DNA of 64,000 bases from assembly GCA_016927245.1 (NCBI GenBank), contig JAFGNA010000017.1, positions 1 to 64,000 on the forward strand, given 5' to 3'. Under the pieces are notes generated by a model. That model did not search any database. It was not told where the DNA came from and saw nothing but the letters and a program-made list of their open reading frames with translations. Each line of letters begins with the position of its first letter. Position 1 is the stretch's first letter. Of the stretch, positions 1-64,000 are shown piece after piece. The stretch is from Candidatus Woesearchaeota archaeon. Its GTDB lineage: Archaea; Nanobdellota; Nanobdellia; Woesearchaeales; WJKR01. Both the position numbers and the translations under genes were made by a program.

Positions 1-218
1 GATTCCTTGAGCCGCTGCCCGTCGGTCTTGCACTTGAGACCTGGGTCGATGACGCCTAGGCGGACGTCCATGAGGCCGCCGTCGACCGGGTATCCTTCCT
101 TGTCGTAGAGTTCAGGCGTGACGATCTTCGCCTTTGCGAAGTCCTTGATCATCTTCGGCGACATCAGCGCGAATTCTATGCGGTTGACGCGGCTGTACAC
201 GAGTTTCTCGTTGTCCAT
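1..218 (-). CDS. rpoA1: RNA polymerase subunit A' (RpoA1), N-terminal fragment
   Basis: This is the first 72 or so codons of the largest-subunit half A' of archaeal RNA polymerase; the gene runs off the left window edge. The reverse strand from the ATG at 218 reads MDNEKLVYSRVNRIEFALMS and continues with IDPGLKCKTDG, the usual A' N-terminus that leads into the clamp zinc region. It lies 21 bp downstream of rpoB1 on the same strand, as expected in an rpoH-B''-B'-A' operon. It is missing from the ORF track only because it is truncated. Confidence 0.9.
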   Translation of the reverse strand, partial: MDNEKLVYSRVNRIEFALMSPKMIKDFAKAKIVTPELYDKEGYPVDGGLMDVRLGVIDPGLKCKTDGQRLKE

Positions 219-239
219 TGTGATTCTTCACCTTGTTCC

Positions 240-2048
240 TCAGAACTTCCTGCTCACCACCATTTTCGGGTATACGCCGAGGCTCATGAACTCGTCGAGC
301 ATGAGCTTGAACGCGTAGCTGATCTCGACGTTCTGGAGCTCTTCCTCGTCGCCGAGCAGGGAGCTGGTGGCCTTGCCTCCTTTCTTGGCGTCGTAGTAGC
401 CTATCAGCCCTGACTTCTCGCCGATGGGCACGATGGTCTTGTCAGAGTCAAATCGCTCCTTGAGCAGCAGGGAGGCGCCGTGGGCGACGAACGTGTCCTT
501 CTCCATCTCCCCCAGGCGGAGGCCTCCTTCCTTCGCTCGACCTTCTGTGGGTTGCCGGGTGAGGAGCTGTATGGGGCCGCGCGCTCGGCTGTGTATCTTG
601 TTCGCGACCATGTGCTTGAGCTTGAGGTAGTACATGTTGCCGATGAATACTTGGACGTCGTAGCGCTCGCCGGTGATGCCGTTGTACAGCGTCTCCGCGC
701 CGTTGTCCTGGAATCCGAGCCTTTGCAGCTCTGCGCGGATGTCGACCTCTTTCTCCGCGTCGAACAGCGTGGCGTCGACGTTCCTCCCGGCGAGGGCTCC
801 TGTCTTGCCTGCGAGCAACTCGAGGAGGTGCGAGACGGTCATCCTGCTGGGTATGCCGTGAGTGCCGAAGATGATGTCTGGCTTCATACCCGTTGCGGAG
901 AAGGGCACGTCTGCTTCTGGGGCGACGTAGCTGATGACGCCTTTCTGGCCGTGCCTGCTGGTGAACTTGTCTCCTATCTCTGGTATGCGTTGTTCGCGGA
1001 GCCTGGCTTGGACGAGCTTGTTGCCTTCGGCGTTCTCTGTCAGGAAGATGAAGTCGACGATGCCTTTTTCGCCGTGCTTGAGGCTCATGCTGCTCTCTCG
1101 TCGTTGGTTGCTTGTGAGGTTGTACTCGTCGGCGCTGCTGAGGAACCGCGGCGGGCTTGTCTTGCCGATGATGACGTCGTCCTCTTTCACCACTGCTTCG
1201 GGGAATATGATGCCGTCGTCCTCGAGGAACCGGTAGTCATGCTCTGATCGGTATCCCTTGACCTCTTTGTCAGGGATGGTGATCTCGTCGATGAGCCCGC
1301 CGCTGTAGCGGAGCTCTTCGCTGATGACCGGTCGGAAGTAGGTGCTCCTCGCGAGTCCTCGCTGGATTGATCCTTGGTTGATGATGATGGCGTCCTCCAT
1401 GTTGTAGCCTTTGTAGGACATCACGGCGACGATGACGTTCTGTCCTGATGGGTGCTTTTCAAACTCGGAGACGTAGTGCATCGCGCTGCTCACGATGGGG
1501 AATTGCGGGTGGTGCAGGACTGAGACGTCCATGTCCGTGCGGACCATGTAGTTCGCGATGTACAGGCCGAGGGATTGCTTCTGGTTCTTGCTTCCTTGGT
1601 TCATGCGCACGCCGTGGTTGTAGTTGCCGAACGGTACGAGGCTGGTGCACAGCCCGACGAGGTCTATCGGGCTGATCTCGAGGTGTGTGTGCTCCTGCGT
1701 GAGGTCTTCTTCCTGGATGGCGACGAACGCTGATTCCTCCTCTGTTGCGTCGAGGTATTCGATGATGCCTTGTTTGATGAGGTCTGACCATCCTATCTCG
1801 TTCTTCTTGAGTTGCTCGACGTGCTTGTCCGTGAGGAGTGGTTTGCCGTCCTTGACGACGATGAGCGGCCTGATGCTTCTTCCTTTGGCTGTTTCGACTG
1901 TGACGCGCCCTCGTTCCTCGTCGTGGAGGATGTTGGCGCTCACCGGCAGCTTGCCGAGCCTTCGCTGGTCGATGAATTTCTTGGTGAAGTCAGCGGGTTC
2001 TTTGACCGTGCCGACGAATTTCCCATCCACGAAAACGTCCGTTGCCAT
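240..2048 (-). CDS. rpoB1: RNA polymerase subunit B' (C-terminal half of split B)
   Basis: This 602-residue protein is the C-terminal half of the catalytic second-largest subunit. Motifs visible include the SYKGYNMEDAIIIN block, the GEKGIVD and KFTSRHGQKG blocks (hybrid-binding and active-site region), and the C-terminal KLKHMV..K.H.RARGP segment that contacts A'. Splitting B into B'' and B' is typical of euryarchaeal and DPANN polymerases. The start is 1 bp after the rpoB2 stop, so the two halves are probably co-translated. Length is normal for the family. Confidence 0.96.
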   Translation of the reverse strand: MATDVFVDGKFVGTVKEPADFTKKFIDQRRLGKLPVSANILHDEERGRVTVETAKGRSIRPLIVVKDGKPLLTDKHVEQLKKNEIGWSDLIKQGIIEYLDATEEESAFVAIQEEDLTQEHTHLEISPIDLVGLCTSLVPFGNYNHGVRMNQGSKNQKQSLGLYIANYMVRTDMDVSVLHHPQFPIVSSAMHYVSEFEKHPSGQNVIVAVMSYKGYNMEDAIIINQGSIQRGLARSTYFRPVISEELRYSGGLIDEITIPDKEVKGYRSEHDYRFLEDDGIIFPEAVVKEDDVIIGKTSPPRFLSSADEYNLTSNQRRESSMSLKHGEKGIVDFIFLTENAEGNKLVQARLREQRIPEIGDKFTSRHGQKGVISYVAPEADVPFSATGMKPDIIFGTHGIPSRMTVSHLLELLAGKTGALAGRNVDATLFDAEKEVDIRAELQRLGFQDNGAETLYNGITGERYDVQVFIGNMYYLKLKHMVANKIHSRARGPIQLLTRQPTEGRAKEGGLRLGEMEKDTFVAHGASLLLKERFDSDKTIVPIGEKSGLIGYYDAKKGGKATSSLLGDEEELQNVEISYAFKLMLDEFMSLGVYPKMVVSRKF

Positions 2049-2049
2049 G

Positions 2050-3540
2050 TTACTTGTTCACCTCCAGGCCGAGGTGCTTCATCGTTTTCATGAAGTCTTC
2101 CTCATCGATGCGCGGGCTGATGTCTGCGAGCAGGGCGAGGTTCTTTCGTAGCCCGATGTTGCTGCCCTCAGGGGTCTCTGTCATGCATAGCCTTCCCATG
2201 TGGGTGCTGTGCAGCGCTCTGGCTTCGAAGTTCTCCTGCGACGCGGAGAGCGGGCTGATGACTCGTTGCAGGTGGCTCAGGGTTTGGAGGAAGTTGAGCC
2301 GTTCTATCCGTTGCGAGACTCCTTTTCGCCCGCCGACCCAGCTCCCGGTCGCCATGCTGCTGTAGATCCTTTGCGTCAATAGTTTCTCTCGTATGATGAC
2401 TTTTATCGAGGGGAACTTTCCTCGCTTGACGATGCGTTGGAAGTTGTAGAGGAGGTCTCCTATCAGGACTTTGAGGTTGACTTTGAAGAGGTCTCCCATG
2501 AGGTCTCCTGAGTACTTGATGCGCTTGTTCGCGTAGTGGTCCTTGTCGTCTACTGGGAACTTTCCCGCTGTGGTGAGGAGGTAGTCCTTGGCGTACTTGC
2601 ACAGGTTCACGGCCTTGAACTTCCTGACTTCTTCGTCGATGCCTAGGTGTGGGAGGAGGTACTTGTCGATGATGTCTGTGACCCGCTCTATCCTGATGTC
2701 CCTGCTCTGTGTGATGCCTATCTTCTTGGCGACGTAGTCAAGGGCGTCCTCCTCGTTCTTGAGGTCGATGAACTCGTACAGGTTGATGAACACCTCGCTG
2801 TTCTCTCCGAGGTCGATGGCTTTCATGATGTCTTCGTCCTTGGTCATGCCGAGCGCCTTGATGACTGCGATGAGCGGTATGCGCTTGACCCGTGTGAAGC
2901 TGAGGTAGATGATGCCGTCCTTGAGCTTCTCGAACTGGTGGGGTATCTTGTAGCTTCCTCGTTCTGAGAACACCTTGCCCACGTACGGGCTGATGCCTGT
3001 GCTGGCCTTCTCGACCATGAGCTTGTTGCTGGCCAGGTCCTCTATCTTGACGATGGCCTTCTCGGTGCCGTTGATGATGAAGTACCCTCCTGGGTCGTCT
3101 GGGTCCTCGCCGTGCTTGATGAGGTCTTCCTTGCCGAGCTTGTGGAGGTGGCAGTGCTTGCTCTTGACCATGATGGGGATGGTGCCTATTTGGGTCTTGA
3201 AGCTCTCTCGTTGCACGCCGTTGATGTGCGCTGAGACCTCTATGTAGATAGGGGCTGAGTATGATATCTTTCGGAGGCGTGCCTCGATGGGGTAGATGGG
3301 TCGCTTGCTGCCGTCGGCCTCGGTGATTTCCGGCTTGTGCACGCTTATCTTGTCGAAGCGTATCTTGAACTCCTCGACGTTCGGCGGGATGATGGTGGGC
3401 TCGATTTCCTTGTTCTCCTCGATGATGTCCTGAAGATCATGCTCGATGAAGTAGTTGAAGCTTTCCAGGTCTGCTTCGACGAATGATTTCTCGTCGAAGT
3501 ATTTCTGTATGAGCAGCTTGTGCTTATTCATTGATGACAC
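2050..3540 (-). CDS. rpoB2: RNA polymerase subunit B'' (N-terminal half of split B)
   Basis: This 496-residue protein is the N-terminal half of subunit B, covering the protrusion and lobe. It carries the GGYFIINGTEKAIVKIEDLA block and ends with LCMTETPEGSNIGLRKNLAL, the classic fork region just before the split. Two in-frame ATGs (3540 and 3531) are possible starts; either overlaps the end of rpoH (by 17 or 8 bp), which suggests translational coupling. It is transcribed with rpoH, rpoB1 and rpoA1. Confidence 0.96.
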   Translation of the reverse strand: MSSMNKHKLLIQKYFDEKSFVEADLESFNYFIEHDLQDIIEENKEIEPTIIPPNVEEFKIRFDKISVHKPEITEADGSKRPIYPIEARLRKISYSAPIYIEVSAHINGVQRESFKTQIGTIPIMVKSKHCHLHKLGKEDLIKHGEDPDDPGGYFIINGTEKAIVKIEDLASNKLMVEKASTGISPYVGKVFSERGSYKIPHQFEKLKDGIIYLSFTRVKRIPLIAVIKALGMTKDEDIMKAIDLGENSEVFINLYEFIDLKNEEDALDYVAKKIGITQSRDIRIERVTDIIDKYLLPHLGIDEEVRKFKAVNLCKYAKDYLLTTAGKFPVDDKDHYANKRIKYSGDLMGDLFKVNLKVLIGDLLYNFQRIVKRGKFPSIKVIIREKLLTQRIYSSMATGSWVGGRKGVSQRIERLNFLQTLSHLQRVISPLSASQENFEARALHSTHMGRLCMTETPEGSNIGLRKNLALLADISPRIDEEDFMKTMKHLGLEVNK

Positions 3541-3766
3541 CTCTGTAGAAGACGGACGCGCCTGCGGTGGTGCTCTTGCGCTCGATCTTGATGACGTCGT
3601 TCTCCTTGGCGTCGAGGTGCGCGATGGCCGGGTCGTTCTTGAAGATTTTCGGCAGCTCTCTGATGGTGATGTTATAGGTCTGGAAGAGCGCTTCTTTCTC
3701 CTTGTCGGAGATCTTCTCGTGCTGCGGGATGAGAACGTGGGTGAGCGGCTCGTGCTTGCTTGCCAT
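3524..3766 (-). CDS. rpoH: RNA polymerase subunit H
   Basis: This 80-residue protein matches archaeal RpoH/Rpb5 C-terminal domain in length and sequence, with HVLIPQHEKIS at the start and NDPAIAHLDAKENDVIKIER towards the end. The ORF-track version begins inside tRNA-Lys; the MASKHEPLTH start at 3766 is chosen because it leaves the tRNA intact and gives the family length. It is the first gene of the RNA polymerase operon and overlaps rpoB2. Confidence 0.95.
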   Translation of the reverse strand: MASKHEPLTHVLIPQHEKISDKEKEALFQTYNITIRELPKIFKNDPAIAHLDAKENDVIKIERKSTTAGASVFYRGVINE

Positions 3767-3807
3767 CTGTGTTGTCCTCCTTCTGGGTCGGCGGGTGGTT
3801 GTGGGTC

Positions 3808-3908
3808 TGGGCCGGACGGGGTTCGAACCCGCGACCACCTGATTAAAAGTCAGGTGCTCTACTGCCCAGACGGCTGCGGGGCCGTCTTCCAAGCTGAGCT
3901 ACCGGCCC
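3808..3908 (-). tRNA. tRNA-Lys (UUU) with a 27-nt D-loop intron
   Basis: Acceptor GGGCCGG/CCGGCCC, anticodon arm CCTGA-CTTTTAA-TCAGG (anticodon TTT) and the T-arm are all intact. The D-arm is interrupted by 27 nt (3862-3888). Removing it restores the canonical GCTCAGCTTGGTAGAGC. The junctions fit a bulge-helix-bulge: outer helix is the D-stem, central helix GCTT/GGGC with two G-U pairs, 3-nt bulges GGA and AGT, and an intron hairpin AGACGGC/GCCGTCT. There is no anticodon intron. The isotype is certain; the splicing is inferred from structure. Confidence 0.93.
3862..3888 (-). other. Noncanonical D-loop intron of tRNA-Lys
   Basis: This 27-nt insertion folds as a 7-bp hairpin with a CCCGCA loop and sits between G19 and the T before A21 in the tRNA. 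Both presumed cut sites fall between the second and third bases of 3-nt bulges, as the archaeal splicing endonuclease requires. Confidence 0.8.
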
Positions 3909-3917
3909 TCACTGGTA

Positions 3918-3990
3918 CGCCCTGGCCGGGATTTGAACCCGGGTCGAAGCCTCGACAGGGCTTCATGATAGGCCACTACACTACCAGGGC
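3918..3990 (-). tRNA. tRNA-Asp (GUC)
   Basis: Acceptor GCCCTGG/CCAGGGC, anticodon arm AAGCC-CTGTCGA-GGCTT with anticodon GTC, T-arm CCCGG-GTTCAAAT-CCCGG, discriminator G. It has no intron. It lies 9 bp upstream of tRNA-Lys on the same strand, so the two are probably co-transcribed. Confidence 0.95.
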
Positions 3991-4271
3991 ACCTGACAGG
4001 GCATAGCGCTCTCTAACCTTTGATTTCGCGGGTTTGAGAACATTACGCTTCGACCATGGATGACGGCACCGATTGCTGCTCTTGACGATTGGTCTGCGTG
4101 AACAACAGTCTGTTTATAAAGGTTGTGGTCGGAGAACTAGCTAGGAAAAACTAGGTCGTGAGGGCGGCACGTTTGCGCCGCTCAAAGAGATTAGTATAAC
4201 TCTGGAAATACGTCTATATATAACTTTGTGTGTCTCGGTTTTGTATATTCAAGGAATAGAGAAAAATATTG
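3991..4271. other. Intergenic region without a recognisable gene
   Basis: About 280 bp. It holds a TATA-like element (GTTTATAAAG, near 4110), a short CTAG-A5-CTAG inverted repeat near 4145, and a small GCGGC/GCCGC hairpin near 4165. I see no convincing ORF. A partial C/D-box look-alike near 4055-4110 lacks a proper D box. Confidence 0.5.
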
Positions 4272-4737
4272 CTACTCTCGACACAAACCGTGACAGAGAG
4301 ATTTGTTGGCGGTGAATCGTTTCATGTACTCTTGGCGTTCTTCTTGCGAGATTGGTTGGTTCGTCTTCCAGGCTTCTTCAACGAGGGCGACGAGATCTTT
4401 GTTTTCACCTGTTACCATGATGGTGATAGTTCCATCTGTTGACACATCTCTGAGGTAATGAGCTTCTAATCTTGCTTTGAGGATTACTTCCTGATTATCT
4501 TTGTTGTAGCGTGAGTATTTGTTCCCGGCCGTGTGCGAATCCTCCAATGCGCCCATCACACATTTCCATGTAGATATTCTTTCCTTCCTCGTCCTCAACA
4601 GAGAAAGCGTAGTCTTGGGCGTATTGATGCACAGTCTTAATGACTGCGTCATACTTGCCCAGCGCAACATCTTCATCAGGATTATCGTTCCCTCTCCCAT
4701 TCCCGAATCTAAGTCTTAGTTCACGTTTTTGATTCAC
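4272..4737 (-). pseudogene. Unknown protein interrupted by a +1 frameshift
   Basis: Two overlapping minus-strand ORFs make one protein of about 155 residues. The first starts at a GTG (4737) about 25 bp after a TATA-like ATTATAT and contains KNIYMEMCDGRIGGFAHG; its frame then runs out. The natural continuation, KDNQEVILKARLEAHYLRD to the stop at 4272, is in the +1 frame. Total length is 466 nt, or 155 codons plus one extra base; deleting one A in CAAATAC (around 4521) joins them as ...HGREQ-YSRYNKD.... I do not recognise the family. It may be a recent frameshift, a sequencing error or programmed shifting. Confidence 0.6.
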
Positions 4738-4794
4738 TATCCTTGAGGGGAATAACTTGGCGCATATAATAATTGCTTTAGAGATAGAAAAGAA

Positions 4795-4919
4795 TCCCCC
4801 CTCCCAGATTCGAACCGGGGACCTCTCGGTAACGGCTGGTCACCAATCATCCACTGGCACGCGCCGTTGTCTTGGTGAACGTCTACAGCCGAGCGCTCTA
4901 GCCGCTGAGCTAAGGGGGG
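4795..4919 (-). tRNA. tRNA-Tyr (GUA) with a 52-nt anticodon-loop intron
   Basis: Acceptor CCCCCCT/AGGGGGG; the C1-G72 pair is the archaeal/eukaryal tyrosine identity element. Anticodon arm CTCGG-CTGTAG|A-CCGAG with anticodon GTA. A 52-nt intron (4831-4882) interrupts positions 37/38 and contains the internal helix TCACCAA/TTGGTGA. Removing it leaves a 72-nt tRNA plus discriminator A. Confidence 0.93.
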
Positions 4920-4975
4920 TTTTCTGCGCTGATGAACAAAGAACTGTTTATAAAAGTTTGGTCTTCCTGAGAGGC

Positions 4976-6397
4976 TCACTGGACGATAACGCTCGGCCCG
5001 CTCATCGTCACTCGTTCATGGCCGCGGCTCTCAAACTTTACCTTGGTCTCCGGCAGGCTCATCCGCCCGATGATCTTCAGCTTGCTCTTGATCTTGTACG
5101 AGATGATGCGCTCCTCGTACGGCTCGAGGCCGTCAATCTCCCAGCGCGCGATGGTGCCCCTTTTCTCAGATTTCGTCACCTTGGTGGGTTGCAGGGTGCC
5201 GAGGTGGGCGTGGCTCAGCAGTTCGGCGATGTGCGGGACGCGGTCGATGACCTTGAGCTTGCTCACCGCGTGGCGGCTCCTGTTCTTGATGAAGATGCGC
5301 ACCTTCATCTCGCTCATCCCTTCCTTGTCGGACATCGTGACCTGCGCTTCCTTGAGCGCGATGATAGGGCTGCGGAACCGGTAGTACGCGATGATGATGA
5401 GGATGATGAGAATGATAAGGATGATGAGCGGCCAGTAGTTCTTGGTCAGCGTGATCTCCACTGCTTCCCCTGGCTGGACGGTGACGTCCCAGGTGATGCT
5501 CCTGCCGCGCTCGTCCTTGGTGACCGTTCCTTGCGGGTCTGCGCTCATGAAAGCGTCCTCGAGCAGCCCTACCGCATAGCTAGGGGTCGTGGTGAGCTGC
5601 TTGTTCCCGTTGTTGGCGAGGATGATGACCTCTACCTTCTTGATGCCGAGGAATCCTTTGTGGCGGATTTCCCGGTTCATGGAGAGGTCTGGGTAGCCGA
5701 TGACCTCGTAGGAGGAGTGGTCTTCTGCGATGACGCCGTGCTGCGCCGTGCTGACCGTGACGCCGAGGTCATGCCATCCAGGTGCCTCGTCATCGTCGAG
5801 GTCGTAGTAGAATGACTTCCTGAACGTGTATTGCGGGCCTCCTTTGAGTGAGGTGGTGAACTCCTCGCTGAACAGGTCGCTGGTGACGGTGATGGTGAGC
5901 TCGTCGTACACCCGCGGGTTGTTGTTCCTGAGGAAGACCGCCACTTCGTAGGGCTGGCGCGGGTCTGCTTGCTCGGTCGCGGTCACTTGGAGGTCGATGT
6001 TCGGGGCGTAGCCGCTCTTGATGAACAGGTCGAGCGAGACGGAGAGGAACACTTCCTCCTTGATGACCTCGCCACTCCTCATCCCGATGAACTCCAAGGG
6101 GATGATGTGGTTGTGGAGCCCGACGGTGGAGCGCGGCGTGATGGTGAGGTCGAACGCGGTCGTGGTGTTGCCTTTGAGGTTGACCGCTTGCGGCGTGAGA
6201 ATCCAGCTCGAGGCGTCCGCGCGGATGTTCACGACTTCTCCTTGGCCATCGCTCGTGATGGTGACCTCGTACGTGGCGCTCTCCAAGGGGAGGACGGTGT
6301 TGTTGATAGCCTTGATGTCCACCTCGAACGCGGTGGCCGTCGCCGAGAACGCTATGATGAACAGGATGCCAATGCCTATGATTAGTCGTTTGTGCAT
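4976..6397 (-). CDS. Membrane-anchored surface protein with NEW3/CARDB-like beta domains
   Basis: About 473 residues. It has a signal peptide (KRLIIGIGILFIIAFSATAT), an extracellular part rich in beta-strand repeats of the kind seen in NEW3 or CARDB domains (for example NTTTAFDLTITPRSTVG), one transmembrane helix near residue 325 (PLIILIILIILIIIAYY), and a C-terminal cytoplasmic region of about 130 residues that again looks like a beta sandwich. The ATG at 6397 is chosen over the GTG at 6409 because AAGGTGGTG lies just ahead of it. It is likely an envelope protein; the exact role is unknown. Confidence 0.75.
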   Translation of the reverse strand: MHKRLIIGIGILFIIAFSATATAFEVDIKAINNTVLPLESATYEVTITSDGQGEVVNIRADASSWILTPQAVNLKGNTTTAFDLTITPRSTVGLHNHIIPLEFIGMRSGEVIKEEVFLSVSLDLFIKSGYAPNIDLQVTATEQADPRQPYEVAVFLRNNNPRVYDELTITVTSDLFSEEFTTSLKGGPQYTFRKSFYYDLDDDEAPGWHDLGVTVSTAQHGVIAEDHSSYEVIGYPDLSMNREIRHKGFLGIKKVEVIILANNGNKQLTTTPSYAVGLLEDAFMSADPQGTVTKDERGRSITWDVTVQPGEAVEITLTKNYWPLIILIILIILIIIAYYRFRSPIIALKEAQVTMSDKEGMSEMKVRIFIKNRSRHAVSKLKVIDRVPHIAELLSHAHLGTLQPTKVTKSEKRGTIARWEIDGLEPYEERIISYKIKSKLKIIGRMSLPETKVKFESRGHERVTMSGPSVIVQ

Positions 6398-6461
6398 GCT
6401 CCACACCACCTTAATGGTTCTTACTCGACGGTGATATTTAAATTTTGTGTATTCTGGCGTC

Positions 6462-6582
6462 TGGGGCTACGGGGATTTGAACCCCGGTTACCAGCTGTCC
6501 GCATCACAGAATGTCGCTAGTAGTGGCAGCGGCTTCTCTGCGAACCCCGAGCTGGAGTGATACCAAGCTACACTATAGCCCC
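6462..6582 (-). tRNA. tRNA-Pro (GGG) with a 48-nt intron, unusual C33
   Basis: Acceptor GGGGCTA/TAGCCCC, T-arm CGGGG-TTCAAAT-CCCCG and an anticodon stem CCAGC/GCTGG. A 48-nt insertion (6497-6544) sits at 37/38, leaving a 72-nt tRNA. The loop reads T-C-GGG-G-A, so the anticodon is GGG but position 33 is C instead of the near-universal U. The intron's GTTCGCA can pair with TGCGGAC at its far end. An alternative register (CGG with U33) fits the stems less well, so the isotype is likely but the anticodon is less sure. Confidence 0.75.
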
Positions 6583-6669
6583 TTTGCTGCTCGGCGCAAC
6601 CAACACCGGTTTAAATACGTTGCTGTTCGTCCTGCCGGGCCGTCGTCGCGCCTGCTCGCCGCGGCGGGC

Positions 6670-8736
6670 TTATGAGATGGTGCTCGTTTGTTCTTGCTTG
6701 CTGATCCTGATGACGTGCTCGACGAACCCTTCCATCTTTGCTTCGTGGCTGACGAGGATGAGTTGCCGCAGCCGTAATTGGTCGAGGACGTCGCGCATCC
6801 GGTCGAGTTGGTGCGCTGAGAAGCCATCGGTGGGTTCGTCGAGGATGAGGAGGTCTTTGGTCTGGATGGTGGTGATGTACTCGTTGATGACTTGGTTGAG
6901 GGCGAGGCGGTACGCCAGCGCCACCGCGGTCTTCTCGCCGCCTGAGAGTGATTCTGCCTCTGTGTCGTAGCCGTTCAGGGTGATGACGGGCGTGAAGGAG
7001 CGGTCGAGCCCTACTTGCAGCGCTTCGTCCTCGATGATCGTGGCGAACCACGCGCTGAAGAGCTGGGCGAACTCGCCGTGCAAGGCGCTGAACACTGCTT
7101 GTTCTATCCTCGCCGTGGCGGGGATGAACCCTTCCTTGAGCCAGTGCAGCGTGCTGTGGAGTAGGGACGCGCGCGATTGGTGTTTCTCTAGTCGTGCGAC
7201 CTCTTTTTCGAGCCGTTCCTCGCGTTCCTGGGCCGCCTCGCTTTCGGCCGCGGCACGGGCCTGCGTCGCGGCAGCTTCGCGCGCCGCTAGTTGCGCCGCC
7301 GCTGTTCGCGCTTGTTGCTCCTCGTAGCGCTTGCGGGCCGGCGCGAGCCGTGCGAGCGACTCTTCCTGCGCGGCAAGCTCCTGCGCGGCGCGTTCCCGGC
7401 CTTTCATGACGGCCTCGAGTTCTTCCTGTGCATGCTTGGCTTGCTCGTCGAGGAGTCGTGCTTGCCGCTTGATCCCTGCTGCTCGCTCCAGCGCCTGGGC
7501 GCGTGCGAGCTGCTGGTCGCGGAGATCCTTGATGGCGCGTTCCAGCGTGGCGAGCTTGCTTTCCGCTTCCTTGATGAAAGCGGCGATGGTGGCGAGCTTC
7601 TCGGCTTGTTCTCCTTCCTTTGCTGCTTGCTCCTTGATGAGCCTTTCTTTGTGCTCGTGCGGGACTGCTTGCCGGCATAGCGGGCAGCTCGCGCTGAGCG
7701 CGGCGAGCTCTTCTTGGTTGCGCTGCGCCTCTTCCTTGATCGCTTCTGCCTTGGCGTATTGTTGTCGTGCTTGCCGGAGCCGCTCTTCCACCTTGGTGCG
7801 TGCCGCTTCCTTCTTCCTTGTTTGTTCCTTGGTGTCGGCCGGGGGCGCTGCCTGCTCTTGTCTGAGTGCTTGCTTGTTCTTGTTGGCTTGCTCGACGGTC
7901 TTTGCGAGGTGGTCCTTGCGCGCGTCGAGGTCTCGTATCGTTCTGCGCAGGCTTTTCGTGGCGTGCTCGGCCGCTTGCAGCCTTTCCTGCTCGTCGAGGA
8001 GCGCTTTGATCTGCGCTTCCGCGGCTGCTCGCGATTCTTCTGCGGCTTTTGCGTCTTTCGCTGCTTGCGTGGCCGCTTCCGCGAGCCGCTTGGCTTCTGC
8101 CGCGGCTTCTTTGTGTTCTTTCTTGAGGTGAGGGAGTTCTTCGAGTTGGAGCCGCAGCGCTCGTTCCTCGATTCTGAGTTCTTTGCTCGTCGTCGCTGCG
8201 TTGTCCCGTGCCCGTCGGTACTGGTCGATGCCGAATAATTTGCGCAGGGTTTCGAGCCTGGCGTCGGGGTCGTCGAAGAGGATGCGTTTCATCTCTTCCT
8301 GCGGGGTGTACACGGTGTACCTGAAGAGCAATGATTTCGCCTTGGTGAGGAGTTCGTGCGGGTAGCCGAGGAGGTCGAGGATGCGTGCCTTGAGCTCGAC
8401 GTGCGTTAGTGATTCTTCCTTGCCGTCGATGAGGAGCTTGCCCGCGCCTTGCTTGATGCCGTCCTTGTCTCGTTTGAGCGTCCTGGTGATGGTGACGTCC
8501 TTGTTGTTGATGGCTGCGTTGAGCGTGACGCTTCCTTGGCGCTCGCCGTGTCGGAGCAAGCTGCTGGCGGCGAGTTCTCCTCGTTGGATGCCGAACAGGG
8601 CGAACTCGATGGCGAGGAGGATGGTCGTCTTGCCGCTGCCCACGTCGCCTGAGAGGAGGGTGCTGCCTTCCGGGAACTCGATGGTGGCTTCGTGGTAGGA
8701 GCGGATGTTCTCGAGGCTGAGTGAGATGAGGAGCAT
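6670..8736 (-). CDS. rad50: Rad50/SbcC-like SMC-family ATPase
   Basis: A 688-residue DNA repair ATPase, acting with an Mre11-type nuclease at DNA ends. The N-terminus has MLLISLSLENIRSY and Walker A GDVGSGKTT. A long Ala/Glu/Lys-rich coiled coil is split near its middle by a zinc hook, SCPLCRQAVPHEH. The C-terminus has the ABC signature SLSGGEKTAVAL, Walker B LLILDEPTDGFS and the His switch LILVSHE. The start at 8736 is chosen because the ORF's first 34 residues are low-complexity upstream sequence. It is shorter than many Rad50 proteins because of short coils. No mre11 lies beside it. Confidence 0.88.
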   Translation of the reverse strand: MLLISLSLENIRSYHEATIEFPEGSTLLSGDVGSGKTTILLAIEFALFGIQRGELAASSLLRHGERQGSVTLNAAINNKDVTITRTLKRDKDGIKQGAGKLLIDGKEESLTHVELKARILDLLGYPHELLTKAKSLLFRYTVYTPQEEMKRILFDDPDARLETLRKLFGIDQYRRARDNAATTSKELRIEERALRLQLEELPHLKKEHKEAAAEAKRLAEAATQAAKDAKAAEESRAAAEAQIKALLDEQERLQAAEHATKSLRRTIRDLDARKDHLAKTVEQANKNKQALRQEQAAPPADTKEQTRKKEAARTKVEERLRQARQQYAKAEAIKEEAQRNQEELAALSASCPLCRQAVPHEHKERLIKEQAAKEGEQAEKLATIAAFIKEAESKLATLERAIKDLRDQQLARAQALERAAGIKRQARLLDEQAKHAQEELEAVMKGRERAAQELAAQEESLARLAPARKRYEEQQARTAAAQLAAREAAATQARAAAESEAAQEREERLEKEVARLEKHQSRASLLHSTLHWLKEGFIPATARIEQAVFSALHGEFAQLFSAWFATIIEDEALQVGLDRSFTPVITLNGYDTEAESLSGGEKTAVALAYRLALNQVINEYITTIQTKDLLILDEPTDGFSAHQLDRMRDVLDQLRLRQLILVSHEAKMEGFVEHVIRISKQEQTSTIS

Positions 8737-8759
8737 GGGTGTGAGGAGTGAGGGGTTGT

Positions 8760-9674
8760 TTAAGAAGGTTGCTTGTCTTGCCGCGCGCGGAAGCTGTTCG
8801 TCACGTTTTCGACGAGTGATTCCAGGCCTGCGTACCACGCGCTCGTGCCTTCTTGCTTCCCCCGCCGCGCGTACATGTCGAGCAGTGAGGAGCTGTTCTG
8901 GTGCACGAGCTCCTTGAAGTTCATCCAGAGCGCGGTGTAGCCGATGTTCGGGAGCGCCTTGCCGTGCTGCTTCGCCTGGTGGTAGCGGTAGGCGTTGTAC
9001 CCTGCGAAGATGCCGGCGTACGCGAGGGGGATGGCTGCTAGTTCTCCGTGGCCGAGCGCCGCTTTTTCAGTGCTGAACACGGCTGCGACCGCGCCGAGGT
9101 GCTCGGTCGCCATGGCGATGGGCGTCCACCACAGCGCGTTCTTCTCCGCCGCCCACGCTGCTGACTTGCCTGTCAGGTTCTCCAGGTTCTTGCTGCCTTC
9201 TTCGTACAGCGCTCCTTGGTAGCCCGCGGCGACGATGACGTCGTTCCAGAACCGGTGTTGCCGCTCCGCTCGTTTCCCGTTGTTCGCGGCGTGCCACTCC
9301 GTGGCGGCGTGGCCTCGGTAGAGGGAGCGGTCGACCATGCTCTGCGGCTCGTAGCGCTGGAAGAGTTCGATGATGCGGTCCTCCCACGGCGGTTGCTTGC
9401 GGGTGATGAGGCGTTCGATTCTCGTGGAAGGGACGTGGCTGAGCGGGGGGTCTTCTTTGGCGGAGTAGCGCATCGCGTATTCTCGGAACTGCCAGGCCCG
9501 CTTTGCTCGTCGCCTCGTCGCCAAGCGCTCCCTCGTCGTGGTTGGTCGGTGCTGTGCGAACAGGTCGGCGATGTCCTGCTCCCAAGGCGGGTCTTGTTTT
9601 GCGAGGTAGAACTCGACGAGGTTCCTCGGCGCGTACGGCGGCGGGTCGCTCGGCGCGGCAAACACGGCGTCCAT
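8760..9674 (-). CDS. Unknown protein, possibly membrane-associated
   Basis: 304 residues from the ATG at 9674 (MDAVFAAPSDPPPY). I do not recognise a family. The first 170 residues are charged and Arg/Trp-rich with two similar motifs, KQDPPWEQDIADLF and RKQPPWEDRIIELF, which look like an internal repeat. The middle (about 190-245) is less polar and could hold two weak membrane helices. It ends 23 bp before the Rad50-like gene on the same strand and may be co-transcribed with it. Confidence 0.7.
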   Translation of the reverse strand: MDAVFAAPSDPPPYAPRNLVEFYLAKQDPPWEQDIADLFAQHRPTTTRERLATRRRAKRAWQFREYAMRYSAKEDPPLSHVPSTRIERLITRKQPPWEDRIIELFQRYEPQSMVDRSLYRGHAATEWHAANNGKRAERQHRFWNDVIVAAGYQGALYEEGSKNLENLTGKSAAWAAEKNALWWTPIAMATEHLGAVAAVFSTEKAALGHGELAAIPLAYAGIFAGYNAYRYHQAKQHGKALPNIGYTALWMNFKELVHQNSSSLLDMYARRGKQEGTSAWYAGLESLVENVTNSFRARQDKQPS

Positions 9675-9763
9675 GATGTTGGTATGTGGTTCCGGGCTCT
9701 TAAAGCTTGTCCTCGCACGAGAAACCTTTAAAAACAAGGTTGTTTTTCACGAAGCCAAACCAC

Positions 9764-9836
9764 AGCCCCGTGGTGTAGCGGCCAATCATCCCAGCCTTTG
9801 GAGCTGGGGACCTCGGTTCGAATCCGGGCGGGGCTA
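9764..9836 (+). tRNA. tRNA-Gln (UUG)
   Basis: Acceptor AGCCCCG/CGGGGCT, anticodon arm CCAGC-CTTTGGA-GCTGG with anticodon TTG, T-arm with GGTTCGAATCC, discriminator A. A TATA element (CTTTAAAAAC) sits about 37 bp upstream. No intron. The last 12 bases of this tRNA recur twice more downstream, so it appears to have served as an integration target. Confidence 0.95.
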
Positions 9837-9837
9837 T
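9825..9837 (+). repeat. att-like repeat A (inside tRNA-Gln 3' end)
   Basis: CGGGCGGGGCTAT covers the last T-stem and acceptor bases of tRNA-Gln plus one base beyond. It is the intact original copy of the repeat. Confidence 0.7.
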
Positions 9838-9923
9838 TAACCTTTTGGAATACTTGAGGGGAAACGGCCTTGATTACCTATTTTTAAAGAAATTTTATAT
9901 ATTCGTTCATTTAACCACTAATT

Positions 9924-10505
9924 ATGGCTGAAGGTCGTTATACTATAATTATTCTCCCAGATAAGAATTTTTCAGATTTGGTTTTTGATATTAGAAGTGA
10001 GCTCGTTGATTCTATCGTAGTCCCGAAAGTTCCTCCTCATGTTACTTTGAGAGAAGATTTTTTTTCTGATAACATTGATGGGTTCATAGATGAATTCAGT
10101 GGTTTGATTGATCTTTTTTCTTCTTTCAATATCTCATTTTCACATGTTGACGTTTTTCAAAGAGGTCACGTTGTATATCTCGTCAACAACCACGAGCAAC
10201 TACAGGCGCTTCACGAATTAACTGTTAAGACTTCCCAAAAGTATGTTTCTACACCAAAAGAAATTGATTTTGATTGCGAACTCAACGAACGACAAAAAGA
10301 ACTTGTTGCCTTGTATCAATTACCTTTCTATTTTGAATATTATAATCCTCATATGACTCTTGTACGTTTAAATGATAATTCTAACAGAGAGTTAATTCTT
10401 AAGCATATTCAATCTAAACAATTACCAAAGATGTTCAAAGCGACTGCTGTTTGTATTTATGATAAGGTTAAAAAAGACATTTATAAGTTAATACCTTTGG
10501 ATTAG
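9924..10505 (+). CDS. 2H phosphoesterase family protein (2'-5' RNA ligase-like)
   Basis: 193 residues. Two HxT motifs, PHVTLRE near residue 40 and PHMTLVR near residue 142, are the paired catalytic histidine motifs of the 2H fold (LigT/CPDase/AKAP7-like enzymes), which act on 2',3'-cyclic or 2'-5' linked nucleotides. The substrate cannot be told from sequence. It is AT-rich, with a TATA element (TTTTATATATTC) ahead of it, and is the only gene between att-like repeats A and B, consistent with arrival as a single-gene cassette. Confidence 0.8.
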   Translation: MAEGRYTIIILPDKNFSDLVFDIRSELVDSIVVPKVPPHVTLREDFFSDNIDGFIDEFSGLIDLFSSFNISFSHVDVFQRGHVVYLVNNHEQLQALHELTVKTSQKYVSTPKEIDFDCELNERQKELVALYQLPFYFEYYNPHMTLVRLNDNSNRELILKHIQSKQLPKMFKATAVCIYDKVKKDIYKLIPLD

Positions 10506-10545
10506 AAAAACATAACTTCTATAAGCATCTTTATATAAATTATCA

Positions 10546-10558
10546 CGGGCGGGGCTAT
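10546..10558 (+). repeat. att-like repeat B
   Basis: An exact 13-bp copy of CGGGCGGGGCTAT from the tRNA-Gln 3' end, in the same orientation, lying in AT-rich DNA 41 bp after the 2H phosphoesterase gene. Confidence 0.65.
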
Positions 10559-10562
10559 CGAG

Positions 10563-10608
10563 GGAAAAGCGATTCCTGAGGACCTCAAAATTCAACGGGC
10601 GCTTTTCC
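10563..10608. repeat. Inverted repeat next to att-like site B
   Basis: GGAAAAGCG at 10563-10571 and CGCTTTTCC at 10600-10608 form a perfect 9-bp inverted repeat. Between them lies a second small one, TGAGG-A-CCTCA. It could be a recombinase-binding site, a terminator or a structured RNA; its position 5 bp beyond repeat B favours a link with integration. Confidence 0.45.
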
Positions 10609-10707
10609 TCTTTCAGAACCCTTTGCAACACGCATTGTTCATGAATTGAACTTGATTTTTACAAAGGACTTTTTTTGCTTTTTTTAGAAAATGAGTTTAT
10701 TGGGAGG

Positions 10708-11226
10708 TCATAATTTTTTAACAAAAGAAACAAGTTCTTTAATGTTCTTTTTATCGGTAAAGTCGACAGGTTTATTCCATGCTTGAATCATTCCTTCCTC
10801 ATCTTCTGATTTGTTCTTTTTTCTACGTAGGATGCTGATGAACATGCGCATTATGATTCTATTCTTGAAATCCAGCTTATTTTTGTCAAAACCACCTCTC
10901 AAATAGAATAGTTTTGTTTTATCATCTTGTATATTGTGTTTTGTAATATCGTCTATAACTTTTTTGTTGTATGGTGAAGCTCCTGTCGCATACACAACTA
11001 GTTTTTTTTCAGGAATTGCTTTCATGAGGTTATAAACTTTTTTTAGGCCTATTATTCCTATTGCGTGCAGACTTCCGCCATAAACTATGATATCGTATTT
11101 CTGTAGCATATTTTTATTCGCTTCTTTTTGTTCTATAATGTCTGCTTTCAAATCGTTTGCTATCCACTCAGCATATTTCTTTGTAAAGCCAGAAACTGTT
11201 TTGTAAATCACAATTGCTTTCTTCAT
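10708..11226 (-). CDS. Flavodoxin-domain protein
   Basis: 172 residues. The N-terminus KKAIVIYKTVSGFTKKYAEW has the phosphate-binding loop (T/S-x-S/T-G-x-T) of flavodoxins. YDIIVYGGSLHAIGIIG and KLVVYATGASPY match the second and third FMN-contacting segments, most like the flavodoxin_5/HemG-type branch. It should bind FMN and act in electron transfer. It is AT-rich and alone between att-like repeats B and C, opposite in strand to the tRNA. Confidence 0.8.
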   Translation of the reverse strand: MKKAIVIYKTVSGFTKKYAEWIANDLKADIIEQKEANKNMLQKYDIIVYGGSLHAIGIIGLKKVYNLMKAIPEKKLVVYATGASPYNKKVIDDITKHNIQDDKTKLFYLRGGFDKNKLDFKNRIIMRMFISILRRKKNKSEDEEGMIQAWNKPVDFTDKKNIKELVSFVKKL

Positions 11227-11346
11227 ACTCGTATTTATCTTTACAACGTATATTTATATTTTTTTCTCATTATCTTGGTTCCCCCCGACCTGCTCAGTAT
11301 AGTATTGCTTTTTCCGAGGTTTCTTTAAATAGAAAGACGGAGGAGT

Positions 11347-11359
11347 CGGGCGGGGCTAT
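11347..11359 (+). repeat. att-like repeat C
   Basis: A third exact copy of CGGGCGGGGCTAT, in the same orientation as tRNA-Gln, placed between the flavodoxin gene and the next AT-rich gene. Confidence 0.65.
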
Positions 11360-11406
11360 CTAACATATCTGTTACTTTTTAGGGCTAATTGTTCCCTTTT
11401 GTTGTG

Positions 11407-11847
11407 CTATCTCCTCATATTCTTCAATTCTTTGTATCTTTCCTTTCTGAAATAATTGATTTCTGCAACGCCCTTTAGCAAATATCCTAAAAGAAAAGCG
11501 TATGTGTAAACCCCTTTCATCAAGAAATCTTTATTTCTTTTTTTTATCTCTGAAATTTCCTGGGAAGAATAGTTTTGTAGTTCGTTGCTTAGTGAATCTG
11601 CTTTTTCTTCTAATGATTCTTTTATTGTTCTTGCATAATCAACATTTTCTAAACTAAATAGTCTATTTTTCTTAAGGTCTTTTCTAACAGATTTTTGTTC
11701 TGACAATAAGTGAGAAATATTTCGATAGTTTTCGTGTTTATTTTTGTAATTTATCTCGTTTTGAATACCTATGGTGCTGCCTATTATGAATGCTCCTGCT
11801 GCGACTATTGCTTTCGCTTGTTTGTATCGTAAATAATTTTTACTCAT
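11407..11847 (-). CDS. Unknown small protein with two membrane segments
   Basis: About 146 residues from MSKNYLRYKQ (11847); an ATG six codons earlier is also possible. A hydrophobic stretch near the N-terminus (IVAAGAFIIGSTIGI) and another near the C-terminus (GVYTYAFLLGYLLKGVA) flank a charged helical region likely to be coiled coil. I do not recognise the family. It lies divergent from the TrmB regulator, about 120 bp away, so the two could share control. Confidence 0.6.
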   Translation of the reverse strand: MSKNYLRYKQAKAIVAAGAFIIGSTIGIQNEINYKNKHENYRNISHLLSEQKSVRKDLKKNRLFSLENVDYARTIKESLEEKADSLSNELQNYSSQEISEIKKRNKDFLMKGVYTYAFLLGYLLKGVAEINYFRKERYKELKNMRR

Positions 11848-11968
11848 TTTCTTCACTTGATACATGATATGTAATCATTAAAAAGTAATAATTTCACTGT
11901 AAATATTAAATTATGTTGTTAAAAAAATAACAACATTTATATTGTGCTATTGATTATTCTTTAAGGAA

Positions 11969-12676
11969 ATGGATTTACTTGATGGACTAAAGAACGCTGA
12001 TTTAACTCCGAACGAATCAAAAGCATATCTGAAACTATTGCAAGTAAAAGAATTGAATGCAAATGAATTGGCTAAAAAAATATCTATGGATAGAAGTTTA
12101 ACTTATAGTATTTTGAATAAATTACTGGAAAAAGGCTTAGTTAGCTACAAAATAAAAAACTCAAAAAAATATTTTATTGCTTCAAAACCAATAAACTTGC
12201 TTAACAAATTGAAAGAAAAAGAATCGGTGCTAAAAGATATTGTTCCTGAACTTGAAAAGATTCAACAAACAGAAGATTTGGGCTACTCAATTGAAGTTTA
12301 TGAGGGAAAATCAGGACTCCGGTCATGGATTAATCTTATCTTAAAAGTAAAAGAATACTTTGCTTTTGGAATGACAGGTAAGGCTTATTACGAATTATAT
12401 GAAATGCCAAGGCTTGTAAAGGAATTCAAAGAGAAAAACATTAAAGGAAAATTAATTGGTTATGAACAAGATGATAAAAAAAAAACATACCATCAATTAG
12501 GTTTTGAGTATAAATATTTGCCTTTCAAAATGAGTGCTTCAACATCAATATTTGGAGATTACATTTCAATACATCACATCGGCGAAAAACCCTTAATTAT
12601 TGTAATAAAGAATAAAGAAATTGCAAATAGTTATAGAAATTTGTTTAATTATTTATGGAAAACAGCCAAAAAGTAG
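11969..12676 (+). CDS. TrmB-family transcriptional regulator
   Basis: 235 residues. An N-terminal winged helix (LTPNESKAYLKLLQVKELNA, then ANELAKKISMDRSLTYSILN) is followed by a coiled-coil linker and a C-terminal effector-like domain (EVYEGKSGLRSWINLILK...) typical of TrmB/TrmBL and related PLD-like regulators. It probably binds DNA as a dimer. TrmB proteins often sense sugars, but the ligand here is unknown. It is strongly AT-rich, as is the whole island. Confidence 0.82.
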   Translation: MDLLDGLKNADLTPNESKAYLKLLQVKELNANELAKKISMDRSLTYSILNKLLEKGLVSYKIKNSKKYFIASKPINLLNKLKEKESVLKDIVPELEKIQQTEDLGYSIEVYEGKSGLRSWINLILKVKEYFAFGMTGKAYYELYEMPRLVKEFKEKNIKGKLIGYEQDDKKKTYHQLGFEYKYLPFKMSASTSIFGDYISIHHIGEKPLIIVIKNKEIANSYRNLFNYLWKTAKK

Positions 12677-12756
12677 GCCACGTATCTTTTTAATCAAGAC
12701 GACAGACATTATAAACCCGAAGATATTCCTTCTCGGAATACCCTTTATTGTGGTAT

Positions 12757-12793
12757 GGGGGCTGAAAACCATGAAAAACAACGAGTCAGCCCC
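12757..12793. repeat. Inverted repeat after the TrmB regulator
   Basis: GGGGCTGA and TCAGCCCC form an 8-bp inverted repeat around a loop of about 20 nt, 80 bp after the TrmB stop. It may act as a transcription terminator; it is not followed by a clear T-run. Confidence 0.35.
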
Positions 12794-12823
12794 TAAAACT
12801 AATGGATATATGCAGATGCCCTT

Positions 12824-12833
12824 GCGGGGCTAT
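12824..12833 (+). repeat. Possible att-like repeat D (10 bp, right island edge)
   Basis: GCGGGGCTAT shares ten bases with the tRNA-Gln 3' end and coincides with the return to normal base composition. The following bases (TAGCTCTCTATCGGAGC) look like a tRNA D-arm, so this could instead be a 5' tRNA fragment. Confidence 0.4.
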
Positions 12834-12930
12834 AGCTCTCTATCGGAGCATTCTGGGGCTTTTGACATGATTCCGTAGACGAACTGGTTTAATGAGAAAG
12901 ATTAAATAGGAGTTTGCATTGGACCGGCAC

Positions 12931-13236
12931 ATGGACAAGCGACTGCTCATCATCACTCTTCTTGCAGCTTTACTTCTGCTCGCAGGATGCGCGAAGACCG
13001 TAGCGGAGCTGACCAGCGACGATAGTTACGTCAACGAAAAGGTTAAGGTCAAAGGAGAAGCGAGGGCGCCGCTCAAGATAGGAACAATCTCAGGGTACGC
13101 CTTGGTGGATAAGAACGACGACGCCATCATCGTCGCCAGCGAACGACTACCAATAGAAGGAGAACGAGTCATCGCCAAAGGAACGCTCAAGCAAGGGCCG
13201 CTAGGCATAGGATATTACATCGAGGCTGAAGAATAA
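12931..13236 (+). CDS. Small lipoprotein with an OB-fold-like domain
   Basis: 101 residues. It starts MDKRLLIITLLAALLLLAGC, a lipoprotein signal with lipobox LAGC. The mature part (VNEKVKVKGEARAPLKIG...GYALVDKNDDAIIVAS) has the strand pattern of the short OB-fold proteins common in archaeal envelopes. The ATG at 12931 is about 25 bp after a TATA-like GATTAAATAG, which suggests a leaderless transcript. A related fold occurs in the protein at 28958-29299. Confidence 0.7.
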   Translation: MDKRLLIITLLAALLLLAGCAKTVAELTSDDSYVNEKVKVKGEARAPLKIGTISGYALVDKNDDAIIVASERLPIEGERVIAKGTLKQGPLGIGYYIEAEE

Positions 13237-13324
13237 CACGACTTCTCTTTCATCCAGGGCTCGCTTCCACAAAAAGCCTTAAATACTACCTTTTTGTGAG
13301 CACGGAAAATCAGGGGGTGCTCAA

Positions 13325-14338
13325 GTGAAGAAACTCATCGTCATAGCATTGCTCGTCTGCTCATTATTAGTGCTTAGCGGCTGCCACATCCATTGGGGCG
13401 GGCAGACCAAGCAGGAATCAGCGACGGAGAAGAACAAGCCGTCCATCTGCTTGCGCGCCAGCTATCCTGACGTCTGCTTGCGAGGCGTCGCGTTGGAGAA
13501 CAACAATCCGCAGGCGTGCGAGCTCATGGAGGACGAGTATGCCAAGCAGTCGTGCTTGTCCATGATAGACTACGACGAGTTAGACGGTGATGATGGCGAT
13601 CAAGGCGGTTGCAAGTACGACAGCGAGTGCCCGGCCATCTGCAAGGGGGACGTGAAGTGGGAGCAGGGGTGCAACCCGCGCAAGGGCGAGTGCGTCGACA
13701 CGTTCGACACCGACTGCTCGGCTATCACCGACACTATTGCCGGCTTCGACTTCCCCCAGACGTGTATTGATGGTGAGTGCGTGCGCAACGAGGCCGAGAT
13801 AGCCGCGCAGCGAGCAGAACTCGTATCCTTGCAACAAGAGATCAGTGACAACGTCAAGCAGCTCAACGCGTACCGACAAGAGGTCAACGCGCAGAAGCTC
13901 GACGCGAACAAGAAATGCCTCAACGCGCTCGCGGACGTGACGAACATGTTCATCATCGACTCGGCGCTGAGGATGGGGGGTATTATCAACAGTGGCATCA
14001 ACTACATCGCCAAAGGGAGCAGCCTGGTCTCCTCGACGACGACGCTCACCTTCCAGAACGATGAGCTTATTGGCGTGACGAAGACGAGCACGAACTATAA
14101 TTTCGGCAATGACATCGCAGGCGCCATGGGTGACTACGCAGGACAAGTGACGGAGAAGATGTACGCGATTACCGCGGCGGAAGAGGCCAATCAGAAGCCT
14201 CCTGTCGAGGACTACATCGCGTTCTACTGCGACTATAATGAGTACCTCGGAGAGGTGTTGGAGGTCACCGCGGCGCAGCTCGACCAACAAGTGGCGATGG
14301 CAAGCGTCCTTGAAGGACAGATCAACGCGCTCTCATGA
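13325..14338 (+). CDS. Lipoprotein with Cys-rich and coiled-coil regions
   Basis: 337 residues. The signal KKLIVIALLVCSLLVLSGC ends in a lipobox. Residues 30-145 are Cys-rich (CLRASYPDVCLRGVALENN, then several C pairs including CKYDSECPAICKGD), the pattern of disulfide-bonded surface proteins. A coiled coil follows (AAQRAELVSLQQEISDNVKQ), and the rest is Ala/Gln-rich. GGGGGTG precedes the start and a TATA element (TTAAATACT) is about 40 bp upstream. Function unknown; it is probably exposed at the cell surface. Confidence 0.75.
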   Translation: MKKLIVIALLVCSLLVLSGCHIHWGGQTKQESATEKNKPSICLRASYPDVCLRGVALENNNPQACELMEDEYAKQSCLSMIDYDELDGDDGDQGGCKYDSECPAICKGDVKWEQGCNPRKGECVDTFDTDCSAITDTIAGFDFPQTCIDGECVRNEAEIAAQRAELVSLQQEISDNVKQLNAYRQEVNAQKLDANKKCLNALADVTNMFIIDSALRMGGIINSGINYIAKGSSLVSSTTTLTFQNDELIGVTKTSTNYNFGNDIAGAMGDYAGQVTEKMYAITAAEEANQKPPVEDYIAFYCDYNEYLGEVLEVTAAQLDQQVAMASVLEGQINALS

Positions 14339-14394
14339 CCTTGTGGTCTCCTCCATGATGCTGGGACGGTCATGGTTTATTTTCCTTGCAAGGG

Positions 14395-14652
14395 TTATTC
14401 TTTGCGTTTTCCTTTCATGCAGGACACGAATGAGGCTGCTTTTTTTAGTAGGGAGTTGGCTGTTGGTGACCCTGCGGGCGGGTAGCCGAGCTTGCTGAGC
14501 AGTTTTTTCGCTTTGCGCTCGTCCCCTTCGAAGGAGACGGTGCTTGTGGCTATGTCGACGTGCGCGTTGGTGAGGCCGTGCTTGCGCAGGTGCTTGGTGA
14601 TGGTGTTGGCGCACCCGCCGCATTTGAGGTTGACGATGGTTATGACACCCAT
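14395..14652 (-). CDS. Heavy-metal-associated (HMA) domain protein
   Basis: 85 residues. VNLKCGGCANTITKHLRKHG is the HMA metal-binding loop with CxxC, as in copper chaperones and P-type ATPase N-domains; DERKAKKLLSKLGYP matches the family's end. It likely binds Cu(I) or another soft metal in the cytoplasm. The C-terminal 20 residues are basic and extend past the domain. A TATA element (TTTATATATG) lies about 25 bp upstream, consistent with a leaderless start. No metal ATPase is nearby. Confidence 0.85.
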   Translation of the reverse strand: MGVITIVNLKCGGCANTITKHLRKHGLTNAHVDIATSTVSFEGDERKAKKLLSKLGYPPAGSPTANSLLKKAASFVSCMKGKRKE

Positions 14653-14705
14653 AAAAATATGAATGTGCTTTCATATATAAATCTTTCTCTTGCGGCACCA
14701 GGACC

Positions 14706-15200
14706 CTACCGCCGCGACACCGCGTCGCTGTCAGCGTCGTAGAACCGCCACTCCAAGAGGGCGTCCTCCTTGATACCGATGCGCGTCGCCCTCGCGATTG
14801 CTGGCTTGTGACCGTCATCGAGCACCTTGACTCGTCCCCCCAACGGCAGGCCGCTCTCCTGGGTGGTGATGCCCAGGCACCGGCAAAGCCTGCCAGGACC
14901 GTTGCACCCGTCACCATCAGTGGCCCGTATCAACACGGCACCTGGCCCTTCGTCCGTGGTGATGTTCAGGCAGTGGTACATGCCATAGATGAGGTACACG
15001 TAGAGGTGGCCGTACGTGTCGAACATGGGCGCGCTCCTCCTCGTCCTCGTCCGGGCGTGGCTCGCCCCGTCATCCTTGTACGCCTCGGTCTCCGTGATTC
15101 GCGACTCTCTGCCGTCCACGACGAGCAATTTACCTACGAGTTCCCGGGCCACGACGACCGTGTCGCGCCTGAAAAAATCCGCGGGCAATTCCTTTCTCAC
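14706..15200 (-). CDS. 3-methyladenine DNA glycosylase (AAG/MPG family)
   Basis: 164 residues. It excises alkylated purines. Family features are ADFFRRDTVVVARELVGKLL at the start, ITETEAYKDDGASHA (catalytic Glu in TETEAY), GHLYVYLIYGMYHCLNI and VLIRATDGDG, with NGPGRLCRCLGI towards the end. Length is slightly short for the family. It starts 4 bp after the pcm stop, so the two damage-repair genes (DNA alkylation, isoaspartate) are probably co-transcribed. Confidence 0.92.
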   Translation of the reverse strand: MRKELPADFFRRDTVVVARELVGKLLVVDGRESRITETEAYKDDGASHARTRTRRSAPMFDTYGHLYVYLIYGMYHCLNITTDEGPGAVLIRATDGDGCNGPGRLCRCLGITTQESGLPLGGRVKVLDDGHKPAIARATRIGIKEDALLEWRFYDADSDAVSRR

Positions 15201-15204
15201 CTGC

Positions 15205-15804
15205 TCAGCCTCCCTTGAGGGGGACGAATGAGAACCCGTAGTGCTTCTCCCGCGTCACCTCGCCGTCCCGCTTCTCGTACACCCACACGCTATCCCTGAT
15301 AGGGATGACCATCCTTCCCTGGTCGGCGAGCTGGTCGAGCAGCAGCCCTGGCAATTCCTCGGCGGCCGCAGAGACGAGGATGCGGTCATAAGGGCCTTCC
15401 TCTGCTAGCCCCATCCCTGTAGCTTGCCGTATCTCCGCCCAGGGATAATCATATTGCTGGAGGTTCCCCTGGCCGAACCTGACGAGCTCGGGCACGACCT
15501 CCGTGCCCTTCACCCAGCCCTCTGGGCCGGTGATGCTCGCCAGCAATGCCGTGGTCCATCCGCTCCCGCTCCCCACGTCGAGCACGCGCTGCCCCTTCGA
15601 GGGGGCGAGCCATTCGAGCATCAGGGCCACGGTGTACGGTTGGCTGTTCGTCTGGCCGTGGCCGATAGGGAGGGGTTCGTCGCGCCCTGCTTGTCCGCGC
15701 AAGGAAGGGGGCAGGAAGTCCTCTCGTCGCACCTCTCGGAACGCGCGGATGATGTGCGGGGTGCGCAGCGCGCCGTCTGTGATGAGGTCGTCGATGAGCG
15801 CCAT
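15205..15804 (-). CDS. pcm: Protein-L-isoaspartate O-methyltransferase
   Basis: 199 residues from MALIDDLITDGAL (15804); the longer ORF start is rejected because its first 45 codons are in a different gene's reading context. It repairs isoaspartyl residues using S-adenosylmethionine. VLDVGSGSGWTTALLA is the SAM-binding motif I, and PLPIGHGQTNSQPYTVA is the Pcm-specific substrate segment. YDRILVSAAAEELP and GRMVIPI match the later motifs. It is coupled to the glycosylase gene that follows. Confidence 0.92.
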   Translation of the reverse strand: MALIDDLITDGALRTPHIIRAFREVRREDFLPPSLRGQAGRDEPLPIGHGQTNSQPYTVALMLEWLAPSKGQRVLDVGSGSGWTTALLASITGPEGWVKGTEVVPELVRFGQGNLQQYDYPWAEIRQATGMGLAEEGPYDRILVSAAAEELPGLLLDQLADQGRMVIPIRDSVWVYEKRDGEVTREKHYGFSFVPLKGG

Positions 15805-15845
15805 GGAGGTGGGAGGAAGGGGGCGTGCTTTATCTGTCTTTCCGC

Positions 15846-16021
15846 CTATCTCCTCCCGTACCTGCCTTCGAGGACGTGGAAGACTTTCATGAGGAGGTAG
15901 GCCTCTATGGGTGCTTGGGGGAACGGCGCGTTGGCGCATACTGTGTCTGCTCGTTTGAGCATCAGGGTCTCTGTGCGAGGGGGAGGGCGATGGCGGCCGC
16001 GAGCACGAACCGCTTTTTCAT
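15846..16021 (-). pseudogene. Small secreted protein gene with a frameshift
   Basis: A TATA element (CATTTAAAAG) lies about 27 bp before the ATG at 16021, a normal leaderless promoter. Translation gives a signal peptide MKKRFVLAAAIALPLAQ, then stops after 19 residues. The next frame continues without a break as ETLMLKRADTVCANAPF... to the stop at 15846. Total length is 58 codons plus two bases, so a one-base deletion or a -1 shift joins them. The product would be a 58-residue secreted protein. Alternatives are two overlapping tiny ORFs (TGATG) or a sequencing error. Confidence 0.4.
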
Positions 16022-16107
16022 AACTATTTTTGATAGGGGAGAATTTCTTTTAAATGTCGTCTTTTAGCACACGAAAGTATATAAGCGAGCGTTGCGGATG
16101 GGAGTGC

Positions 16108-16962
16108 ATGGCCGACGCGTTCTTGATGCTCTCCATTGCTCCTCTCGTCATCATTGTGGGTGTCGTCGCCGTGTTTGTGGGTCTCGTCGTGTTATTGGTG
16201 CGCGTGGTCAGCCGGGCTGTGGGCGATCCTGACCGGGTCAGGGGGGTATTTAATCCTGGTTTCGCGGCGGTGAATGAGAAGTTCAAGAACGGTACCATTC
16301 AGCAAGAAGTGCGTGAGCGTCTGGAGCGCCGTTTAGGTGATGGTTGCCGGGTGGAGCAGGACTTTTTTCGGTTGAACATGTTCTACGCGGCGCCTCCCCG
16401 GTCAAGGGCCGCTATACACGCAAACCCCGGTCCTTCCCATGATTTGTACGCGATGCCCGATGGAGCGCATCCGTGCGCGGTGACGGAGTTGATGTTCTTG
16501 CTCAGCTTCGGTGGGTTCGGTAAGGAGTCGTTGCGTCGCCTCAAGGCGTGCGCGGTGACGAGGACGTTGCGTGACGAGGTGGCTATGCTGTGCCAAGAGG
16601 GGTTGTTTTCCGTGCGGTTGAACAAAAAAGTGGTGGGGGTTATTGACCTCGTTCATCAGCGCGTGCTCAGCCCTGCTCACGAGACGGTCGCAACAATCGA
16701 GGCGCCTCCTGCCTTGTATGTGAAGCGTGTCCGTGCAGGCGCCACGAGCGTGACGCCGGAAGTGGCGTGGAAGCTGCGTTTTGCTCCTTCTAGGCTCGCG
16801 ACCGTCTATGAGCAGCGTAGTAGCGTCAGGGAGTTTTTATTAGGTTCGCCGCCTGATCGTTTGGTGGCCGAGTTCTCTTCCTCGTTGTCGAGGCGTGAGC
16901 GAGCGCTTGCACTGGGCCTCCTGTATTTCGTGAAGATCAAGGATTATTTGCATCCTAGGTAG
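16108..16962 (+). CDS. Unknown membrane-anchored protein
   Basis: 284 residues from MADAFLMLSIAPLV (16108). A TATA box (GTATATAAGC) at about 16077 puts transcription start at this ATG, so the upstream 18 residues of the ORF are not used. One N-terminal transmembrane helix (VIIVGVVAVFVGLVVLLVRV) anchors a soluble domain of about 240 residues that I do not recognise; it is Arg-rich and predicted to be mixed alpha/beta. Confidence 0.7.
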   Translation: MADAFLMLSIAPLVIIVGVVAVFVGLVVLLVRVVSRAVGDPDRVRGVFNPGFAAVNEKFKNGTIQQEVRERLERRLGDGCRVEQDFFRLNMFYAAPPRSRAAIHANPGPSHDLYAMPDGAHPCAVTELMFLLSFGGFGKESLRRLKACAVTRTLRDEVAMLCQEGLFSVRLNKKVVGVIDLVHQRVLSPAHETVATIEAPPALYVKRVRAGATSVTPEVAWKLRFAPSRLATVYEQRSSVREFLLGSPPDRLVAEFSSSLSRRERALALGLLYFVKIKDYLHPR

Positions 16963-17008
16963 AAGCACTTTTAAACAATGGTGTGTTCGCGGTTGGTGGG
17001 TGATAGGG

Positions 17009-17467
17009 ATGGACTGCATTTTCTGCAAGATCGTCAAGGGAGAGCTTCCTTGCCATAAGATCTGGGAGGACGAGAAGCACCTGGCGATGCTCTCTATCTT
17101 CCCCAATATCAAGGGCTTCAGCGTTGTGCTGACCAAAGAGCACCTGCCCAGCGATGTCTGCTCGCTCGAGCGAGATGATTATGTCTCACTGCTCCTCGCG
17201 GCCAAAGAGGTGGCTGGCGTCCTCAATAAGGGGTTGGGCGTCGCGAGGACCGGCATCATCGCCGAGGGCATGGGCGTCGACCACGCGCACGTCAAGCTGT
17301 TCCCTCTGATCGGGACGAAACCTGGAGAGGAGTGGGAACCGAATCTCTCCAAGATAACGACCTATTTCGACAAGTACGAAGGTTATATCTCGAGCCATGA
17401 CAGCGGGCGCGCCGATGACAAGGAACTCGCGGCGCTCGCCAAGCAGATATGGGAGGCGAACGACTAA
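17009..17467 (+). CDS. HIT-family hydrolase with HxHxK motif
   Basis: 152 residues from MDCIFCKIVKGELPCHKIWE. This start has the zinc-type CxxC of many HIT proteins. GFSVVLTKEHLPS and VDHAHVKLFPLIG fit the fold; the catalytic triad region is H-A-H-V-K instead of H-x-H-x-H, keeping the nucleophilic middle His but replacing the third His with Lys. It should act on nucleotide phosphoramidates or dinucleotides, though the substitution makes the reaction uncertain. Its stop overlaps the next start (TAATG). Confidence 0.85.
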   Translation: MDCIFCKIVKGELPCHKIWEDEKHLAMLSIFPNIKGFSVVLTKEHLPSDVCSLERDDYVSLLLAAKEVAGVLNKGLGVARTGIIAEGMGVDHAHVKLFPLIGTKPGEEWEPNLSKITTYFDKYEGYISSHDSGRADDKELAALAKQIWEAND

Positions 17468-17685
17468 TGGATGAAGGACAAGAATTCGACCCGGCGCGGT
17501 TTCAGGCGTTGGAGGAGGTCGTGTATCACACGAGCCATGTGTTGGAGATGGTGATGCAGTTGTTGGTGGACAAGGGCTACTTCACGGAGGAGGAGTTGGT
17601 GAAGAAGATGGAGGAGTTCGTCGAGCATGAGGACACGGAAGAGGTGGGGTATGATGCTGATGCGCCTCGCGACCGTGACGAATGA
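17467..17685 (+). CDS. Small acidic helical protein coupled to the HIT gene
   Basis: 72 residues from the ATG at 17467, which overlaps the HIT stop codon. It is predicted to be helical (FQALEEVVYHTSHVLEMVMQ) with an acidic tail. The middle (LLVDKGYFTEEELVKKMEEF) resembles the helix-turn-helix repeat found in nitrile hydratase beta-like small proteins, but I cannot assign it. Coupling suggests a role connected with the HIT protein. Confidence 0.65.
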   Translation: MDEGQEFDPARFQALEEVVYHTSHVLEMVMQLLVDKGYFTEEELVKKMEEFVEHEDTEEVGYDADAPRDRDE

Positions 17686-17761
17686 CGTCCGTTGTTCCCG
17701 GAGATACCAATGGACAGGCGGGGGCGGCAGGTTTTAATCGCTTCTCCGCTTCCTGTTGGTG

Positions 17762-17968
17762 ATGGTTATTTATTGTGTCGACGGCCGTTTCTTGGACGGC
17801 GCCAAGCAGGACGCCGCGCGCGAGGAGGTCTTTCGTGCCGTGTGCGATGAGCTTGATGGCGTCCTCTCGCGGTATGGGTGTGTCCGTACTAGTCTTGGTT
17901 CGTGGGTGCATGTCGGTGCGGATGCCGTGTTCTGCTGCTCTGCTTTGCCGCGTAGCCCTAGGGCCTGA
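17762..17968 (+). CDS. Unknown 68-residue protein
   Basis: Starts MVIYCVDGRFLDGAKQ at 17762, about 25 bp after a TATA-like TTTTAATC, so a leaderless start is likely; the ORF-track start two codons earlier is less likely. Cys residues are spread through the sequence. It converges with acyP and overlaps its end by 11 bp. No family recognised; reality is moderately supported by the promoter spacing. Confidence 0.45.
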   Translation: MVIYCVDGRFLDGAKQDAAREEVFRAVCDELDGVLSRYGCVRTSLGSWVHVGADAVFCCSALPRSPRA

Positions 17969-18227
17969 TGGCGAATTCCTTGAAGAGGAAGTTGGGGATC
18001 TCGTCCTCTACGGTGACGTTGCTCACCGTCGCCTCTGTCGGTCCTTCGTGGCAGAGCTCGATGAAGAGCTCGATGGCGCCGTCTTCTCCTTCAGCGACGA
18101 CTTCGACGCCGCCTTCGATGTTGCGTACGTACCCGTTGATGCCGAGCCGGTCCGCGTGCCGTTTGAGGAATGTGCGGAAGCCTACTGCGAGGACGGTGCC
18201 GTCAATGTAGATGTGGACTTTGCGCAT
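17958..18227 (-). CDS. acyP: Acylphosphatase
   Basis: 89 residues, the normal family size. It hydrolyses carboxyl-phosphate bonds. DGTVLAVGFRTFLKRHA contains the phosphate-binding loop with the catalytic Arg (VGFR), and LGINGYVRNIEGGVEVVAEG contains the catalytic Asn. The usual Q-G pair in VQGVGFR is L-A here, a conservative departure. It lies head-to-head with the gene at 18288, with both promoters in a 60-bp gap. Confidence 0.9.
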   Translation of the reverse strand: MRKVHIYIDGTVLAVGFRTFLKRHADRLGINGYVRNIEGGVEVVAEGEDGAIELFIELCHEGPTEATVSNVTVEDEIPNFLFKEFAIRP

Positions 18228-18287
18228 GTTGGTTTTTTCTGGTGCGGGCCGTTATTTATAGTTTTCGTCTTGGGAAACAGTTAAATA

Positions 18288-18818
18288 ATGGTTGTTTTTT
18301 CCTTGCCTTTGATGGATGGTTCTCGGTTGCGTGTGGTGGAGCGTGGCATCCGCAAGGGCTTCGCGAAGATTAAGGGTGAGCTTGACGATCACCTTGACGG
18401 CATCAATCGTAACGCGACTGAGATGCAGTCCTTGTTCGATTACCTTGTTGAGTTAGAGGGGAAGCTGGACAAGTTGCATGAGCGCTTGGACTCGGTGGAG
18501 CTGGCTGTCCGCGAGCCGGCTGGTCGTGGCGTGGTCGCGCCGTTGTCGTATCGTGAGCAGGAGGTCTTCTTGGTGTTGTATACGTCGGAGTTGCCGGTCT
18601 CTGCTTCTGCGGTCGCTGCCCGTCTCGGGTTGTCTGAGGAGGTGGTTCGTCACGTGGTCGCTTGCTTGGTGTCGAAGGGCGTTCCTCTTTTGCGGCAGGT
18701 GCGTGGTGGTGAGGTTATGTTCTCTTTGGAGTTGCGGTTCAAGGATGCGCAGGCGAGGGGCAATCTTGTGCGGATTGATGAGCGTGTTTCTGCGTTGTGG
18801 GCGCAGAACAGTTCATGA
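18288..18818 (+). CDS. Probable winged-helix protein with coiled coil
   Basis: 176 residues. Residues 40-80 form a helix suited to a coiled coil (LFDYLVELEGKLDKLHERLD). Residues 90-150 read as a winged helix: LSYREQEVFLVLYTSELPVS, SASAVAARLGLSEEVVRHVV and a GGEVMFSL wing. It could bind DNA as a dimer. The start lies about 5 bp after a possible TTAAATAATG element; no strong ribosome site is seen. Confidence 0.6.
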   Translation: MVVFSLPLMDGSRLRVVERGIRKGFAKIKGELDDHLDGINRNATEMQSLFDYLVELEGKLDKLHERLDSVELAVREPAGRGVVAPLSYREQEVFLVLYTSELPVSASAVAARLGLSEEVVRHVVACLVSKGVPLLRQVRGGEVMFSLELRFKDAQARGNLVRIDERVSALWAQNSS

Positions 18819-19054
18819 AGCATATTTTTTCGTTTTTGCTTATTATTTCTAGAATTATGTTTGTATAAAATTTTTTAGCAGAAACTAAAGTTTTTATACT
18901 TATTATTTTTTATTGCTTGACCAATATATTGTTTAACCAATAAATAAGTCATTTTGCTTTTTCTAAAATTTTTGAGCAAAAAGAAAAAGTACTCGCTTAC
19001 TTTTTTTCTTGCGCATTCTAGAAAGATTTTTAAAAACCAACCACTAAGGAACAA
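18819..19054. other. AT-rich intergenic region
   Basis: About 236 bp, much more AT-rich than its surroundings. It contains the paired ACCAATA boxes described separately, a GCTTTTT/AAAAAG imperfect inverted repeat near 18957-18982, and a TATA element (GATTTTTAAAAACC, about 19024) for the next gene. A 75-residue minus-strand ORF here is low-complexity and not accepted. Confidence 0.5.
18920..18946 (+). promoter_or_regulatory. Paired ACCAATA boxes, 16 bp apart
   Basis: ACCAATA at 18920 and ACCAATAAATA at 18936 are direct repeats with 16-bp spacing. The same 11-mer ACCAATAAATA occurs twice, also 16 bp apart, on the minus strand just upstream of padR (21703-21729). The boxes look like operators for one regulator, plausibly PadR. 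Confidence 0.5.
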
Positions 19055-19537
19055 ATGACTGTGCTCGACGACGGCGACAAGCAAGAAGCCACCAACATCC
19101 AAGAAGAGGAAGCCATGAGCGCCAAGATGTACGGCGAACTCACGCGCCTATCAGGAGAAGGAAAAGCGCTCAGGAAAGAGTTCAAGCAACTCCTCAAGAT
19201 CGGGAAGAAGCTCAGGAACATCATCGCCGCGAAAGAGAAGGAGAACAAGGGCCGGCTCGAGCAGATAAAGCGGTTGCAGCAGCAACTCACCAAGGAATCC
19301 GTCAAGGACATCCAGGCAATGACCAGGCGCCTCCAAGAAGAGAAGCGGCAAGAGAGCGGCCTCTCCAAGGAAGAGGCGCTTGTCCTCAAAAGCATGCTCG
19401 ACGAGCTCAAACACACCTACCAGCACGGCAATGACATCATCGCCGCGGACAAGAAACTGTACGAGCTGATTAGGGATTTGTACGCCAAGGACCTGGAAGA
19501 CTTCCAACTAGAGGTTGCTGAGATTGAGAAAGGGTGA
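19055..19537 (+). CDS. Coiled-coil protein
   Basis: 160 residues, almost entirely charged helix (for example KEFKQLLKIGKKLRNIIAAK and QIKRLQQQLTKESVKDIQAM), with a shorter helical end. No catalytic motif is visible. Its stop overlaps the GTG start of the next gene (GTGA), so it is coupled to a small membrane protein, which may anchor it or partner with it. Confidence 0.75.
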   Translation: MTVLDDGDKQEATNIQEEEAMSAKMYGELTRLSGEGKALRKEFKQLLKIGKKLRNIIAAKEKENKGRLEQIKRLQQQLTKESVKDIQAMTRRLQEEKRQESGLSKEEALVLKSMLDELKHTYQHGNDIIAADKKLYELIRDLYAKDLEDFQLEVAEIEKG

Positions 19538-19875
19538 ACGCCTTGCATCCACTGCTCATTGTCATCCTCATCATCGCCCACGCCTGTTATTGCTACATCA
19601 CAGGCATCAAGGGCCTGGTGCGCAAAATCATCCATTTCAGGCCCATGATCGTGTTTCCCTTCATCGGCGCAGCGGCGGGCGGAACGTACACCTACACAGG
19701 CAAGCAGGCGTTCGGGCCGAGCATCATCAGCCTCTTCGCCGGCAGCATCATCCCCCTCCTCATCGGGCTCGCGATGATGAACCGGGACGCCGCGGCATAT
19801 TTTGTCCTCCCCATCATCGCGTTGCTCGCCGCGAGCACAATCATCTATCATTTCCATGCGCGCAAGAAGGCATGA
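19534..19875 (+). CDS. Small polytopic membrane protein
   Basis: 113 residues with a GTG start overlapping the previous stop. There are four hydrophobic segments: LHPLLIVILIIAHACYCYI, IVFPFIGAAAGGTYTY, IISLFAGSIIPLLIGLAMM and YFVLPIIALLAASTIIYHF, with a basic C-terminus. No family recognised. Confidence 0.75.
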   Translation: MNALHPLLIVILIIAHACYCYITGIKGLVRKIIHFRPMIVFPFIGAAAGGTYTYTGKQAFGPSIISLFAGSIIPLLIGLAMMNRDAAAYFVLPIIALLAASTIIYHFHARKKA

Positions 19876-19938
19876 TTTATCCTCGCAACCCTAGTTTTTC
19901 CGCCAGAATAAGGCAACCACTAATTCTTTTTTAAATAA

Positions 19939-19966
19939 GCAACGCATAATGTATATTACGCGCAAT
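19939..19966 (+). other. dif-like recombination site
   Basis: A 28-bp site of two 11-bp arms (GCAACGCATAA and TTACGCGCAAT) around a 6-bp centre (TGTATA), the layout of Xer target sites. Sixteen bases in a row, CGCATAATGTATATTA, match the core of the Escherichia coli dif site as I know it. It lies 43 bp before the xerA start. I infer that this is the chromosome-dimer resolution site, or that XerA acts here. Confidence 0.75.
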
Positions 19967-20008
19967 AAAGGTAAAGTATATAAGGAAAAGGCCTAAAAAG
20001 AAGCAGTC

Positions 20009-20812
20009 ATGGACCGATTGCGCACCGAACTGGAGCTCCGCGGATATTCTGACGCGACCAAGAAGAAATATCTCAAGTACAATGCAGACCTCCTAAAACT
20101 CATCGGCAAGCAAGCGGACGACATCAACAAGGACGACATCAAGAAATACTTGGCCTATTTGGTTGGAACAAAAAAGACGGCAGCTCGATCAGTGAATCTT
20201 GCCCGCGCAGCCCTGCTTTTCTTTCACAATCAAGTATTAGAAAAGAGCATCTCGGGCGTGAATGTGCCGAAAGTCCAGAAATCGCTGCCATCCGTGCTGA
20301 CGAAAGAAGAAGTCATCTCATTGATAACGGCCGCGAAGACCAGGAAAAGCAGTTTCATCATCCAACTATTATATGGTACGGGGGTTCGCGTCTCAGAATT
20401 ATGTGCTTTGAAGCGTTCTGATCTCGAACTACAGCAAGGCACGGGGTGGGTGCGCTCAGGCAAAGGAGGGAAGGACCGCATGATTCTCCTACCGCAAGAA
20501 CTCTATAAGGAATTGGAGCGGAAAACCCCTCAGAGTTTTGTTTTGGAAGGGAAGAATGGTCCCTTGTCACCTCGGACCGTGCAGGAAGTGGTGAAGAATG
20601 CTGCGAAACGGGCTAAAATAGCTAAGAAAGTCACGCCGCACACGCTCAGGCACAGTTTCGCGACGCACCTGCTCGAAGCAGGGAACGACATCAGGATAAT
20701 CCAAGAGCTGTTGGGACACGCCAATCTGCAGACCACGCAGATCTACACGCATGTCAGCAACGAGCGGAAGTTGCGCGTGCAGAACCCGTTGGACGCCCTC
20801 AACGACCGATAA
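20009..20812 (+). CDS. xerA: XerA tyrosine recombinase
   Basis: 267 residues, typical of archaeal XerA. An N-terminal SAM-like core-binding domain (residues 1-85, ELELRGYSDATKKKYLKYNA) is followed by the catalytic domain with all active-site residues: Arg in GTGVRVSELCALKRSD, Lys in GKGGKDR, HTLRHSFATHLLEAG (His and Arg), LLGHANLQTTQIYTHV (His and nucleophilic Tyr). It should resolve chromosome dimers at dif, and a dif-like site sits just upstream. It is not needed to be the integrase of the tRNA-Gln island. Confidence 0.92.
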   Translation: MDRLRTELELRGYSDATKKKYLKYNADLLKLIGKQADDINKDDIKKYLAYLVGTKKTAARSVNLARAALLFFHNQVLEKSISGVNVPKVQKSLPSVLTKEEVISLITAAKTRKSSFIIQLLYGTGVRVSELCALKRSDLELQQGTGWVRSGKGGKDRMILLPQELYKELERKTPQSFVLEGKNGPLSPRTVQEVVKNAAKRAKIAKKVTPHTLRHSFATHLLEAGNDIRIIQELLGHANLQTTQIYTHVSNERKLRVQNPLDALNDR

Positions 20813-20879
20813 GATTTAATAAGATTTATATACTATTTTCGTGTCCCTTGCCAGTTATCAAGTACGGGGGTGTGTATTC

Positions 20880-21254
20880 GTGGCAAAGAAGAGCAATCTG
20901 TGGGCGAAGATCGGCGTCTGGTCCTACGTGGTAGGGCTCGTGGTCGCTATCATCGTGGGCATCCTGGCGCAGTTCGGTGGCGCTTCCTCGATGACTGGGG
21001 GAACGGTCGCCTTGCTGGCCATACTCGGCACTGTCGTCGGCCTCTTGAACATCGGCGATGAGGAAGTGAACACGTTCCTCCTCGCGGCCGTCGCGTTCGT
21101 CGTGGCGAGCTCGGCTATGGCCTCGATATTCTCGGTCATGGGCGACTTGTTCAAGGGATTGGCGTTGTTCATGAGCGCTATCGTCGTCTTCACGGCTCCT
21201 GGGGCGCTCATCGTGGCGTTCAAGGCGTTGTACAACGTCGCGAAGAACGGGTAG
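20880..21254 (+). CDS. Small membrane protein
   Basis: 124 residues from the GTG at 20880 (MAKKSNLWAKIGVW). A TATA element (TTTATATACT) near 20823 places transcription start downstream of the longer ORF's ATG, and GGGGGTG precedes this GTG. Four hydrophobic stretches alternate with short loops (SYVVGLVVAIIVGILAQFGG, TVALLAILGTVVGLLNIG, LLAAVAFVVASSAMASIFSV, GLALFMSAIVVFTAPGALIV). Similar small proteins occur in woesearchaeal genomes; function unknown. Confidence 0.7.
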   Translation: MAKKSNLWAKIGVWSYVVGLVVAIIVGILAQFGGASSMTGGTVALLAILGTVVGLLNIGDEEVNTFLLAAVAFVVASSAMASIFSVMGDLFKGLALFMSAIVVFTAPGALIVAFKALYNVAKNG

Positions 21255-21313
21255 CTGACCAGATTATTTTTTATTTTTTTCTAATGCTTGCTGTTCGTCA
21301 GGAGGAGGCGTTG

Positions 21314-21664
21314 CTAGTGATTTCTGGCGCTTCTTCTCTTGAGTTGTCGCTGTTGCGAGTGCCTGATGCGGCTACGCAGGCCTGCGAAGTATTTGGAGAA
21401 GTCTGCGTAGAGCGTCTTGAGCTCTGCTGTCCCTCTCAGCGTGAGGGAGTACATTTTCTTCCTGCCGAATTGCTCGAAGCTGACAAGCCCGTGCTTGCGG
21501 AGTTCCTTGAGGGCGGGGTAGATGGTGCCTGGTGTCAACGGTCCTGTTCCTTTGCGTTTTCCTATCTTCTTAGCCAGGTCCTCGCCGCACAGGCTCTTCC
21601 TCTTGAGCTCGTGCAGGATGAGGAAGCTGAGGAATCCTTTGAGGTCGAGGAATTTCGATACCAT
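21314..21664 (-). CDS. PadR-family transcriptional regulator
   Basis: 116 residues. The PadR winged helix is clear: LKGFLSFLILHELKRKSLCG, then GPLTPGTIYPALKELRKHGL (recognition helix) and FGRKKMYSLTLRGTAEL (wing). Such proteins usually repress their own promoter. Upstream of its start are two ACCAATAAATA boxes 16 bp apart, next to the TATA element, good candidates for an autoregulatory operator. It is divergent from the membrane operon at 21994-26070, a possible target. Confidence 0.88.
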   Translation of the reverse strand: MVSKFLDLKGFLSFLILHELKRKSLCGEDLAKKIGKRKGTGPLTPGTIYPALKELRKHGLVSFEQFGRKKMYSLTLRGTAELKTLYADFSKYFAGLRSRIRHSQQRQLKRRSARNH

Positions 21665-21702
21665 CGCTTGCTCGTACCGCCTGAATTATTTAAATCTTTC
21701 GT

Positions 21703-21729
21703 TATTTATTGGTTCTCCTATTTATTGGT
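21703..21729 (-). promoter_or_regulatory. padR operator candidate: two ACCAATAAATA boxes
   Basis: Read on the minus strand, ACCAATAAATA occurs at 21729-21719 and again at 21713-21703, 16 bp apart, just upstream of a TATA element (GATTTAAATAATTC) and the padR start. The same arrangement is at 18920-18946. Confidence 0.6.
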
Positions 21730-21797
21730 GATACAATAGAAAAGACCGAAACAACAGCAATAAAATGATTAAGCTATGCTAAAAAACTCTAGAAAGA

Positions 21798-21974
21798 ATG
21801 GTGTTGGAAAACACCAAGCAAAAAACCAAAAGAAGAAAACCAAATGAACAAAGCAAGAACCAACAAGAAGACAAGAAGAACAGAAAGACACCAACAAAAA
21901 CCCTACGATCCCCGACGAGAACACCTATAGAAAACTTTATAAACTTCTGCGTCGAGTGCAAACACCACCATTAG
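21798..21974 (+). CDS. Possible Lys-rich 58-residue ORF
   Basis: An ATG ORF too short for the track reads MVLENTKQKTKRRKPNEQSK and goes on with mostly Lys, Asn, Gln and Thr. It uses AAA and AAC heavily, unlike neighbours. It includes the TATA box of the downstream operon, and the strand is almost free of T over about 110 bases. It may be a real basic peptide or just T-depleted non-coding sequence. A GGTGTT-GGAA-AACACC hairpin overlaps its start. Confidence 0.25.
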   Translation: MVLENTKQKTKRRKPNEQSKNQQEDKKNRKTPTKTLRSPTRTPIENFINFCVECKHHH

Positions 21975-21993
21975 TGGCACGCGAGGCACAGCG

Positions 21994-23229
21994 ATGGAAA
22001 AAGGCCTAAAAAGACAACTACTCATTACCCTATCCCTCACCCTCACAGGACTGCCCCTCGCCACAGCGGCCAGAACCGGCATCCAACCACTCAACGGCGT
22101 CCTCGAACTCATCAGCAGCGTGTTCTACCCCTCAGCAATCCTCAACAACACAACCCTCAGGATAGGCTTCTTCAAAGCACTCTACTTCTTCCTCATCTTC
22201 GCCGTCGTCAACATCATCCTCAAAAAAGCGAAAGTGTTCCAAGGGGACGACAACTCGAAAAGAGGAGCCACGGTCGCGGCCGCCGTCTTCGCACTCATCG
22301 CCGCGTTCTTCATGCCAGCGCAAGCGTCCGAAGGGCTCGCAGGGTTCATCGTCACCATCTTCACCCTCATCGCACCCGTAGGGCTCGCAGGATTCCTCGC
22401 CTACTACTCCATGGCCAAGCTCAAGAAAGACTGGATCCAACACCTCTTCGGCCTCATCCTCCTCTTCGTCAGCTCCTTCATCATCAGCTGGACCATGGGC
22501 GCCATCCCCACGATGCGCGTCGCGCAAGACCTCACAGACACCATACTCTCCTACGCATTGCTCGCCATCAACATCCTCATCATCATCAAGCTCATACAGC
22601 TCATCAGCGCAGCGTTCAAAGGCGTCAAGCTCCCCAGCATCCGCCCAGGTGGCGGAGGTGACGGCGGCGGGGGCGGCGGAGAAAGGCCAGAACGGCCACC
22701 GAAAGAACCAGCAACCATCATGGTCCGCGTGCTCAGCGCCGACAACCAACCTTTGCCCGAGACCATTGTCGAATGGGTGCGGCGGCGACGCGTCAAGGCA
22801 CGCGACATCACCAACGCGCAAGGAAATGCCCCTACCTCAGGCCAGCCATTTAGCCTTCACCCCGTGAAGCACACGCTGCGCTGCACTTACCGCCTTGGTG
22901 ACCATCAAGAATTCGTCCCGACCCAGAACAATACGCTCGAAGACGGTCACACCGTCATCCTCAAGCAGAACTTCAGCCTCCGACGAGGGGACAACGGCAC
23001 CATCACCATAATCCTTGGTGTCAGGCAGCGAGGAGAAGGAGGAGAAGACGGCGGAGACGAGGACTTCTGCCCCCGCATCACCAACCTCAGGCTCATCCAA
23101 CCAGAAGTGCTCCGCGCAGAAGCAGTCATAGACGCCCAGGAAGCACAGCTCGACGTGCAAGGAGCGGAGCAAGACGTGCGACAAGCGACCGTGGAAGGAC
23201 CACCAGCACAAGGGGGTGAGCGACCATAG
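21994..23229 (+). CDS. Multi-span membrane protein with Gly linker and C-terminal domain
   Basis: 411 residues, first gene of a four-gene operon. A possible signal helix (LLITLSLTLTGLPLATAA) is followed by about five more membrane helices up to residue 208. A Gly-rich linker (GGGGDGGGGGGERPERPPKE) joins a soluble domain starting ATIMVRVLSADNQPLPETIV, which resembles the Ig-like/carboxypeptidase-regulatory fold (a substituent-bearing strand, then a turn with GNAPTSGQ). The tail is Gln/Glu-rich. A TATA box (AACTTTATAAAC) is about 58 bp upstream. I do not recognise the whole protein. Confidence 0.8.
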   Translation: MEKGLKRQLLITLSLTLTGLPLATAARTGIQPLNGVLELISSVFYPSAILNNTTLRIGFFKALYFFLIFAVVNIILKKAKVFQGDDNSKRGATVAAAVFALIAAFFMPAQASEGLAGFIVTIFTLIAPVGLAGFLAYYSMAKLKKDWIQHLFGLILLFVSSFIISWTMGAIPTMRVAQDLTDTILSYALLAINILIIIKLIQLISAAFKGVKLPSIRPGGGGDGGGGGGERPERPPKEPATIMVRVLSADNQPLPETIVEWVRRRRVKARDITNAQGNAPTSGQPFSLHPVKHTLRCTYRLGDHQEFVPTQNNTLEDGHTVILKQNFSLRRGDNGTITIILGVRQRGEGGEDGGDEDFCPRITNLRLIQPEVLRAEAVIDAQEAQLDVQGAEQDVRQATVEGPPAQGGERP

Positions 23230-24689
23230 CGAAAGAGCAGCCCCAAAGACGAGAAACGAAGCAGGAGAAGGTACCTGCCTGGTTCTTCACCACGTGGTGG
23301 GCGCTCAAGGACGCCGCCACGGCGCGCAAGCTCCAGCACGACAAGACCTATCCGACCCAAGAAGCATCACCCATGCAAGCAAGGGCCACGCCCAAAGAAC
23401 CGACTGGCGACTTCTTCAAGCCGGCGAGCGGCACGCCCATAGGGATACGCCTCGGACAGGACGGCATCGCGCACGCGCACGAACCCCTCGCCAGGGACAT
23501 CGCCTATCCCCAGGCGCTCCAAGCATCCCACCCGTTCATCGCGTTCGGCATCGCGCACGTCGCGCAGCAAGAGCTAGAGAAGCTCAAGGACATCAAGCAC
23601 ATCAACGACATCCAAGGACTCGACCCGACCAACCTGGAATGGCACTGGGCCTACGAGCGCATAGACCAAGGAGAAAACGAGGAGCACGGCCGCATCGCCG
23701 GGCGCGTCATCAACCAGACGATGGTAGCGGAGAAAGGCCTTGACCTTACCAAGCCCGCGGACATAAAACGGGCGATCGACGACCCCGCCCTTGGCGTCAA
23801 GCACCGCGAGGTACGTCTCTTCCTCCATAGCGAGAAGCACGCCTTCGACCACCAGCAATCCGACAAGCAAGGCATGTTCGTCTTCCTCCGCCTCCCTGTG
23901 AACAAGCAGCTCCAGCTCAGGACGGAGTACAACAAGAAGACGTACACGCAAGTCATCCCCGCACGGCAAGAAGGCGTCGCGGAAGGCTACTTCACCATCG
24001 CCCCTGACAAGGTCAAGGTGTGCGTCATCGCCGTCCCCGGCCCGAAGGGCAAGCGGCCAAAGCAGCCTATCGACGAGCCGCAACTCGCCATAGGCGTAGG
24101 CACGCAGGAAGAACGCATCGACGCGCTCACCAAGCGCGTCGTCATGAGCGGGCTCAAGGGGTGCAAGGAGCACATCTACACGGAAGGGTCCGTCAAGCTC
24201 GACAAGGAACTCCTCGACATCATTGCCAAGGACGCCGGTCTGATAAGGAACATCTACTTCCTCGACCGGCAACACCCCTCGCTCGGCATCGCGAACATCG
24301 CGAACAACTTCTACGCGCAGAAATTCGCCATCGCCGGCGTCGCGTGCTTCCGCGCCGAGCACGAAGGGAACGTCCTGAAATCCGGCGACATCAAGGAGTT
24401 CGCGGAGCGCCAAAAAGCGTACGTCACCCTCGCGGAGAAGACGACCATGCTCGCCCAGCTTCAAAAGGAGAAATCGTTCAACACTTCGATGCGGTTCTTC
24501 CCCCCGCCCGCACAAACGCACATCAAGGAGCGGCTCGAAAAAAAGTACCTGGGCGTGAACGTCGCCAGGGCCATGGAGACAGGCCTACGCAAGGAAGCCG
24601 AGGAGCTGGGAGCGTTGCTCAAGCAGCAGCTCGCGAAGACCAAGCATGACGAAACACCACCTGAAAAACCCGTAGGAGGTGATGCCTAG
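23226..24689 (+). CDS. Unknown protein of the membrane operon, apparent AUA start
   Basis: About 487 residues. The ORF track starts at 23373, but the same frame is protein-like from 23226 (KEQPQRRETKQEKVPAWFFT...). No ATG, GTG or TTG exists in that stretch after the in-frame stop at 23217. A strong ribosome site, GGGGGTGAG, sits 6 bases before ATA at 23226, and that ATA overlaps the previous gene's TAG, the same coupling seen elsewhere as ATGA. So translation probably begins at AUA. The protein is soluble, mixed alpha/beta, ending in helices. No family recognised. Confidence 0.75.
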   Translation: MAKEQPQRRETKQEKVPAWFFTTWWALKDAATARKLQHDKTYPTQEASPMQARATPKEPTGDFFKPASGTPIGIRLGQDGIAHAHEPLARDIAYPQALQASHPFIAFGIAHVAQQELEKLKDIKHINDIQGLDPTNLEWHWAYERIDQGENEEHGRIAGRVINQTMVAEKGLDLTKPADIKRAIDDPALGVKHREVRLFLHSEKHAFDHQQSDKQGMFVFLRLPVNKQLQLRTEYNKKTYTQVIPARQEGVAEGYFTIAPDKVKVCVIAVPGPKGKRPKQPIDEPQLAIGVGTQEERIDALTKRVVMSGLKGCKEHIYTEGSVKLDKELLDIIAKDAGLIRNIYFLDRQHPSLGIANIANNFYAQKFAIAGVACFRAEHEGNVLKSGDIKEFAERQKAYVTLAEKTTMLAQLQKEKSFNTSMRFFPPPAQTHIKERLEKKYLGVNVARAMETGLRKEAEELGALLKQQLAKTKHDETPPEKPVGGDA

Positions 24690-25660
24690 TGGTGTTCGCC
24701 ACGGCCAAGCTCAAGCTCGCCCACCTCTTCGTGAGCAGCAAGCGCCTCTCAAAGCATATGCTCAAGAACGAACGAGCAGCCACAATCATCCTCGAGCAAC
24801 TCGAGAAAGACTACTACTCCTCGCTCAGGGAAGCGCTCCAGTACGGCAGCAACCCGCAAGCGCTCTGGCTCGCAGAACAGTTCTGCAAGCAGGCCTTGGA
24901 GTTCTCCTCTAAAGCGGTGTTCAGCGAGGAGCAGGAGAGCCTGCTCTACATCATGCGCAAGTACGGCACGTTCGAAGACCTCGCCAAAGACTTCAACAAG
25001 GATACCAAGAACTACCTCCAGAAGAGCGAAGTGAGCGAGCAGACCCAGCAGAAGATGCAGGCAGTGCTCAAGAACCTCGCTGGGGAGGAACAGAAGATAC
25101 ACGGCATCATCAGGACTATCTTCAAGGAGATACGGCACGAGAAGCGGGACAAGGAGCGGTTCAAGGAGAAGATCTTCAACCTGCGCCAAGAGGCAAACCT
25201 CAGGAAAGACCTCAAGGAGATGCGCCAGAAGAGCACCGCAGAACACCAATTCTCAGAGAAAGGAGAACACCTCCTCGACGACCTGGAAAAAGAGCTCAAG
25301 CACCTCAAAGGGGACGAGAAGGCCGCGGACATCGAGGCCAAGATAGGGAAGACTCTGGACGAGTTCGAACGCGTCGTCGTCAAGGATGAGGAGCTGCTCA
25401 ACGAAGTCATCAATGACGCCGCGTACGTCATCAAGTACGCCCTGCACGAGTTCTTCCACTGCGAAGAACTTGTGGAGACGTATGAGCATTACTACTGGCA
25501 ACTCTACACGCAAGGATTCCTCGCTGAGGAGACTGCGGCAAGGGCGAAACAACTGTTCAAGGAGCTCCATAACCGACTCGACCAAAAGACCAAGGAGACG
25601 TACCGCATCATCAGGAAGTATCGCAAGAGGGCGGGCAAAGAAGAGGTGGACGCACCATAA
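24689..25660 (+). CDS. Helical protein of the membrane operon
   Basis: 323 residues with a GTG start that overlaps the preceding TAG and is preceded by a full GGAGGTGAT ribosome site. The sequence is nearly all helix, with coiled-coil stretches (KQKIHGIIRTIF-type and LLDDLEKELKHLKGDEKAAD) and no membrane span. It may be a cytoplasmic partner of the two membrane proteins in the operon. Unknown family. Confidence 0.78.
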   Translation: MVFATAKLKLAHLFVSSKRLSKHMLKNERAATIILEQLEKDYYSSLREALQYGSNPQALWLAEQFCKQALEFSSKAVFSEEQESLLYIMRKYGTFEDLAKDFNKDTKNYLQKSEVSEQTQQKMQAVLKNLAGEEQKIHGIIRTIFKEIRHEKRDKERFKEKIFNLRQEANLRKDLKEMRQKSTAEHQFSEKGEHLLDDLEKELKHLKGDEKAADIEAKIGKTLDEFERVVVKDEELLNEVINDAAYVIKYALHEFFHCEELVETYEHYYWQLYTQGFLAEETAARAKQLFKELHNRLDQKTKETYRIIRKYRKRAGKEEVDAP

Positions 25661-25677
25661 CGAGGTGACTAGAGAAA

Positions 25678-26070
25678 ATGGCGCAATTCGACGAACCGAA
25701 AGGAAAGATAAGCATCATCGTAGGACTGATCGTACTGGCACTGGCCGCTATCCCCTTGCTCAACGGGTGGGGCGTGATCGGTTTCAACCTGCCGGACTTC
25801 ATCGTCAGCCTCATCCCAGCGGTCGCGATCTGGGCGTTGCCCGCGCTGGCGTTGTTCCTGTTCATCGACGCGGTGGACGAGGACGACGCCATCAAGACGC
25901 TGACCATCATCCTGGGTATCGTGTTCCTCATCGCCGGCGTCATCCAGATCCTGAACAGCTTCGGCGTCCTCGGGTTCGGCATCCCTTTCCTGGGCAGGCC
26001 GGTCGTCGCCGAGATACTATTAGGTATTGAGGGGTTGTTCCTCATCATCGCCACGTTCGCGATGAACTGA
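25678..26070 (+). CDS. Four-helix membrane protein of the same operon
   Basis: 130 residues, last gene of the operon, preceded by GAGGTGACT. Four hydrophobic helices: ISIIVGLIVLALAAIPLLNG, FIVSLIPAVAIWALPALALF, LTIILGIVFLIAGVIQILNS and VVAEILLGIEGLFLIIATFA. Related small membrane proteins are common in DPANN archaea. Function unknown; it may form a complex with the product of the first gene. Confidence 0.78.
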   Translation: MAQFDEPKGKISIIVGLIVLALAAIPLLNGWGVIGFNLPDFIVSLIPAVAIWALPALALFLFIDAVDEDDAIKTLTIILGIVFLIAGVIQILNSFGVLGFGIPFLGRPVVAEILLGIEGLFLIIATFAMN

Positions 26071-26106
26071 AACACCCACCCTGATTTTTTTTTTCTTTGC
26101 CCGGTA

Positions 26107-26238
26107 TTAGATTCCCTGTTGCACGGAACACACCCATTGCGTGACGAGGTACACGCCGAGCGCGAGCAGTATTGCCCCGAGTATCACGACCACGAGCGCG
26201 TTGGCCGACAGTTCCAAAGATCCTCGTCTCAGCAACAT
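26107..26238 (-). CDS. 43-residue single-span (class-III-like) peptide
   Basis: Too short for the track. It reads MLLRRGSLELSANALVVVIL and continues as one hydrophobic helix, ending CSVQQGI. The pattern of RRG, a short polar stretch and a long hydrophobic helix is the archaeal pilin-like (class III signal) layout common in Woesearchaeota. Its ATG overlaps the previous gene's TGA (TGATG), so the two are coupled. Confidence 0.6.
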   Translation of the reverse strand: MLLRRGSLELSANALVVVILGAILLALGVYLVTQWVCSVQQGI

Positions 26239-26618
26239 CACGACCCCCACTCGCGCTTCCAGTCATCCTCACGCCTCGGCGCGCGAGCGAGGGTGATGAC
26301 GAGGTGCGCGAGGACTAATAAGAAGGCGAGCCCTGAGAGGACGAAGAGGACGACCCCCGCCATTACTTCCCCTTGGGGAGCGGCTCCCCAGTGCAGCGCG
26401 GCGTACGCGACGATGGCGATGAGCGCGACGACATCAGCAACCATCGTATACGCGCGTCGTTCGCCGCGTATGCACGCGCGCACGAGGAGAAGCACTGAGA
26501 GGAGCCCGAGCAAGGACCAAGAAGCGGTGCTGGCAGCCCTTGCTGGCGTGATGCCGACCTTGATCCACGCGAGCAGCGCTAATGAGAGGAGGTAGGTGAG
26601 CGTGAAGTGCGCGTTCAT
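26238..26618 (-). CDS. Four-span membrane protein
   Basis: 126 residues. Hydrophobic helices are FTLTYLLSLALLAWIKVGI, WSLLGLLSVLLLVRACI, MVADVVALIAIVAYAALHW and VMAGVVLFVLSGLAFLLVLA. The C-terminus is charged (RREDDWKREWGS). It overlaps the small pilin-like gene by TGATG. Convergent with the operon at 21994-26070. No family recognised. Confidence 0.72.
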   Translation of the reverse strand: MNAHFTLTYLLSLALLAWIKVGITPARAASTASWSLLGLLSVLLLVRACIRGERRAYTMVADVVALIAIVAYAALHWGAAPQGEVMAGVVLFVLSGLAFLLVLAHLVITLARAPRREDDWKREWGS

Positions 26619-26675
26619 GGGCGGTCACATGGGAAGAGCGCGTATTTAAGCGTTCTCTTTTGGGGCTGCGCGCGT

Positions 26676-26930
26676 CTATGAGAACGAGACTTTCTGGCCT
26701 AGTGCCTGCCCTGGCACGCCCTTGTCGAACAAGACCCTGACAGCGCCTGAGTTGCCGTGCGCGCTCGCAACGTTCCCGACCAGGTCTCGCTTGCCCGTGT
26801 GCCACTTCACCGTCTTGCCGACTAGCTGCTCGGCTTGCTCACGAGAATCGCAGCCCTCTGGCCTGACGATGACGTGGTTGCCGTCGGTGGTGTGCCGGTT
26901 CTGGCGGTAGTGCACGATGACGCCTTCCAT
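26676..26930 (-). CDS. rpl35ae: Ribosomal protein eL33 (L35Ae)
   Basis: 84 residues from MEGVIVHYRQNRHTTDGNHV. VGKTVKWHTGKRDLVGNVAS and AHGNSGAVRVLFDKGVPGQA match the archaeal/eukaryal L35Ae signature (GxVxxAHGNxGxVRxxFxxxLPxQAxG). The longer ORF start is rejected: it overlaps lonB and a TATA box (CATTTATAAAAG) sits about 25 bp before this ATG. It is a large-subunit ribosomal protein. Confidence 0.93.
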   Translation of the reverse strand: MEGVIVHYRQNRHTTDGNHVIVRPEGCDSREQAEQLVGKTVKWHTGKRDLVGNVASAHGNSGAVRVLFDKGVPGQALGQKVSFS

Positions 26931-26974
26931 ACGTGCCGAGAACAACCATCCATTTATAAAAGTTGCTGTGCGTT

Positions 26975-28849
26975 TCAGCTCTTCTTCGGCGAGAGCTTGC
27001 GCAAGATGTGCTGCTTGCCGCGCCACACGAGGGCTTCCTTGAGGACCTCGCTGATGTGGTCGACGGGGACCAAGGAGATGCTCCTTAGCTTGGCGGCGTC
27101 GATGACGATGTCCTGGACGTTGGAGCGAGGAACGATGACTGTCTTGATGCCCGCGTCAATCGCGGCTTCGACCTTGCTCGACACCCCACCAACAGGGAGG
27201 ACCTCTCCGCGCACGGAGAGCGAGCCGGTCATCGCCACGGTCTGCTTGACAGGGATGTCTTTCAGGGCTGAGATGATGGCCGTCGCCACGGCGACGGAGG
27301 CCGAGTCGCCTTCTACGCCTTCGTACGTCTGGAGGAACTGGAGGTAGATGTCGTGCTTCTTGCGGATGTCCGTGCCGAAGTACTTCATGATGATAGCGGA
27401 GACGTTCGTCACCGCCTCCTTGGCGATGTCTCCTAGCTTCCCCGTGGCGATAATCTGCTTGCGCTCGCCGCCAGGCGTGACCTCGGCTTCGATGGGGAGG
27501 ATGATGCCTGATAACTGGTTCTCCGCGCCCATCACGGCGAGGCCGTTCACCCGGCCGACCGCTTCCCCGGTCACGGTGATGACCTCGTACTCCTTCTTCC
27601 TTTCCAGGTACTTGTCCGCTATCTGCTTCTCCAAGGTGCGCGCGTAGACAGCGGCTTCCTTGATGTGCTTTGGCTCGACGAGCTTCGCCCCGACGCCTTT
27701 GGCCACGTCGCCCGCGGCCCTGACGAGTCCTCCGAGCTCGCGCAATCGCAGGGTGAGGTGGCCTTTCCTGTTCGCCCGCCTCCTCGCTTCTTCCACCATT
27801 TGTTCGGCCGCCTTGCGCGAGAAGTGTGGTATCTTGCCGTCCTTCACGACCTCTTGGGCTACGAACACCGCTATCTTCTCGCGGTTCTCCTTGGTGTCAG
27901 GCATGGTGTCCGCCATGAACACCTCGTAGCCGTAGCCCCTGATGCGGCTGCGCAGCGCTGGGTGCATGTGCTTGATCGTCTCGAGGTTGCCAGCGGCGAC
28001 CATGACGAAATTACAAGGGACTGGCTCGGTGCGGACCATGGCGCCCGCTGACCGCTCTGACTGTCCGGTGATGGAGAACTTTCCTTCTTGGATGGCGGTC
28101 AGTAGTTCTTGTTGCGTGCTCGGCGCGAGCGTGGCGATCTCATCGACGAACAGGACGCCCATGTGCGCCTTGTGGATCATGCCAGCGACGACGCGCTCAT
28201 TCGCCGGCGTCCCTAGTCCTCCGCTCTGGAACGGGTCGTGCAGGACGTCTCCTAGCAAGGCGCCTGCGTGGCTGCCCGTGGCGTCGAAGAACGGCGCTTG
28301 GCCGCGGCCGAAGTTGTCCACGATCACCTTTGGGGGTGGGGTGGCGTTCTTGCCGTTCATCTTCTTGCCGAGGTTGAGGAACATGACGAACCCTATCATG
28401 ATGGCGAGGCCGCCGAGGAAGAACGCGGCGAACATGATGTCTGATTGGTATTTCGAGCGCACCCACCACGGCGCGATCATGGCGAGGATGGCGATGATGA
28501 GGATGAGGAATGATTGGTTCTTGAACAGCTTCGCGTTCTCCATCCTGTTCGTCGCGACGATGTCCCGTCCTTTGCCGGCGGCGACGGTGCGGATGAGCGG
28601 TTGGTTCTCGTCGTTGGGGTTGGGGAAGCTGAGCACGTCGACGAGCTTCTCCTTGGGCAACAACTCGGCGAGGGCGAGGCCGAGCATGCTCTTCCCCGTG
28701 CCTGGCTCGCCGATGAGGAGGACGTGCCTCCGTTGCAGGGAAGCCTTCCTGATGATCTCTGCCGCTGCTTCCTGGCCGACGACCTGGTCGATGATGCGCT
28801 TGCTCGTCTTGATGTCGGCCGTGCTCTTGAACGTGAAGCCTTCGCCCAT
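26975..28849 (-). CDS. lonB: Membrane-anchored archaeal Lon protease (LonB)
   Basis: 624 residues from [20 protein letters not shown]. ATPase domain: Walker A GEPGTGKS, Walker [11 protein letters not shown], with two transmembrane helices inserted at about 115-165 ([17 protein letters not shown] and [20 protein letters not shown]), which is diagnostic of archaeal LonB. The C-terminal protease has the catalytic Ser in [10 protein letters not shown] and Lys in [12 protein letters not shown]. It degrades unfolded and membrane proteins. The start fits a TATA box (TTTATAAAT) 25 bp upstream, leaderless. Confidence 0.95.
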
Positions 28850-28957
28850 GGGAGTGGAAAAAGGAAGCATTATTTATAAATATAATGGAAATCTGGTCCG
28901 GAGGGGGTTCGGTGGCGGAGGCGTAACGCGCTTAAAAGAACATCCTTCTGTGGGTGT

Positions 28958-29299
28958 ATGCGCATCCCTGACCGCGCCTTGCTCGCCATCAGCCTGGGCG
29001 TCAGCGCCCTCGGGATAGGCGGCCTCGCCGTACTCTTTGCCTGCGCCGAGGTGCCTGAGGCGAGTATCCTCGAAGCGAATGGGCTGGAGGACGGCGCAGG
29101 CGTCACGATCACCGGAGAAATAGTTTCTGTCCGTCAAGGAGCGGCGACGACGCACTTCACCATCGCGCAGACGTGCACGATCGATGCAGTGGCGTTCGAG
29201 AACGTCAGCCTCGCTCCCGGGATGACCGTCACGGTAACCGGGGAGATGGACACCTACAAGGGGGAGCGTGAATTGGTGGTGAGCGGCATCCGCTCATGA
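28958..29299 (+). CDS. Membrane-anchored OB-fold protein
   Basis: 113 residues. An N-terminal hydrophobic helix (ALLAISLGVSALGIGGLAVL) is followed by a short OB-like barrel (GAGVTITGEIVSVRQGAATT...GMTVTVTGEMDTYKGERELV). Archaeal proteins of this type are predicted to bind nucleic acid or sugar outside the membrane; no role is proven. It overlaps the next convergent gene by 6 bp. Confidence 0.7.
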   Translation: MRIPDRALLAISLGVSALGIGGLAVLFACAEVPEASILEANGLEDGAGVTITGEIVSVRQGAATTHFTIAQTCTIDAVAFENVSLAPGMTVTVTGEMDTYKGERELVVSGIRS

Positions 29300-29701
29300 C
29301 TGGTCCTGCCTGGTCCGCGCGTAATCCGTTTCGGGGTCATTCCCGAGCGTGTGGTCGTACGCCGTCGCGGAGTTACCGTTGAACAGGTTGTTAAGGTGTT
29401 TCTGGTTCACGACCGGGCCGCGCAGCTCCTCATGGTAATTCGACCATTGGTTCATCTCCTCCTGTATCTCAGCGGAGATGCCCGCGTACAAAGGACTCGG
29501 TTGCTTCGCTTCCTCGGCGTCATGCCGATAGTGCTTGGCCTCGCCGTTGCTGGGCGAGTGGTACACTGCCATGATGACGCCGGGCGTGGGGATGAGCAGC
29601 GGGTTAATCTTGGTGAACTTGTTCCGCGCGTACGCGCCTTTTACGTTGTTCTCAGCCTCAATCCTCATCACGAGGCCGTCTTCCTGTCCTTGCAAGCGCA
29701 T
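29294..29701 (-). CDS. Unknown soluble protein
   Basis: 135 residues from MRLQGQEDGLVMRIEAENNV. The start at 29701 has GGAGGTT ahead of it; the track's longer start is rejected because it overlaps the divergent permease and reads unlike protein. FTKINPLLIPTPGVIMAVYH is a hydrophobic strand pair; the C-terminal half is polar. No family recognised. Confidence 0.65.
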   Translation of the reverse strand: MRLQGQEDGLVMRIEAENNVKGAYARNKFTKINPLLIPTPGVIMAVYHSPSNGEAKHYRHDAEEAKQPSPLYAGISAEIQEEMNQWSNYHEELRGPVVNQKHLNNLFNGNSATAYDHTLGNDPETDYARTRQDQS

Positions 29702-29779
29702 GGTTGAACCTCCAGGTTTCCGAATGATTGCCGCTCCTGAGAAGAGGAACCTTATAAAAGTTTCCTTGCTGCCGAGCAC

Positions 29780-30973
29780 ATGCTCGTCATCGCCATCATC
29801 GCAGGGATAATCTGCGGCGTCGTCACAGGCCTCACCCCAGGCATCCACGTGAACCTGATATCAGCGACATTAGTCTCAGTATCACCAATCATCATCCCCA
29901 TCGCAGGCGTCCTCCCGGCGTGCTGTTTCATCATCGCCATGGCAACAACCCACAGCTTCTTAGACGCCCTTCCAAGCGTCTTCTTAGGAGCGCCAGAAGC
30001 GGCGACAGCCCTAGGCGTTCTCCCCGGCCACAGATACTTATTGAAGGGCCAGGGACTCATGGCCGTGAAGCTCACCATCATCGGCAGCCTAGGCAGTCTC
30101 ATCCTCTCAGGGCTCCTGTTCCCCTTCCTGCTCCCTCTCGTCGCGTGGGGCTATCCCTACCTGCAATCCGTCATCGGCTACCTCTTGGCGGCCATAGCGC
30201 TGTTCATGATCCTCAGGGATAGAAAAATGCTGTGGGCAGGGTTCATCTTCCTGCTCTCAGGGCTCTTAGGCTACCTCGTCCTCAACCTGCCCGGGTTAGA
30301 GAATCCGTTGTTCCCGTTATTATCAGGATTGTTCGGCGTCGCCACCCTCCTCATCAGCCTGAACGAATCATCGAGCCTGCCACCACAGCAGGACCTGCCC
30401 TACACGGACGTGGATGGCAAGAGGACGTTGCAGGCGTTCGGCAGCGGCACGTTCTCCGGTTTCATAACGGCTGTGCTGCCCGGCATCGGCGCAGCCACCG
30501 CCGCGGTGCTGAGCATGCAGATCACCCGCAAATTAGGAGACCACGGCTTCATGGTATTAATGGGTGGTATCGGCACGGCGAACTTCGTCCTTTCTCTCGT
30601 CACGTTGCAGGCGTTGGGCAAGGCGAGGAACGGCGCGTTGGTCGCGGTGAAGACGCTCTTCGAAGGAGTCCAATTGTCACATATCCTCGTCTTCCTCTGC
30701 ACCGCCATGGTCGCGGGGGGAGTCGCGGCCGTGCTCGCGCTGCGGTTAGGCAGGAGCTTCGCGAAGCTCATGAGCAGGCTTCCTTACAAGACCGTCTTGC
30801 TTTGCGTCATCGGGCTCATCATCCTCTTGACGCCCGTCCTCTCCGGCGTCGTCGGCGTGCTCATCCTCGTCACGAGCACCGCGGTTGGGCTGTTGCCGGC
30901 TATCAAGAAGGTGAGCAGGACGCAGGCGATGGGGTGCTTGTTGGTGCCGGTGATGGTGTACTTCCTGCTGTGA
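29780..30973 (+). CDS. TctA/DUF112-type membrane permease
   Basis: 397 residues with about 10 membrane helices. GIICGVVTGLTPGIHVNLIS near the start and FSGFITAVLPGIGAATAAVL near the middle are the paired 'TGLxPG' / 'LPGIG' motifs of the TctA tripartite tricarboxylate transporter family; archaeal members occur without the TctB/TctC partners, as here. It presumably moves an organic anion, but the substrate is unknown. It begins about 20 bp after a TATA box (CTTATAAAAG). Confidence 0.85.
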   Translation: MLVIAIIAGIICGVVTGLTPGIHVNLISATLVSVSPIIIPIAGVLPACCFIIAMATTHSFLDALPSVFLGAPEAATALGVLPGHRYLLKGQGLMAVKLTIIGSLGSLILSGLLFPFLLPLVAWGYPYLQSVIGYLLAAIALFMILRDRKMLWAGFIFLLSGLLGYLVLNLPGLENPLFPLLSGLFGVATLLISLNESSSLPPQQDLPYTDVDGKRTLQAFGSGTFSGFITAVLPGIGAATAAVLSMQITRKLGDHGFMVLMGGIGTANFVLSLVTLQALGKARNGALVAVKTLFEGVQLSHILVFLCTAMVAGGVAAVLALRLGRSFAKLMSRLPYKTVLLCVIGLIILLTPVLSGVVGVLILVTSTAVGLLPAIKKVSRTQAMGCLLVPVMVYFLL

Positions 30974-31008
30974 AAAGTTTTATAAATGCGTGGTGCGTTG
31001 CGGTGGGG

Positions 31009-31521
31009 ATGCGCGCCTCGTCATCTTTTCTTGCCGTTCTTTCATTGCTCTTGCTCTCTGGTTGCGTCACGCTCGAGGAGCGCTTCCTCCCTGCTGAGGA
31101 GGACGGGCGGGTCTTGGATAATGACCAGCTCGCGCGTCCTGCGAGCAGCCATGAGCGGTTCACTATTGATGATCCCGTCACGTTGCGGCGCGGGGGGAGC
31201 GTCACGGTCAATGCTGGCTTCTTCAATGTCGGCGGGCAGGCGGTGGTCATGGTGGCAGGCCCTGATGCCCTTGTCGGCTTCGGTGAGGCTGAGCGGGAGA
31301 ACACTCTTGTCTGCGTCGGGGAGAACTCGTACGAGTACACCATGCAGCTCCGCACGCCGTTTGCGAACGTGAGCGGCTTTGAGGGCGTGGGGTTGGTGTT
31401 GGAGTTCGTCGATGATCACGGCATCGCTACTGACAAGGTTACGTGTCCCGTCGCGGTCATCAATGTCGGGACGACTGAGCGGCTCTTGTTCAAGGATGTG
31501 ACCGTCGACATCATTGATTGA
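31009..31521 (+). CDS. Lipoprotein of unknown function
   Basis: 170 residues from MRASSSFLAVLSLLLLSGCV; the lipobox is LSGC. The mature part looks like one beta-sandwich domain (GGSVTVNAGFFNVGGQAVVM, ENTLVCVGENSYEYTMQLRT, VTCPVAVINVGTTERLLFKD), of the CARDB or similar extracellular type. A TATA box (TTTTATAAATG) lies about 27 bp upstream. It overlaps the end of hisS by 11 bp, convergently. Confidence 0.75.
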   Translation: MRASSSFLAVLSLLLLSGCVTLEERFLPAEEDGRVLDNDQLARPASSHERFTIDDPVTLRRGGSVTVNAGFFNVGGQAVVMVAGPDALVGFGEAERENTLVCVGENSYEYTMQLRTPFANVSGFEGVGLVLEFVDDHGIATDKVTCPVAVINVGTTERLLFKDVTVDIID

Positions 31522-32785
31522 GCCGTTCGAGGGTCGTTGTCGAGATGAGTTCCTGCACCGTCCCTTTCTTCTCCTCGCCTGTCTGGAGGTCTCGGAGCGT
31601 GTACTTGCCTGCTTTGCGCTCGTCTTCGCCGACGAAGAGGGCGTAGGGGATGCCGTACGCGTCGGCGTATCGGAGGTTCTTGCTCGGCCCTCTTCCCATG
31701 AGGTCGACGTCCGTGTTCACGCCTGCTGCGCGGAGTTCTCGCACGACGGTCGTGGCGTCGGCGTCGCCGATGGGGATGACGTAGATTTGCGTCAACGATT
31801 TCTTCGCGGTGATCTTCCCTTGCTTCTTGAGCACGTCGAGGATGGGTTCGAAGCCGAACGCGAGGCCCGTGGCGGGGATTGCTTGCTTGCTCCCTAGGTA
31901 GTTGCCGATCATGTCGTCGTAGCGCCCCCCGCCGGCTAGGGAGATAGGGAGGTCCTTGCTGTACACTTCGAAGACAGGACCGGTGTAGTACGCGAGGCCT
32001 CGCGCCAGTGAGGGGAAGAACACCACTCTTTCGTCCTTTGGGAGGAGGGAGAAGAGTTCTTTGAGCTCCTTGGCTCCTTCGTTCCTTGGCAGGAGCTGCT
32101 CGTAGTCGTCCAGGGTTTTCTCTTTGAGGCTCTTGATGACGGCTTCCGCTTCTTCCTTGTCGAATCCTTTGTCCTTGAGTTCTGCGATGACTCCTTCCTC
32201 GCCTGCCTTGTCGAGCTTGTCAAGCGTGATGATGACGGTCTCTGCCAGTTCTGGCGAGATGCCTGCTTGTTCGATCAGTGCTGAGAGCAGTTTGCGGTTG
32301 TTGACGCGTACTTCGACGTCGAGGCCGAGGGCGCTGAAGACGTCCAGCACGACCCTGATGATCTCCGCGTCCGCTTGCATGGCTTTGCAGCCGACGATGT
32401 CGACGTCGTATTGCCAGAACTCGCGGTAGCGTCCTTGCTTGATGGGGCCGTCTCTGTAGACCTTGCCGATCTGGTAGCGCTTGAACGGCAGCTTGAGCTC
32501 GGGGTTCATCCCGACGTACCTCGCGAGGGGGACGGTGAGGTCGAACCTGAGCCCGAGTTCTCGTCCTCCTTGGTCTTGGAAGCGGAAGACCTCTTTCATG
32601 ACGTCGGCTGTTTCGCCTCCTGCGTACTTGGCTGCGAGGACGTCCATGCGTTCTATGACGGGCGTCTCGAGGGGTGCGAAGCCGTAGCGTTCGAAGATGT
32701 TCGTGAGGGTCTTGGTGAGTTCTTGCCGTGCGATCTTGTCTTCTGGGGGGAAGTCCCTGGTGCCTCGTGCGAGTTGGAGCTTCAT
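31511..32785 (-). CDS. hisS: Histidyl-tRNA synthetase
   Basis: 424 residues. Class II motif 1 region (ARGTRDFPPEDKIARQELTK), motif 2 (KVYRDGPIKQGRYREFWQYD), the His-specific block GLAYYTGPVFEVYS, motif 3 (ATGLAFGFEPILDVL) and a C-terminal anticodon-binding domain (IYVIPIGDADATTVVRELR) are all present. It charges tRNA-His, whose gene lies 45 bp upstream on the same strand, so enzyme and substrate may be co-expressed. Its end overlaps the convergent lipoprotein gene. Confidence 0.96.
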   Translation of the reverse strand: MKLQLARGTRDFPPEDKIARQELTKTLTNIFERYGFAPLETPVIERMDVLAAKYAGGETADVMKEVFRFQDQGGRELGLRFDLTVPLARYVGMNPELKLPFKRYQIGKVYRDGPIKQGRYREFWQYDVDIVGCKAMQADAEIIRVVLDVFSALGLDVEVRVNNRKLLSALIEQAGISPELAETVIITLDKLDKAGEEGVIAELKDKGFDKEEAEAVIKSLKEKTLDDYEQLLPRNEGAKELKELFSLLPKDERVVFFPSLARGLAYYTGPVFEVYSKDLPISLAGGGRYDDMIGNYLGSKQAIPATGLAFGFEPILDVLKKQGKITAKKSLTQIYVIPIGDADATTVVRELRAAGVNTDVDLMGRGPSKNLRYADAYGIPYALFVGEDERKAGKYTLRDLQTGEEKKGTVQELISTTTLERLNQ

Positions 32786-32830
32786 GGGGTACCACCTGGT
32801 CGTCGTGGTATATATAGGTTTGTGAACATG

Positions 32831-32904
32831 GGGAGGTAGGCGGGAGTCGAACCCGCGTCTGGAGCTCCACAGGCTCCCATGCTAGCCGTTACACTACTAC
32901 CTCC
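32831..32904 (-). tRNA. tRNA-His (GUG), G-1 not encoded
   Basis: Acceptor GGAGGTA/TACCTCC, anticodon arm GGAGC-CTGTGGA-GCTCC with anticodon GTG, T-arm GCGGG-TTCGACT-CCCGC, discriminator C73. The base before G1 is T, so the G-1 needed for HisRS recognition is not genome-encoded and would have to be added after transcription, for example by a Thg1-like enzyme. No intron. Confidence 0.93.
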
Positions 32905-33015
32905 ATGGATGAACATAACCGCCTGGAGAAGGAGAGCTGGCGCTGGCGGTGTCATCGCCGGTGATGAACTGGACCAACTCTTTGGATCATGGTGGGGTGG
33001 CTACTCAGAGTCATT

Positions 33016-33807
33016 TTATAAAGATTGTGTTTTGTTGTCGAAATATTTCCTGAATCGGTCTCTGCGCGCGAGGACGGTGTCGGCGTAGGCTTGGCCTGCG
33101 GCGTTGGCGTATCGTGGTCCTTGGTTGTACTTGGCGAGGACGTCGCGTTCCTGCCTCGTGGTGGTGTAGAGCTGGTCGAGGTGCTGGGCCATGCGGTCGA
33201 GTGCTTGGCGGCTGTCGAAGGGGTTGATGGCTTTCCAGATGGTGGTGTCCTCGTTGTTGTAGGGGTGGTCGAGGTAGATGTATTTGGTCAGTTGCGCCGG
33301 TCCGAGCGCGCCTGTCGCTGACACCGCCCATTCGTGGCCTCCTGCTTCCACGCTGAAGATGGCGGCGAGGGTTTCTGGCTTGACGCGCGGGTAGCGGTTG
33401 TTAGCTTCGAGGATGTCGTGCTTGTGGGTTTGCAGGAATCGTTCGAGTGTCTGCTCGTCTCCGCCTGTTCCGGAGGTTGTTCCGAGCAGCCATGCCAGCC
33501 CTTTCTCGCCGTAGCGCTGGCGGTCGCGGTAGATTTCCTGTCCTGTCTTGCGCCTCGCGTGGAAGCGGTTGTACTCGATGTCCGGCTTGCCGTCGGCTGC
33601 TCGCAGGTAGCCTCCTTTGAGGGTGTCGAGGCGGGGGATGGCGTAGATGAGGAGGTCTTTGATGTGGCTTCGTTGCTCTGCGAGCTGTTCTTGGGTGATG
33701 AGGGCTGCTCGTTCCTCTCTTGTGGTGTGCTGTGGGGGTTCTGTGCTCGGGGTGTTGAGGGTTCCGAGCAGGCCTATGCTGAGCAGTGCTCTTTTCCAGG
33801 ACGACAT
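33016..33807 (-). CDS. Secreted lytic-transglycosylase-like (SLT/lysozyme-fold) protein
   Basis: 263 residues. A signal peptide (MSSWKRALLSIGLLGTLNT) precedes about 110 residues of helical sequence and then a Slt-like domain: VKPETLAAIFSVEAGGHEWA (catalytic Glu in VEAGG), SATGALGPAQLT (the S-x-x-GxxGxxQ block), INPFDSRQALDRMAQHLDQL and VLAKYNQGP (the YN-G block). Bacterial relatives cleave peptidoglycan. Archaea lack murein, so the target is unclear: another organism's wall, or a different glycan. GAGGTATTATT precedes the ATG. Confidence 0.78.
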   Translation of the reverse strand: MSSWKRALLSIGLLGTLNTPSTEPPQHTTREERAALITQEQLAEQRSHIKDLLIYAIPRLDTLKGGYLRAADGKPDIEYNRFHARRKTGQEIYRDRQRYGEKGLAWLLGTTSGTGGDEQTLERFLQTHKHDILEANNRYPRVKPETLAAIFSVEAGGHEWAVSATGALGPAQLTKYIYLDHPYNNEDTTIWKAINPFDSRQALDRMAQHLDQLYTTTRQERDVLAKYNQGPRYANAAGQAYADTVLARRDRFRKYFDNKTQSL

Positions 33808-34011
33808 AATAATACCTCTTTTTACTACTAAATAATAACTATATTTACTTATTTATATGTTTTTTGTTTTTGCGCGCGAGCAGAGACTCAGCGGCAAGCC
33901 CGGCAAGAAGCCACAGCCAGGCAGCACCGCAGGACAGCACAGGAATTTATAAATCTGCCGTCCCGCAAGCACAGAAACGCATATAAAAGCAAAGGTGTGC
34001 CTACGCGCGCC

Positions 34012-34084
34012 GGGCCCATGGTCTAGTGGCTATGACGTCTCCCTTACACGGAGAAGGCCGCCGGTTCGAGTCCGGCTGGGCCCA
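34012..34084 (+). tRNA. tRNA-Val (UAC)
   Basis: Acceptor GGGCCCA/TGGGCCC, anticodon arm TCTCC-CTTACAC-GGAGA with anticodon TAC, T-arm GCCGG-TTCGAGT-CCGGC, discriminator A. Two TATA-like elements (AATTTATAAATC, CATATAAAAG) lie 30-65 bp upstream. No intron. Confidence 0.95.
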
Positions 34085-34130
34085 GAACAAGAAGCAAAGA
34101 CTTATATACCAGTATAGGGTTATGTACACC

Positions 34131-34919
34131 ATGGATGTCGCGATGCTCAGCAACCTCAACAGCCACCCCCAAGGAAGCCACGAAGACCGCATCTTCAGCA
34201 TCCTCTTCCAAGAGGACGAGCTCACCTGGCAGACCATCATCCACGACCTCGTCAAGACCGAGCAGATGGACCCCTGGGACATCAACATCGGCACCATCGC
34301 GGACAAGTTCATCACCATGCTCAGGAAGATGCAAGAGATGGACTTCCGAATAGGAGGAAAGATGATACTCGCCGCGGCCATCCTCCTCAAGCTCAAGAGC
34401 GACAAGCTCATGAAAGAGGACATCGTCGCCCTCGACGCCCTCATCAACAGCACAGAAGACGACTACGTCAGCCTCCTCGACGACCTCCAAGGGTTCTCCG
34501 GCGTGTTCGCCAAGCACGAAGAGAAGCCAAAGCTCATCCCGAGGACGCCGCAGCCGCGGCAACGAAAAGTCAGCGTGTACGACCTCGTCGAAGCGCTGGA
34601 AAAAGCCCTGGAGACCGAGACGAGGAAGCAGTTCCGCTCCGTCAACAACGCCCCAGAAGTCAAGGTGCCCGAGAAGAGCACGGACATGACCGCGCTCATC
34701 AACACCCTCCTCGGCACCATCAAGAAACGGCTGAGCATCACGAGGACCATCACGTTCGACCAGCTCATCCCCAGCCCGAGCAAAGAAGACAAGGTGTACA
34801 CGTTCATCCCCTTACTGCACCTAGACACCCAGCGAAAGATAGAACTGCTGCAGAAGCAGCACTTCGGCACCATCAACATAAAATTAAATAAAGCCCGGCT
34901 TAATTCTACTGATCGATAG
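34131..34919 (+). CDS. scpA: Segregation and condensation protein A (ScpA)
   Basis: 262 residues. The kleisin N-terminal part has FQEDELTWQTIIHDLVKTEQ and MDPWDINIGTIADKF, then GGKMILAAAILLKLKSDKLM; the C-terminal winged helix ends LLHLDTQRKIELLQKQHFGT. It links SMC heads in the condensin complex. The ORF-track start lies inside tRNA-Val; a TATA box (CTTATATACC) at 34101 points to the ATG at 34131, though 34122 is possible. No scpB or smc is adjacent. Confidence 0.9.
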   Translation: MDVAMLSNLNSHPQGSHEDRIFSILFQEDELTWQTIIHDLVKTEQMDPWDINIGTIADKFITMLRKMQEMDFRIGGKMILAAAILLKLKSDKLMKEDIVALDALINSTEDDYVSLLDDLQGFSGVFAKHEEKPKLIPRTPQPRQRKVSVYDLVEALEKALETETRKQFRSVNNAPEVKVPEKSTDMTALINTLLGTIKKRLSITRTITFDQLIPSPSKEDKVYTFIPLLHLDTQRKIELLQKQHFGTINIKLNKARLNSTDR

Positions 34920-34931
34920 TATCAACACCTC

Positions 34932-34966
34932 AAATAATAGTAAATCAACTATGAAAACTATTATTT
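34932..34966 (+). terminator. Stem-loop after scpA
   Basis: AAATAATAGT and ACTATTATTT form a perfect 10-bp inverted repeat with a 15-nt loop, 12 bp past the scpA stop. It could terminate scpA transcription or bind a dimeric regulator. The rest of the gap to aIF6 (to 35127) has only the aIF6 TATA element (CTTTTTAAAAAAG). Confidence 0.5.
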
Positions 34967-35127
34967 AGATATGTTCGCTCGAACCCTCCACGATAACTAA
35001 GGAACTGCTCGCGGGCAACATCACAGAGAATAAAGAACTCCTCACGCTTCACAACACCCCGCCGACGACACCCAGAAGCGCAAGTGAAGGCACAACCTTT
35101 TTAAAAAAGAACGCTTTCTGGCAGAGG

Positions 35128-35796
35128 ATGCACGTCTACCTGACCAACTTCAACGGCACGCCCAACGTAGGACTGTTCGGCATCACCACTGACGACTACG
35201 TCCTCCTCGGCAAGGACGTGCCGGAAGCCCACGACCAGGACATCGAGAAAGCCTTGCAACACCCCATAAAACGCATCACGATAGCAGGCACCTCATTGAT
35301 AGGCGTGTTCTGCCAATGGGCGAACGGCAAGCTCCTCATACCGCAGATCACGTTCGACCAGGAACGACAAGCATTAGAGCAAGCAGGCATCCCCTACACC
35401 ATCATCAAGACCAAGCTGACCTGCCTGGGCAACAACATCATCCACTCCTCCAAGGCAGGCCTGCTCAACCCAGACTTCAAGGACGAAGAAGTGGAAGCCA
35501 TCCAAGAAGCCCTAGGCGTGCCGTGCGAACGGAGCAGGATCATGGAGATAGAAGCGCTCGGCGCCGTCGGCGTCATCCGCGACGGCAAAGGACTCTTCCA
35601 CCGAGACATCCCCCCAGTCACGGTCAAGGAGCTAGAGGAGAAGCTCGGCATCGCCATCACGCTCGGCACCGTGAACATGGGAAACCCGTACATCAAGAGC
35701 GGCCTCCTCCTCGGCGAGCAAGGCTTCATCATAGGCGACGCCTCCGGCGGCCCTGAGATCACCAACGCCGACGAAGCATTAGGGTTCCTGGAGTGA
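35128..35796 (+). CDS. eif6: Translation initiation factor aIF6
   Basis: 222 residues, the normal length. The sequence repeats the pentein pattern typical of IF6, with N-terminal NVGLFGITTDDYVLLGK, LGNNIIHSSKAGLLNPDF in the middle and GTVNMGNPYIKSGLLLGEQG towards the end. It binds the large ribosomal subunit and prevents premature joining. It heads the aIF6-pfdA-ftsY cluster that is conserved in archaea. The ATG is about 27 bp after a TATA element. Confidence 0.95.
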   Translation: MHVYLTNFNGTPNVGLFGITTDDYVLLGKDVPEAHDQDIEKALQHPIKRITIAGTSLIGVFCQWANGKLLIPQITFDQERQALEQAGIPYTIIKTKLTCLGNNIIHSSKAGLLNPDFKDEEVEAIQEALGVPCERSRIMEIEALGAVGVIRDGKGLFHRDIPPVTVKELEEKLGIAITLGTVNMGNPYIKSGLLLGEQGFIIGDASGGPEITNADEALGFLE

Positions 35797-35802
35797 CGCA
35801 TA

Positions 35803-36189
35803 ATGGACGAACAACACCTGACGGAAACACAGCAGCTCACCCAGCAATTGCAGCAGCTGCAAGGTTACCTGCAGTTGCTCGAGGAACAGGCGCAAGAAGT
35901 CGCCAGGGCTATAGTGAGCATCGACGAATTGCAGGGCGTGCGGAAAGACACGGAGATGTACGTGCCCCTCACCAACGGCATCATGGTCAAGGCGAGGATG
36001 GAAGACGCGAGCAGGCTCCTCATCAATGTCGGCAACGACGTCATCACCGAGCACACCCCTGAACAAGCCAAGGAAATCCTCCAGGAACAGCAATCAGGGC
36101 TCGGCGAGACCCAGCAATCACTGATCAAGCAGTTCTCCGAGCTCTACCAGCGCTACATCCAGCTCCAGCTCGGACGAGAGAGAGGATGA
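35803..36189 (+). CDS. pfdA: Prefoldin subunit alpha
   Basis: 128 residues. Two coiled-coil helices (QQLQQLQGYLQLLEEQAQEV and QQSLIKQFSELYQRYIQLQL) flank the beta-hairpin core TEMYVPLTNGIMVKARMEDA with the following LLINVGNDVITEHT, as in archaeal prefoldin alpha. With beta subunits it holds unfolded proteins for chaperonins. It sits 6 bp after aIF6 and 1 bp before ftsY. Confidence 0.93.
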   Translation: MDEQHLTETQQLTQQLQQLQGYLQLLEEQAQEVARAIVSIDELQGVRKDTEMYVPLTNGIMVKARMEDASRLLINVGNDVITEHTPEQAKEILQEQQSGLGETQQSLIKQFSELYQRYIQLQLGRERG

Positions 36190-36190
36190 G

Positions 36191-37498
36191 ATGATGTTCA
36201 ATGGCCTCAGGGACAAGCTCAAGGGCGTGCTGAAGAAGTTCTCCAAGCAGGTCGAGGACGAGGCCGTCGAGGAAGTCCAGGAAGAGGTGCCCGCAGAGTC
36301 ACCAAGGAGAACCAAGCCTGCACGAGCGCCCGCGAAGGCGGAAGAGCAGGAAGCCGAGCGGCCCGCCGAGGAGCCAGCCCTCAAGGAAGAGCAGGAACCG
36401 CCCGCTAAAGAGCTTGCCGCTGAAGAAAAGGACGAGGTCGCCGCCGAGGAGCCACCAGAGGCGCCGGAGGAGAAGCAACGATCGTTCATCAGCAAGCTGT
36501 TCAAGAAGAAAGAGGCCGCAGAGGCGCCCGGGCCTGAAGTGATAAGACGAGCGGAGGAACCCTCCGCGAGGGAATCGGCGGGACCAGCAGAGACAGCCCC
36601 CAAGGCAGAGAAGGATATCGAGGGAGGCGCGAGGAAGGAAGGGTTCTTCAAGAAGCTCACCAAGATTACGTTATCAGAGGAGCGGTTCGAGAGCCTGTTC
36701 TGGGACATCGAAGTCACCTTGTTAGAGAACAACGTCGCCGTCGAGGTCATCGAACGCATCAAGGAAGACCTCAAGTCGGCATTGACCGGGGAGAAGATGA
36801 GCCGGAAGTCCGTCGAAGACACCATCAAAGACACCTTGCGGGGCTCGATCAAGGACATCCTCTCCGTCGAACCGGTCGACCTGCTCAAGGAAGCAGAGAG
36901 GAAGAAGCCGCTCGTCATCGCCATGATAGGCGTGAACGGCTCTGGCAAGACCACCACCCTGGCCAAGCTGGCCAAGTACTTCCAGGACCACGGCAAATCA
37001 GTCGTGGTAGCCGCTGCTGACACGTTCCGAGCAGCGGCCATCCAGCAACTGGAAGAGCACACCACCAAGCTCGGGGTCAAGCTCATCAAGCACGACTACG
37101 GCGGCGACCCCGCAGCGGTCGCGTACGACGCGGTCAAGCACGCCGACGCCAAGGGCATCGACATCGTCCTCATCGACTCCGCGGGGAGGCTGCACAGCAA
37201 CGACAACCTGATGAATGAGCTCAAGAAGCTCGTCAGGATCAACAAGCCAGACCTCAACCTCTTCGTCGGCGAAGCCATCACGGGGAACGACTGCGTCGAG
37301 CAAGCAAAACTGTTCGACGAGGCAGTAGGGATAGACGGCATCATCCTCGCCAAGGCTGACGTGGACGAGAAGGGAGGAGCGGCCATCAGCGCATCGTACG
37401 TGACGAAGAAGCCAGTCCTCTTCCTCGGCACCGGGCAGGGTTACGACGACCTGGCACCGTTCAGGCCGGAAGCCGTGCTCGAGTCATTAGGGCTCTGA
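36191..37498 (+). CDS. ftsY: Signal recognition particle receptor FtsY
   Basis: 435 residues. A long acidic, Ala/Glu/Pro-rich A domain (residues 1-150, with EEQEAERPAEEPALKEEQEP) precedes the N domain and GTPase: G1 GVNGSGKTTTLAKLA, the DTFRAAAIQQLEEH block, G3 DSAGRLHSNDNLMNEL, G4 region ILAKADVDEKGG and the closing GTGQGYDDLAPF. It docks ribosome-SRP complexes at the membrane. The G4 motif reads AKAD instead of TKxD. It belongs to the conserved aIF6-pfdA-ftsY cluster. Confidence 0.95.
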   Translation: MMFNGLRDKLKGVLKKFSKQVEDEAVEEVQEEVPAESPRRTKPARAPAKAEEQEAERPAEEPALKEEQEPPAKELAAEEKDEVAAEEPPEAPEEKQRSFISKLFKKKEAAEAPGPEVIRRAEEPSARESAGPAETAPKAEKDIEGGARKEGFFKKLTKITLSEERFESLFWDIEVTLLENNVAVEVIERIKEDLKSALTGEKMSRKSVEDTIKDTLRGSIKDILSVEPVDLLKEAERKKPLVIAMIGVNGSGKTTTLAKLAKYFQDHGKSVVVAAADTFRAAAIQQLEEHTTKLGVKLIKHDYGGDPAAVAYDAVKHADAKGIDIVLIDSAGRLHSNDNLMNELKKLVRINKPDLNLFVGEAITGNDCVEQAKLFDEAVGIDGIILAKADVDEKGGAAISASYVTKKPVLFLGTGQGYDDLAPFRPEAVLESLGL

Positions 37499-37505
37499 GC
37501 GCAGC

Positions 37506-37781
37506 TCATGAAATAGTTCTCCGTTGTTCCCTCCCGCTATCATGGAGTGCGTGCAGGACGAGCCAAGAACCCACTAAGTGATGAGGGAGTTGGTACTGCT
37601 CGAAGAACGCATCAAGCAGAAAGATAACGTGGAGTTCGGCGACCCTGACATCACCTCGCACAACCATCTCTCCCAGAAGCAGCTCTACTCGCTCGACGAG
37701 GTCAGAGAGAATGCTTGAAGAGACGGTCTCGCCCTGAGCGTTCACTATAATCGAGCAGCTCTTCGAGCAATGCCTCGGCAA
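37506..37781 (-). CDS. Doubtful small ORF between ftsY and rdgB
   Basis: A 91-residue minus-strand ORF with an amphipathic middle (DLVERVELLLGEMVVRGDVR, VAELHVIFLLDAFFEQYQLP). It has no clear promoter. The plus strand of the same 300-bp gap holds a 45-residue ORF (37580-37717, MRELVLLEERIKQKDNVEFG) and another fragment (FTIIEQLFEQCLGNYDK) in a different frame, so the gap may be a decayed gene on either strand. I cannot choose with confidence. Confidence 0.25.
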   Translation of the reverse strand: MPRHCSKSCSIIVNAQGETVSSSILSDLVERVELLLGEMVVRGDVRVAELHVIFLLDAFFEQYQLPHHLVGSWLVLHALHDSGREQRRTIS

Positions 37782-37799
37782 CTACGACAAATAAGGAGG

Positions 37800-38351
37800 T
37801 CAATCCGGCACTTCTTGCAACCGCAAGTATTCCTTGAGCTCCGCCACGGCCTGCTGGCGCATGCTAAAGCTGTTCTTCACCTCAGGCGCCATCTCGCCGA
37901 ACGTCTCATCGAACCCTTCAGGGACGAAGACTTTGTCCCAGCCGAAGCCTCGCTCGCCCCTAGGAAAGACGACCTCTCCTTTCAGGACGCCCTCGAAGAA
38001 CACGGGCTCATCACCTTCCGCGAGGTAGCCGATGCACACCATGGCCTCCGCGGAGGGGTCTTGGGACGCGACGGCTATCTCGGCGAACCGCTCCAGGCTC
38101 ATAGCCTCGAGGAACCACTTGATGAACGGTCCGGGCAAGCCGCCCAGGCCAGCAACGGAGAGCGAGGTGTCCTCGACGATGAATGAGCCCTCATGCTGCT
38201 CATGAGCGGCGAACAGCTTTGCCCTGATGACCGCTCGCGGATCCAGCGACTGCACCTCAGGGAGGTCGAGGTCAAGCCGTTCCACCTCTGGCAACAAGGC
38301 TTTCACTTCCGCGTACTTGTCGTCGTTGCCCGTGATGAAGTACAAGGTCAT
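37800..38351 (-). CDS. rdgB: XTP/dITP pyrophosphatase (Ham1/RdgB family)
   Basis: 183 residues. It removes deaminated purine nucleoside triphosphates. Family motifs: ITGNDDKYAEVKALLPE (substrate loop), IVEDTSLSVAGLGGLPGPFI (catalytic Asp and the LPGPYxK-type loop), and RGFGWDKVFVPEGFDETFGE (GFGYDPVF-type block, with W and K substitutions common in archaeal members), then FSMRQQAVAEL near the end. Confidence 0.93.
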   Translation of the reverse strand: MTLYFITGNDDKYAEVKALLPEVERLDLDLPEVQSLDPRAVIRAKLFAAHEQHEGSFIVEDTSLSVAGLGGLPGPFIKWFLEAMSLERFAEIAVASQDPSAEAMVCIGYLAEGDEPVFFEGVLKGEVVFPRGERGFGWDKVFVPEGFDETFGEMAPEVKNSFSMRQQAVAELKEYLRLQEVPD

Positions 38352-38397
38352 GGCGAATCCTCTGCGAGGAAGAAAAGCAATAAAAAAAAATAAGGGG

Positions 38398-38577
38398 TCA
38401 TCTCTTCTGCGTGAAGTAGTAGATGATCGCGGTCAGGATGTTGAACAAGATAGCGGCGATGACCCATAGCGCCTTGTACAACGGCCTCATCTTCCCCTGG
38501 TTCGCGATGACGTCGTAGATGACCCAGACAGCGCAGACTATCGCGACAATCCCCAGTACTGTAGTCCCTATGCCCAT
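38398..38577 (-). CDS. 59-residue membrane protein
   Basis: Just under the track cut-off. It reads MGIGTTVLGIVAIVCAVWVI, then YDVIANQGKMRPLYKALWVI and a second hydrophobic helix ending TAIIYYFTQKR. Two helices with this YDV...KALW...ILFNILTAIIYY pattern match the phospholipase-D nuclease N-terminal (PLDc_N-type) two-helix domain. GGAGGGAGGTT lies upstream of the ATG. The track's ORF in this place is the wrong frame. Confidence 0.65.
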   Translation of the reverse strand: MGIGTTVLGIVAIVCAVWVIYDVIANQGKMRPLYKALWVIAAILFNILTAIIYYFTQKR

Positions 38578-38620
38578 TGTGTACCAACCTCCCTCCTTGT
38601 AATAATAGTTGTGCTCGTCA

Positions 38621-39205
38621 CTAATCCATCCCTACGCGGCGCCAGCGGAGGTGCTGTAGCTCCCTGACCTTCAATAACTCCTCGTCATGGAAATGGGTGG
38701 TGCGGATGACCGTGTTCAAGCCGTGGAACTCGATGACGCGATCGCGGAGGATGACGCCGGCGATGACGAGGACTGAGCCTATGATGAGGAGCCCGCTGAT
38801 GCCCAGCCCGTCCACGAAAGTGGACATGATGACCTCTCCCAACCATCCCAACCCAGGGATGGAGCCGAGCACAATACTGATAGGCCCGAGGAGCATGGCG
38901 AACAACCCCCAGAACAGCAGCGCGGCGTTGATCACGTTCTTCGCCTTGATGGATTCCAGGAACCGGTAGTCCATGTCCTCGTACGTGCTGTAGAAGAAGT
39001 GGAACGTCCTGGCGAACCAGTCATGACGGTGCTTGATGATGCGACGGTCGGTGAAGAACATCTCGGCCGCCTGGTAGATGACGTGCTCTCCTGGCAAGAG
39101 ATACCCCTTGACCTCTTCCTCCATGCCCTTCATGGGCTTCATGAGGAAGTGCTTGGCCTCCGACGGCCGGGGCTTCTCGCCCGCCACCTCCTTTTTATCC
39201 CCCAT
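38621..39205 (-). CDS. Membrane protein with PH-like domain
   Basis: 194 residues. After a charged start, LPGEHVIYQAAEMFFTDRRI begins a bacterial-PH-like (bPH2) domain; TDRRII and the closing GLNTVIRTTHFHDEELLKVR fit its strand pattern. Two hydrophobic helices are inserted in the middle (LLFWGLFAMLLGPISIVLG and ISGLLIIGSVLVIAGVIL). It probably acts at the membrane; partner unknown. Confidence 0.72.
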   Translation of the reverse strand: MGDKKEVAGEKPRPSEAKHFLMKPMKGMEEEVKGYLLPGEHVIYQAAEMFFTDRRIIKHRHDWFARTFHFFYSTYEDMDYRFLESIKAKNVINAALLFWGLFAMLLGPISIVLGSIPGLGWLGEVIMSTFVDGLGISGLLIIGSVLVIAGVILRDRVIEFHGLNTVIRTTHFHDEELLKVRELQHLRWRRVGMD

Positions 39206-39296
39206 GCCTGCTATGCAAGAAGAAGTACTATTTAAAGGTTTTCACTGGCCACCACCACCGCGCATTTAAAAACACAGCATGATTCTCCCTTCATAT

Positions 39297-42287
39297 ATGA
39301 TTCGTCGGCAGCACAACCCGTACGCCAAGGAAGACATCACGGCCAACCTCCACCCGCTCGTCAAAGAGTGGTTCTTCAGCCAATTCCAGGACTACAGCCC
39401 GCCGCAGCGCTACAGCATCCTGAACATCCACCGGCGGAAGAACACGCTCATCAGCAGCCCGACAGGCTCGGGCAAGACCTTGTCAGCCTTCCTCGCCATC
39501 ATTAACGAGCTCGTCACCCGCGCAGAAGCGGGCACGCTCGAAGACCGCGTCTACGCCGTGTACATCTCCCCGCTGAAAGCATTGGGCAACGACATCCAGC
39601 GCAACCTCCTCACCCCGCTGAAAGAATTGAAAGAGCTGGCGAAGAAAAACAACACAAAGCTGAACATCCGCGTCGGCGTACGGACAGGAGACACCACCCC
39701 CTCGCAGAAAGCGTCCATGCTCAAGCGCCCGCCGCACATCCTCATCACCACGCCCGAATCATTAGGCATCATGATCACCACGACCAAGTTCCGCGACCAC
39801 CTCCGACTCATCGACTGGTGCGTCGTGGACGAGATCCACGCCTTAGCGGAGAACAAGCGAGGCGTCCACCTCAGCCTCACCCTGGAACGGTTGGAGCACG
39901 TCACGCCAGGGTACTGCCGCGTCGCCCTCTCCGCCACAGTAAGCCCGCTGGAAGAAGTGGCCAAGTTCCTCGTCGGCCACGACGGTGATAACTGGCGCGA
40001 CTGCAGCGTGGTGGACGTGAACGAGCTCAAGAAGCTCGACCTGCAAGTCATCAGCCCAGTAAGGAACATCATCAGGGAAGAGTACGAGGCAGTGATGGAC
40101 AGCACGTACAAAATCATCGACGGCCTCGTCCAGCAGCACAAGACCACGCTCATCTTCACCAACACGCGATCAGCAACAGAAAGAGTGGTGCACCACCTCA
40201 AGGAGCGGTTCCCCAAGCACTACGCCGAGATAGACGAGAAGACGAGCATGCCCGCATCCCTGATAGCCGCGCACCACGGATCGCTCTCCAAATCGCACAG
40301 GCTCATGGTCGAGGAGCGGCTCAAGGCAGGCGAGCTCAAAGTCGTCGTGTCCTCCACCTCGCTCGAGCTCGGCATCGACATCGGTAGCATCGACCTCGTC
40401 ATCCTCCTCGGCAGCCCGAAGAGCGTCGCCCGGGCGCTGCAAAGGATCGGGAGGAGCGGTCACCAGTTGCACGAGGAGTCCAAGGGCCGCATCATCGTCC
40501 AGGACCGAGACGACCTCGTTGAGTGCGCGGTCTTGTTGAAAGCGGCGTTAGAAGGCAAGATTGACAAGATAGCCATTCCTCGAGGAGCCCTGGACGTGCT
40601 CGCGCAACAATTGCTCGGCATCGCCATCGAAGAGAAAAGGGCGGTCAAGGAGGTCTGGGACCTTGTGCGGAAGAGCTACTGCTACACCGACCTGGAACGC
40701 AAGGACTTCGACGCCCTGCTCGACTATCTCTCCGGCGAGTACGTCTCCCTCGAGCACAGGAACGTGTACGCCAAGATATGGCAGGATAAGGAGACCGGCA
40801 TGATGGGCAAGAAGGGCAAGCTGACGCGGCTGATATACATGACGAACATCGGCACCATCCCTGACGAGACGAACATCAAGGTCAAGATGGGAGACGCGCT
40901 CATCGGCATGATATCCGAGCCGTTCCTGGAACGGCTGCACAAGGGCGACATCTTCGTCCTCGGCGGTGAAACCTACGAGTTCAGGCACGCACAAGGGCTC
41001 ACCGCGTTCGTCAGGTCGGCGTCAGGGAAGAAGCCAACTGTTCCTTCTTGGTATTCGGAAATGCTCCCGCTCAGCTTTGACCTCTCAGAGGAGATCAACA
41101 GGTTCAGGACGTACATGCACCACCACCTCGCCGCCAAGAAGAGCAAGAAGGACATCATGGCGTTCATCAACAGCTACCTCTACGTGGACTCATGGGGAGC
41201 GACGAGCATCTACGAGTACTTCCTCGAGCAATACCGGTACGCGGAGCTCCCCACGAGCAAGAAGCTCCTCATCGAGCACTACGACGACGGCAGGAACAAG
41301 TACGTCCTCTTCCACGCCTTGTACGGCAGGCGCACCAATGACGTCCTAGCACGCGCGGTGGCGTACGCCATCAGCAAGCTCCATCGCAGAGACGTCGAGT
41401 TCATGATCAACGACAACGGCTTCGCCATCCGCACCACCACGACGGTGCAGGCCGGCAGGGCGCTCCGGCTGTTGCGGAGCGACGAGCTGCGCGCAGTTGC
41501 GGAGCGCTCATTGGACAAGACAGAGGTGCTCGCGAGGCGATTCCGCCACTGCGCCGCCCGGTCGCTGATGATCCTGCGCACGTACAAGGGGCGGAAGAAG
41601 AGCGTGGGCAAGCAGCAGCTCAGCAGCAGGCTGCTCCTCAGCAGCGTGAAGCGGCTCGACCCTGATTTCGTCATCCTCAAGGAGGCCAGGAGGGAGGTGC
41701 TCGAGGACCTCATGGACGTCCATCACGCCGAGGAAGTCGTTCGTAGGATAGAGTCACGAGAGGTCATGCTCAAGGAGATAATGACGGACGTGCCGTCACC
41801 GTTCGCGTTCAACCTCATCCTTACCGGGTACTCGGACATCCTGAAGATGCAGGATCGGCAAGCTTTTTTAAGGAAGATGCACGAATTAGTGCTGGCCAAG
41901 ATCAGCCTCGGCACCGACGCGCCTAAGGACTTGCTCGCGCAGGCAGGGCAGAACCCTTCGTTCGCGTACGAGGAGTATTGGCGTGAGAAGGAGCGGCATG
42001 CCACCTTGACCGATGAGGAGAAGACCGACCAATTACTGAAGGATCTCAAGACCGCCTCGATAAAGACCCGGCTGGACAGCCAGGTCTACTATGACCTGCA
42101 GCAGCTCATCGCGCGCAGGAACGAGCGAGGGCTTCCGAACGAGCAGCTCCATGCTTATCGCGAGGAAACCGTCACGTTCTTGGAGGAGTTGCTGCGGGGT
42201 TCCGTGCCGAAGGTGTGGACTGACGGCCTCGTCAAGGCGTTCCGGGAGGCCTTGCCTGGGTTGCGATGGAAGGGGCGCGACCGGTAA
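39297..42287 (+). CDS. lhr: Lhr-family superfamily 2 helicase
   Basis: 996 residues from MIRRQHNPYAKEDI; a TATA element (CATTTAAAAAC) is about 30 bp before it. RecA1: motif I SSPTGSGKTLSAF, motif II VVDEIHALAENKRG, motif III ALSATVSPLEEVA. RecA2: IFTNTRSATERV, SSTSLELGIDIGSIDLV and motif VI ALQRIGRSGHQ. Winged-helix and Lhr-type regions follow. The final 130 residues or so are highly charged and look like an extra domain. Lhr proteins are 3'-5' DNA translocases tied to repair. Confidence 0.92.
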   Translation: MIRRQHNPYAKEDITANLHPLVKEWFFSQFQDYSPPQRYSILNIHRRKNTLISSPTGSGKTLSAFLAIINELVTRAEAGTLEDRVYAVYISPLKALGNDIQRNLLTPLKELKELAKKNNTKLNIRVGVRTGDTTPSQKASMLKRPPHILITTPESLGIMITTTKFRDHLRLIDWCVVDEIHALAENKRGVHLSLTLERLEHVTPGYCRVALSATVSPLEEVAKFLVGHDGDNWRDCSVVDVNELKKLDLQVISPVRNIIREEYEAVMDSTYKIIDGLVQQHKTTLIFTNTRSATERVVHHLKERFPKHYAEIDEKTSMPASLIAAHHGSLSKSHRLMVEERLKAGELKVVVSSTSLELGIDIGSIDLVILLGSPKSVARALQRIGRSGHQLHEESKGRIIVQDRDDLVECAVLLKAALEGKIDKIAIPRGALDVLAQQLLGIAIEEKRAVKEVWDLVRKSYCYTDLERKDFDALLDYLSGEYVSLEHRNVYAKIWQDKETGMMGKKGKLTRLIYMTNIGTIPDETNIKVKMGDALIGMISEPFLERLHKGDIFVLGGETYEFRHAQGLTAFVRSASGKKPTVPSWYSEMLPLSFDLSEEINRFRTYMHHHLAAKKSKKDIMAFINSYLYVDSWGATSIYEYFLEQYRYAELPTSKKLLIEHYDDGRNKYVLFHALYGRRTNDVLARAVAYAISKLHRRDVEFMINDNGFAIRTTTTVQAGRALRLLRSDELRAVAERSLDKTEVLARRFRHCAARSLMILRTYKGRKKSVGKQQLSSRLLLSSVKRLDPDFVILKEARREVLEDLMDVHHAEEVVRRIESREVMLKEIMTDVPSPFAFNLILTGYSDILKMQDRQAFLRKMHELVLAKISLGTDAPKDLLAQAGQNPSFAYEEYWREKERHATLTDEEKTDQLLKDLKTASIKTRLDSQVYYDLQQLIARRNERGLPNEQLHAYREETVTFLEELLRGSVPKVWTDGLVKAFREALPGLRWKGRDR

Positions 42288-42321
42288 GTATAAAAACGCT
42301 CCCTCGCTCAAGTGAGCCGTC

Positions 42322-42849
42322 ATGACGGAAGAGCCGCAGATGGAGGTCCTTACGGGCGAGCCGTGCCCGTTCTGCCATGAGAACAAGTTGACGCTGCGCC
42401 AGGCGGAGCGGGATATCCCTTACTTCGGCAACGTGATACTGTTCTCTATGGACTGCGAGGGTTGCAAGTACCACAAGGCAGACCTCGAGCTGGCTGACGG
42501 CGAGGGTAAGCCGGTCAGGTACGCGTTTGAGGTTTCTTCTGAGGAGGACCTCAAGGTGCGTGTCGTGAAGTCAGCGAGCGCCACCGTCTCTGTCGAGCGC
42601 ATCGGCTCCATAGAGCCTGGTGAGACCGCGAACGGCTACGTCACGAACGTCGAGGGAGTCCTCAATCGGATCAAGTACCAGGTCGAGAGCTTTCGCGAGA
42701 ACTCTGATGACGAGGCGGAGAAGAAGAAGGCTAAGAACATCCTTAAGAGGCTGCAGCGCATCCTTTGGGGCCAGGAGAGGACGAAAATCATCCTCGATGA
42801 CCCTACAGGCAATTCTGCTATCATCTCTGACAAGGCGGAGAAGAAATAA
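42322..42849 (+). CDS. ZPR1-type zinc-finger protein
   Basis: 175 residues. PCPFCHENKLTLRQAERDIP followed by YFGNVILFSMDCEGCKYHKA is a single ZPR1 zinc finger (CxxC...CxxC with the DIPYFG spacer), and the beta region after it (VRYAFEVSSEEDLKVRVVKS, SATVSVERIGSIEPGE) matches the ZPR1 A domain. Eukaryotic ZPR1 binds eEF1A; archaeal single-copy homologues are of unknown role. The C-terminus is a charged helix. Confidence 0.88.
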   Translation: MTEEPQMEVLTGEPCPFCHENKLTLRQAERDIPYFGNVILFSMDCEGCKYHKADLELADGEGKPVRYAFEVSSEEDLKVRVVKSASATVSVERIGSIEPGETANGYVTNVEGVLNRIKYQVESFRENSDDEAEKKKAKNILKRLQRILWGQERTKIILDDPTGNSAIISDKAEKK

Positions 42850-42870
42850 AAGAAAATAGTTCTTTTGTGC

Positions 42871-43197
42871 TCAGAAGGTGAGCTTCTCGGCGAGCCCGCC
42901 GATGATGGGTAACGGTTTCTGCTCGTTGTTGAGCGCGTGCACGATGCCGATGATTACTAGGACGACACCGATGAGATTGATAATCCATAAGAGGAAGAAC
43001 CAGATAAAAGGCAGGATCAATCCGCAGATGAACCACAAGAGGAAGAGCACGATGGCTTGTTTGACATGGAATTTTGTCGTCTTGTTCTGCGCTTTCTCGT
43101 CTGCGAAGTACCAGACGATGCCGACAAGGATGTAGGCTAGGACGGCGACGAGGTTGGAGTCGTTGCCTTGCTTTGCTGATGTCTTCTTCTTTGCCAT
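42871..43197 (-). CDS. DUF4870-like membrane protein
   Basis: 108 residues from MAKKKTSAKQGNDSNLVAVL, the first ATG after GAGGTGATACTC. Three or four helices (LVAVLAYILVGIVWYFADE, VKQAIVLFLLWFICGLILPF, IWFFLLWIINLIGVVLVIIG) with FHVKQAIVL and a short AL.N.E..PLPIIG tail are the pattern of the DUF4870/Tic20-like family. Function unknown. Confidence 0.8.
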   Translation of the reverse strand: MAKKKTSAKQGNDSNLVAVLAYILVGIVWYFADEKAQNKTTKFHVKQAIVLFLLWFICGLILPFIWFFLLWIINLIGVVLVIIGIVHALNNEQKPLPIIGGLAEKLTF

Positions 43198-43231
43198 GAG
43201 TATCACCTCAAGGGTTGCGGACAAGGAAGGG

Positions 43232-43948
43232 TTATTTAAGCTTTGCGTCGAGGCTGTCGAGCGGTCCGAAGGGGAGGAGGTTGTCGCCGTCCATGATGTA
43301 CGCTTCGAGCTTTGTGGCTTCCTTGAGGAGGGGTCCGAGTGGTTCTTCTCGGAGGAGGTCGGTCCCTTCCACTAATGGATAGGCGCTTGGCAGGACGATG
43401 AGGTCTTTTCCTTTGTACGTGCCGTGGAGGAAGCATTTGTATCGTTCCTTGCGTACGCCGTCGTCGAGCAGCAGCGTCGGGTGCTCGTGGCCGATGATGA
43501 CGCCGCGCGCCTTCATCAGCTCCTCCTCGCTTGGTGCCTTGTCGCCGTGCGTGATGAGCCATCCTTCTGCGTGGACGCACCGCTCCGCTGGGAGGTTTCT
43601 TTTCTTGAGGATGGGCTCGAGCAGCTGGTCGTGGTTGCCGAGGATGATGGTGACGGGTGCTTGTTCGAGGAGGAGGTCTAGTAGTGCGAGGACGTCCCGC
43701 CATTCCTCTTCTCCTATGCGTCCGAAGTCGTGCTTGAGGTCGCCGTTGATGATGATGCGGCTCGGCGTCGCTTCTTGCATCAGTCCTTTGATGAGCGTGA
43801 ACGTGGCGTCTCGTTGGGCTCTGGGGAGTAGGGCGCCGGCGTCTATCATGCTCCGCTCGGCGCCGAGGTGGAGGTCTGCGATGATGAGGGTGGTGCTTTG
43901 CTCGAGGAGGAGTGCTGGGCCGACGGGTCGTAGTCCTGGTGGGAGCAT
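43232..43948 (-). CDS. Metallophosphoesterase
   Basis: 238 residues. All calcineurin-like motifs are present: LIIADLHLGAE, IINGDLKHDFG, IILGNHDQLLE, WLITHGDKAPS and VIIGHEHPTLLL. It resembles the archaeal branch related to PdeM/SbcD-type phosphoesterases, so nuclease or phosphodiesterase activity is likely. It starts 10 bp after tfe on the same strand. A link with the Rad50-like protein at 6.7 kb is possible but unproved, because it lacks a typical Mre11 capping domain. Confidence 0.9.
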   Translation of the reverse strand: MLPPGLRPVGPALLLEQSTTLIIADLHLGAERSMIDAGALLPRAQRDATFTLIKGLMQEATPSRIIINGDLKHDFGRIGEEEWRDVLALLDLLLEQAPVTIILGNHDQLLEPILKKRNLPAERCVHAEGWLITHGDKAPSEEELMKARGVIIGHEHPTLLLDDGVRKERYKCFLHGTYKGKDLIVLPSAYPLVEGTDLLREEPLGPLLKEATKLEAYIMDGDNLLPFGPLDSLDAKLK

Positions 43949-43958
43949 GGGCGTGCAC

Positions 43959-44465
43959 CTATGGCTTGGCGTCTTCTGCTGTGAGTTCCTCGATGCGTTG
44001 CTTGAGGAACTCGATGGTGCGCGTGTTGTCTTGCTGGTTCATGATCTCGCCGCACTCAGGGCATTTGAAGTTGAACTCGATGGCTTTTTCGAAGTCCATC
44101 CTGGCGCACGCGTTCCTGCACAGGTAGAACTGTCCTTTTTCCTCTCTGGCGAGTCGTTCTCGCAGCTTTGCGAGCTTCTCGTTCTTTATCTTCTCCGTGA
44201 GGTAGGGGATGATGGGCTCGTTGAAGTCCCAGTAGCAGATGTACCATCCTTTTATCTTGTCCTTTTTGCGCATGAAGCTGACGATGTTGTGCTCGAGGAG
44301 TCGGTAGAGGATGTTCCTGGTGCGGTGTATCTCGAGGTCGAGCTCTTCTGCGATGATGAACTCGCTGATCTTGGTCTTGCCTCGGAGGTAGAAGATGATG
44401 TCGAGCGCTTCTTCTCCGACGAGCTCTTTGACGACGTCCTCGATGAGCTTCTTGGTGGTTCTCAT
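43959..44465 (-). CDS. tfe: Transcription factor E alpha subunit (TFE)
   Basis: 168 residues, the normal length. An N-terminal winged helix (VVKELVGEEALDIIFYLRGK, then ISEFIIAEELDLEIHRTRNI) is followed by a zinc ribbon: FYLCRNACARM and FKCPECGEIM. The first zinc half is CxxxC. It stabilises the open RNA polymerase complex. It is followed closely by the phosphoesterase gene. Confidence 0.94.
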   Translation of the reverse strand: MRTTKKLIEDVVKELVGEEALDIIFYLRGKTKISEFIIAEELDLEIHRTRNILYRLLEHNIVSFMRKKDKIKGWYICYWDFNEPIIPYLTEKIKNEKLAKLRERLAREEKGQFYLCRNACARMDFEKAIEFNFKCPECGEIMNQQDNTRTIEFLKQRIEELTAEDAKP

Positions 44466-44525
44466 GGTGGCTTGCTGGATGTATCTAGGTCACTCTTTTT
44501 CATGACGGCGCGCCTGCGCCATGCA

Positions 44526-44591
44526 TGCACCCTTTGCGGACCCCCCAGACCCGGGTGCAGAACTAGTCTGCCCCTTTTTTTCCTGGGGGTC
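44526..44591 (+). promoter_or_regulatory. Candidate attenuator/riboswitch-like leader
   Basis: Three overlapping inverted repeats could fold as alternatives on the plus strand. TGCACCC (44526-44532) pairs with GGGTGCA (44553-44559). That second arm also pairs, as GGGTGCAGA, with TCTGCCCC (44567-44574), followed by eight T's: a terminator-like hairpin. GACCCCCCAG (44539-44548) pairs with CTGGGGGTC (44583-44591). A ribosome site and a 40-aa ORF follow. The layout suggests attenuation; no known riboswitch class is recognised. Confidence 0.45.
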
Positions 44592-44617
44592 TTTCCTGGA
44601 AAAAGAGGTTTATAAAC

Positions 44618-44740
44618 ATGTCGTTTTTAGTATATTCTTTTCTTGCTTTTTTAGGCCTTGGTTTGGCGGAATTCGTTCGTTTCAGTATAGAAATATATCC
44701 TGGATACCTCCGAGAAGTAGTAATAGGATGGCGCTCATGA
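44618..44740 (+). CDS. Possible 40-residue membrane peptide
   Basis: Too short for the track. MSFLVYSFLAFLGLGLAEFV begins with a hydrophobic helix and continues RFSIEIYPGYLREVVIGWRS. GAGGT lies 8 bp ahead of the ATG. The stop overlaps the convergent nreA stop by 6 bp. It follows the candidate leader structure. A TATA-like TTTATAAA right before the ATG is too close to serve this ORF. Confidence 0.35.
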   Translation: MSFLVYSFLAFLGLGLAEFVRFSIEIYPGYLREVVIGWRS

Positions 44741-45943
44741 GAACGTGCCGAGCGTGGTCTGCGACCGGCGCTCCGCCAGCAACCGGCTCTCCCGCAAGAC
44801 CGGGAGCACGGAGACGCCGTACGTGCGCCGCACCAAGGACTCAGCGTGCCGCTGCAAGAGCTCCCAGGAGCCGAACGACAAAGGCTTGGACGCCATCGCC
44901 GCCCTGGCAGCCTCGCGCACCACCCAGACGCCTAGCGGGGCCCAGTACGCCTCCGTGATGAACCGCAACGCGATGATCCCTGCCTTGCGCTTCTGCTGCG
45001 TGAGGTGCTCCAACACGGCGAGCCGTGCCGCGTAGTAACCGCCAGCGGTCCGCTCAGCATATGTCTTCCGGCCGCGCACGCCCTCGTAATCCGTGTAGTC
45101 GGCACGCAACGGCCGGCCGCCAGAAGCGTGGTTCTCGAAGAGCTCAAAGCTCCACGGCTGCGGCAAGGTCAGGATGAGGAAGTAATTCCCCAGATAGCCG
45201 CCGAAGTACGCCCGGAAGTCCATCTCTGAGAAATCATCGAGCTGCCGGTGCAACTGCTTGCCCACCGTGTCATCAACCGCGGTGATGCCCCAACGAGTAG
45301 GGACGAGGCGCCGCTCCAGCCGCTGCCCCAGCGCGCCGGCTGAGAGCAGCTTGGAGAGCTGGTGCTCGGCGAAGCCGCGACGCCACAGCCTGCCCAGGCC
45401 CGCGGACGCCTTGAGACCGTCATCAGAGACCACCTTGTCGACCAATGAAGGAATCTTCGGGTTGGCCGTGAGCCGCGCTGATCGCAGCGACGCCAAGGGG
45501 CCGTGAGGCATCGTGTCATCCTCGAGGCGCAGCCGGAAGGCTGGCTTGCGGTCCAGCCCGACGTCCACGTCAACCGGCCTGACCGCCATCGCAGCCTCCT
45601 GCGCCAACTCCTTCACCCGCTCAGCCATCCTCTCAGAAGGAAGCTTGACGTGCGCGTGCTGCCCCGCGTTGATGAGCTCCGAGCGGAGCCTGATGATATC
45701 CTGCAAGGAGGTGCCTTGCCGCACCCAGGACAACGGGTCGTCGTGCTGCGCGTACTGCTCGGTCGCGAGGAGCCCGACGCGCACGCGAGGATAGCCGAAC
45801 CGGCCGACGAACAACCCCGGCACCTGCCCGGCGAACTCCTGCTTGCTCACCAGGTTGACTTGTTGCTTGACCTGCAAGCGGAACAGTCGCGGGTCGAAGA
45901 GCGTCTCGTGCAACGTCCGTCCTTGAGGAGCAGGAACCCTCAT
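44735..45943 (-). CDS. nreA: DNA repair protein NreA
   Basis: 402 residues from MRVPAPQGRTLHETLFDPRL; a TATA box (CATATATAATCC) about 25 bp upstream favours this start over 45988. FVGRFGYPRVRVGLL and the long central region (GAGLKASAG-type, LPQPWSFELFENHASGGRPL, AYWAPLGVWVVREAARAAM) match archaeal NreA. The last residues, QTTLGTFS, form a PCNA-interacting (PIP) motif, which is characteristic of the family. It is implicated in repair of crosslink-type damage with PCNA. Confidence 0.92.
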   Translation of the reverse strand: MRVPAPQGRTLHETLFDPRLFRLQVKQQVNLVSKQEFAGQVPGLFVGRFGYPRVRVGLLATEQYAQHDDPLSWVRQGTSLQDIIRLRSELINAGQHAHVKLPSERMAERVKELAQEAAMAVRPVDVDVGLDRKPAFRLRLEDDTMPHGPLASLRSARLTANPKIPSLVDKVVSDDGLKASAGLGRLWRRGFAEHQLSKLLSAGALGQRLERRLVPTRWGITAVDDTVGKQLHRQLDDFSEMDFRAYFGGYLGNYFLILTLPQPWSFELFENHASGGRPLRADYTDYEGVRGRKTYAERTAGGYYAARLAVLEHLTQQKRKAGIIALRFITEAYWAPLGVWVVREAARAAMASKPLSFGSWELLQRHAESLVRRTYGVSVLPVLRESRLLAERRSQTTLGTFS

Positions 45944-46039
45944 GCTCAGAGAGAGAAGGAGGATTATATATGCCTTGCGCACGAACACAACCTTTTTATA
46001 CTACACAACCCCATGGGCACAGGGAAAAAAGGTGAGCAC

Positions 46040-46681
46040 GTGAGGAATACCAAGGCGCAGTCATCAGTGGAATACCTCGGCACCTATGCCTGGGCGTTCC
46101 TCGGCCTCATCGTCACCATAGGCGCCCTGAACTACTTCGGCATCCTCGACCCCTCCTCGTACACGCCCGAACGGTGCGACTCCGGCTCGCAGATCTCATG
46201 CGCAGACACCTACATCGGCGTTGACAGGGACGCCGGAGAGGCCACCTTGCTCCTCATGCTCACCAACAATTACCCACGGGACATCGTCATCGAGAAGGTC
46301 ACCCTGAAACGCTTCGTCGGAGGAGAAGCGGCCATGCAGCCGCTAGACCTCATTGTCAATCCTGGTAGGAGCTTCACCGCCAAGCATACCTTCCCCGGCC
46401 TCGAGATGACCAGGAGCCAGAAGGAGCCGTTCACCTTCGTCGTCACCTACCACCGCCATAACGGCGGGATAAGCCATAACATCACCGGCAGCGGCACCTC
46501 CCTCGTCCAGGATATCACCCCTGTCGCCAAGAGCAACTACTGCGGCGACGGCATCATCAACGCCACCATCGGTGAGGAGTGCGACCCGCCGACGCACGTC
46601 GAGGGTGAGAGCCCTGACTGGGTTAGTGGTTGCAGCGGCAGCACGTACTGCAGGTCTGATTGCACCTGCGCCAACGGATAA
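46040..46681 (+). CDS. Pilin-like surface protein 1 (class III signal)
   Basis: 213 residues from the GTG at 46040, preceded by AAAGGTGAG; an ATG at 46013 is an alternative. MRNTKAQSSVEYLGTYAWAF is a class III (archaeal pilin) signal, with a hydrophobic helix LGLIVTIGALNYFGIL. The exterior part has a beta domain and a Cys-rich C-terminus (YCGDGIINATIGEECDPP, with CSGSTYCRSDCTCANG), a pattern of calcium/disulfide-type repeats. It is followed by a larger paralogue-like gene. Confidence 0.8.
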   Translation: MRNTKAQSSVEYLGTYAWAFLGLIVTIGALNYFGILDPSSYTPERCDSGSQISCADTYIGVDRDAGEATLLLMLTNNYPRDIVIEKVTLKRFVGGEAAMQPLDLIVNPGRSFTAKHTFPGLEMTRSQKEPFTFVVTYHRHNGGISHNITGSGTSLVQDITPVAKSNYCGDGIINATIGEECDPPTHVEGESPDWVSGCSGSTYCRSDCTCANG

Positions 46682-46697
46682 GTTGAGAGGAAGCACT

Positions 46698-48914
46698 ATG
46701 CACGGGAAGAAGAAAGCTCAGATAGCGACGGAGTACTTCACCACCTATGTGTACGCGGGCGTAGCGATCGTCGCGGTCGTCGGCGCGCTCGCGTACTTCG
46801 GCGCATTCGACAAGGGAGCGTACACCAAGGAGTCCTGCGAGTCAGGCAACCAGATAGACTGCCGCGGAGCGCTCATCACCACCGAAGGTCGCCTCAGCGT
46901 CATGATCGAGAACAAGCTCGGTCGCCCCGTCACCATCACCGAGGCCGTCGCGCAGCACGACGGGCAGCAGTACCGCCACGCAGGCGACGACATCACCCTG
47001 TTGCCGAACGAGAACGCTGACATCACGTTCACCACGAACCGCCTGTTCAAGGAGAACAGCAAGGAATCCTTCACCTACAACATCACTTTCAAGCCGTATG
47101 GGAGCCCGAATGACTACACCGTGCACGGCAGCGCCGTCACCAAGGTTGAGCTGGCGAGCCTCGTCACGTCAGAGTGCGGCAACAGCGTCGCCGAGGCTTA
47201 CGAGGCTTGCGACGGCACTGACTTCAAGAGCAAGACTTGTAGTGACATGAGAGTGGTGCAAGGCAACAATATCATCTATCCCTATGTCGGCGCCGGCCTC
47301 AGGTGCGTCAACGAGTGCACTAAGATAGACGCCTCTGAGTGCGACCTCAACACGGACGTGTGCGCGCAGGAGAACTGGCGGGTGGACGGCTGGGCGCAGG
47401 GCGTGTATTGCTGCCAGGAGGAGTACGGCTGGCACGTCGTCGACCTCGCGTACGCGGACAGCGTCTCCTCGTATTTCAGCGGCACCAGCTCCGGGCCTGT
47501 GTGCTGCGCGCTCAATCATAACTGCGCGTACAACGGCGCTTGCTACGATGACGGTGAGGGTCTCGACATCGACAATGACGGCACGAACGATGCGTGGTGC
47601 TGGGAGGGGACCGTCACGGATGAGTATGAGTGGGTGGCGTGCGGCACCGACCAGCATTGCAGCGCGGCAGGGGCTGGGTTTGTCTGCGCGGGTGACGCGG
47701 CGACGGGCAAGACGTGCCAGCAGGGAGAGCAACCAGGCTGCGCCGAGGATGATGACTGCGACGGCTACCCGTTCGAGACGTGCGAGTTGGGCGGCTGCGA
47801 GCCGGTGTGCGATGATCATCACTATGCTACGCTCCTCTCCATCGGCCCGAGCATAGAAGGTTTGCACGGCGAGGACTTCGACGCTCCTGAGTACGTCGCT
47901 TGCTGCTACGAAGAAGGCCGCTGCGCCGTCATCCATGACCCAGGCTATCCGAGCTATGAATGCGCGCCTTCAGGCACCGCGTACGTTCTCCCGCAAACGG
48001 GCGAGCCAGAGTATTGCCTGGACGGCACCTGGGTGGATTGCGGTGACGATTCTCACTGCCCGAGCGGTCAGGGCTGCGACCCCGACACGCATAACTGCGT
48101 GGGTTGCCTCACCGTGGACGACTTCTCCGAGTACGAGTGCGGCACGTGGCCCGATGGGTGCGGCGGGTACGTGATCAAGGAGTGCTACGCCGGCGAGTGC
48201 GACGCTAACGAGTGCTTCATCCCGCCCGAGGACTTCCAGGGAGCGTACTCGTTCGATATACCAGGTGATGATACTGGCAACATCGAGGAGTTCGAGATAA
48301 CGAGCGGCAGCGTCGATGACGGCGCCGGCATCGACGGCGGCTCCGCGCTGGTGCTGGACGGCGTTGACAGCCACGTCGACCTCGGGAACTGGAGCATCGA
48401 GGGCGATGAAATCACCCTCGCGGCTTGGGTTAAGCTTGACTATTACCCTTTCAACGAGGTTGGTGAGCCGGAAGACCCGCGTGTCATCAGCAAAGGGCCG
48501 CATCGCAACTACCAGAACTGGGCGTTGCTCGTGCAACGAAACAAATACCCTGAGTTCCGCATCGGCGGCCCTTCCGGGAGCTATCCGCCACAGGACATCA
48601 ACCAGGTCAACCCCTCTAACATGTATGATTGGAGGAATTCAAGCATTGACTGGGAGATCGACACCGGTAGATGGTACCACCTCGCCGGCACGTATGACGG
48701 CGCCACGATGAAGCTGTACCTCAACGGGAGCCTGCTCGCGAGGAACGCCTACAGCGGCACGCTCCGGGTGGATGAACTGCACCCCGTGTGGATCGGCGGG
48801 CAGCCCGTTGATGCGACGGAGCGAGAATGGCCTGGCGTCATCGACGAGCTGTACATCCTGAACCGCGCCTTGACCGCTGACGAGATAAGGCTGCTGTATG
48901 AGAGCATGGTCTGA
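46698..48914 (+). CDS. Pilin-like surface protein 2 with LamG domain
   Basis: 738 residues from MHGKKKAQIATEYFTTYVYA (class III signal, helix AGVAIVAVVGALAYFGAF). Its first 170 residues resemble the preceding protein (DKGAYTKESCESGNQIDCRG against PSSYTPERCDSGSQISCADT). A Cys-rich middle of about 300 residues has many C-x-C and C-x5-C spacings. The C-terminus is a LamG/concanavalin-like domain (GGSALVLDGVDSHVDLGNWS, EITLAAWVKLD, YDGATMKLYLNGSLLARNAY, GVIDELYILNRALTADEIR). It likely binds glycans or other cells. GAGAGGAAG precedes the start. Confidence 0.85.
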   Translation: MHGKKKAQIATEYFTTYVYAGVAIVAVVGALAYFGAFDKGAYTKESCESGNQIDCRGALITTEGRLSVMIENKLGRPVTITEAVAQHDGQQYRHAGDDITLLPNENADITFTTNRLFKENSKESFTYNITFKPYGSPNDYTVHGSAVTKVELASLVTSECGNSVAEAYEACDGTDFKSKTCSDMRVVQGNNIIYPYVGAGLRCVNECTKIDASECDLNTDVCAQENWRVDGWAQGVYCCQEEYGWHVVDLAYADSVSSYFSGTSSGPVCCALNHNCAYNGACYDDGEGLDIDNDGTNDAWCWEGTVTDEYEWVACGTDQHCSAAGAGFVCAGDAATGKTCQQGEQPGCAEDDDCDGYPFETCELGGCEPVCDDHHYATLLSIGPSIEGLHGEDFDAPEYVACCYEEGRCAVIHDPGYPSYECAPSGTAYVLPQTGEPEYCLDGTWVDCGDDSHCPSGQGCDPDTHNCVGCLTVDDFSEYECGTWPDGCGGYVIKECYAGECDANECFIPPEDFQGAYSFDIPGDDTGNIEEFEITSGSVDDGAGIDGGSALVLDGVDSHVDLGNWSIEGDEITLAAWVKLDYYPFNEVGEPEDPRVISKGPHRNYQNWALLVQRNKYPEFRIGGPSGSYPPQDINQVNPSNMYDWRNSSIDWEIDTGRWYHLAGTYDGATMKLYLNGSLLARNAYSGTLRVDELHPVWIGGQPVDATEREWPGVIDELYILNRALTADEIRLLYESMV

Positions 48915-49904
48915 TCAGCGTTCCGCGTCGACATCATCGGTGCGCTCGTACGGCCTGATGTCTGCCTCTTCGGGCGTGAGGGTCATGCCTTGTTCGTGGA
49001 GGAGGAGCCCGTTCCAGGCGATCATGGCCGCGTTGTCCACGAGGTACTCGTTCGGGGGGGCGTAGCTCTTCCCTCCTCGCTCTTCTGCCATGACGCGGCA
49101 CATCTCTTGCAGTCGCTGGTTGCACGCCACGCCGCCGCCGAGCACTAACTCTTGTTTGCCGCAGTGCGCCATGGCTCGCTCCGCGACCTCGACGAGCATG
49201 GCGAACACGGTCTCTTGGACGGAGAAGCAGAGCTGCTCGGGCGGATGCTTCTCTGAGCGTATCATGGCTTTGAGCTTGGTGAGGAGGCCGCCGAACGAGA
49301 CGTCCATGCCTTTGACCGAGTAGGGGAGCCTGAGCAGTTCGGCGCCTTGTTCTGCTCCTTTCTTCGCGAGCCTCTCTATCGCCGGCCCGGCGGGGAATCC
49401 GAGGCTGAGGGCGCGGCCGAAGCCGTCGAGGAAGTTGCCGACCCCTATGTCTAGTGTTTCGCCGAACACCCGGTATCTTCCTGCTTCGTACGCGATGACT
49501 TGGGTGTTCGCGCCTGACGCGTACAGCAAGACCGGGTCTTTCGCCGGTGTCAACAATCTTCCTATCTCGAGGTGGGCGACGCAGTGGTTCACTCCTGCTA
49601 GGGGTTTCTTGAGCAACAATGCCAGGCTCTTCGCCATGGCCGCCCCGACGCGCAGGGTGTGTCCTAGGCCTGGTCCGCGGGCGTAGGCGATGAGGTCTAT
49701 TTGTGCGGGGGTGATGCCTGCTTTGTTCAGCGCCGCTCTGAGGACGTGGTCGCAGTGCTCGACGTGGTGGTCTGCTACCTTGGCAGGGACCATGCCGCCA
49801 GTGGGGGTGGTGAACGATCGTTTCTCGTTCGCCAGGACTTCTTGGTCTTTGAGGATGGCGACGCCGTAGGTGTGCGCGGTGCTCTCGATGCCGAGGATGA
49901 TCAT
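48915..49904 (-). CDS. kae1: tRNA t6A biosynthesis protein Kae1/TsaD
   Basis: 329 residues. It is the catalytic subunit of the KEOPS complex, which makes the t6A37 modification on ANN-decoding tRNAs. ILGIESTAHTYGVAIL is the ATPase start. The metal-binding HxxxH occurs as ADHHVEHCDHVL, and NHCVAHLEIGRL, LYASGANTQV, GNFLDGFGRALSLGFPAGP and VLGGGVACNQRLQEM complete the ASKHA fold. No Bud32 fusion is present. It converges with the pilin-like gene. Confidence 0.95.
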   Translation of the reverse strand: MIILGIESTAHTYGVAILKDQEVLANEKRSFTTPTGGMVPAKVADHHVEHCDHVLRAALNKAGITPAQIDLIAYARGPGLGHTLRVGAAMAKSLALLLKKPLAGVNHCVAHLEIGRLLTPAKDPVLLYASGANTQVIAYEAGRYRVFGETLDIGVGNFLDGFGRALSLGFPAGPAIERLAKKGAEQGAELLRLPYSVKGMDVSFGGLLTKLKAMIRSEKHPPEQLCFSVQETVFAMLVEVAERAMAHCGKQELVLGGGVACNQRLQEMCRVMAEERGGKSYAPPNEYLVDNAAMIAWNGLLLHEQGMTLTPEEADIRPYERTDDVDAER

Positions 49905-49938
49905 CTCGTCGCGGGAGGCGAGCGGCGCTTATAAATGT

Positions 49939-50424
49939 TTAGCGGGTGCGCGGCATCTCTTGCAGGATGACTTCCTCGAAGCCTGGGCGGTGGCTGAGGA
50001 ATGCTTCTCTGAGCACGTCCTTGAGGACGAAGTATTCCTGTCGCTCCTCCACTTGCCGCTTGCCTGCCTCTTCGAAGAACTGGTCGAGGTCTCCTAGCCC
50101 GGTGAATACTGCCTCGACGAGGTAGTCGTAGCCGTTGTTGATCCTGAAGACAGAGTTCACGCGCGGGTGGTTGAGGAGGAATCGTTGGAATTCCTCTCGG
50201 CCGTCCTTGGCGACCTTGAAGAGGATGTGCGTCTTGAGGTCGAACCCGAGCTTTCGGAAGTCGAGGAGTGAGGTGTGCTTCTCGATGTAGTCCCCTTCGT
50301 ACTGTCGCAGCTTGTCGAAGATCGTGGAGACGGGTATGTTCGTCTTCCGGCTAATCCTGGTCAGCGATTCCCGGGCGTTGCGCCGGAAATGGCTGAGCAG
50401 CAGCAGTTCCTTCTCGCGGTCCAT
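49939..50424 (-). CDS. Lrp/AsnC-family transcriptional regulator
   Basis: 161 residues. The winged helix is LLLLSHFRRNARESLTRISR, then KTNIPVSTIFDKLRQYEGDY, and the RAM-like effector domain follows (GFDLKTHILFKVAKDGREEF, GYDYLVEAVFTGLGDLDQFF). It should bind DNA as an oligomer and respond to a small ligand, often an amino acid. An interrupted palindrome TGAACGGTTCA lies just upstream of its promoter. Confidence 0.88.
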   Translation of the reverse strand: MDREKELLLLSHFRRNARESLTRISRKTNIPVSTIFDKLRQYEGDYIEKHTSLLDFRKLGFDLKTHILFKVAKDGREEFQRFLLNHPRVNSVFRINNGYDYLVEAVFTGLGDLDQFFEEAGKRQVEERQEYFVLKDVLREAFLSHRPGFEEVILQEMPRTR

Positions 50425-50498
50425 GGTATCCCTCCGCCCATGATTGGACTGTGGGGTGTGGTGGTCGTCCGCTAAAAATGTTGGTTGTGCTGTTCTGT

Positions 50499-50525
50499 TG
50501 AACGGTTCAGTGGTTTCCCTGAACC
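50499..50525. promoter_or_regulatory. Palindromic operator candidate upstream of the Lrp gene
   Basis: TGAACGGTTCA (50499-50509) is an 11-bp palindrome, followed by CTGAACC (50519-50525), which pairs with the GGTTCAG of the first. It is directly upstream of a TATA-like CATTTTTAGC for the minus-strand regulator. It fits an autoregulatory site, or a structured RNA. The remaining 180 bp to the next gene contain another GTTCAG/CTGAA pair near 50580-50594 and a TATA box near 50670. Confidence 0.4.
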
Positions 50526-50699
50526 AGCGCTTTGTGGGGTTGGTGGTTGCCGGGAGAATTGCTCTGCTGCGGGCCGGCTGTTCAGCGACCCTGAAACAAC
50601 ACCAAAAAACACATTCTTATACCACTATTAAGTGACTAATTGATGGGTTGTGTGATGCGGAGCGCAAAATCTTAAATACTCACGTTCCTACGAACCCGC

Positions 50700-52055
50700 A
50701 TGAAATGGTCGCTAGGCATCGCCGGCATCATCCTAGCAGGCATCTTGCTCTCGCTAGCGATCGCAGACCCACCAACCGCCCCTCAGGCACCAGGCACACC
50801 CCCATTCGCGAGCTGCACGCCATCAGACGAGGTGTGCGACGGCAAGGACAATGATTGTGACGGCCTCATCGACGCCGAGGACCCTGACTACACAGCGTTG
50901 CTCGCTGACAAGCAGGATGGCGTGTGCGAAGGGGCGGTGAAGTACTGCATCGCCGGCACCGCGATCGAGCCTGACTACGCCGCGTACAACAACAGCTACG
51001 AGGAGAAAGAAGAGTCGTGCAGTGACGGCAAGGATAACGATTGCGACGGCTACGTCGACGATGACGACTATAACTGCAGGAGCTCCGGCGGGGGCGGAGG
51101 CGGCGGAACCTATACGCCACCGAACCAAGAGGATGAAGAAGACGGGGGAGAGGAAGAGCAGGCGGCGCAAGTCACGGATGCTGCGTTGAACTGGACGTAC
51201 ACGTACACCATTGCGAGCACGTCCATCAATGAGTCAGGATTCTCCATCAAGCAATTGTTCGGCTCCCTGCCGCAGAACGAAGTCCCAGAGAACTCCTCAC
51301 TCCACAAGGATGGCTCACTCACTGGCGCCCCTGAGGGGTACGACGTGTACCAGTCATTCTCCTTCAGCGACGCTGCCCGGAGCACGGTGTTCGAGGAGCT
51401 CTTCGTCGTCTTCGGCGTTCCTGAGGCGTGGCTCGCCGAGCACGGCGCCGAGCAGGGGAACGTGACCGTGCTGTACCGTTCCCATGATGAGTGGGTTGCG
51501 GGCACGACGAGCTACCTGGAGGACGAGGGCCTGTACCAAGCAGTCCTGGTGAACGCGCCGCTCGACCAGCTCTTGGTCGCCGCTGCCCGGCCCGCCGCCA
51601 ACGGATCACTCGAGAAGGAGCAGGAACCAGCAGGCAACACTACAGGTATCGAAGAGGAAGGGCCTTCCCCTAACGTTCGGATTCCGCCTGCGCTCATCGC
51701 CCTCATCATCGTCGTCGTGCTCGGCGGGAGCGTCGGGGGGTTCTTCGTCGCGAGGAATAGGAAGCACGGCACGGCACGGCTCGGTGAGGGAGTGGTCCCT
51801 CTCGAGACCGGCCCTTCAGCGCTTGGTGGCGGCCACCCCTCGCCGGTCGTCACGGGGCAGTCATCCTCGCTTGCCAAGCCTGTTATCCCTGCGACGGCGG
51901 CTGATAACCCTCGTCTGCGCGAATTCATCAAGAGGAAGCGCGCAGAGGGAGTTCCTGACAAGGCTATCAGGGAGAGGCTACTCGCCGTCGGGTGGCAGCC
52001 CTCAGTGGTGGACCAGCACTTGAGCAAGGACTCATCATTGGTTCAGCAGCCCTGA
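50700..52055 (+). CDS. Surface protein with MopE-type repeats
   Basis: 451 residues. A signal helix (LGIAGIILAGILLSLAIA) is followed by two repeats, VCDGKDNDCDGLIDAEDPDY and CSDGKDNDCDGYVDDDDYNC, which are MopE/putative metal-binding motifs. A Gly-rich linker leads to a PGF-pre-PGF-like beta domain (FSIKQLFGSLPQNEVPENSS). One transmembrane helix (LIALIIVVVLGGSVGGFFVA) and a short cytoplasmic helix-hairpin (LREFIKRKRAEGVPDKAIRE) end the protein. A leaderless start fits TATA (TCTTAAATACTC) 25 bp upstream. Confidence 0.8.
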   Translation: MKWSLGIAGIILAGILLSLAIADPPTAPQAPGTPPFASCTPSDEVCDGKDNDCDGLIDAEDPDYTALLADKQDGVCEGAVKYCIAGTAIEPDYAAYNNSYEEKEESCSDGKDNDCDGYVDDDDYNCRSSGGGGGGGTYTPPNQEDEEDGGEEEQAAQVTDAALNWTYTYTIASTSINESGFSIKQLFGSLPQNEVPENSSLHKDGSLTGAPEGYDVYQSFSFSDAARSTVFEELFVVFGVPEAWLAEHGAEQGNVTVLYRSHDEWVAGTTSYLEDEGLYQAVLVNAPLDQLLVAAARPAANGSLEKEQEPAGNTTGIEEEGPSPNVRIPPALIALIIVVVLGGSVGGFFVARNRKHGTARLGEGVVPLETGPSALGGGHPSPVVTGQSSSLAKPVIPATAADNPRLREFIKRKRAEGVPDKAIRERLLAVGWQPSVVDQHLSKDSSLVQQP

Positions 52056-52088
52056 AACAAAACATATTTATAAGTGCGTCACTTCTCA

Positions 52089-53687
52089 GTGGCAAAGATG
52101 GCGGATGTCGGTGAGCAGTTACGGGAATTCTTCCACCAACACCCCTACGCGGAGCACGCCACGTCAGAGATCATCAAAGCAGTCTACCCCGATGAGTACG
52201 GGCGGATCAAGGCGGCGCTGCACGACCCCTTGACGGACCGGGAGTCACGGCTCGTCGCGAAGCGGCACAAAGGACAGCTCCACCGCAGAATCCTCTACCA
52301 TCTCAACCGGCTCGAGGCCGAAGGCGTCATCGCGGTCAGCCAGACGAAGGGGAAAGGCGAGAAGTGCTACGTGCTCAACCAACAGCAGGGACGCAAGCCT
52401 CAGCACCAGCGCATCCCGCACGCGCCCATGGGGCAGCCGCTCCTCAGGCTCGAGCACTACGTGCAGCGACGCGTCATCACCAGCTACGACCCTCGAGGGT
52501 GGCATAGCCGGCTGAACGCCGTGCTCCTCGACACCGTCGAGGAGGACACGGTAGAGAGCCTCCACGCGAGGATTGCCTCTGTCAGCAAGCACGTCAACGA
52601 CGTCATCGGCATCTACGCCGCCGAACAGCTCTTGGTCAAGGAAGACCTCGACCGGCTGAGCAAGCTGCTCAGGCAACTGGACATCGACACCCGCGATAAT
52701 GAGCGGTCAGTATGCCTTCTCATCGACCTCACCAAAGTATCGGAACTGAAGTACACCGAGGACTTCTTCGACGCTTTCGCCTTGCTCAACCCGGCGAACG
52801 TCAAGGTCGTGCTGTGCATCACCAAGAAGTTCCTCGACCGGCACCAGCGCTTGATGAAGCACATCATCAGGCGCTGCAGCGAGGCGAGCATCAAGCTCAA
52901 CCTGCATGACCTCGACGTGCACGAAGCGCCAATCATCGTCGGCAACGCAGGCGTGTACACCTTGCAGAAAGAGGAGTGGCGGACCTACTTGGACGAGGTC
53001 AGGGGGAAGACCATCGGGATCTGCGTGGGGCAGGTCAGCGTCGGCGTCGACGTGCATCGATTCTTCCAAGAGCGAAGGACTGACAAGGAGTTCAGGCAGT
53101 TCATCCTCAAGCTCGGCCAAGCATTAGTGGAGAGCAGCACCGAGCAGCGCAAGCGAGCGGACGCGGTGTTCGCGGACATCAACCGGTTGAACAAGAAGCC
53201 GCACGAGTTCTTCCGGTTCAGCACGAGCTATATCAGGTTGTGGAACTATGACTGGCAGGAGCGGGAGCGACCGCACTTCATCGACCTCCTCTCGACAGCC
53301 GCGGAGGAGCTCGCCGAGTTCTGCCGCGCGGAAGAGACTATTTTCAAGAGCTGCGGCATCCCCATCAGGTTCAAGGCGACCCTGGCGAGCATGTTCTCCA
53401 AGTTCGACCCTTCCTTCTGCTCTGAGCGCAGGTACAGCAAGGTCACCGTGCTGCACTCCCGGACGTTGCAAGATGAGGAGATGCGCAGCTTCATCAAGGC
53501 GCGGGAGCGCATCTTCAAGCTGTTCGACAGCAACGACCGCATCAGGATATTCAGGGCGACGCCGTGCGAGCCGGATGACGTCTTGGAGGAGATCAAAGAG
53601 ATACTCAAGCAGCACGACATCCCTAACCTCACCTATGACTTCGCGGAGCGGAAGGCGGACATGACCCTCAGCCAGTTCATGACGTGA
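52089..53687 (+). CDS. Winged-helix protein heading the ThyA-like operon
   Basis: 532 residues from the GTG at 52089 (MAKMADVGEQLREF); an ATG at 52098 is the alternative. A TATA element (CATATTTATAAG) is about 25 bp upstream. The N-terminus looks like a winged helix (HATSEIIKAVYPDEYGRIKA, QLHRRILYHLNRLEAEGVIA). The long middle reads as an alpha/beta domain with strands such as VCLLIDLTKVSEL, NVKVVLCITKKFLDRHQRLM and TIGICVGQVSVGVDV. No family recognised. It is coupled to the next gene (GTGA). Confidence 0.72.
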   Translation: MAKMADVGEQLREFFHQHPYAEHATSEIIKAVYPDEYGRIKAALHDPLTDRESRLVAKRHKGQLHRRILYHLNRLEAEGVIAVSQTKGKGEKCYVLNQQQGRKPQHQRIPHAPMGQPLLRLEHYVQRRVITSYDPRGWHSRLNAVLLDTVEEDTVESLHARIASVSKHVNDVIGIYAAEQLLVKEDLDRLSKLLRQLDIDTRDNERSVCLLIDLTKVSELKYTEDFFDAFALLNPANVKVVLCITKKFLDRHQRLMKHIIRRCSEASIKLNLHDLDVHEAPIIVGNAGVYTLQKEEWRTYLDEVRGKTIGICVGQVSVGVDVHRFFQERRTDKEFRQFILKLGQALVESSTEQRKRADAVFADINRLNKKPHEFFRFSTSYIRLWNYDWQERERPHFIDLLSTAAEELAEFCRAEETIFKSCGIPIRFKATLASMFSKFDPSFCSERRYSKVTVLHSRTLQDEEMRSFIKARERIFKLFDSNDRIRIFRATPCEPDDVLEEIKEILKQHDIPNLTYDFAERKADMTLSQFMT

Positions 53688-54343
53688 TAACCATGGAGCT
53701 CTCCTTACCGACAGCGATGGACGCGTGGAAGGCCGCGTTGAGCCACATCCTCGACTACGGAGAGAACTTCACCGATGATGATGGCAGGACGTGCCGCGAG
53801 GTGCTGAACCTCTCCGTGACTATCAAGCACCCTGACGTCGGGCTAGACGACCCCATCGACCGCATTAGGAAGAACGAGCGGTGGGTGTACCCGCCGAAGG
53901 ATGAGCTGATCGGGATCATCTTCAACCAGTGGGACTTGCCCTTGTATGATTACACGTACGGCAGCAGAATCTTCGGCTACCAGGAAGTGTTCGACCAGAT
54001 CAACGAGTACGTCATCCCGTTGCTGCGCAAGAATTCCACGTCGCGGCGGGCGTTCGCGCTCACCGTTGACCCGCTGAAGGACTTGCACCTCACGAACAGG
54101 AACGTGCCCGGCCTGATCAGCCTGCACTTCAAGGTCAAGGAAGGGAAGCTCTTGCTGACATCAGTGATACGGAGCAACGACTTCTTCATCGGTTGGCCTG
54201 CGAACGCGTACCAGCTCGGCTCCTTGCAGAAGTACATCGCTGACGAGCTCGAGCTCGGCGTAGGGGCGCTCGCCACGTATTCCATCTCCGCGCACGTGTT
54301 TGAGGAGCAACTAGAGGACATCCACGAGGTCTTGCAACGATGA
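53684..54343 (+). CDS. Thymidylate-synthase-fold protein lacking the catalytic Cys
   Basis: 219 residues, GTG start overlapping the previous stop. VKEGKLLLTSVIRSNDFFIG then GWPANAYQLGSLQKYIADEL and ATYSISAHVFEEQLEDI align with the ThyA dUMP-binding core (F-x-V-x-x-G-x-L...RS-D...G-P-N and Y-x-H). At the nucleophile position, where ThyA has P-C, this protein has VPGLISLHF: Cys is Gly. It is also shorter than ThyA (about 265). It cannot do normal ThyA chemistry; a nucleotide-binding or other role is likely. Confidence 0.75.
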   Translation: MITMELSLPTAMDAWKAALSHILDYGENFTDDDGRTCREVLNLSVTIKHPDVGLDDPIDRIRKNERWVYPPKDELIGIIFNQWDLPLYDYTYGSRIFGYQEVFDQINEYVIPLLRKNSTSRRAFALTVDPLKDLHLTNRNVPGLISLHFKVKEGKLLLTSVIRSNDFFIGWPANAYQLGSLQKYIADELELGVGALATYSISAHVFEEQLEDIHEVLQR

Positions 54344-54510
54344 ATGATGAGGAGTTGGTGAGGGCGTACGAGGAGGAGCTCAAAAGGAAGGATGAGGTCA
54401 TCGAGCGGCTGCGCGAGGAGAACGAGGTGCTGTTGCGCGCCTCGGTGAAGGCGGCGAAGGAGCGCTTGGAGCTCAAGGAGCTGTTGCGCGAGCTAGAAGG
54501 CAGAAGCTAA
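54340..54510 (+). CDS. 56-residue coiled-coil protein, third gene of ThyA-like operon
   Basis: Below the track cut-off. The ATG overlaps the previous TGA (ATGA). It reads MNDEELVRAYEEELKRKDEV and continues as one charged helix to ELEGRS. Such a short coil could dimerise or tether the other two proteins. Its stop overlaps that of the convergent 48-residue membrane gene. Confidence 0.6.
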   Translation: MNDEELVRAYEEELKRKDEVIERLREENEVLLRASVKAAKERLELKELLRELEGRS

Positions 54511-54653
54511 GAGAATTCTTTCGAGGCGACGATGACGGCTGCGGAGGCGGCGAGGAGCAAGGATGAGTGGAGGACGCTGGCGAACAGGCCCCAGAGCACG
54601 GCGAGGCCTGAGCCCGCGTACAGGACGAACCGGAAGAGCTTGCCAGCCACCAT
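54507..54653 (-). CDS. 48-residue membrane peptide
   Basis: Reads MVAGKLFRFVLYAGSGLAVL and then a second hydrophobic helix (SSLLLAASAAVIVASKEFS). GGAGAGGAT-type purines are not upstream in the right place, but TATA-like ACCTATAAGAAC at 54676-54687 is about 25 bp before the ATG. Convergent with the coiled-coil gene; stops overlap. Unknown. Confidence 0.5.
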   Translation of the reverse strand: MVAGKLFRFVLYAGSGLAVLWGLFASVLHSSLLLAASAAVIVASKEFS

Positions 54654-54721
54654 AGGCAGTCAGGAGGAGAGGATGTTCTTATAGGTTGTGGAATGAGGGA
54701 GGATTTTTCGTGCAACACCCC

Positions 54722-54785
54722 CATTTCCTGGTTTGTGTAAAATAAGTGATTTGTGTAATAGCAGTCTATTCTGTGTATCAATGCT
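54722..54785 (+). repeat. Left junction of element 1: CATTTCC plus TGTGTAA iterons
   Basis: CATTTCC (54722-54728) is followed by the imperfect end TGGTTTGTGTAAAAT and two more TTTGTGTAA/TCTGTGTAT iterons at about 20-bp spacing. It matches the left end at 55445 in layout and sequence. Confidence 0.65.
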
Positions 54786-54832
54786 TTGTTCAATAACGAC
54801 TTAGGTTGATTCTCCATGAGGACTTTTTTTCG

Positions 54833-55129
54833 TTAGAATCCGTATTTCTTATGCGCAGCCTCTATGGAGAGTATTTCTAGTACTCGTACGAGTTTTTCTT
54901 TTTCGTCGATGATGTAGAAAGCAGTGTAGGTTCTTCCGATGTGGATCCTATAGACTTCTTCTCCCGTCACAACCAGCTTTTCTTTGTCACCAATACCCCT
55001 TCCCGGATATGGTTGTGAGAGTTTCTGCAAGTTCTTTTTGCATATAGAGATGCTTTTTTCGTCTAATGATTGCATGAAATCAACAGCCTCATCAGACAGC
55101 AATACGTCATAAGACAATTTTTTACACAT
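54833..55129 (-). CDS. RelE/ParE-type toxin
   Basis: 98 residues. LSYDVLLSDEAVDFMQSLDE and SICKKNLQKLSQPYPGRGIG, then VYRIHIGRTYTAFYIIDEKE and LVRVLEILSIEAAHKKYGF follow the RelE/ParE pattern (basic strand RxGxYRxxY, then a closing strand with RVLxIxHR-like end). It probably cleaves mRNA at the ribosome or poisons gyrase; sequence does not decide. It overlaps the antitoxin gene by 8 bp. AT-rich, inside element 1. Confidence 0.85.
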   Translation of the reverse strand: MCKKLSYDVLLSDEAVDFMQSLDEKSISICKKNLQKLSQPYPGRGIGDKEKLVVTGEEVYRIHIGRTYTAFYIIDEKEKLVRVLEILSIEAAHKKYGF

Positions 55130-55319
55130 CCTCTAATTTGCGCCAATTGCCTTTCCCAGCACGAGCGGCCTGAGCAAAACTAGCCAGTTCTCGCCTGTTA
55201 TGCGCCTGAACGAGTTCGCCAAGGAGCTCATCATAGGTCTGACCAGCTTCTTTTATCCGTCCGAGCTGTTTCCATCTGTCTTCCGAGACGGGGATCCGTT
55301 TCGTCATCATCTGTGCCAT
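55122..55319 (-). CDS. Antitoxin partner of the RelE-type toxin
   Basis: 65 residues. TKRIPVSEDRWKQLGRIKEA is the start of a ribbon-helix-helix-like or RelB/VapB-type DNA-binding part; the C-terminus (ELASFAQAARAGKGNWRKLE) would wrap the toxin. It is upstream of, and overlaps, the toxin gene, as antitoxins usually do. ATG at 55319; a Met three codons in is also possible. Confidence 0.8.
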   Translation of the reverse strand: MAQMMTKRIPVSEDRWKQLGRIKEAGQTYDELLGELVQAHNRRELASFAQAARAGKGNWRKLEDV

Positions 55320-55362
55320 ATTTACAATCAGTACAATATGTGCATTTATATATTTTGTGATT

Positions 55363-55458
55363 CCAACGACTGCGTCAATTTGTGTAATAATGAAGAATCC
55401 TGTGTAAAATTACCTTAAATTTTTACACAAAGCCCCTCATTTCCGGCTTTGTGTAAAA
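55363..55458. repeat. Shared junction: right end of element 1 and left end of element 2
   Basis: The copied transposase tail and TTTTACACAAAGCC (55421-55434) end element 1. After CCT comes CATTTCC (55438-55444), then GGCTTTGTGTAAAA (55445-55458), the exact inverse of the right end, opening element 2. So one CATTTCC separates the two elements. Confidence 0.75.
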
Positions 55459-55571
55459 TATGAGTTTTGTGTAAAAATGACAGATTCTGTGTAAGAATAC
55501 CACTGGACATGTATCGTAGTAATATTTATAATCTCTTAAACCCTTGAATTCTACGATTAGGAGGCTTTACA

Positions 55572-55820
55572 ATGGAAGAGAAGGTAAAACAAGAATTAGC
55601 ACGCAACGAAGGCTATGTGTTTTTTCTGTCCGATTACGAAGTGAGACTTGGCTGGAAAGCAGGTAGTGTTATTACCGCAGCATTTTTTAAGAGGCCCAGG
55701 GATGACTTTGATAACCACCAACCATTCACGGAAGATGAAGTCCAACAACTGATAGAAGACCTTAAAGACTTAAGTGACTGGCGACATTATCGCAGGCTTA
55801 AGAACAAGCTGAATCAGTAA
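55572..55820 (+). CDS. Unknown small protein, first cargo gene
   Basis: 82 residues. GAAGG-type sequence TTAGGAGGCTTTACA precedes the ATG, a good ribosome site, and TATA (ATATTTATAATC) is about 45 bp upstream. GYVFFLSDYEVRLGWKAGSV begins a strand-rich part, followed by a helix (TEDEVQQLIEDLKDLSDWRH). Acidic overall. No family recognised. Confidence 0.65.
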   Translation: MEEKVKQELARNEGYVFFLSDYEVRLGWKAGSVITAAFFKRPRDDFDNHQPFTEDEVQQLIEDLKDLSDWRHYRRLKNKLNQ

Positions 55821-55851
55821 TTTAAAAATAGCAGAATCTGTGCAAAAATGG

Positions 55852-56355
55852 TTACAAGTCTATTTTCGCGCCACATAACTCACAAAACACCTTGCTCAGG
55901 GTGCAATCTCTCCCGCAACCGTTCCAATCAGAACATAGATGGCACTCTTCTTTGTTATGCTCAAGTTTTGCTGGCTGGTTGCATTTGTTGCATTTCCAGA
56001 CACCCGATACGGCGTGACTTTTGTAATCGAAGACTTCGTAGCGAAAGCCCCCACGTATAGAATAACGACCTCCTTTAAATCGGATCATATCGCCGTCATT
56101 GCCATAAACTACTCCTTTCTTCAAATCATCAGCATATTTTTCTTCTAATGCCATTCGTTCACGATGTCCGTTAATAGCTTTAGAGACCATATCATCATCA
56201 ACATACCACTCACGACCTTTTTTGTAAGCAGGCACTTCAGTGGATGCTAGTGCCACATACCCTCTTGCGTTAGCAGACTTCCTGTACCATTCGTATGCAT
56301 TTGAAAAGGCACCCGGTTCTGCTTTATATAAATCGACAGCATCTTTTAGCTTCAT
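55852..56355 (-). CDS. Zinc-finger protein, possible excisionase-like
   Basis: 167 residues from MKLKDAVDLYKAEPGAFSNA. The N-terminal part with VPAYKKGREWYVDDDMVSKA reads like the MerR/excisionase-type winged helix that uses KKGREWYV to contact DNA. The C-terminus has four Cys pairs (CNKCNQPAKLEHNKEECHLC, CGRDCTLSKVFCELCGAKID), so two zinc sites. It may regulate or assist transposition, or be cargo. The track's longer start is upstream of the likely one. Confidence 0.6.
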   Translation of the reverse strand: MKLKDAVDLYKAEPGAFSNAYEWYRKSANARGYVALASTEVPAYKKGREWYVDDDMVSKAINGHRERMALEEKYADDLKKGVVYGNDGDMIRFKGGRYSIRGGFRYEVFDYKSHAVSGVWKCNKCNQPAKLEHNKEECHLCSDWNGCGRDCTLSKVFCELCGAKIDL

Positions 56356-56462
56356 TCCTATTGTGGAAGTCGTCACAGATAAAAAATTTTTCGTTCAAAA
56401 ACCGCGTAATAAATACATTCTCAGGGCAAAGACATTTATATAAGAATATATACCTTATAGGT

Positions 56463-56702
56463 ATGGGAAGGGGACGAGGCATATTTGGTATGTCAATAGC
56501 ATCTCAAAGAGCATGGCAGAACACCATTTCTTTTATCTTCATTATCGTTGGAATATATTTGGTACTGGCATGGTTAGAAATAACCCCATTCACAGCAAGA
56601 TTTGAGTTCCTCAACAATAAAGCCAACCTGATATTGACAGCAATTATTTTAATCGTGATAGGTGTTCTGCTCAGTGAAAAAATCAAATCCCTCTTTTCGT
56701 GA
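56463..56702 (+). CDS. Small two-span membrane protein
   Basis: 79 residues from MGRGRGIFGMSIASQRAWQN, about 25 bp after a TATA box (CATTTATATAAG), so leaderless. Two hydrophobic helices: TISFIFIIVGIYLVLAWLEI and ANLILTAIILIVIGVLLSEK. It overlaps the next gene by 29 bp. Confidence 0.65.
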   Translation: MGRGRGIFGMSIASQRAWQNTISFIFIIVGIYLVLAWLEITPFTARFEFLNNKANLILTAIILIVIGVLLSEKIKSLFS

Positions 56703-57198
56703 TGACTTAAAAGAACTCACAAGTCCGTCAAATTTTATTGTCGGACTTGTCACACCAGTTGTTATAGGTGTTATTCTAAATCAAGAAAAGAAGATTATTA
56801 CTGCACTCACAGTCACCAGTACAATGTTAGGACTCATCATTTTATACTTCTTTTTTAGATGGATCATATATTACAGAAGTGAGAGTGAGGAGAAAAAGAA
56901 ATCACAAAAAAATGGAAATAAACCACGGGTAATAAACACAAAAACTACAATACAAGAGGATGCACTCTTTATTCTTGATACAATCTACTCTTTGTATGCA
57001 AATGATCAATCAATACAAGCAACAACACTAATAAATCATTTTAAAGATTGGGAAGGGAAAAGAATCAACAAAGCATTGAGATTCTTGAACGATGAAGGGT
57101 ATATAGATTTGAAATTCATGTTAGGAAACACAAAAGGAGTCCAGAACTTCCTCTTTAAAAAGATTACAAACGAAGGAATAAAACTAATAGAAAAATGA
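56674..57198 (+). CDS. Membrane protein with C-terminal winged helix
   Basis: 174 residues from the GTG at 56674 (MKKSNPSFRDDLKEL). Two hydrophobic helices (FIVGLVTPVVIGVIL, VTSTMLGLIILYFFFRWIIY) precede a basic linker and a winged-helix-like end (EDALFILDTIYSLYANDQSI, RINKALRFLNDEGYIDLKFM, NEGIKLIEK). It may sense something at the membrane and bind DNA. Its stop overlaps the next start (ATGA). Confidence 0.62.
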   Translation: MKKSNPSFRDDLKELTSPSNFIVGLVTPVVIGVILNQEKKIITALTVTSTMLGLIILYFFFRWIIYYRSESEEKKKSQKNGNKPRVINTKTTIQEDALFILDTIYSLYANDQSIQATTLINHFKDWEGKRINKALRFLNDEGYIDLKFMLGNTKGVQNFLFKKITNEGIKLIEK

Positions 57199-57443
57199 AA
57201 TGGTTCGAAAATCTATGTAGATACCATTACCGACATGAGCGCGAAATACCTGAATTGAAGAGAAAATTTGGGATTGTTAATGTTGTCGGCTCTATACTTC
57301 TCTCAGTGGCCATTATTGAATTAGTAAATCTTATTTTCATTGATAAAATCATTAAAATTATCATCCTTGCCTTCGCAGGTAGCATACTAATAATGATTAG
57401 TCAGAGTATTCATTTTATTGAGAAAAAAAGAGATGATTTCTAA
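57195..57443 (+). CDS. Small membrane protein coupled to the previous gene
   Basis: 82 residues, ATGA overlap with the gene before. N-terminus charged (MKWFENLCRYHYRHEREIPE), then two hydrophobic helices (NVVGSILLSVAIIELVNLIF, IIILAFAGSILIMISQSIHF). It converges with the DUF1829-like gene, overlapping its end by 4 bp. Confidence 0.6.
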   Translation: MKWFENLCRYHYRHEREIPELKRKFGIVNVVGSILLSVAIIELVNLIFIDKIIKIIILAFAGSILIMISQSIHFIEKKRDDF

Positions 57444-58234
57444 TTAAATATTTCAACTGATTCTTCCCTCTCAGACCAAAGAAGCGTTTTTACAGAATAA
57501 GTTTCAAACTTTTTCAGGTCGTCTGGTGAAACTTTTCTCTCCTGGTCATTAATGATAACGAATTGATCAGCTGAAGCGTGAACCGTCGCACCCCCCCTTA
57601 TATCTGATAGTGTGAATAAGACCGCCCTATATCCAGTATTAGACGGGGAGTTAATAACCTTGACAATTTTTTCGTTTTCCTCTTTTTTCCTTGATGGAAT
57701 AACAAAGTCAATCTTATTGCTGAAGCCCTTTCCTTCAATCGTCACATCTCGTGTTGCAGGTATAGAATGCTCTGCAAAGAAATTGGCAACATCTTCAAAG
57801 AACAACGCTTTAACATAAGGTTTTGAAAGTATAAACATATCACCAATATTTATCATTGCTTGAATTAGTTTATGTTTGCTCTTTGCCAAATCCGACTCTT
57901 TACATTCAATGAATATTTCAGAAGTGTCGTTATCAAACCGGACCCCAAGACCATTGATGAACTGCGAGAGGATGTCTTTTCTATTTTCTGTGAGTTCAAG
58001 ATTGTTCGTTTTGAGATCATAATAAGTCATACCATCATCGGTTAATTTATAAGAATCTGATTTCTCATTGTAAACAACATAAATTCTCAAGTAGTCATTA
58101 TGTGTATCAAGGAATGGACTGTCAATGGAGGCAATTTTTACTCCTTCTTCGTTCGAGGGAATATCTTTAAAACTAATTCTTTCTCTTAGCCAATTCAAGT
58201 AATCCTCAATTAGTTTGTCCGGTTGAAGAGTCAT
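57440..58234 (-). CDS. DUF1828/DUF1829-like protein
   Basis: 264 residues from MTLQPDKLIEDYLNWLRERI. The N-terminal half (VYNEKSDSYKLTDDGMTYYD, LGVRFDNDTSEIFIE) fits DUF1828; the C-terminal half (VTIEGKGFSNKIDFVIPSRK, RAVLFTLSDIRGGATVHASA, VIINDQERKVSPDDLKKFE) fits DUF1829. The C-terminal part looks like a restriction-like or nuclease fold, but I cannot point to proven catalytic residues. It follows the DUF6978-like gene with an ATGA overlap. I recall such pairs from mobile and defence-type regions; family names need checking. Confidence 0.7.
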   Translation of the reverse strand: MTLQPDKLIEDYLNWLRERISFKDIPSNEEGVKIASIDSPFLDTHNDYLRIYVVYNEKSDSYKLTDDGMTYYDLKTNNLELTENRKDILSQFINGLGVRFDNDTSEIFIECKESDLAKSKHKLIQAMINIGDMFILSKPYVKALFFEDVANFFAEHSIPATRDVTIEGKGFSNKIDFVIPSRKKEENEKIVKVINSPSNTGYRAVLFTLSDIRGGATVHASADQFVIINDQERKVSPDDLKKFETYSVKTLLWSEREESVEIFN

Positions 58235-58683
58235 TTTTTCCAGTTTCCTGCGCCAGCAGATTTTTGAATTTTGATGCTCGTCTTTGCAATATTGCATAAT
58301 TCCATGAATTTCTCAATCACAGATCCAAAGTCACTAAGGTCTTTGAAACCATATTGATTTGCTGGAAATGCAAACCTGTCATTGTATCCTTCCCTATATA
58401 CATGAACATGAGGACCTGTCACTTTTACTCCACCCGGATTGATGTGCACGCGATCATCAACATCAAGCCTCAGCAATGTGAAAACACTGTGGACTCTGTG
58501 ACCACATCTCATCATTTTCAGCTCGATTTTTCCTTGTTTAATGTCAAGCGCAAATATATCGCCGTGAGCATCCGACACAACAGGTTCGCTGAGGTCAAAT
58601 GATTCGGTCAACTTGACCTCCGTCACATTTTTTAATCGTTTTGGAACTTTCAGGTATTCAGTTGCTTGATCCTGTTTTAACAT
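58231..58683 (-). CDS. DUF6978-like protein
   Basis: 150 residues from MLKQDQATEYLKVPKRLKNV. FDLSEPVVSDAHGDIFALDI, RVHSVFTLLRLDVDDRVHIN and PHVHVYREGYNDRFAFPANQ give a His-rich strand cluster typical of the small family that pairs with DUF1828-type genes. The track's longer ORF begins inside a zinc-ribbon gene in another frame. It ends with KSAGAGNWKK and overlaps the next gene (ATGA). Function unproven. Confidence 0.65.
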   Translation of the reverse strand: MLKQDQATEYLKVPKRLKNVTEVKLTESFDLSEPVVSDAHGDIFALDIKQGKIELKMMRCGHRVHSVFTLLRLDVDDRVHINPGGVKVTGPHVHVYREGYNDRFAFPANQYGFKDLSDFGSVIEKFMELCNIAKTSIKIQKSAGAGNWKK

Positions 58684-58819
58684 CCTTTTTCCTCGGCCTA
58701 TTCCAGTACGGACTCTTACACTTCGGGCACACTCTTGGCTCGCCATCTGTGTTCTCTCGCGGAACCCATATATGACTACACCTTTCGCATTGGAACGCAT
58801 CGATAGTTATCTTTGCCAT
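58658..58819 (-). CDS. 53-residue zinc-ribbon protein
   Basis: Too short for the track. FQCERCSHIWVPRENTDGEP followed by CPKCKSPYWNRPRKK is a complete four-Cys zinc ribbon with the W-PR and SPYW-PR spacers seen in small archaeal and bacterial proteins of toxin/defence neighbourhoods. Its end overlaps the DUF6978-like start by 26 bp. It heads the coupled trio. Confidence 0.7.
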   Translation of the reverse strand: MAKITIDAFQCERCSHIWVPRENTDGEPRVCPKCKSPYWNRPRKKDVKTGSSN

Positions 58820-58972
58820 TTTAATGTACCGTCCGTACTTGACCAGTGATTTAAATATACTTATATAATCCTATTATAGTATTAGTATATTACTATAAAT
58901 ATTTTACTAAAGCGAAAACTATATATACTTCTACTATATACCTAATAGTAATATATTAATAAGTGAATAAAT
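58820..58972. promoter_or_regulatory. AT-rich transposase upstream region
   Basis: About 150 bp made largely of TATA/ACTATA/TAGTA motifs, including TAGTATATTACTATA and a cluster near 58925-58960. It contains the divergent promoters for the zinc-ribbon operon and the transposase and may hold operators. Confidence 0.4.
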
Positions 58973-60106
58973 GTGACGACCGATAGCATTATATTTGTTA
59001 CACCGACACCCGGACAAGTCACCGAGGTGGAGAGTGAGGAACAAACAAAATTCACGGACGACGAAAGGATCATTGAGATCCCTCCGGAGGATAAACAATC
59101 TCCAAGGAAGAGCAAACCCACTTATCCTCAAAACTGGCAAGCATATAATGCAGCAAAGACTAATGAAGACACCTACTTTAAACGCCTTCTAAGAGAACTT
59201 CTGTTCGTCAGCATAGATGAGAAGCCCTCAAAAAAACCCGGTAGGAAGGGCTACAGCGACCAGGATAAGATATTCGCTATGTGCATCAAAATATACTACA
59301 AGGGCGATCTACGCAAGGCCGAAGGCATCCTAAAAGAGCTCAAGAACCTCAAATTCATAGAGAAGGTGCCTTGCTTTAAAAGCATCGACAATTTCTTCAA
59401 CGACGAAACACTCACCAAAATACTGGATAATCTCATTCTCATCAGCGCATTACCGCTTGCACAGATAGAAGAGACAGGAGCTATAGACAGCACAGGCTTC
59501 AGTACGAGCCAGTTTGAGAGCTGGAACACATTCAAATGGGGGAAGCACGAAGGGAAAGAACGCGTCTGGAGAAAAGCCCATGCATGCACCTGCTGCAAGA
59601 CCAACGCATTCCTCAGTATTAAAGTTACTGAGAAGAACGTCGGTGACGCGGCGATGTTTAACGACGTTGTTGGCAACTACACCAAATACTTCAATATGCC
59701 TGATTTCGTCGCAGACAAGGCGTATCTGAGCAGAGACATTCTTAAAACTATCAAGAAACTCGGCATGAACCCCTACATCCCGTTCAAGAAGAACAGTATC
59801 CAAGCAGCAAAAGGTGCTATGATCTGGAGTCAAATGTACGCAGAATTCATGACGAACCGAGAGGAGTTCATGCAGAAATACCACCGCAGAAGCAATATTG
59901 AGACGAGTTTCCACATGCTCAAGATGCGCTTTGGCAACCATTGCATGACGAGAACCTTCCATGCACAGACCAACGAGATCAAAATCAAAACACTCTGCTT
60001 GAACCTCTGTATTCTCATTCAGGAGATGTTTGAGCGCCAGATAGTGATTGATTTCAACGACTGTGTTAATCTGTGTAATAATGAAGAATCCTGTGTAAAA
60101 TTGTGA
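58973..60106 (+). CDS. DDE transposase (IS4/IS5/IS1182-like)
   Basis: 377 residues, GTG start at 58973. The RNase-H-like core is complete: first Asp in GAIDSTGFSTSQFESW, second in FVADKAYLSRDILK, Glu in HRRSNIETSFHMLKMRFG (Y-R..E..F pattern). An N-terminal helical part (GYSDQDKIFAMCIKIYYKGD) precedes it. The last 16 residues are encoded within the right-end iterons, so the gene runs to the transposon end. It should cut the GGCTTTGTGTAAAA ends of both elements. Confidence 0.88.
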   Translation: MTTDSIIFVTPTPGQVTEVESEEQTKFTDDERIIEIPPEDKQSPRKSKPTYPQNWQAYNAAKTNEDTYFKRLLRELLFVSIDEKPSKKPGRKGYSDQDKIFAMCIKIYYKGDLRKAEGILKELKNLKFIEKVPCFKSIDNFFNDETLTKILDNLILISALPLAQIEETGAIDSTGFSTSQFESWNTFKWGKHEGKERVWRKAHACTCCKTNAFLSIKVTEKNVGDAAMFNDVVGNYTKYFNMPDFVADKAYLSRDILKTIKKLGMNPYIPFKKNSIQAAKGAMIWSQMYAEFMTNREEFMQKYHRRSNIETSFHMLKMRFGNHCMTRTFHAQTNEIKIKTLCLNLCILIQEMFERQIVIDFNDCVNLCNNEESCVKL

Positions 60107-60134
60107 TTATTTTTTACACAAAGCCCTCATTTCC
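60063..60134 (+). repeat. Right end of element 2 with CATTTCC flank
   Basis: Three iterons (CTGTGTTAAT, CTGTGTAATAAT, CCTGTGTAAAATT) precede the inverted end TTTTACACAAAGCC (60112-60125), then CT and the third CATTTCC copy (60128-60134). The grpE promoter region follows immediately. Confidence 0.75.
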
Positions 60135-60209
60135 GTAAATTATTTAAATGAGCTCATTCTACACCAACCTTGTCGACTTTAAATCAACAAAAACTAGGTG
60201 TTTTCGCGC

Positions 60210-60686
60210 ATGGCAGACAAGAAGAAAAGCAAGACCGCGGAGCTCAAGGAACAAGTCCAAGAGCTCACTAACTCCCTGCAACGGGCACGGGCAGAACTCG
60301 AGAACTATCAGAAACGCGTGGAGCGCGACCGGGAACAGCAGCAGAGATACGCCTCTGAAGGCGTCCTGAAACGGTTCCTTCCCATCCTAGACAACCTCGA
60401 GCTCGCCCTCAAGCACTGCACCCAGCAGGACGATTTCTACCGTGGCGTGGAGATGATCTACGCGAACATCAGGAGCATGCTCGAGGAGGAAGGCGTCAAG
60501 CCTATCCAAGCACTAGGACTCCCCTTCGACCCGTACCGGCACGAGGCCCTGCTCACTAAGGAGTCAGACCAACCGGAGAACGCGATCGTCGACGTCATGC
60601 AGCAAGGCTACACCTACCACGACAAAGTCTTGCGACCCGCAAAGGTCGCCATCAGCAAGAACAAGACAGGAGGGAAAGAAAAATGA
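60210..60686 (+). CDS. grpE: GrpE nucleotide exchange factor
   Basis: 158 residues from [21 protein letters not shown] long N-terminal coiled coil ([20 protein letters not shown]) precedes the GrpE head: [55 protein letters not shown] and VAISKN. It releases ADP from DnaK. Its stop overlaps the dnaK start by 4 bp. The transposon end lies about 80 bp upstream, so promoter changes are possible. Confidence 0.95.
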
Positions 60687-62551
60687 GCAAAATCATAGGG
60701 ATAGACCTAGGAACGACGTTCTCCGCAGTGGCGGTGATGGAAGGCGGCAAGGCCACCATCATCCCGAACGCGGAGGGCAGCAGAACCACGCCGTCAGTAG
60801 TGAGCATCACCGATGACGGCGAGCGATTGGTGGGCCAGATAGCGAAGAACCAAGCCATCACCAACCCTGACAACACGGTGCGGAGCATCAAGCGCCACAT
60901 GGGAGAAGACCACAAGACCAAGATGCAGGGCAAGGAGTACACGCCGCAGGAGATCAGCGCGATGATCCTGCAGAAGCTCAAGACGGACGCAGAGGCCTAC
61001 CTCGGGGAGAAGGTCGAAAAAGCAGTCATCACCGTCCCAGCCTATTTCGAGGACGCGCAGCGGCAGGCTACGAAGGACGCTGGCAGGATCGCCGGGTTGC
61101 AAGTGGAGCGCATCATCAACGAGCCCACCGCGGCCTCGCTCGCGTACGGCCTAGACAAGGGGCAGGACCACACCATCCTCGTCTTCGACTTCGGCGGCGG
61201 CACGTTCGACGTGAGCATCCTTGAACTGGGCGATAGCGTGTTCGAGGTCAAGGCCACGAACGGCGACAACCACCTCGGCGGCGATGACATCGACGACCTC
61301 ATCATCGACTGGCTCGCCGACAAGTTCAAGAAGGCGCAAGGCATCGACCTGAAAAAGGACCGGACCAGCCTGCAACGGCTGAAGGAAGCGGCGGAGAAGG
61401 CGAAGATCGAGCTCAGCAATAAGAGCAAGACGAGCATCAACATCCCCTTCATCACCGCTGATGACAAGGGGCCGAAGCACCTCAACGAGGAGCTCACCAG
61501 GGCGGAGTTCGAGCGCCTCATCAGTGACATCATCGAACGGCTCAAAGTCCCGACCATGCAAGCCCTGAACGACGCCAAGCTCAAGCCGGCGGACATCGAC
61601 AAGGTCATCTTCGTCGGCGGCAGCACCAGGATTCCCAAGGTGCAGGAACTCGTGAAGAGCATCACGGGCAAGGACGGCGACAAGTCCGTGAACCCTGACG
61701 AGGCAGTCGCCCTCGGCGCAGCCATCCAGGCAGGCATCCTCGCAGGTGACGTCAAGGACGTCCTGTTGCTGGACGTCACGCCGCTCAGCCTCGGCATCGA
61801 GACGCTGGGAGGGGTGATGACCAAGCTCATCGATAAGAACACGACCATCCCGACGAAGAAGAGCCAGGTCTTCAGCACCGCGGCGGACAACCAGAACGCG
61901 GTGAGCGTCCACGTCCTGCAAGGGGAACGACCGATGGCCGCCGATAACAAGACGCTCGGCAGGTTCGACCTCATAGGTATCCCGCCCGCGCCGCGGGGCG
62001 TGCCGCAGATCGAGGTGACGTTCGACATCGACGCCAACGGCATCGTGCACGTCAAGGCCAAGGACCTCGGCACGGGGAAGGAGCAGAGCATCAAGATCAC
62101 CGCGACGACTAACCTGTCAGAAGAGGAGATCGATAAGATGCGGCGGGAGGCAGAGACCCACGCTGAGGAGGACAAGCGGAAGAAGGAGGAGGTCGACGTT
62201 GTCAACGAGGCTGACTCGCTCGTGTATTCCTCGGAGAAATTGTTCAAGGACTTCGAGGGCAAGGTGGACGGTGAGAAGCTCAAGGACGTCAAGGCAAGGA
62301 TTGACGAGCTCAAGAAACTGCTCGAGCCGGAGCAGAAGGACGTCAAGGCCATCAAGGGCAAGCTCGAGGCCATCAACAAGGATCTCCAATTACTGTCGTC
62401 GGAGCTGTACCAGAAGGCTGCTGAGGAGCAGGCGAAGCAGCAGGCCGCGGGCGGTGACGCGAAGGGCGGCAAGAAGGATTCCAAGAAGGACGGGAAGGTC
62501 GTCGATGCTGACTTCGAGGAGGTCAAGGACGACAAGAAGGGCAAGAAATAA
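60683..62551 (+). CDS. dnaK: Chaperone DnaK (Hsp70)
   Basis: 622 residues, full length. Phosphate 1 [19 protein letters not shown], connect and phosphate 2 [18 protein letters not shown], adenosine motif [14 protein letters not shown], and a full substrate domain ([20 protein letters not shown], then [15 protein letters not shown]). A Lys/Asp-rich tail ends the protein without the bacterial EEV-type signature. Presence in archaea reflects old transfer from bacteria; it forms an operon with grpE and dnaJ. Confidence 0.98.
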
Positions 62552-62596
62552 AAACACCTCCTTTTTTTCTTTTTTAAATATTGTTGGGTCGGGACC

Positions 62597-63718
62597 ATGG
62601 CAGAGAAGGACTACTACGACATCCTCGGCGTGGGCAGGGATGCCTCCAAGGAGGATGTCAAGAAGGCGTACAAGCGGCTCGCCAAGAAATACCACCCTGA
62701 CCTGAACAAGGACGACCCTGACGCCGAGCGCAAGTTCAAGGAGGTCAACGAGGCCGCCTCAGTCCTCGGCGATGAGCAGAAGCGGGAGCAGTACGACCGG
62801 TTAGGCGCTGACGCGTTCAAGAACGGAACGGGCGGCTTCAGCGGGTTTGACTTCTCGGGTTTCGGCCGCGCGCAGGGCTTCGACTTCGAGGACATCTTCG
62901 ACACGTTCTTCGGCGGCAGGGGGTTCGGTTCTCGTCGCAGGGGAGCCGACCAGCCAGGCGCTGATCTCCGCTATGACCTCAGCGTCACGTTGGAGGAGGC
63001 GGCTGAGGGCGTGCAGAAGGAGTTCAAGGTGAGGAAGCGCGTGCCGTGCGAGCGGTGCGGCGGGCTTGGCGGCACGGGTATGGAGACGTGCAGGACGTGT
63101 CATGGCCAGGGCGTGGTGCGCCAAGCGAGAAGGACTGCGTTCGGGGTGTTCCAGACGACGATTGCGTGTCCTGAGTGCGACGGCTCGGGGAGGCGGTTCG
63201 AGGAGACTTGCGATGCGTGCGGCGGCAGTGGCGTGGAGACCAAGGCTGTGCGCATCAAGGTGGAGGTGCCTGCTGGCGTGGAGGATGGCGTGCGGCTCCG
63301 CGTGCAGGGCGAGGGAGACGCAGGGCTGCGCGGCGGGGAGCCTGGTGACTTGTACGTGTTCGTCACGGTGGAGGAGCATGAGCACTTCGTCCGTGAGGGC
63401 GTTGACTTGCGCCTCGTCATCCCGGTCAGTTTCGTCCAGGCGACGCTCGGCGCGGAGATTGAGGTCCCGACGTTGTTCGGCCGCGCCAAGCTCAAGATTC
63501 CTGCGGGCACGCAGACTGGTACGACGTTCCGTCTCGGGGGGAAGGGCTTGCCTTCGTTGCGTGGCTCGCGCAGGGGTGATCAGCTCGTCACCGTGGAGGT
63601 GGACGTGCCGCGGCGGCTGAATGGTAGGCAGCAGCGTTCGTTGGAGGCGTTCGCCGAGACGTTGGGTGAGGGTGTTAGGCCGCAGCAGTCCTTGTTCGAG
63701 AAGATATTCAAACGATAA
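62597..63718 (+). CDS. dnaJ: Chaperone DnaJ (Hsp40)
   Basis: 373 residues. J-domain with [20 protein letters not shown] and the YHPDLNK segment (HPD), a Gly/Phe linker, a zinc-binding domain with four CxxCxGxG motifs ([35 protein letters not shown]) and a C-terminal substrate domain. It stimulates DnaK. A T-rich stretch (CCTTTTTTTCTTTTTT) separates it from dnaK and may be a partial terminator. Confidence 0.97.
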
Positions 63719-63794
63719 CCACTACGAAGTGACAAAAACCGAAAAGTTTATAAATGGTCTGTGAGACCACCACGAACAGAGGTGAACCACCCCG

Positions 63795-64000
63795 ATGGCA
63801 GCCAACCAAGAACAACCAGCAAGCAAGGAAGAACAAATAGGATTCCACAAAGGAGCCCTCAGCACCCTCGCGAAAGAACGGCAAGAACTCGCCCGCATCC
63901 TCCAGATAGTGGAGCAGCTCATGCAGATGCACATCGGCGAGCTCAAAGAGATGGGCGTCGACCTCCAAGCACAAGCAACCAGCGAGGAAGACAAGCCCAA
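63795..64000 (+). CDS. Unknown helical protein, cut by window edge
   Basis: First 68 codons of a gene running off the right edge. MAANQEQPASKEEQIGFHKG continues as helix (ELARILQIVEQLMQMHIGEL) and is still open at 64000. A TATA box (GTTTATAAATGG) is about 48 bp upstream, and GAGGTGAACC lies before the ATG. No family recognised. Confidence 0.6.
   Translation, partial: MAANQEQPASKEEQIGFHKGALSTLAKERQELARILQIVEQLMQMHIGELKEMGVDLQAQATSEEDKP

What the first reader, a model, noticed from the sequence alone, without database searches (positions are those of the whole stretch)
52089..54510. Coupled operon with a thymidylate-synthase-fold protein lacking its nucleophile
Seen: three genes overlapping by 4 bp each, a winged-helix protein, a ThyA-like protein with VPG in place of the catalytic P-C, and a 56-aa coiled coil. 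Nucleotide-binding residues (RS-D, G-P-N) look retained. Inferred: a nucleotide-sensing regulator or a new enzyme, possibly sensing dUMP or another pyrimidine nucleotide.
Basis: partly seen in the sequence, partly recalled or inferred. Interest (0 to 1): 0.6.

Follow-up and report, generated by a model that had tools for sequence, protein, structure and literature searches.

The report
Twin dead-enzyme operon in DPANN archaea
A group of tiny, uncultured archaea carries a conserved gene pair in which relatives of two DNA-building-block enzymes (ribonucleotide reductase, here joined to a DNA-binding domain, and thymidylate synthase) have both lost their usual catalytic cysteine, so the pair probably reads nucleotide levels and acts on DNA rather than making building blocks.

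Summary
The ThyA-fold protein (53693-54343) has Gly in place of the catalytic Cys. All 38 relatives in this operon have G, S or A there (0/38 Cys), while the phosphate- and pyrimidine-binding residues are kept. All 18 other TS-fold proteins sampled in the order keep the Cys.

The "winged-helix protein" (52098-53687) is a winged helix plus a 10-strand barrel. Its predicted fold matches ribonucleotide reductases, above all anaerobic NrdD (PDB, E 1e-8). It lacks a conserved finger-loop Cys and the glycyl-radical domain.

The two genes are adjacent in 37/37 further DPANN loci, mostly beside a divergent Lrp/AsnC regulator. They share a conserved palindrome, TTCAG-N7-CTGAA, which in the host's 1.1 Mb occurs essentially only at this locus. 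The host has other enzymes for the real jobs: class II RNR with NrdR, and a tandem ThyX.

Best reading: an autoregulated, (deoxy)nucleotide-sensing DNA-binding complex built from two repurposed enzymes. Fold, Cys loss, operon and operator are computed here; ligand and DNA binding are inferred. A new enzyme pair is the main rival. I found no description of either protein.

The parts
52098..53687 (+). Gene A: winged-helix domain (about residues 1-95) plus ribonucleotide-reductase-fold barrel (about residues 112-529), no conserved finger-loop Cys, no glycyl-radical domain
   Evidence: AF2 pLDDT 86.7; the 14 PDB matches with E<1e-6 are RNRs, best NrdD 4con_A 1.2e-8; viral library top 4 are RNRs; no Pfam/NCBIfam/PHROG/PADLOC family; homologue in 37 further loci
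53693..54343 (+). Gene B: thymidylate-synthase-fold protein with P139-G140 in place of Pro-Cys; nucleotide-site residues retained (possible GTG start at 53684)
   Evidence: PF00303 and TIGR03283 matches; fold; 0/38 Cys at 140
54340..54510 (+). Gene C: 56-aa predicted coiled coil, ATGA-overlapped with gene B; homologue at the same place in 7 of 37 loci only
52041..52059 (+). Operator-like palindrome gTTCAGCAGCCCTGAAaca just upstream of the TATA box of gene A
52067..52072 (+). TATA-box-like TTTATA, 26-31 nt upstream of the ATG of gene A
   Evidence: sequence
50580..50598 (+). Second operator-like palindrome GTTCAGCGACCCTGAAACA in the Lrp-gene upstream region
50505..50524 (+). Third operator-like palindrome GTTCAGTGGTTTCCCTGAAC, about 80 bp upstream of the Lrp/AsnC gene
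49939..50424 (-). Divergent Lrp/AsnC-family transcription regulator, conserved next to gene A
   Evidence: PF01037 over cut-off; PDB Lrp/AsnC matches; homologue beside the operon in 29/37 loci

Best explanation
Genes A and B encode a two-subunit regulator made from two repurposed enzymes of DNA-precursor synthesis. A is a winged-helix DNA-binding domain joined to an RNR-type (NrdD-like) barrel without the radical machinery. B is a thymidylate-synthase fold that keeps the nucleotide pocket but has lost the catalytic Cys. The coupled genes make A and B together. The proposed mechanism is that a (deoxy)nucleotide bound in the B pocket and/or the A barrel changes the state of an A-B complex, which binds the TTCAG-N7-CTGAA palindromes and so controls its own operon and the divergent Lrp/AsnC gene. 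Computed here: folds, loss of the Cys residues, conserved gene pairing, conserved locus-specific operator, presence of other RNR and TS enzymes. Inferred: complex formation, ligand, that A rather than the Lrp protein binds the operator, and any further targets.
For: A-B adjacency in 37/37 GTDB loci plus the window. Position 140 of B is G/S/A in 38/38 against PC in 18/18 other TS-fold proteins of the order, with R118, R119, R160, S161, N162, D163, N171, H201 kept in about 90% or more, i.e. selection for binding without the usual nucleophile; the Cys-less group is one side of a branch, support 72/91. A: predicted RNR fold from two structure libraries, strand order of five plus five with the finger-loop position between strands E and F (topology as in PMC9669993); no Cys column above 6/38 in that loop and chains end where the glycyl-radical domain would begin. 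Operator palindrome in 30/36 upstream regions against 0.09 expected; in the host genome 3 of 4 such palindromes lie here and the stricter form occurs only here. It persists at A in 3 loci with no Lrp gene nearby (L080, L083, L085) and is absent upstream of 22 Lrp homologues elsewhere. The host has class II RNR, NrdR, CobO and tandem ThyX.
Against: No ligand or DNA binding is tested. The Lrp/AsnC protein could be the operator's binder: in L061 the palindrome stays with the Lrp gene, 2.9 kb from A, and L064 has neither Lrp nor palindrome. The palindrome is not found near RNR or ThyX genes; stray sites elsewhere lie in coding or tRNA-like sequence, so there is no sign of a wider dNTP regulon. Strongly conserved polar residues and a Cys pair (C409/C419, 32/38) in A could mean catalysis. 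RNR homology rests on predicted fold (TM about 0.5); the profile-profile score to NrdD (21.1) does not beat all unrelated controls.
Confidence: 0.47

Rival explanations
1. A-B is a new enzyme pair acting on a nucleotide by a route that needs no TS-type Cys, for example a flavin- or thiol-based modification, with the Lrp protein as its dedicated regulator.
For: Highly conserved pocket residues in both proteins, C409/C419 pair in 32/38 A proteins; a TS-fold phage protein deposited as a dCMP hydroxylase / flavin-dependent monooxygenase is among the structural matches of B (9iqu, 9iqc), so TS folds can carry other chemistry; Lrp/AsnC proteins commonly regulate divergent metabolic genes (own knowledge); L074 has a thymidylate-kinase-like gene overlapping B.
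Against: A carries a DNA-binding-type winged helix; no oxidoreductase, flavin or carrier partner is conserved next to the pair; the one conserved partner gene is a transcription regulator; the nucleophile status of 9iqc was not examined.
Confidence: 0.3
2. A-B are nucleotide-binding proteins with another role (nucleotide buffering, replication or antiviral control), not transcription factors; the operator belongs to the Lrp protein alone.
For: Patchy accessory distribution: 11 of 60 relatives of the order carry the pair; L061 operator sits with the Lrp gene.
Against: No PADLOC match, no viral relatives of A, no conserved defence neighbours; operator at A without a nearby Lrp gene in 3 loci.
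Confidence: 0.15
3. B is the organism's working thymidylate synthase (and A its working reductase) with a substitute nucleophile such as C34 of B.
For: C34 is Cys in 31/38 and follows R32 of the likely phosphate site.
Against: C34 is absent in 7/38; the genome has ThyX and class II RNR; 11 of 12 sampled genomes with the pair or a B-like protein have ThyX or canonical ThyA, G028 being the exception; A has no radical machinery.
Confidence: 0.05
4. The genes are decaying remnants.
For: Loss of catalytic residues.
Against: Intact ORFs, retained pocket residues and conserved pairing and operator in 38 divergent genomes.
Confidence: 0.02

Closest known systems
Thymidylate synthase ThyA (PF00303), archaeal type TIGR03283
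   Same: Fold; SRR, RSND, G-P-N and H nucleotide-site residues
   Different: Catalytic Cys is G/S/A in 38/38; score below the TIGR03283 cut-off; always paired with gene A
CMP 5-hydroxymethylase MilA (5jnh, 5b6d) and phage dCMP hydroxylase (9iqu/9iqc)
   Same: TS fold used for other pyrimidine-nucleotide chemistry; best structural matches of B
   Different: About 20% identity; no biosynthetic or DNA-modification partner genes beside B
Anaerobic (class III) ribonucleotide reductase NrdD
   Same: Predicted 10-strand barrel over about 520 alignment columns
   Different: No ATP-cone but a winged helix; no conserved finger-loop Cys; no Zn-ribbon/glycyl-radical domain; profile similarity not significant
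Betaherpesvirus RNR large-subunit homologues (M45/UL45/HHV-6 type)
   Same: Precedent for an RNR barrel kept after loss of enzyme activity (PMC5469499, PMC11772975); an HHV-6 protein is among the structural matches of A
   Different: Unrelated role (immune signalling), no DNA-binding domain, no TS partner
NrdR (Zn ribbon + ATP-cone repressor of RNR genes)
   Same: Analogous proposed logic: nucleotide-sensing DNA-binding protein
   Different: Different domains; the host has a true NrdR beside its class II RNR
Lrp/AsnC regulators (e.g. PH1519/FL11)
   Same: The divergent neighbour is a member; such proteins bind short palindromes (own knowledge)
   Different: Concerns the neighbour, not A-B

Membership tests
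Thymidylate synthase (ThyA) | TS fold / PF00303 match | tested here: met
Thymidylate synthase (ThyA) | Catalytic Cys after Pro | tested here: not met
   0/38; 18/18 in other TS-fold proteins of the order
Thymidylate synthase (ThyA) | Nucleotide-binding Arg/Ser/Asp/Asn/His residues | tested here: met
   near-invariant columns 118-119, 160-163, 171, 201; assignment to E. coli residues from own knowledge
Thymidylate synthase (ThyA) | Makes dTMP | not testable with these tools
   ThyX present elsewhere
TIGR03283 archaeal TS | Curated score cut-off 174.55 | tested here: not met
   132.7 bits
Class III RNR (NrdD) | 10-strand alpha/beta barrel with finger loop | tested here: met
   predicted fold only; topology described in PMC9669993
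Class III RNR (NrdD) | Finger-loop Cys | tested here: not met
   best loop column 6/38 Cys; 7/38 have no Cys at all in 264-318; Cys at 309/310 in 29/38 lies in the following strand. T. maritima NrdD also lacks Cys at the loop tip but keeps an SCCR motif (PMC4493059)
Class III RNR (NrdD) | C-terminal Zn-ribbon and glycyl-radical domain | tested here: not met
   no RVxGY-type motif; no member extends more than 5 residues beyond the window protein's end; no NRDD match in the host
Class III RNR (NrdD) | Sequence-profile similarity | tested here: inconclusive
   score 21.1, long collinear alignment, but unrelated controls reach 14-22
Lrp/AsnC family (neighbour gene) | HTH plus AsnC ligand-binding domain | tested here: met
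   PF01037 over cut-off, PDB homologues
NrdR-type regulator | Zn ribbon + ATP-cone | tested here: not met
   absent from A-B; found in L147 beside class II RNR

The most novel reading that the evidence does not exclude
A transcription factor evolved from the catalytic barrel of ribonucleotide reductase by gaining a winged helix and losing its radical chemistry, working with a nucleophile-less thymidylate synthase as a joint deoxynucleotide sensor: two enzymes of DNA-precursor synthesis repurposed together as one autoregulated switch in DPANN archaea.
Probability: 0.4. Interest if true: 0.87.

Novelty: categorically new. Interest (0 to 1): 0.74.

Why it matters
I know of no system, and found none in the held papers or family libraries, that couples an RNR-fold and a TS-fold protein, both without their catalytic Cys, to a DNA-binding domain. 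If it works as proposed it is a nucleotide-sensing principle different from NrdR and from ATP-cone allostery, in genome-reduced archaea that may depend on others for nucleotides. It would also be a rare prokaryotic RNR-fold protein turned to another use. The predicted 17-bp operator makes the idea directly testable in vitro with three small proteins.

Tried and rejected
Family searches of gene A in Pfam, NCBIfam, PHROGs and PADLOC gave nothing; sequence search against PDB gave nothing significant. HHalign of A against NrdD and class I/II RNR profiles was not significant against unrelated and reversed controls, so homology is claimed on predicted fold only. Viral origin: no viral relative of A; the only viral relative of B (L145) keeps the Cys, and an Enterococcus phage hit also keeps it. 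A wider regulon: other perfect palindromes in A-B genomes fall inside coding or tRNA-like sequence, and the fourth host site lies inside a predicted membrane-protein gene. A as the cell's own reductase: the host has class II RNR. Papers on the 9iqu/9iqc dCMP hydroxylase were not found, so whether it keeps the Cys is unknown here.

Full report
OBSERVATION. The three genes exist at the stated place. Gene A is best read from ATG 52098 (529 aa), with a TATA-like TTTATA at 52067-52072. Gene B is best read from ATG 53693 (216 aa), because homologues start there; the 4-bp overlap with A needs the alternative GTG at 53684. Gene C (56 aa) overlaps B by ATGA. B matches PF00303 (8e-15) and TIGR03283 (1.2e-38, below the curated cut-off). 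Its AlphaFold2 model (pLDDT 92) is a TS fold, closest to MilA and thymidylate synthases.

CYS LOSS IS REAL AND FIXED. In alignments with solved TSs the Pro-Cys aligns with P139-G140. In 38 homologues position 140 is G (24), S (11) or A (3), and P139 is invariant. The nucleotide-site motifs SRR, RSND-F-GWPxN and SAH are kept. Eighteen other TS-fold proteins from genomes of the same order, long two-domain or canonical, all read PC. In a tree the Cys-less set is one side of a branch (support 72/91, 0 of 500 shuffles as clustered), with some long branches. Another Cys, C34, is present in 31/38 but Ser or other in 7, so it is not a universal replacement nucleophile; its 3D distance to the site was not measurable.

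THE PARTNER IS AN RNR-FOLD PROTEIN. A has no family match. A 38-sequence AlphaFold2 model (pLDDT 86.7) has an N-terminal winged-helix arrangement followed by ten strands in two sets of five. The 14 PDB matches with E<1e-6 are ribonucleotide reductases, 13 of them anaerobic NrdD (best 1.2e-8; T4 NrdD TM 0.52). The viral library independently returns RNRs as its top four. This is predicted-fold evidence: profile comparison is collinear but not significant against controls. In RNRs the finger loop between strands E and F carries the radical Cys (PMC9669993, PMC4493059). In A that loop (about residues 272-306) holds P278, G282, G285 and Y287 as near-invariants but no Cys column above 6/38, and no member carries a glycyl-radical motif or a longer C-terminus. 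Conserved polar residues (N140, N167, D168, D318, R380, W382, N383, E470, E498) and a Cys pair C409/C419 (32/38) remain, so a functional pocket exists and catalysis of another kind is not excluded.

CONSERVATION OF THE UNIT. One scan of 84,980 GTDB genomes gave 37 loci, titled Woesearchaeota, Pacearchaeota, Nanoarchaeota or similar (two as Euryarchaeota). All 37 have B directly downstream of A. In 60 relatives (one per family apart from one congener) the pair is present in 11 besides the window genome: an accessory but old module. Gene C is found at the same place only near the window's branch (7 loci). A divergent Lrp/AsnC gene lies beside A in 29 loci.

OPERATOR. A palindrome TTCAG-N7-CTGAA occurs in 30 of 36 regions upstream of A (spacing 4-8), against 0.09 expected from first-order Markov simulation; 27 have exactly N7. 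In the host genome (1.1 Mb) TTCAGN{4,8}CTGAAACA occurs twice, both here; a looser form has four sites, three here and the fourth inside a coding region. It is not found upstream of 22 Lrp homologues elsewhere (21 from genomes without the pair) but is found upstream of all eight sampled locus Lrp genes. It persists at A without a nearby Lrp gene in L080, L083 and L085, and stays with the Lrp gene, not A, in L061. Which protein binds it is therefore undecided, leaning to A.

HOST METABOLISM. The host has a class II RNR preceded by NrdR and followed by CobO, and a 522-aa tandem ThyX; no other TS-fold gene and no NrdD. Nine of the 12 further genomes sampled have ThyX, two more have a canonical ThyA, and G028 has neither detected. 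So A-B is not the cell's dNTP supply.

INTERPRETATION. Two relatives of dNTP-synthesis enzymes, both without the usual catalytic Cys, one with a DNA-binding domain, made as a coupled pair, next to a regulator gene and sharing a private operator: the simplest account is an autoregulated nucleotide-sensing switch (0.47). A new enzyme pair under Lrp control is the main rival (0.30). Ligand, DNA target and complex formation are inference.

NOVELTY. No paper found in the held library describes either protein; subscription journals and preprints are not covered. Parts are known folds; the combination and its proposed use are not a known system.

Noticed in passing
L097, L098, L099, L100, L101: Split anaerobic RNR: in five genomes of the order the NrdD ORF stops after the first half of the zinc motif, and a separate small ORF of about 40-85 aa, overlapping or a few dozen bases downstream, carries the glycyl-radical segment (CEVYSRVVGYxRPVxxWN), i.e. 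a stand-alone glycyl-radical subunit.
   Followed up: partly
L048:1513-3081 (-), host contig C6: Tandem-duplicated ThyX: one 522-aa ORF with two Thy1 stretches; similar long ThyX ORFs in several relatives.
   Followed up: partly
L147:1201-4295, host contig C5 about 104.7-107.8 kb: Archaeal NrdR directly upstream of a divergent class II RNR and a corrinoid adenosyltransferase gene.
   Followed up: partly
50700-52055: A 451-aa protein with MopE-like metal-binding motifs (membrane/secreted-looking) lies between the Lrp gene and gene A in this genome; in the congener L049 the two genes are about 230 bp apart. Palindromes flank both sides of it.
   Followed up: partly
L068:5396-6052, L073:6350-6958: GGDEF (diguanylate-cyclase-type) proteins with coiled-coil N-termini directly downstream of gene B in two DPANN genomes.
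   Followed up: no
L074:6226-6831: Thymidylate-kinase-like gene whose ORF overlaps the end of gene B.
   Followed up: no
54833-55319 (-): Two small overlapping ORFs resembling a RelE-type toxin and its antitoxin just downstream of the operon (by eye only).
   Followed up: no
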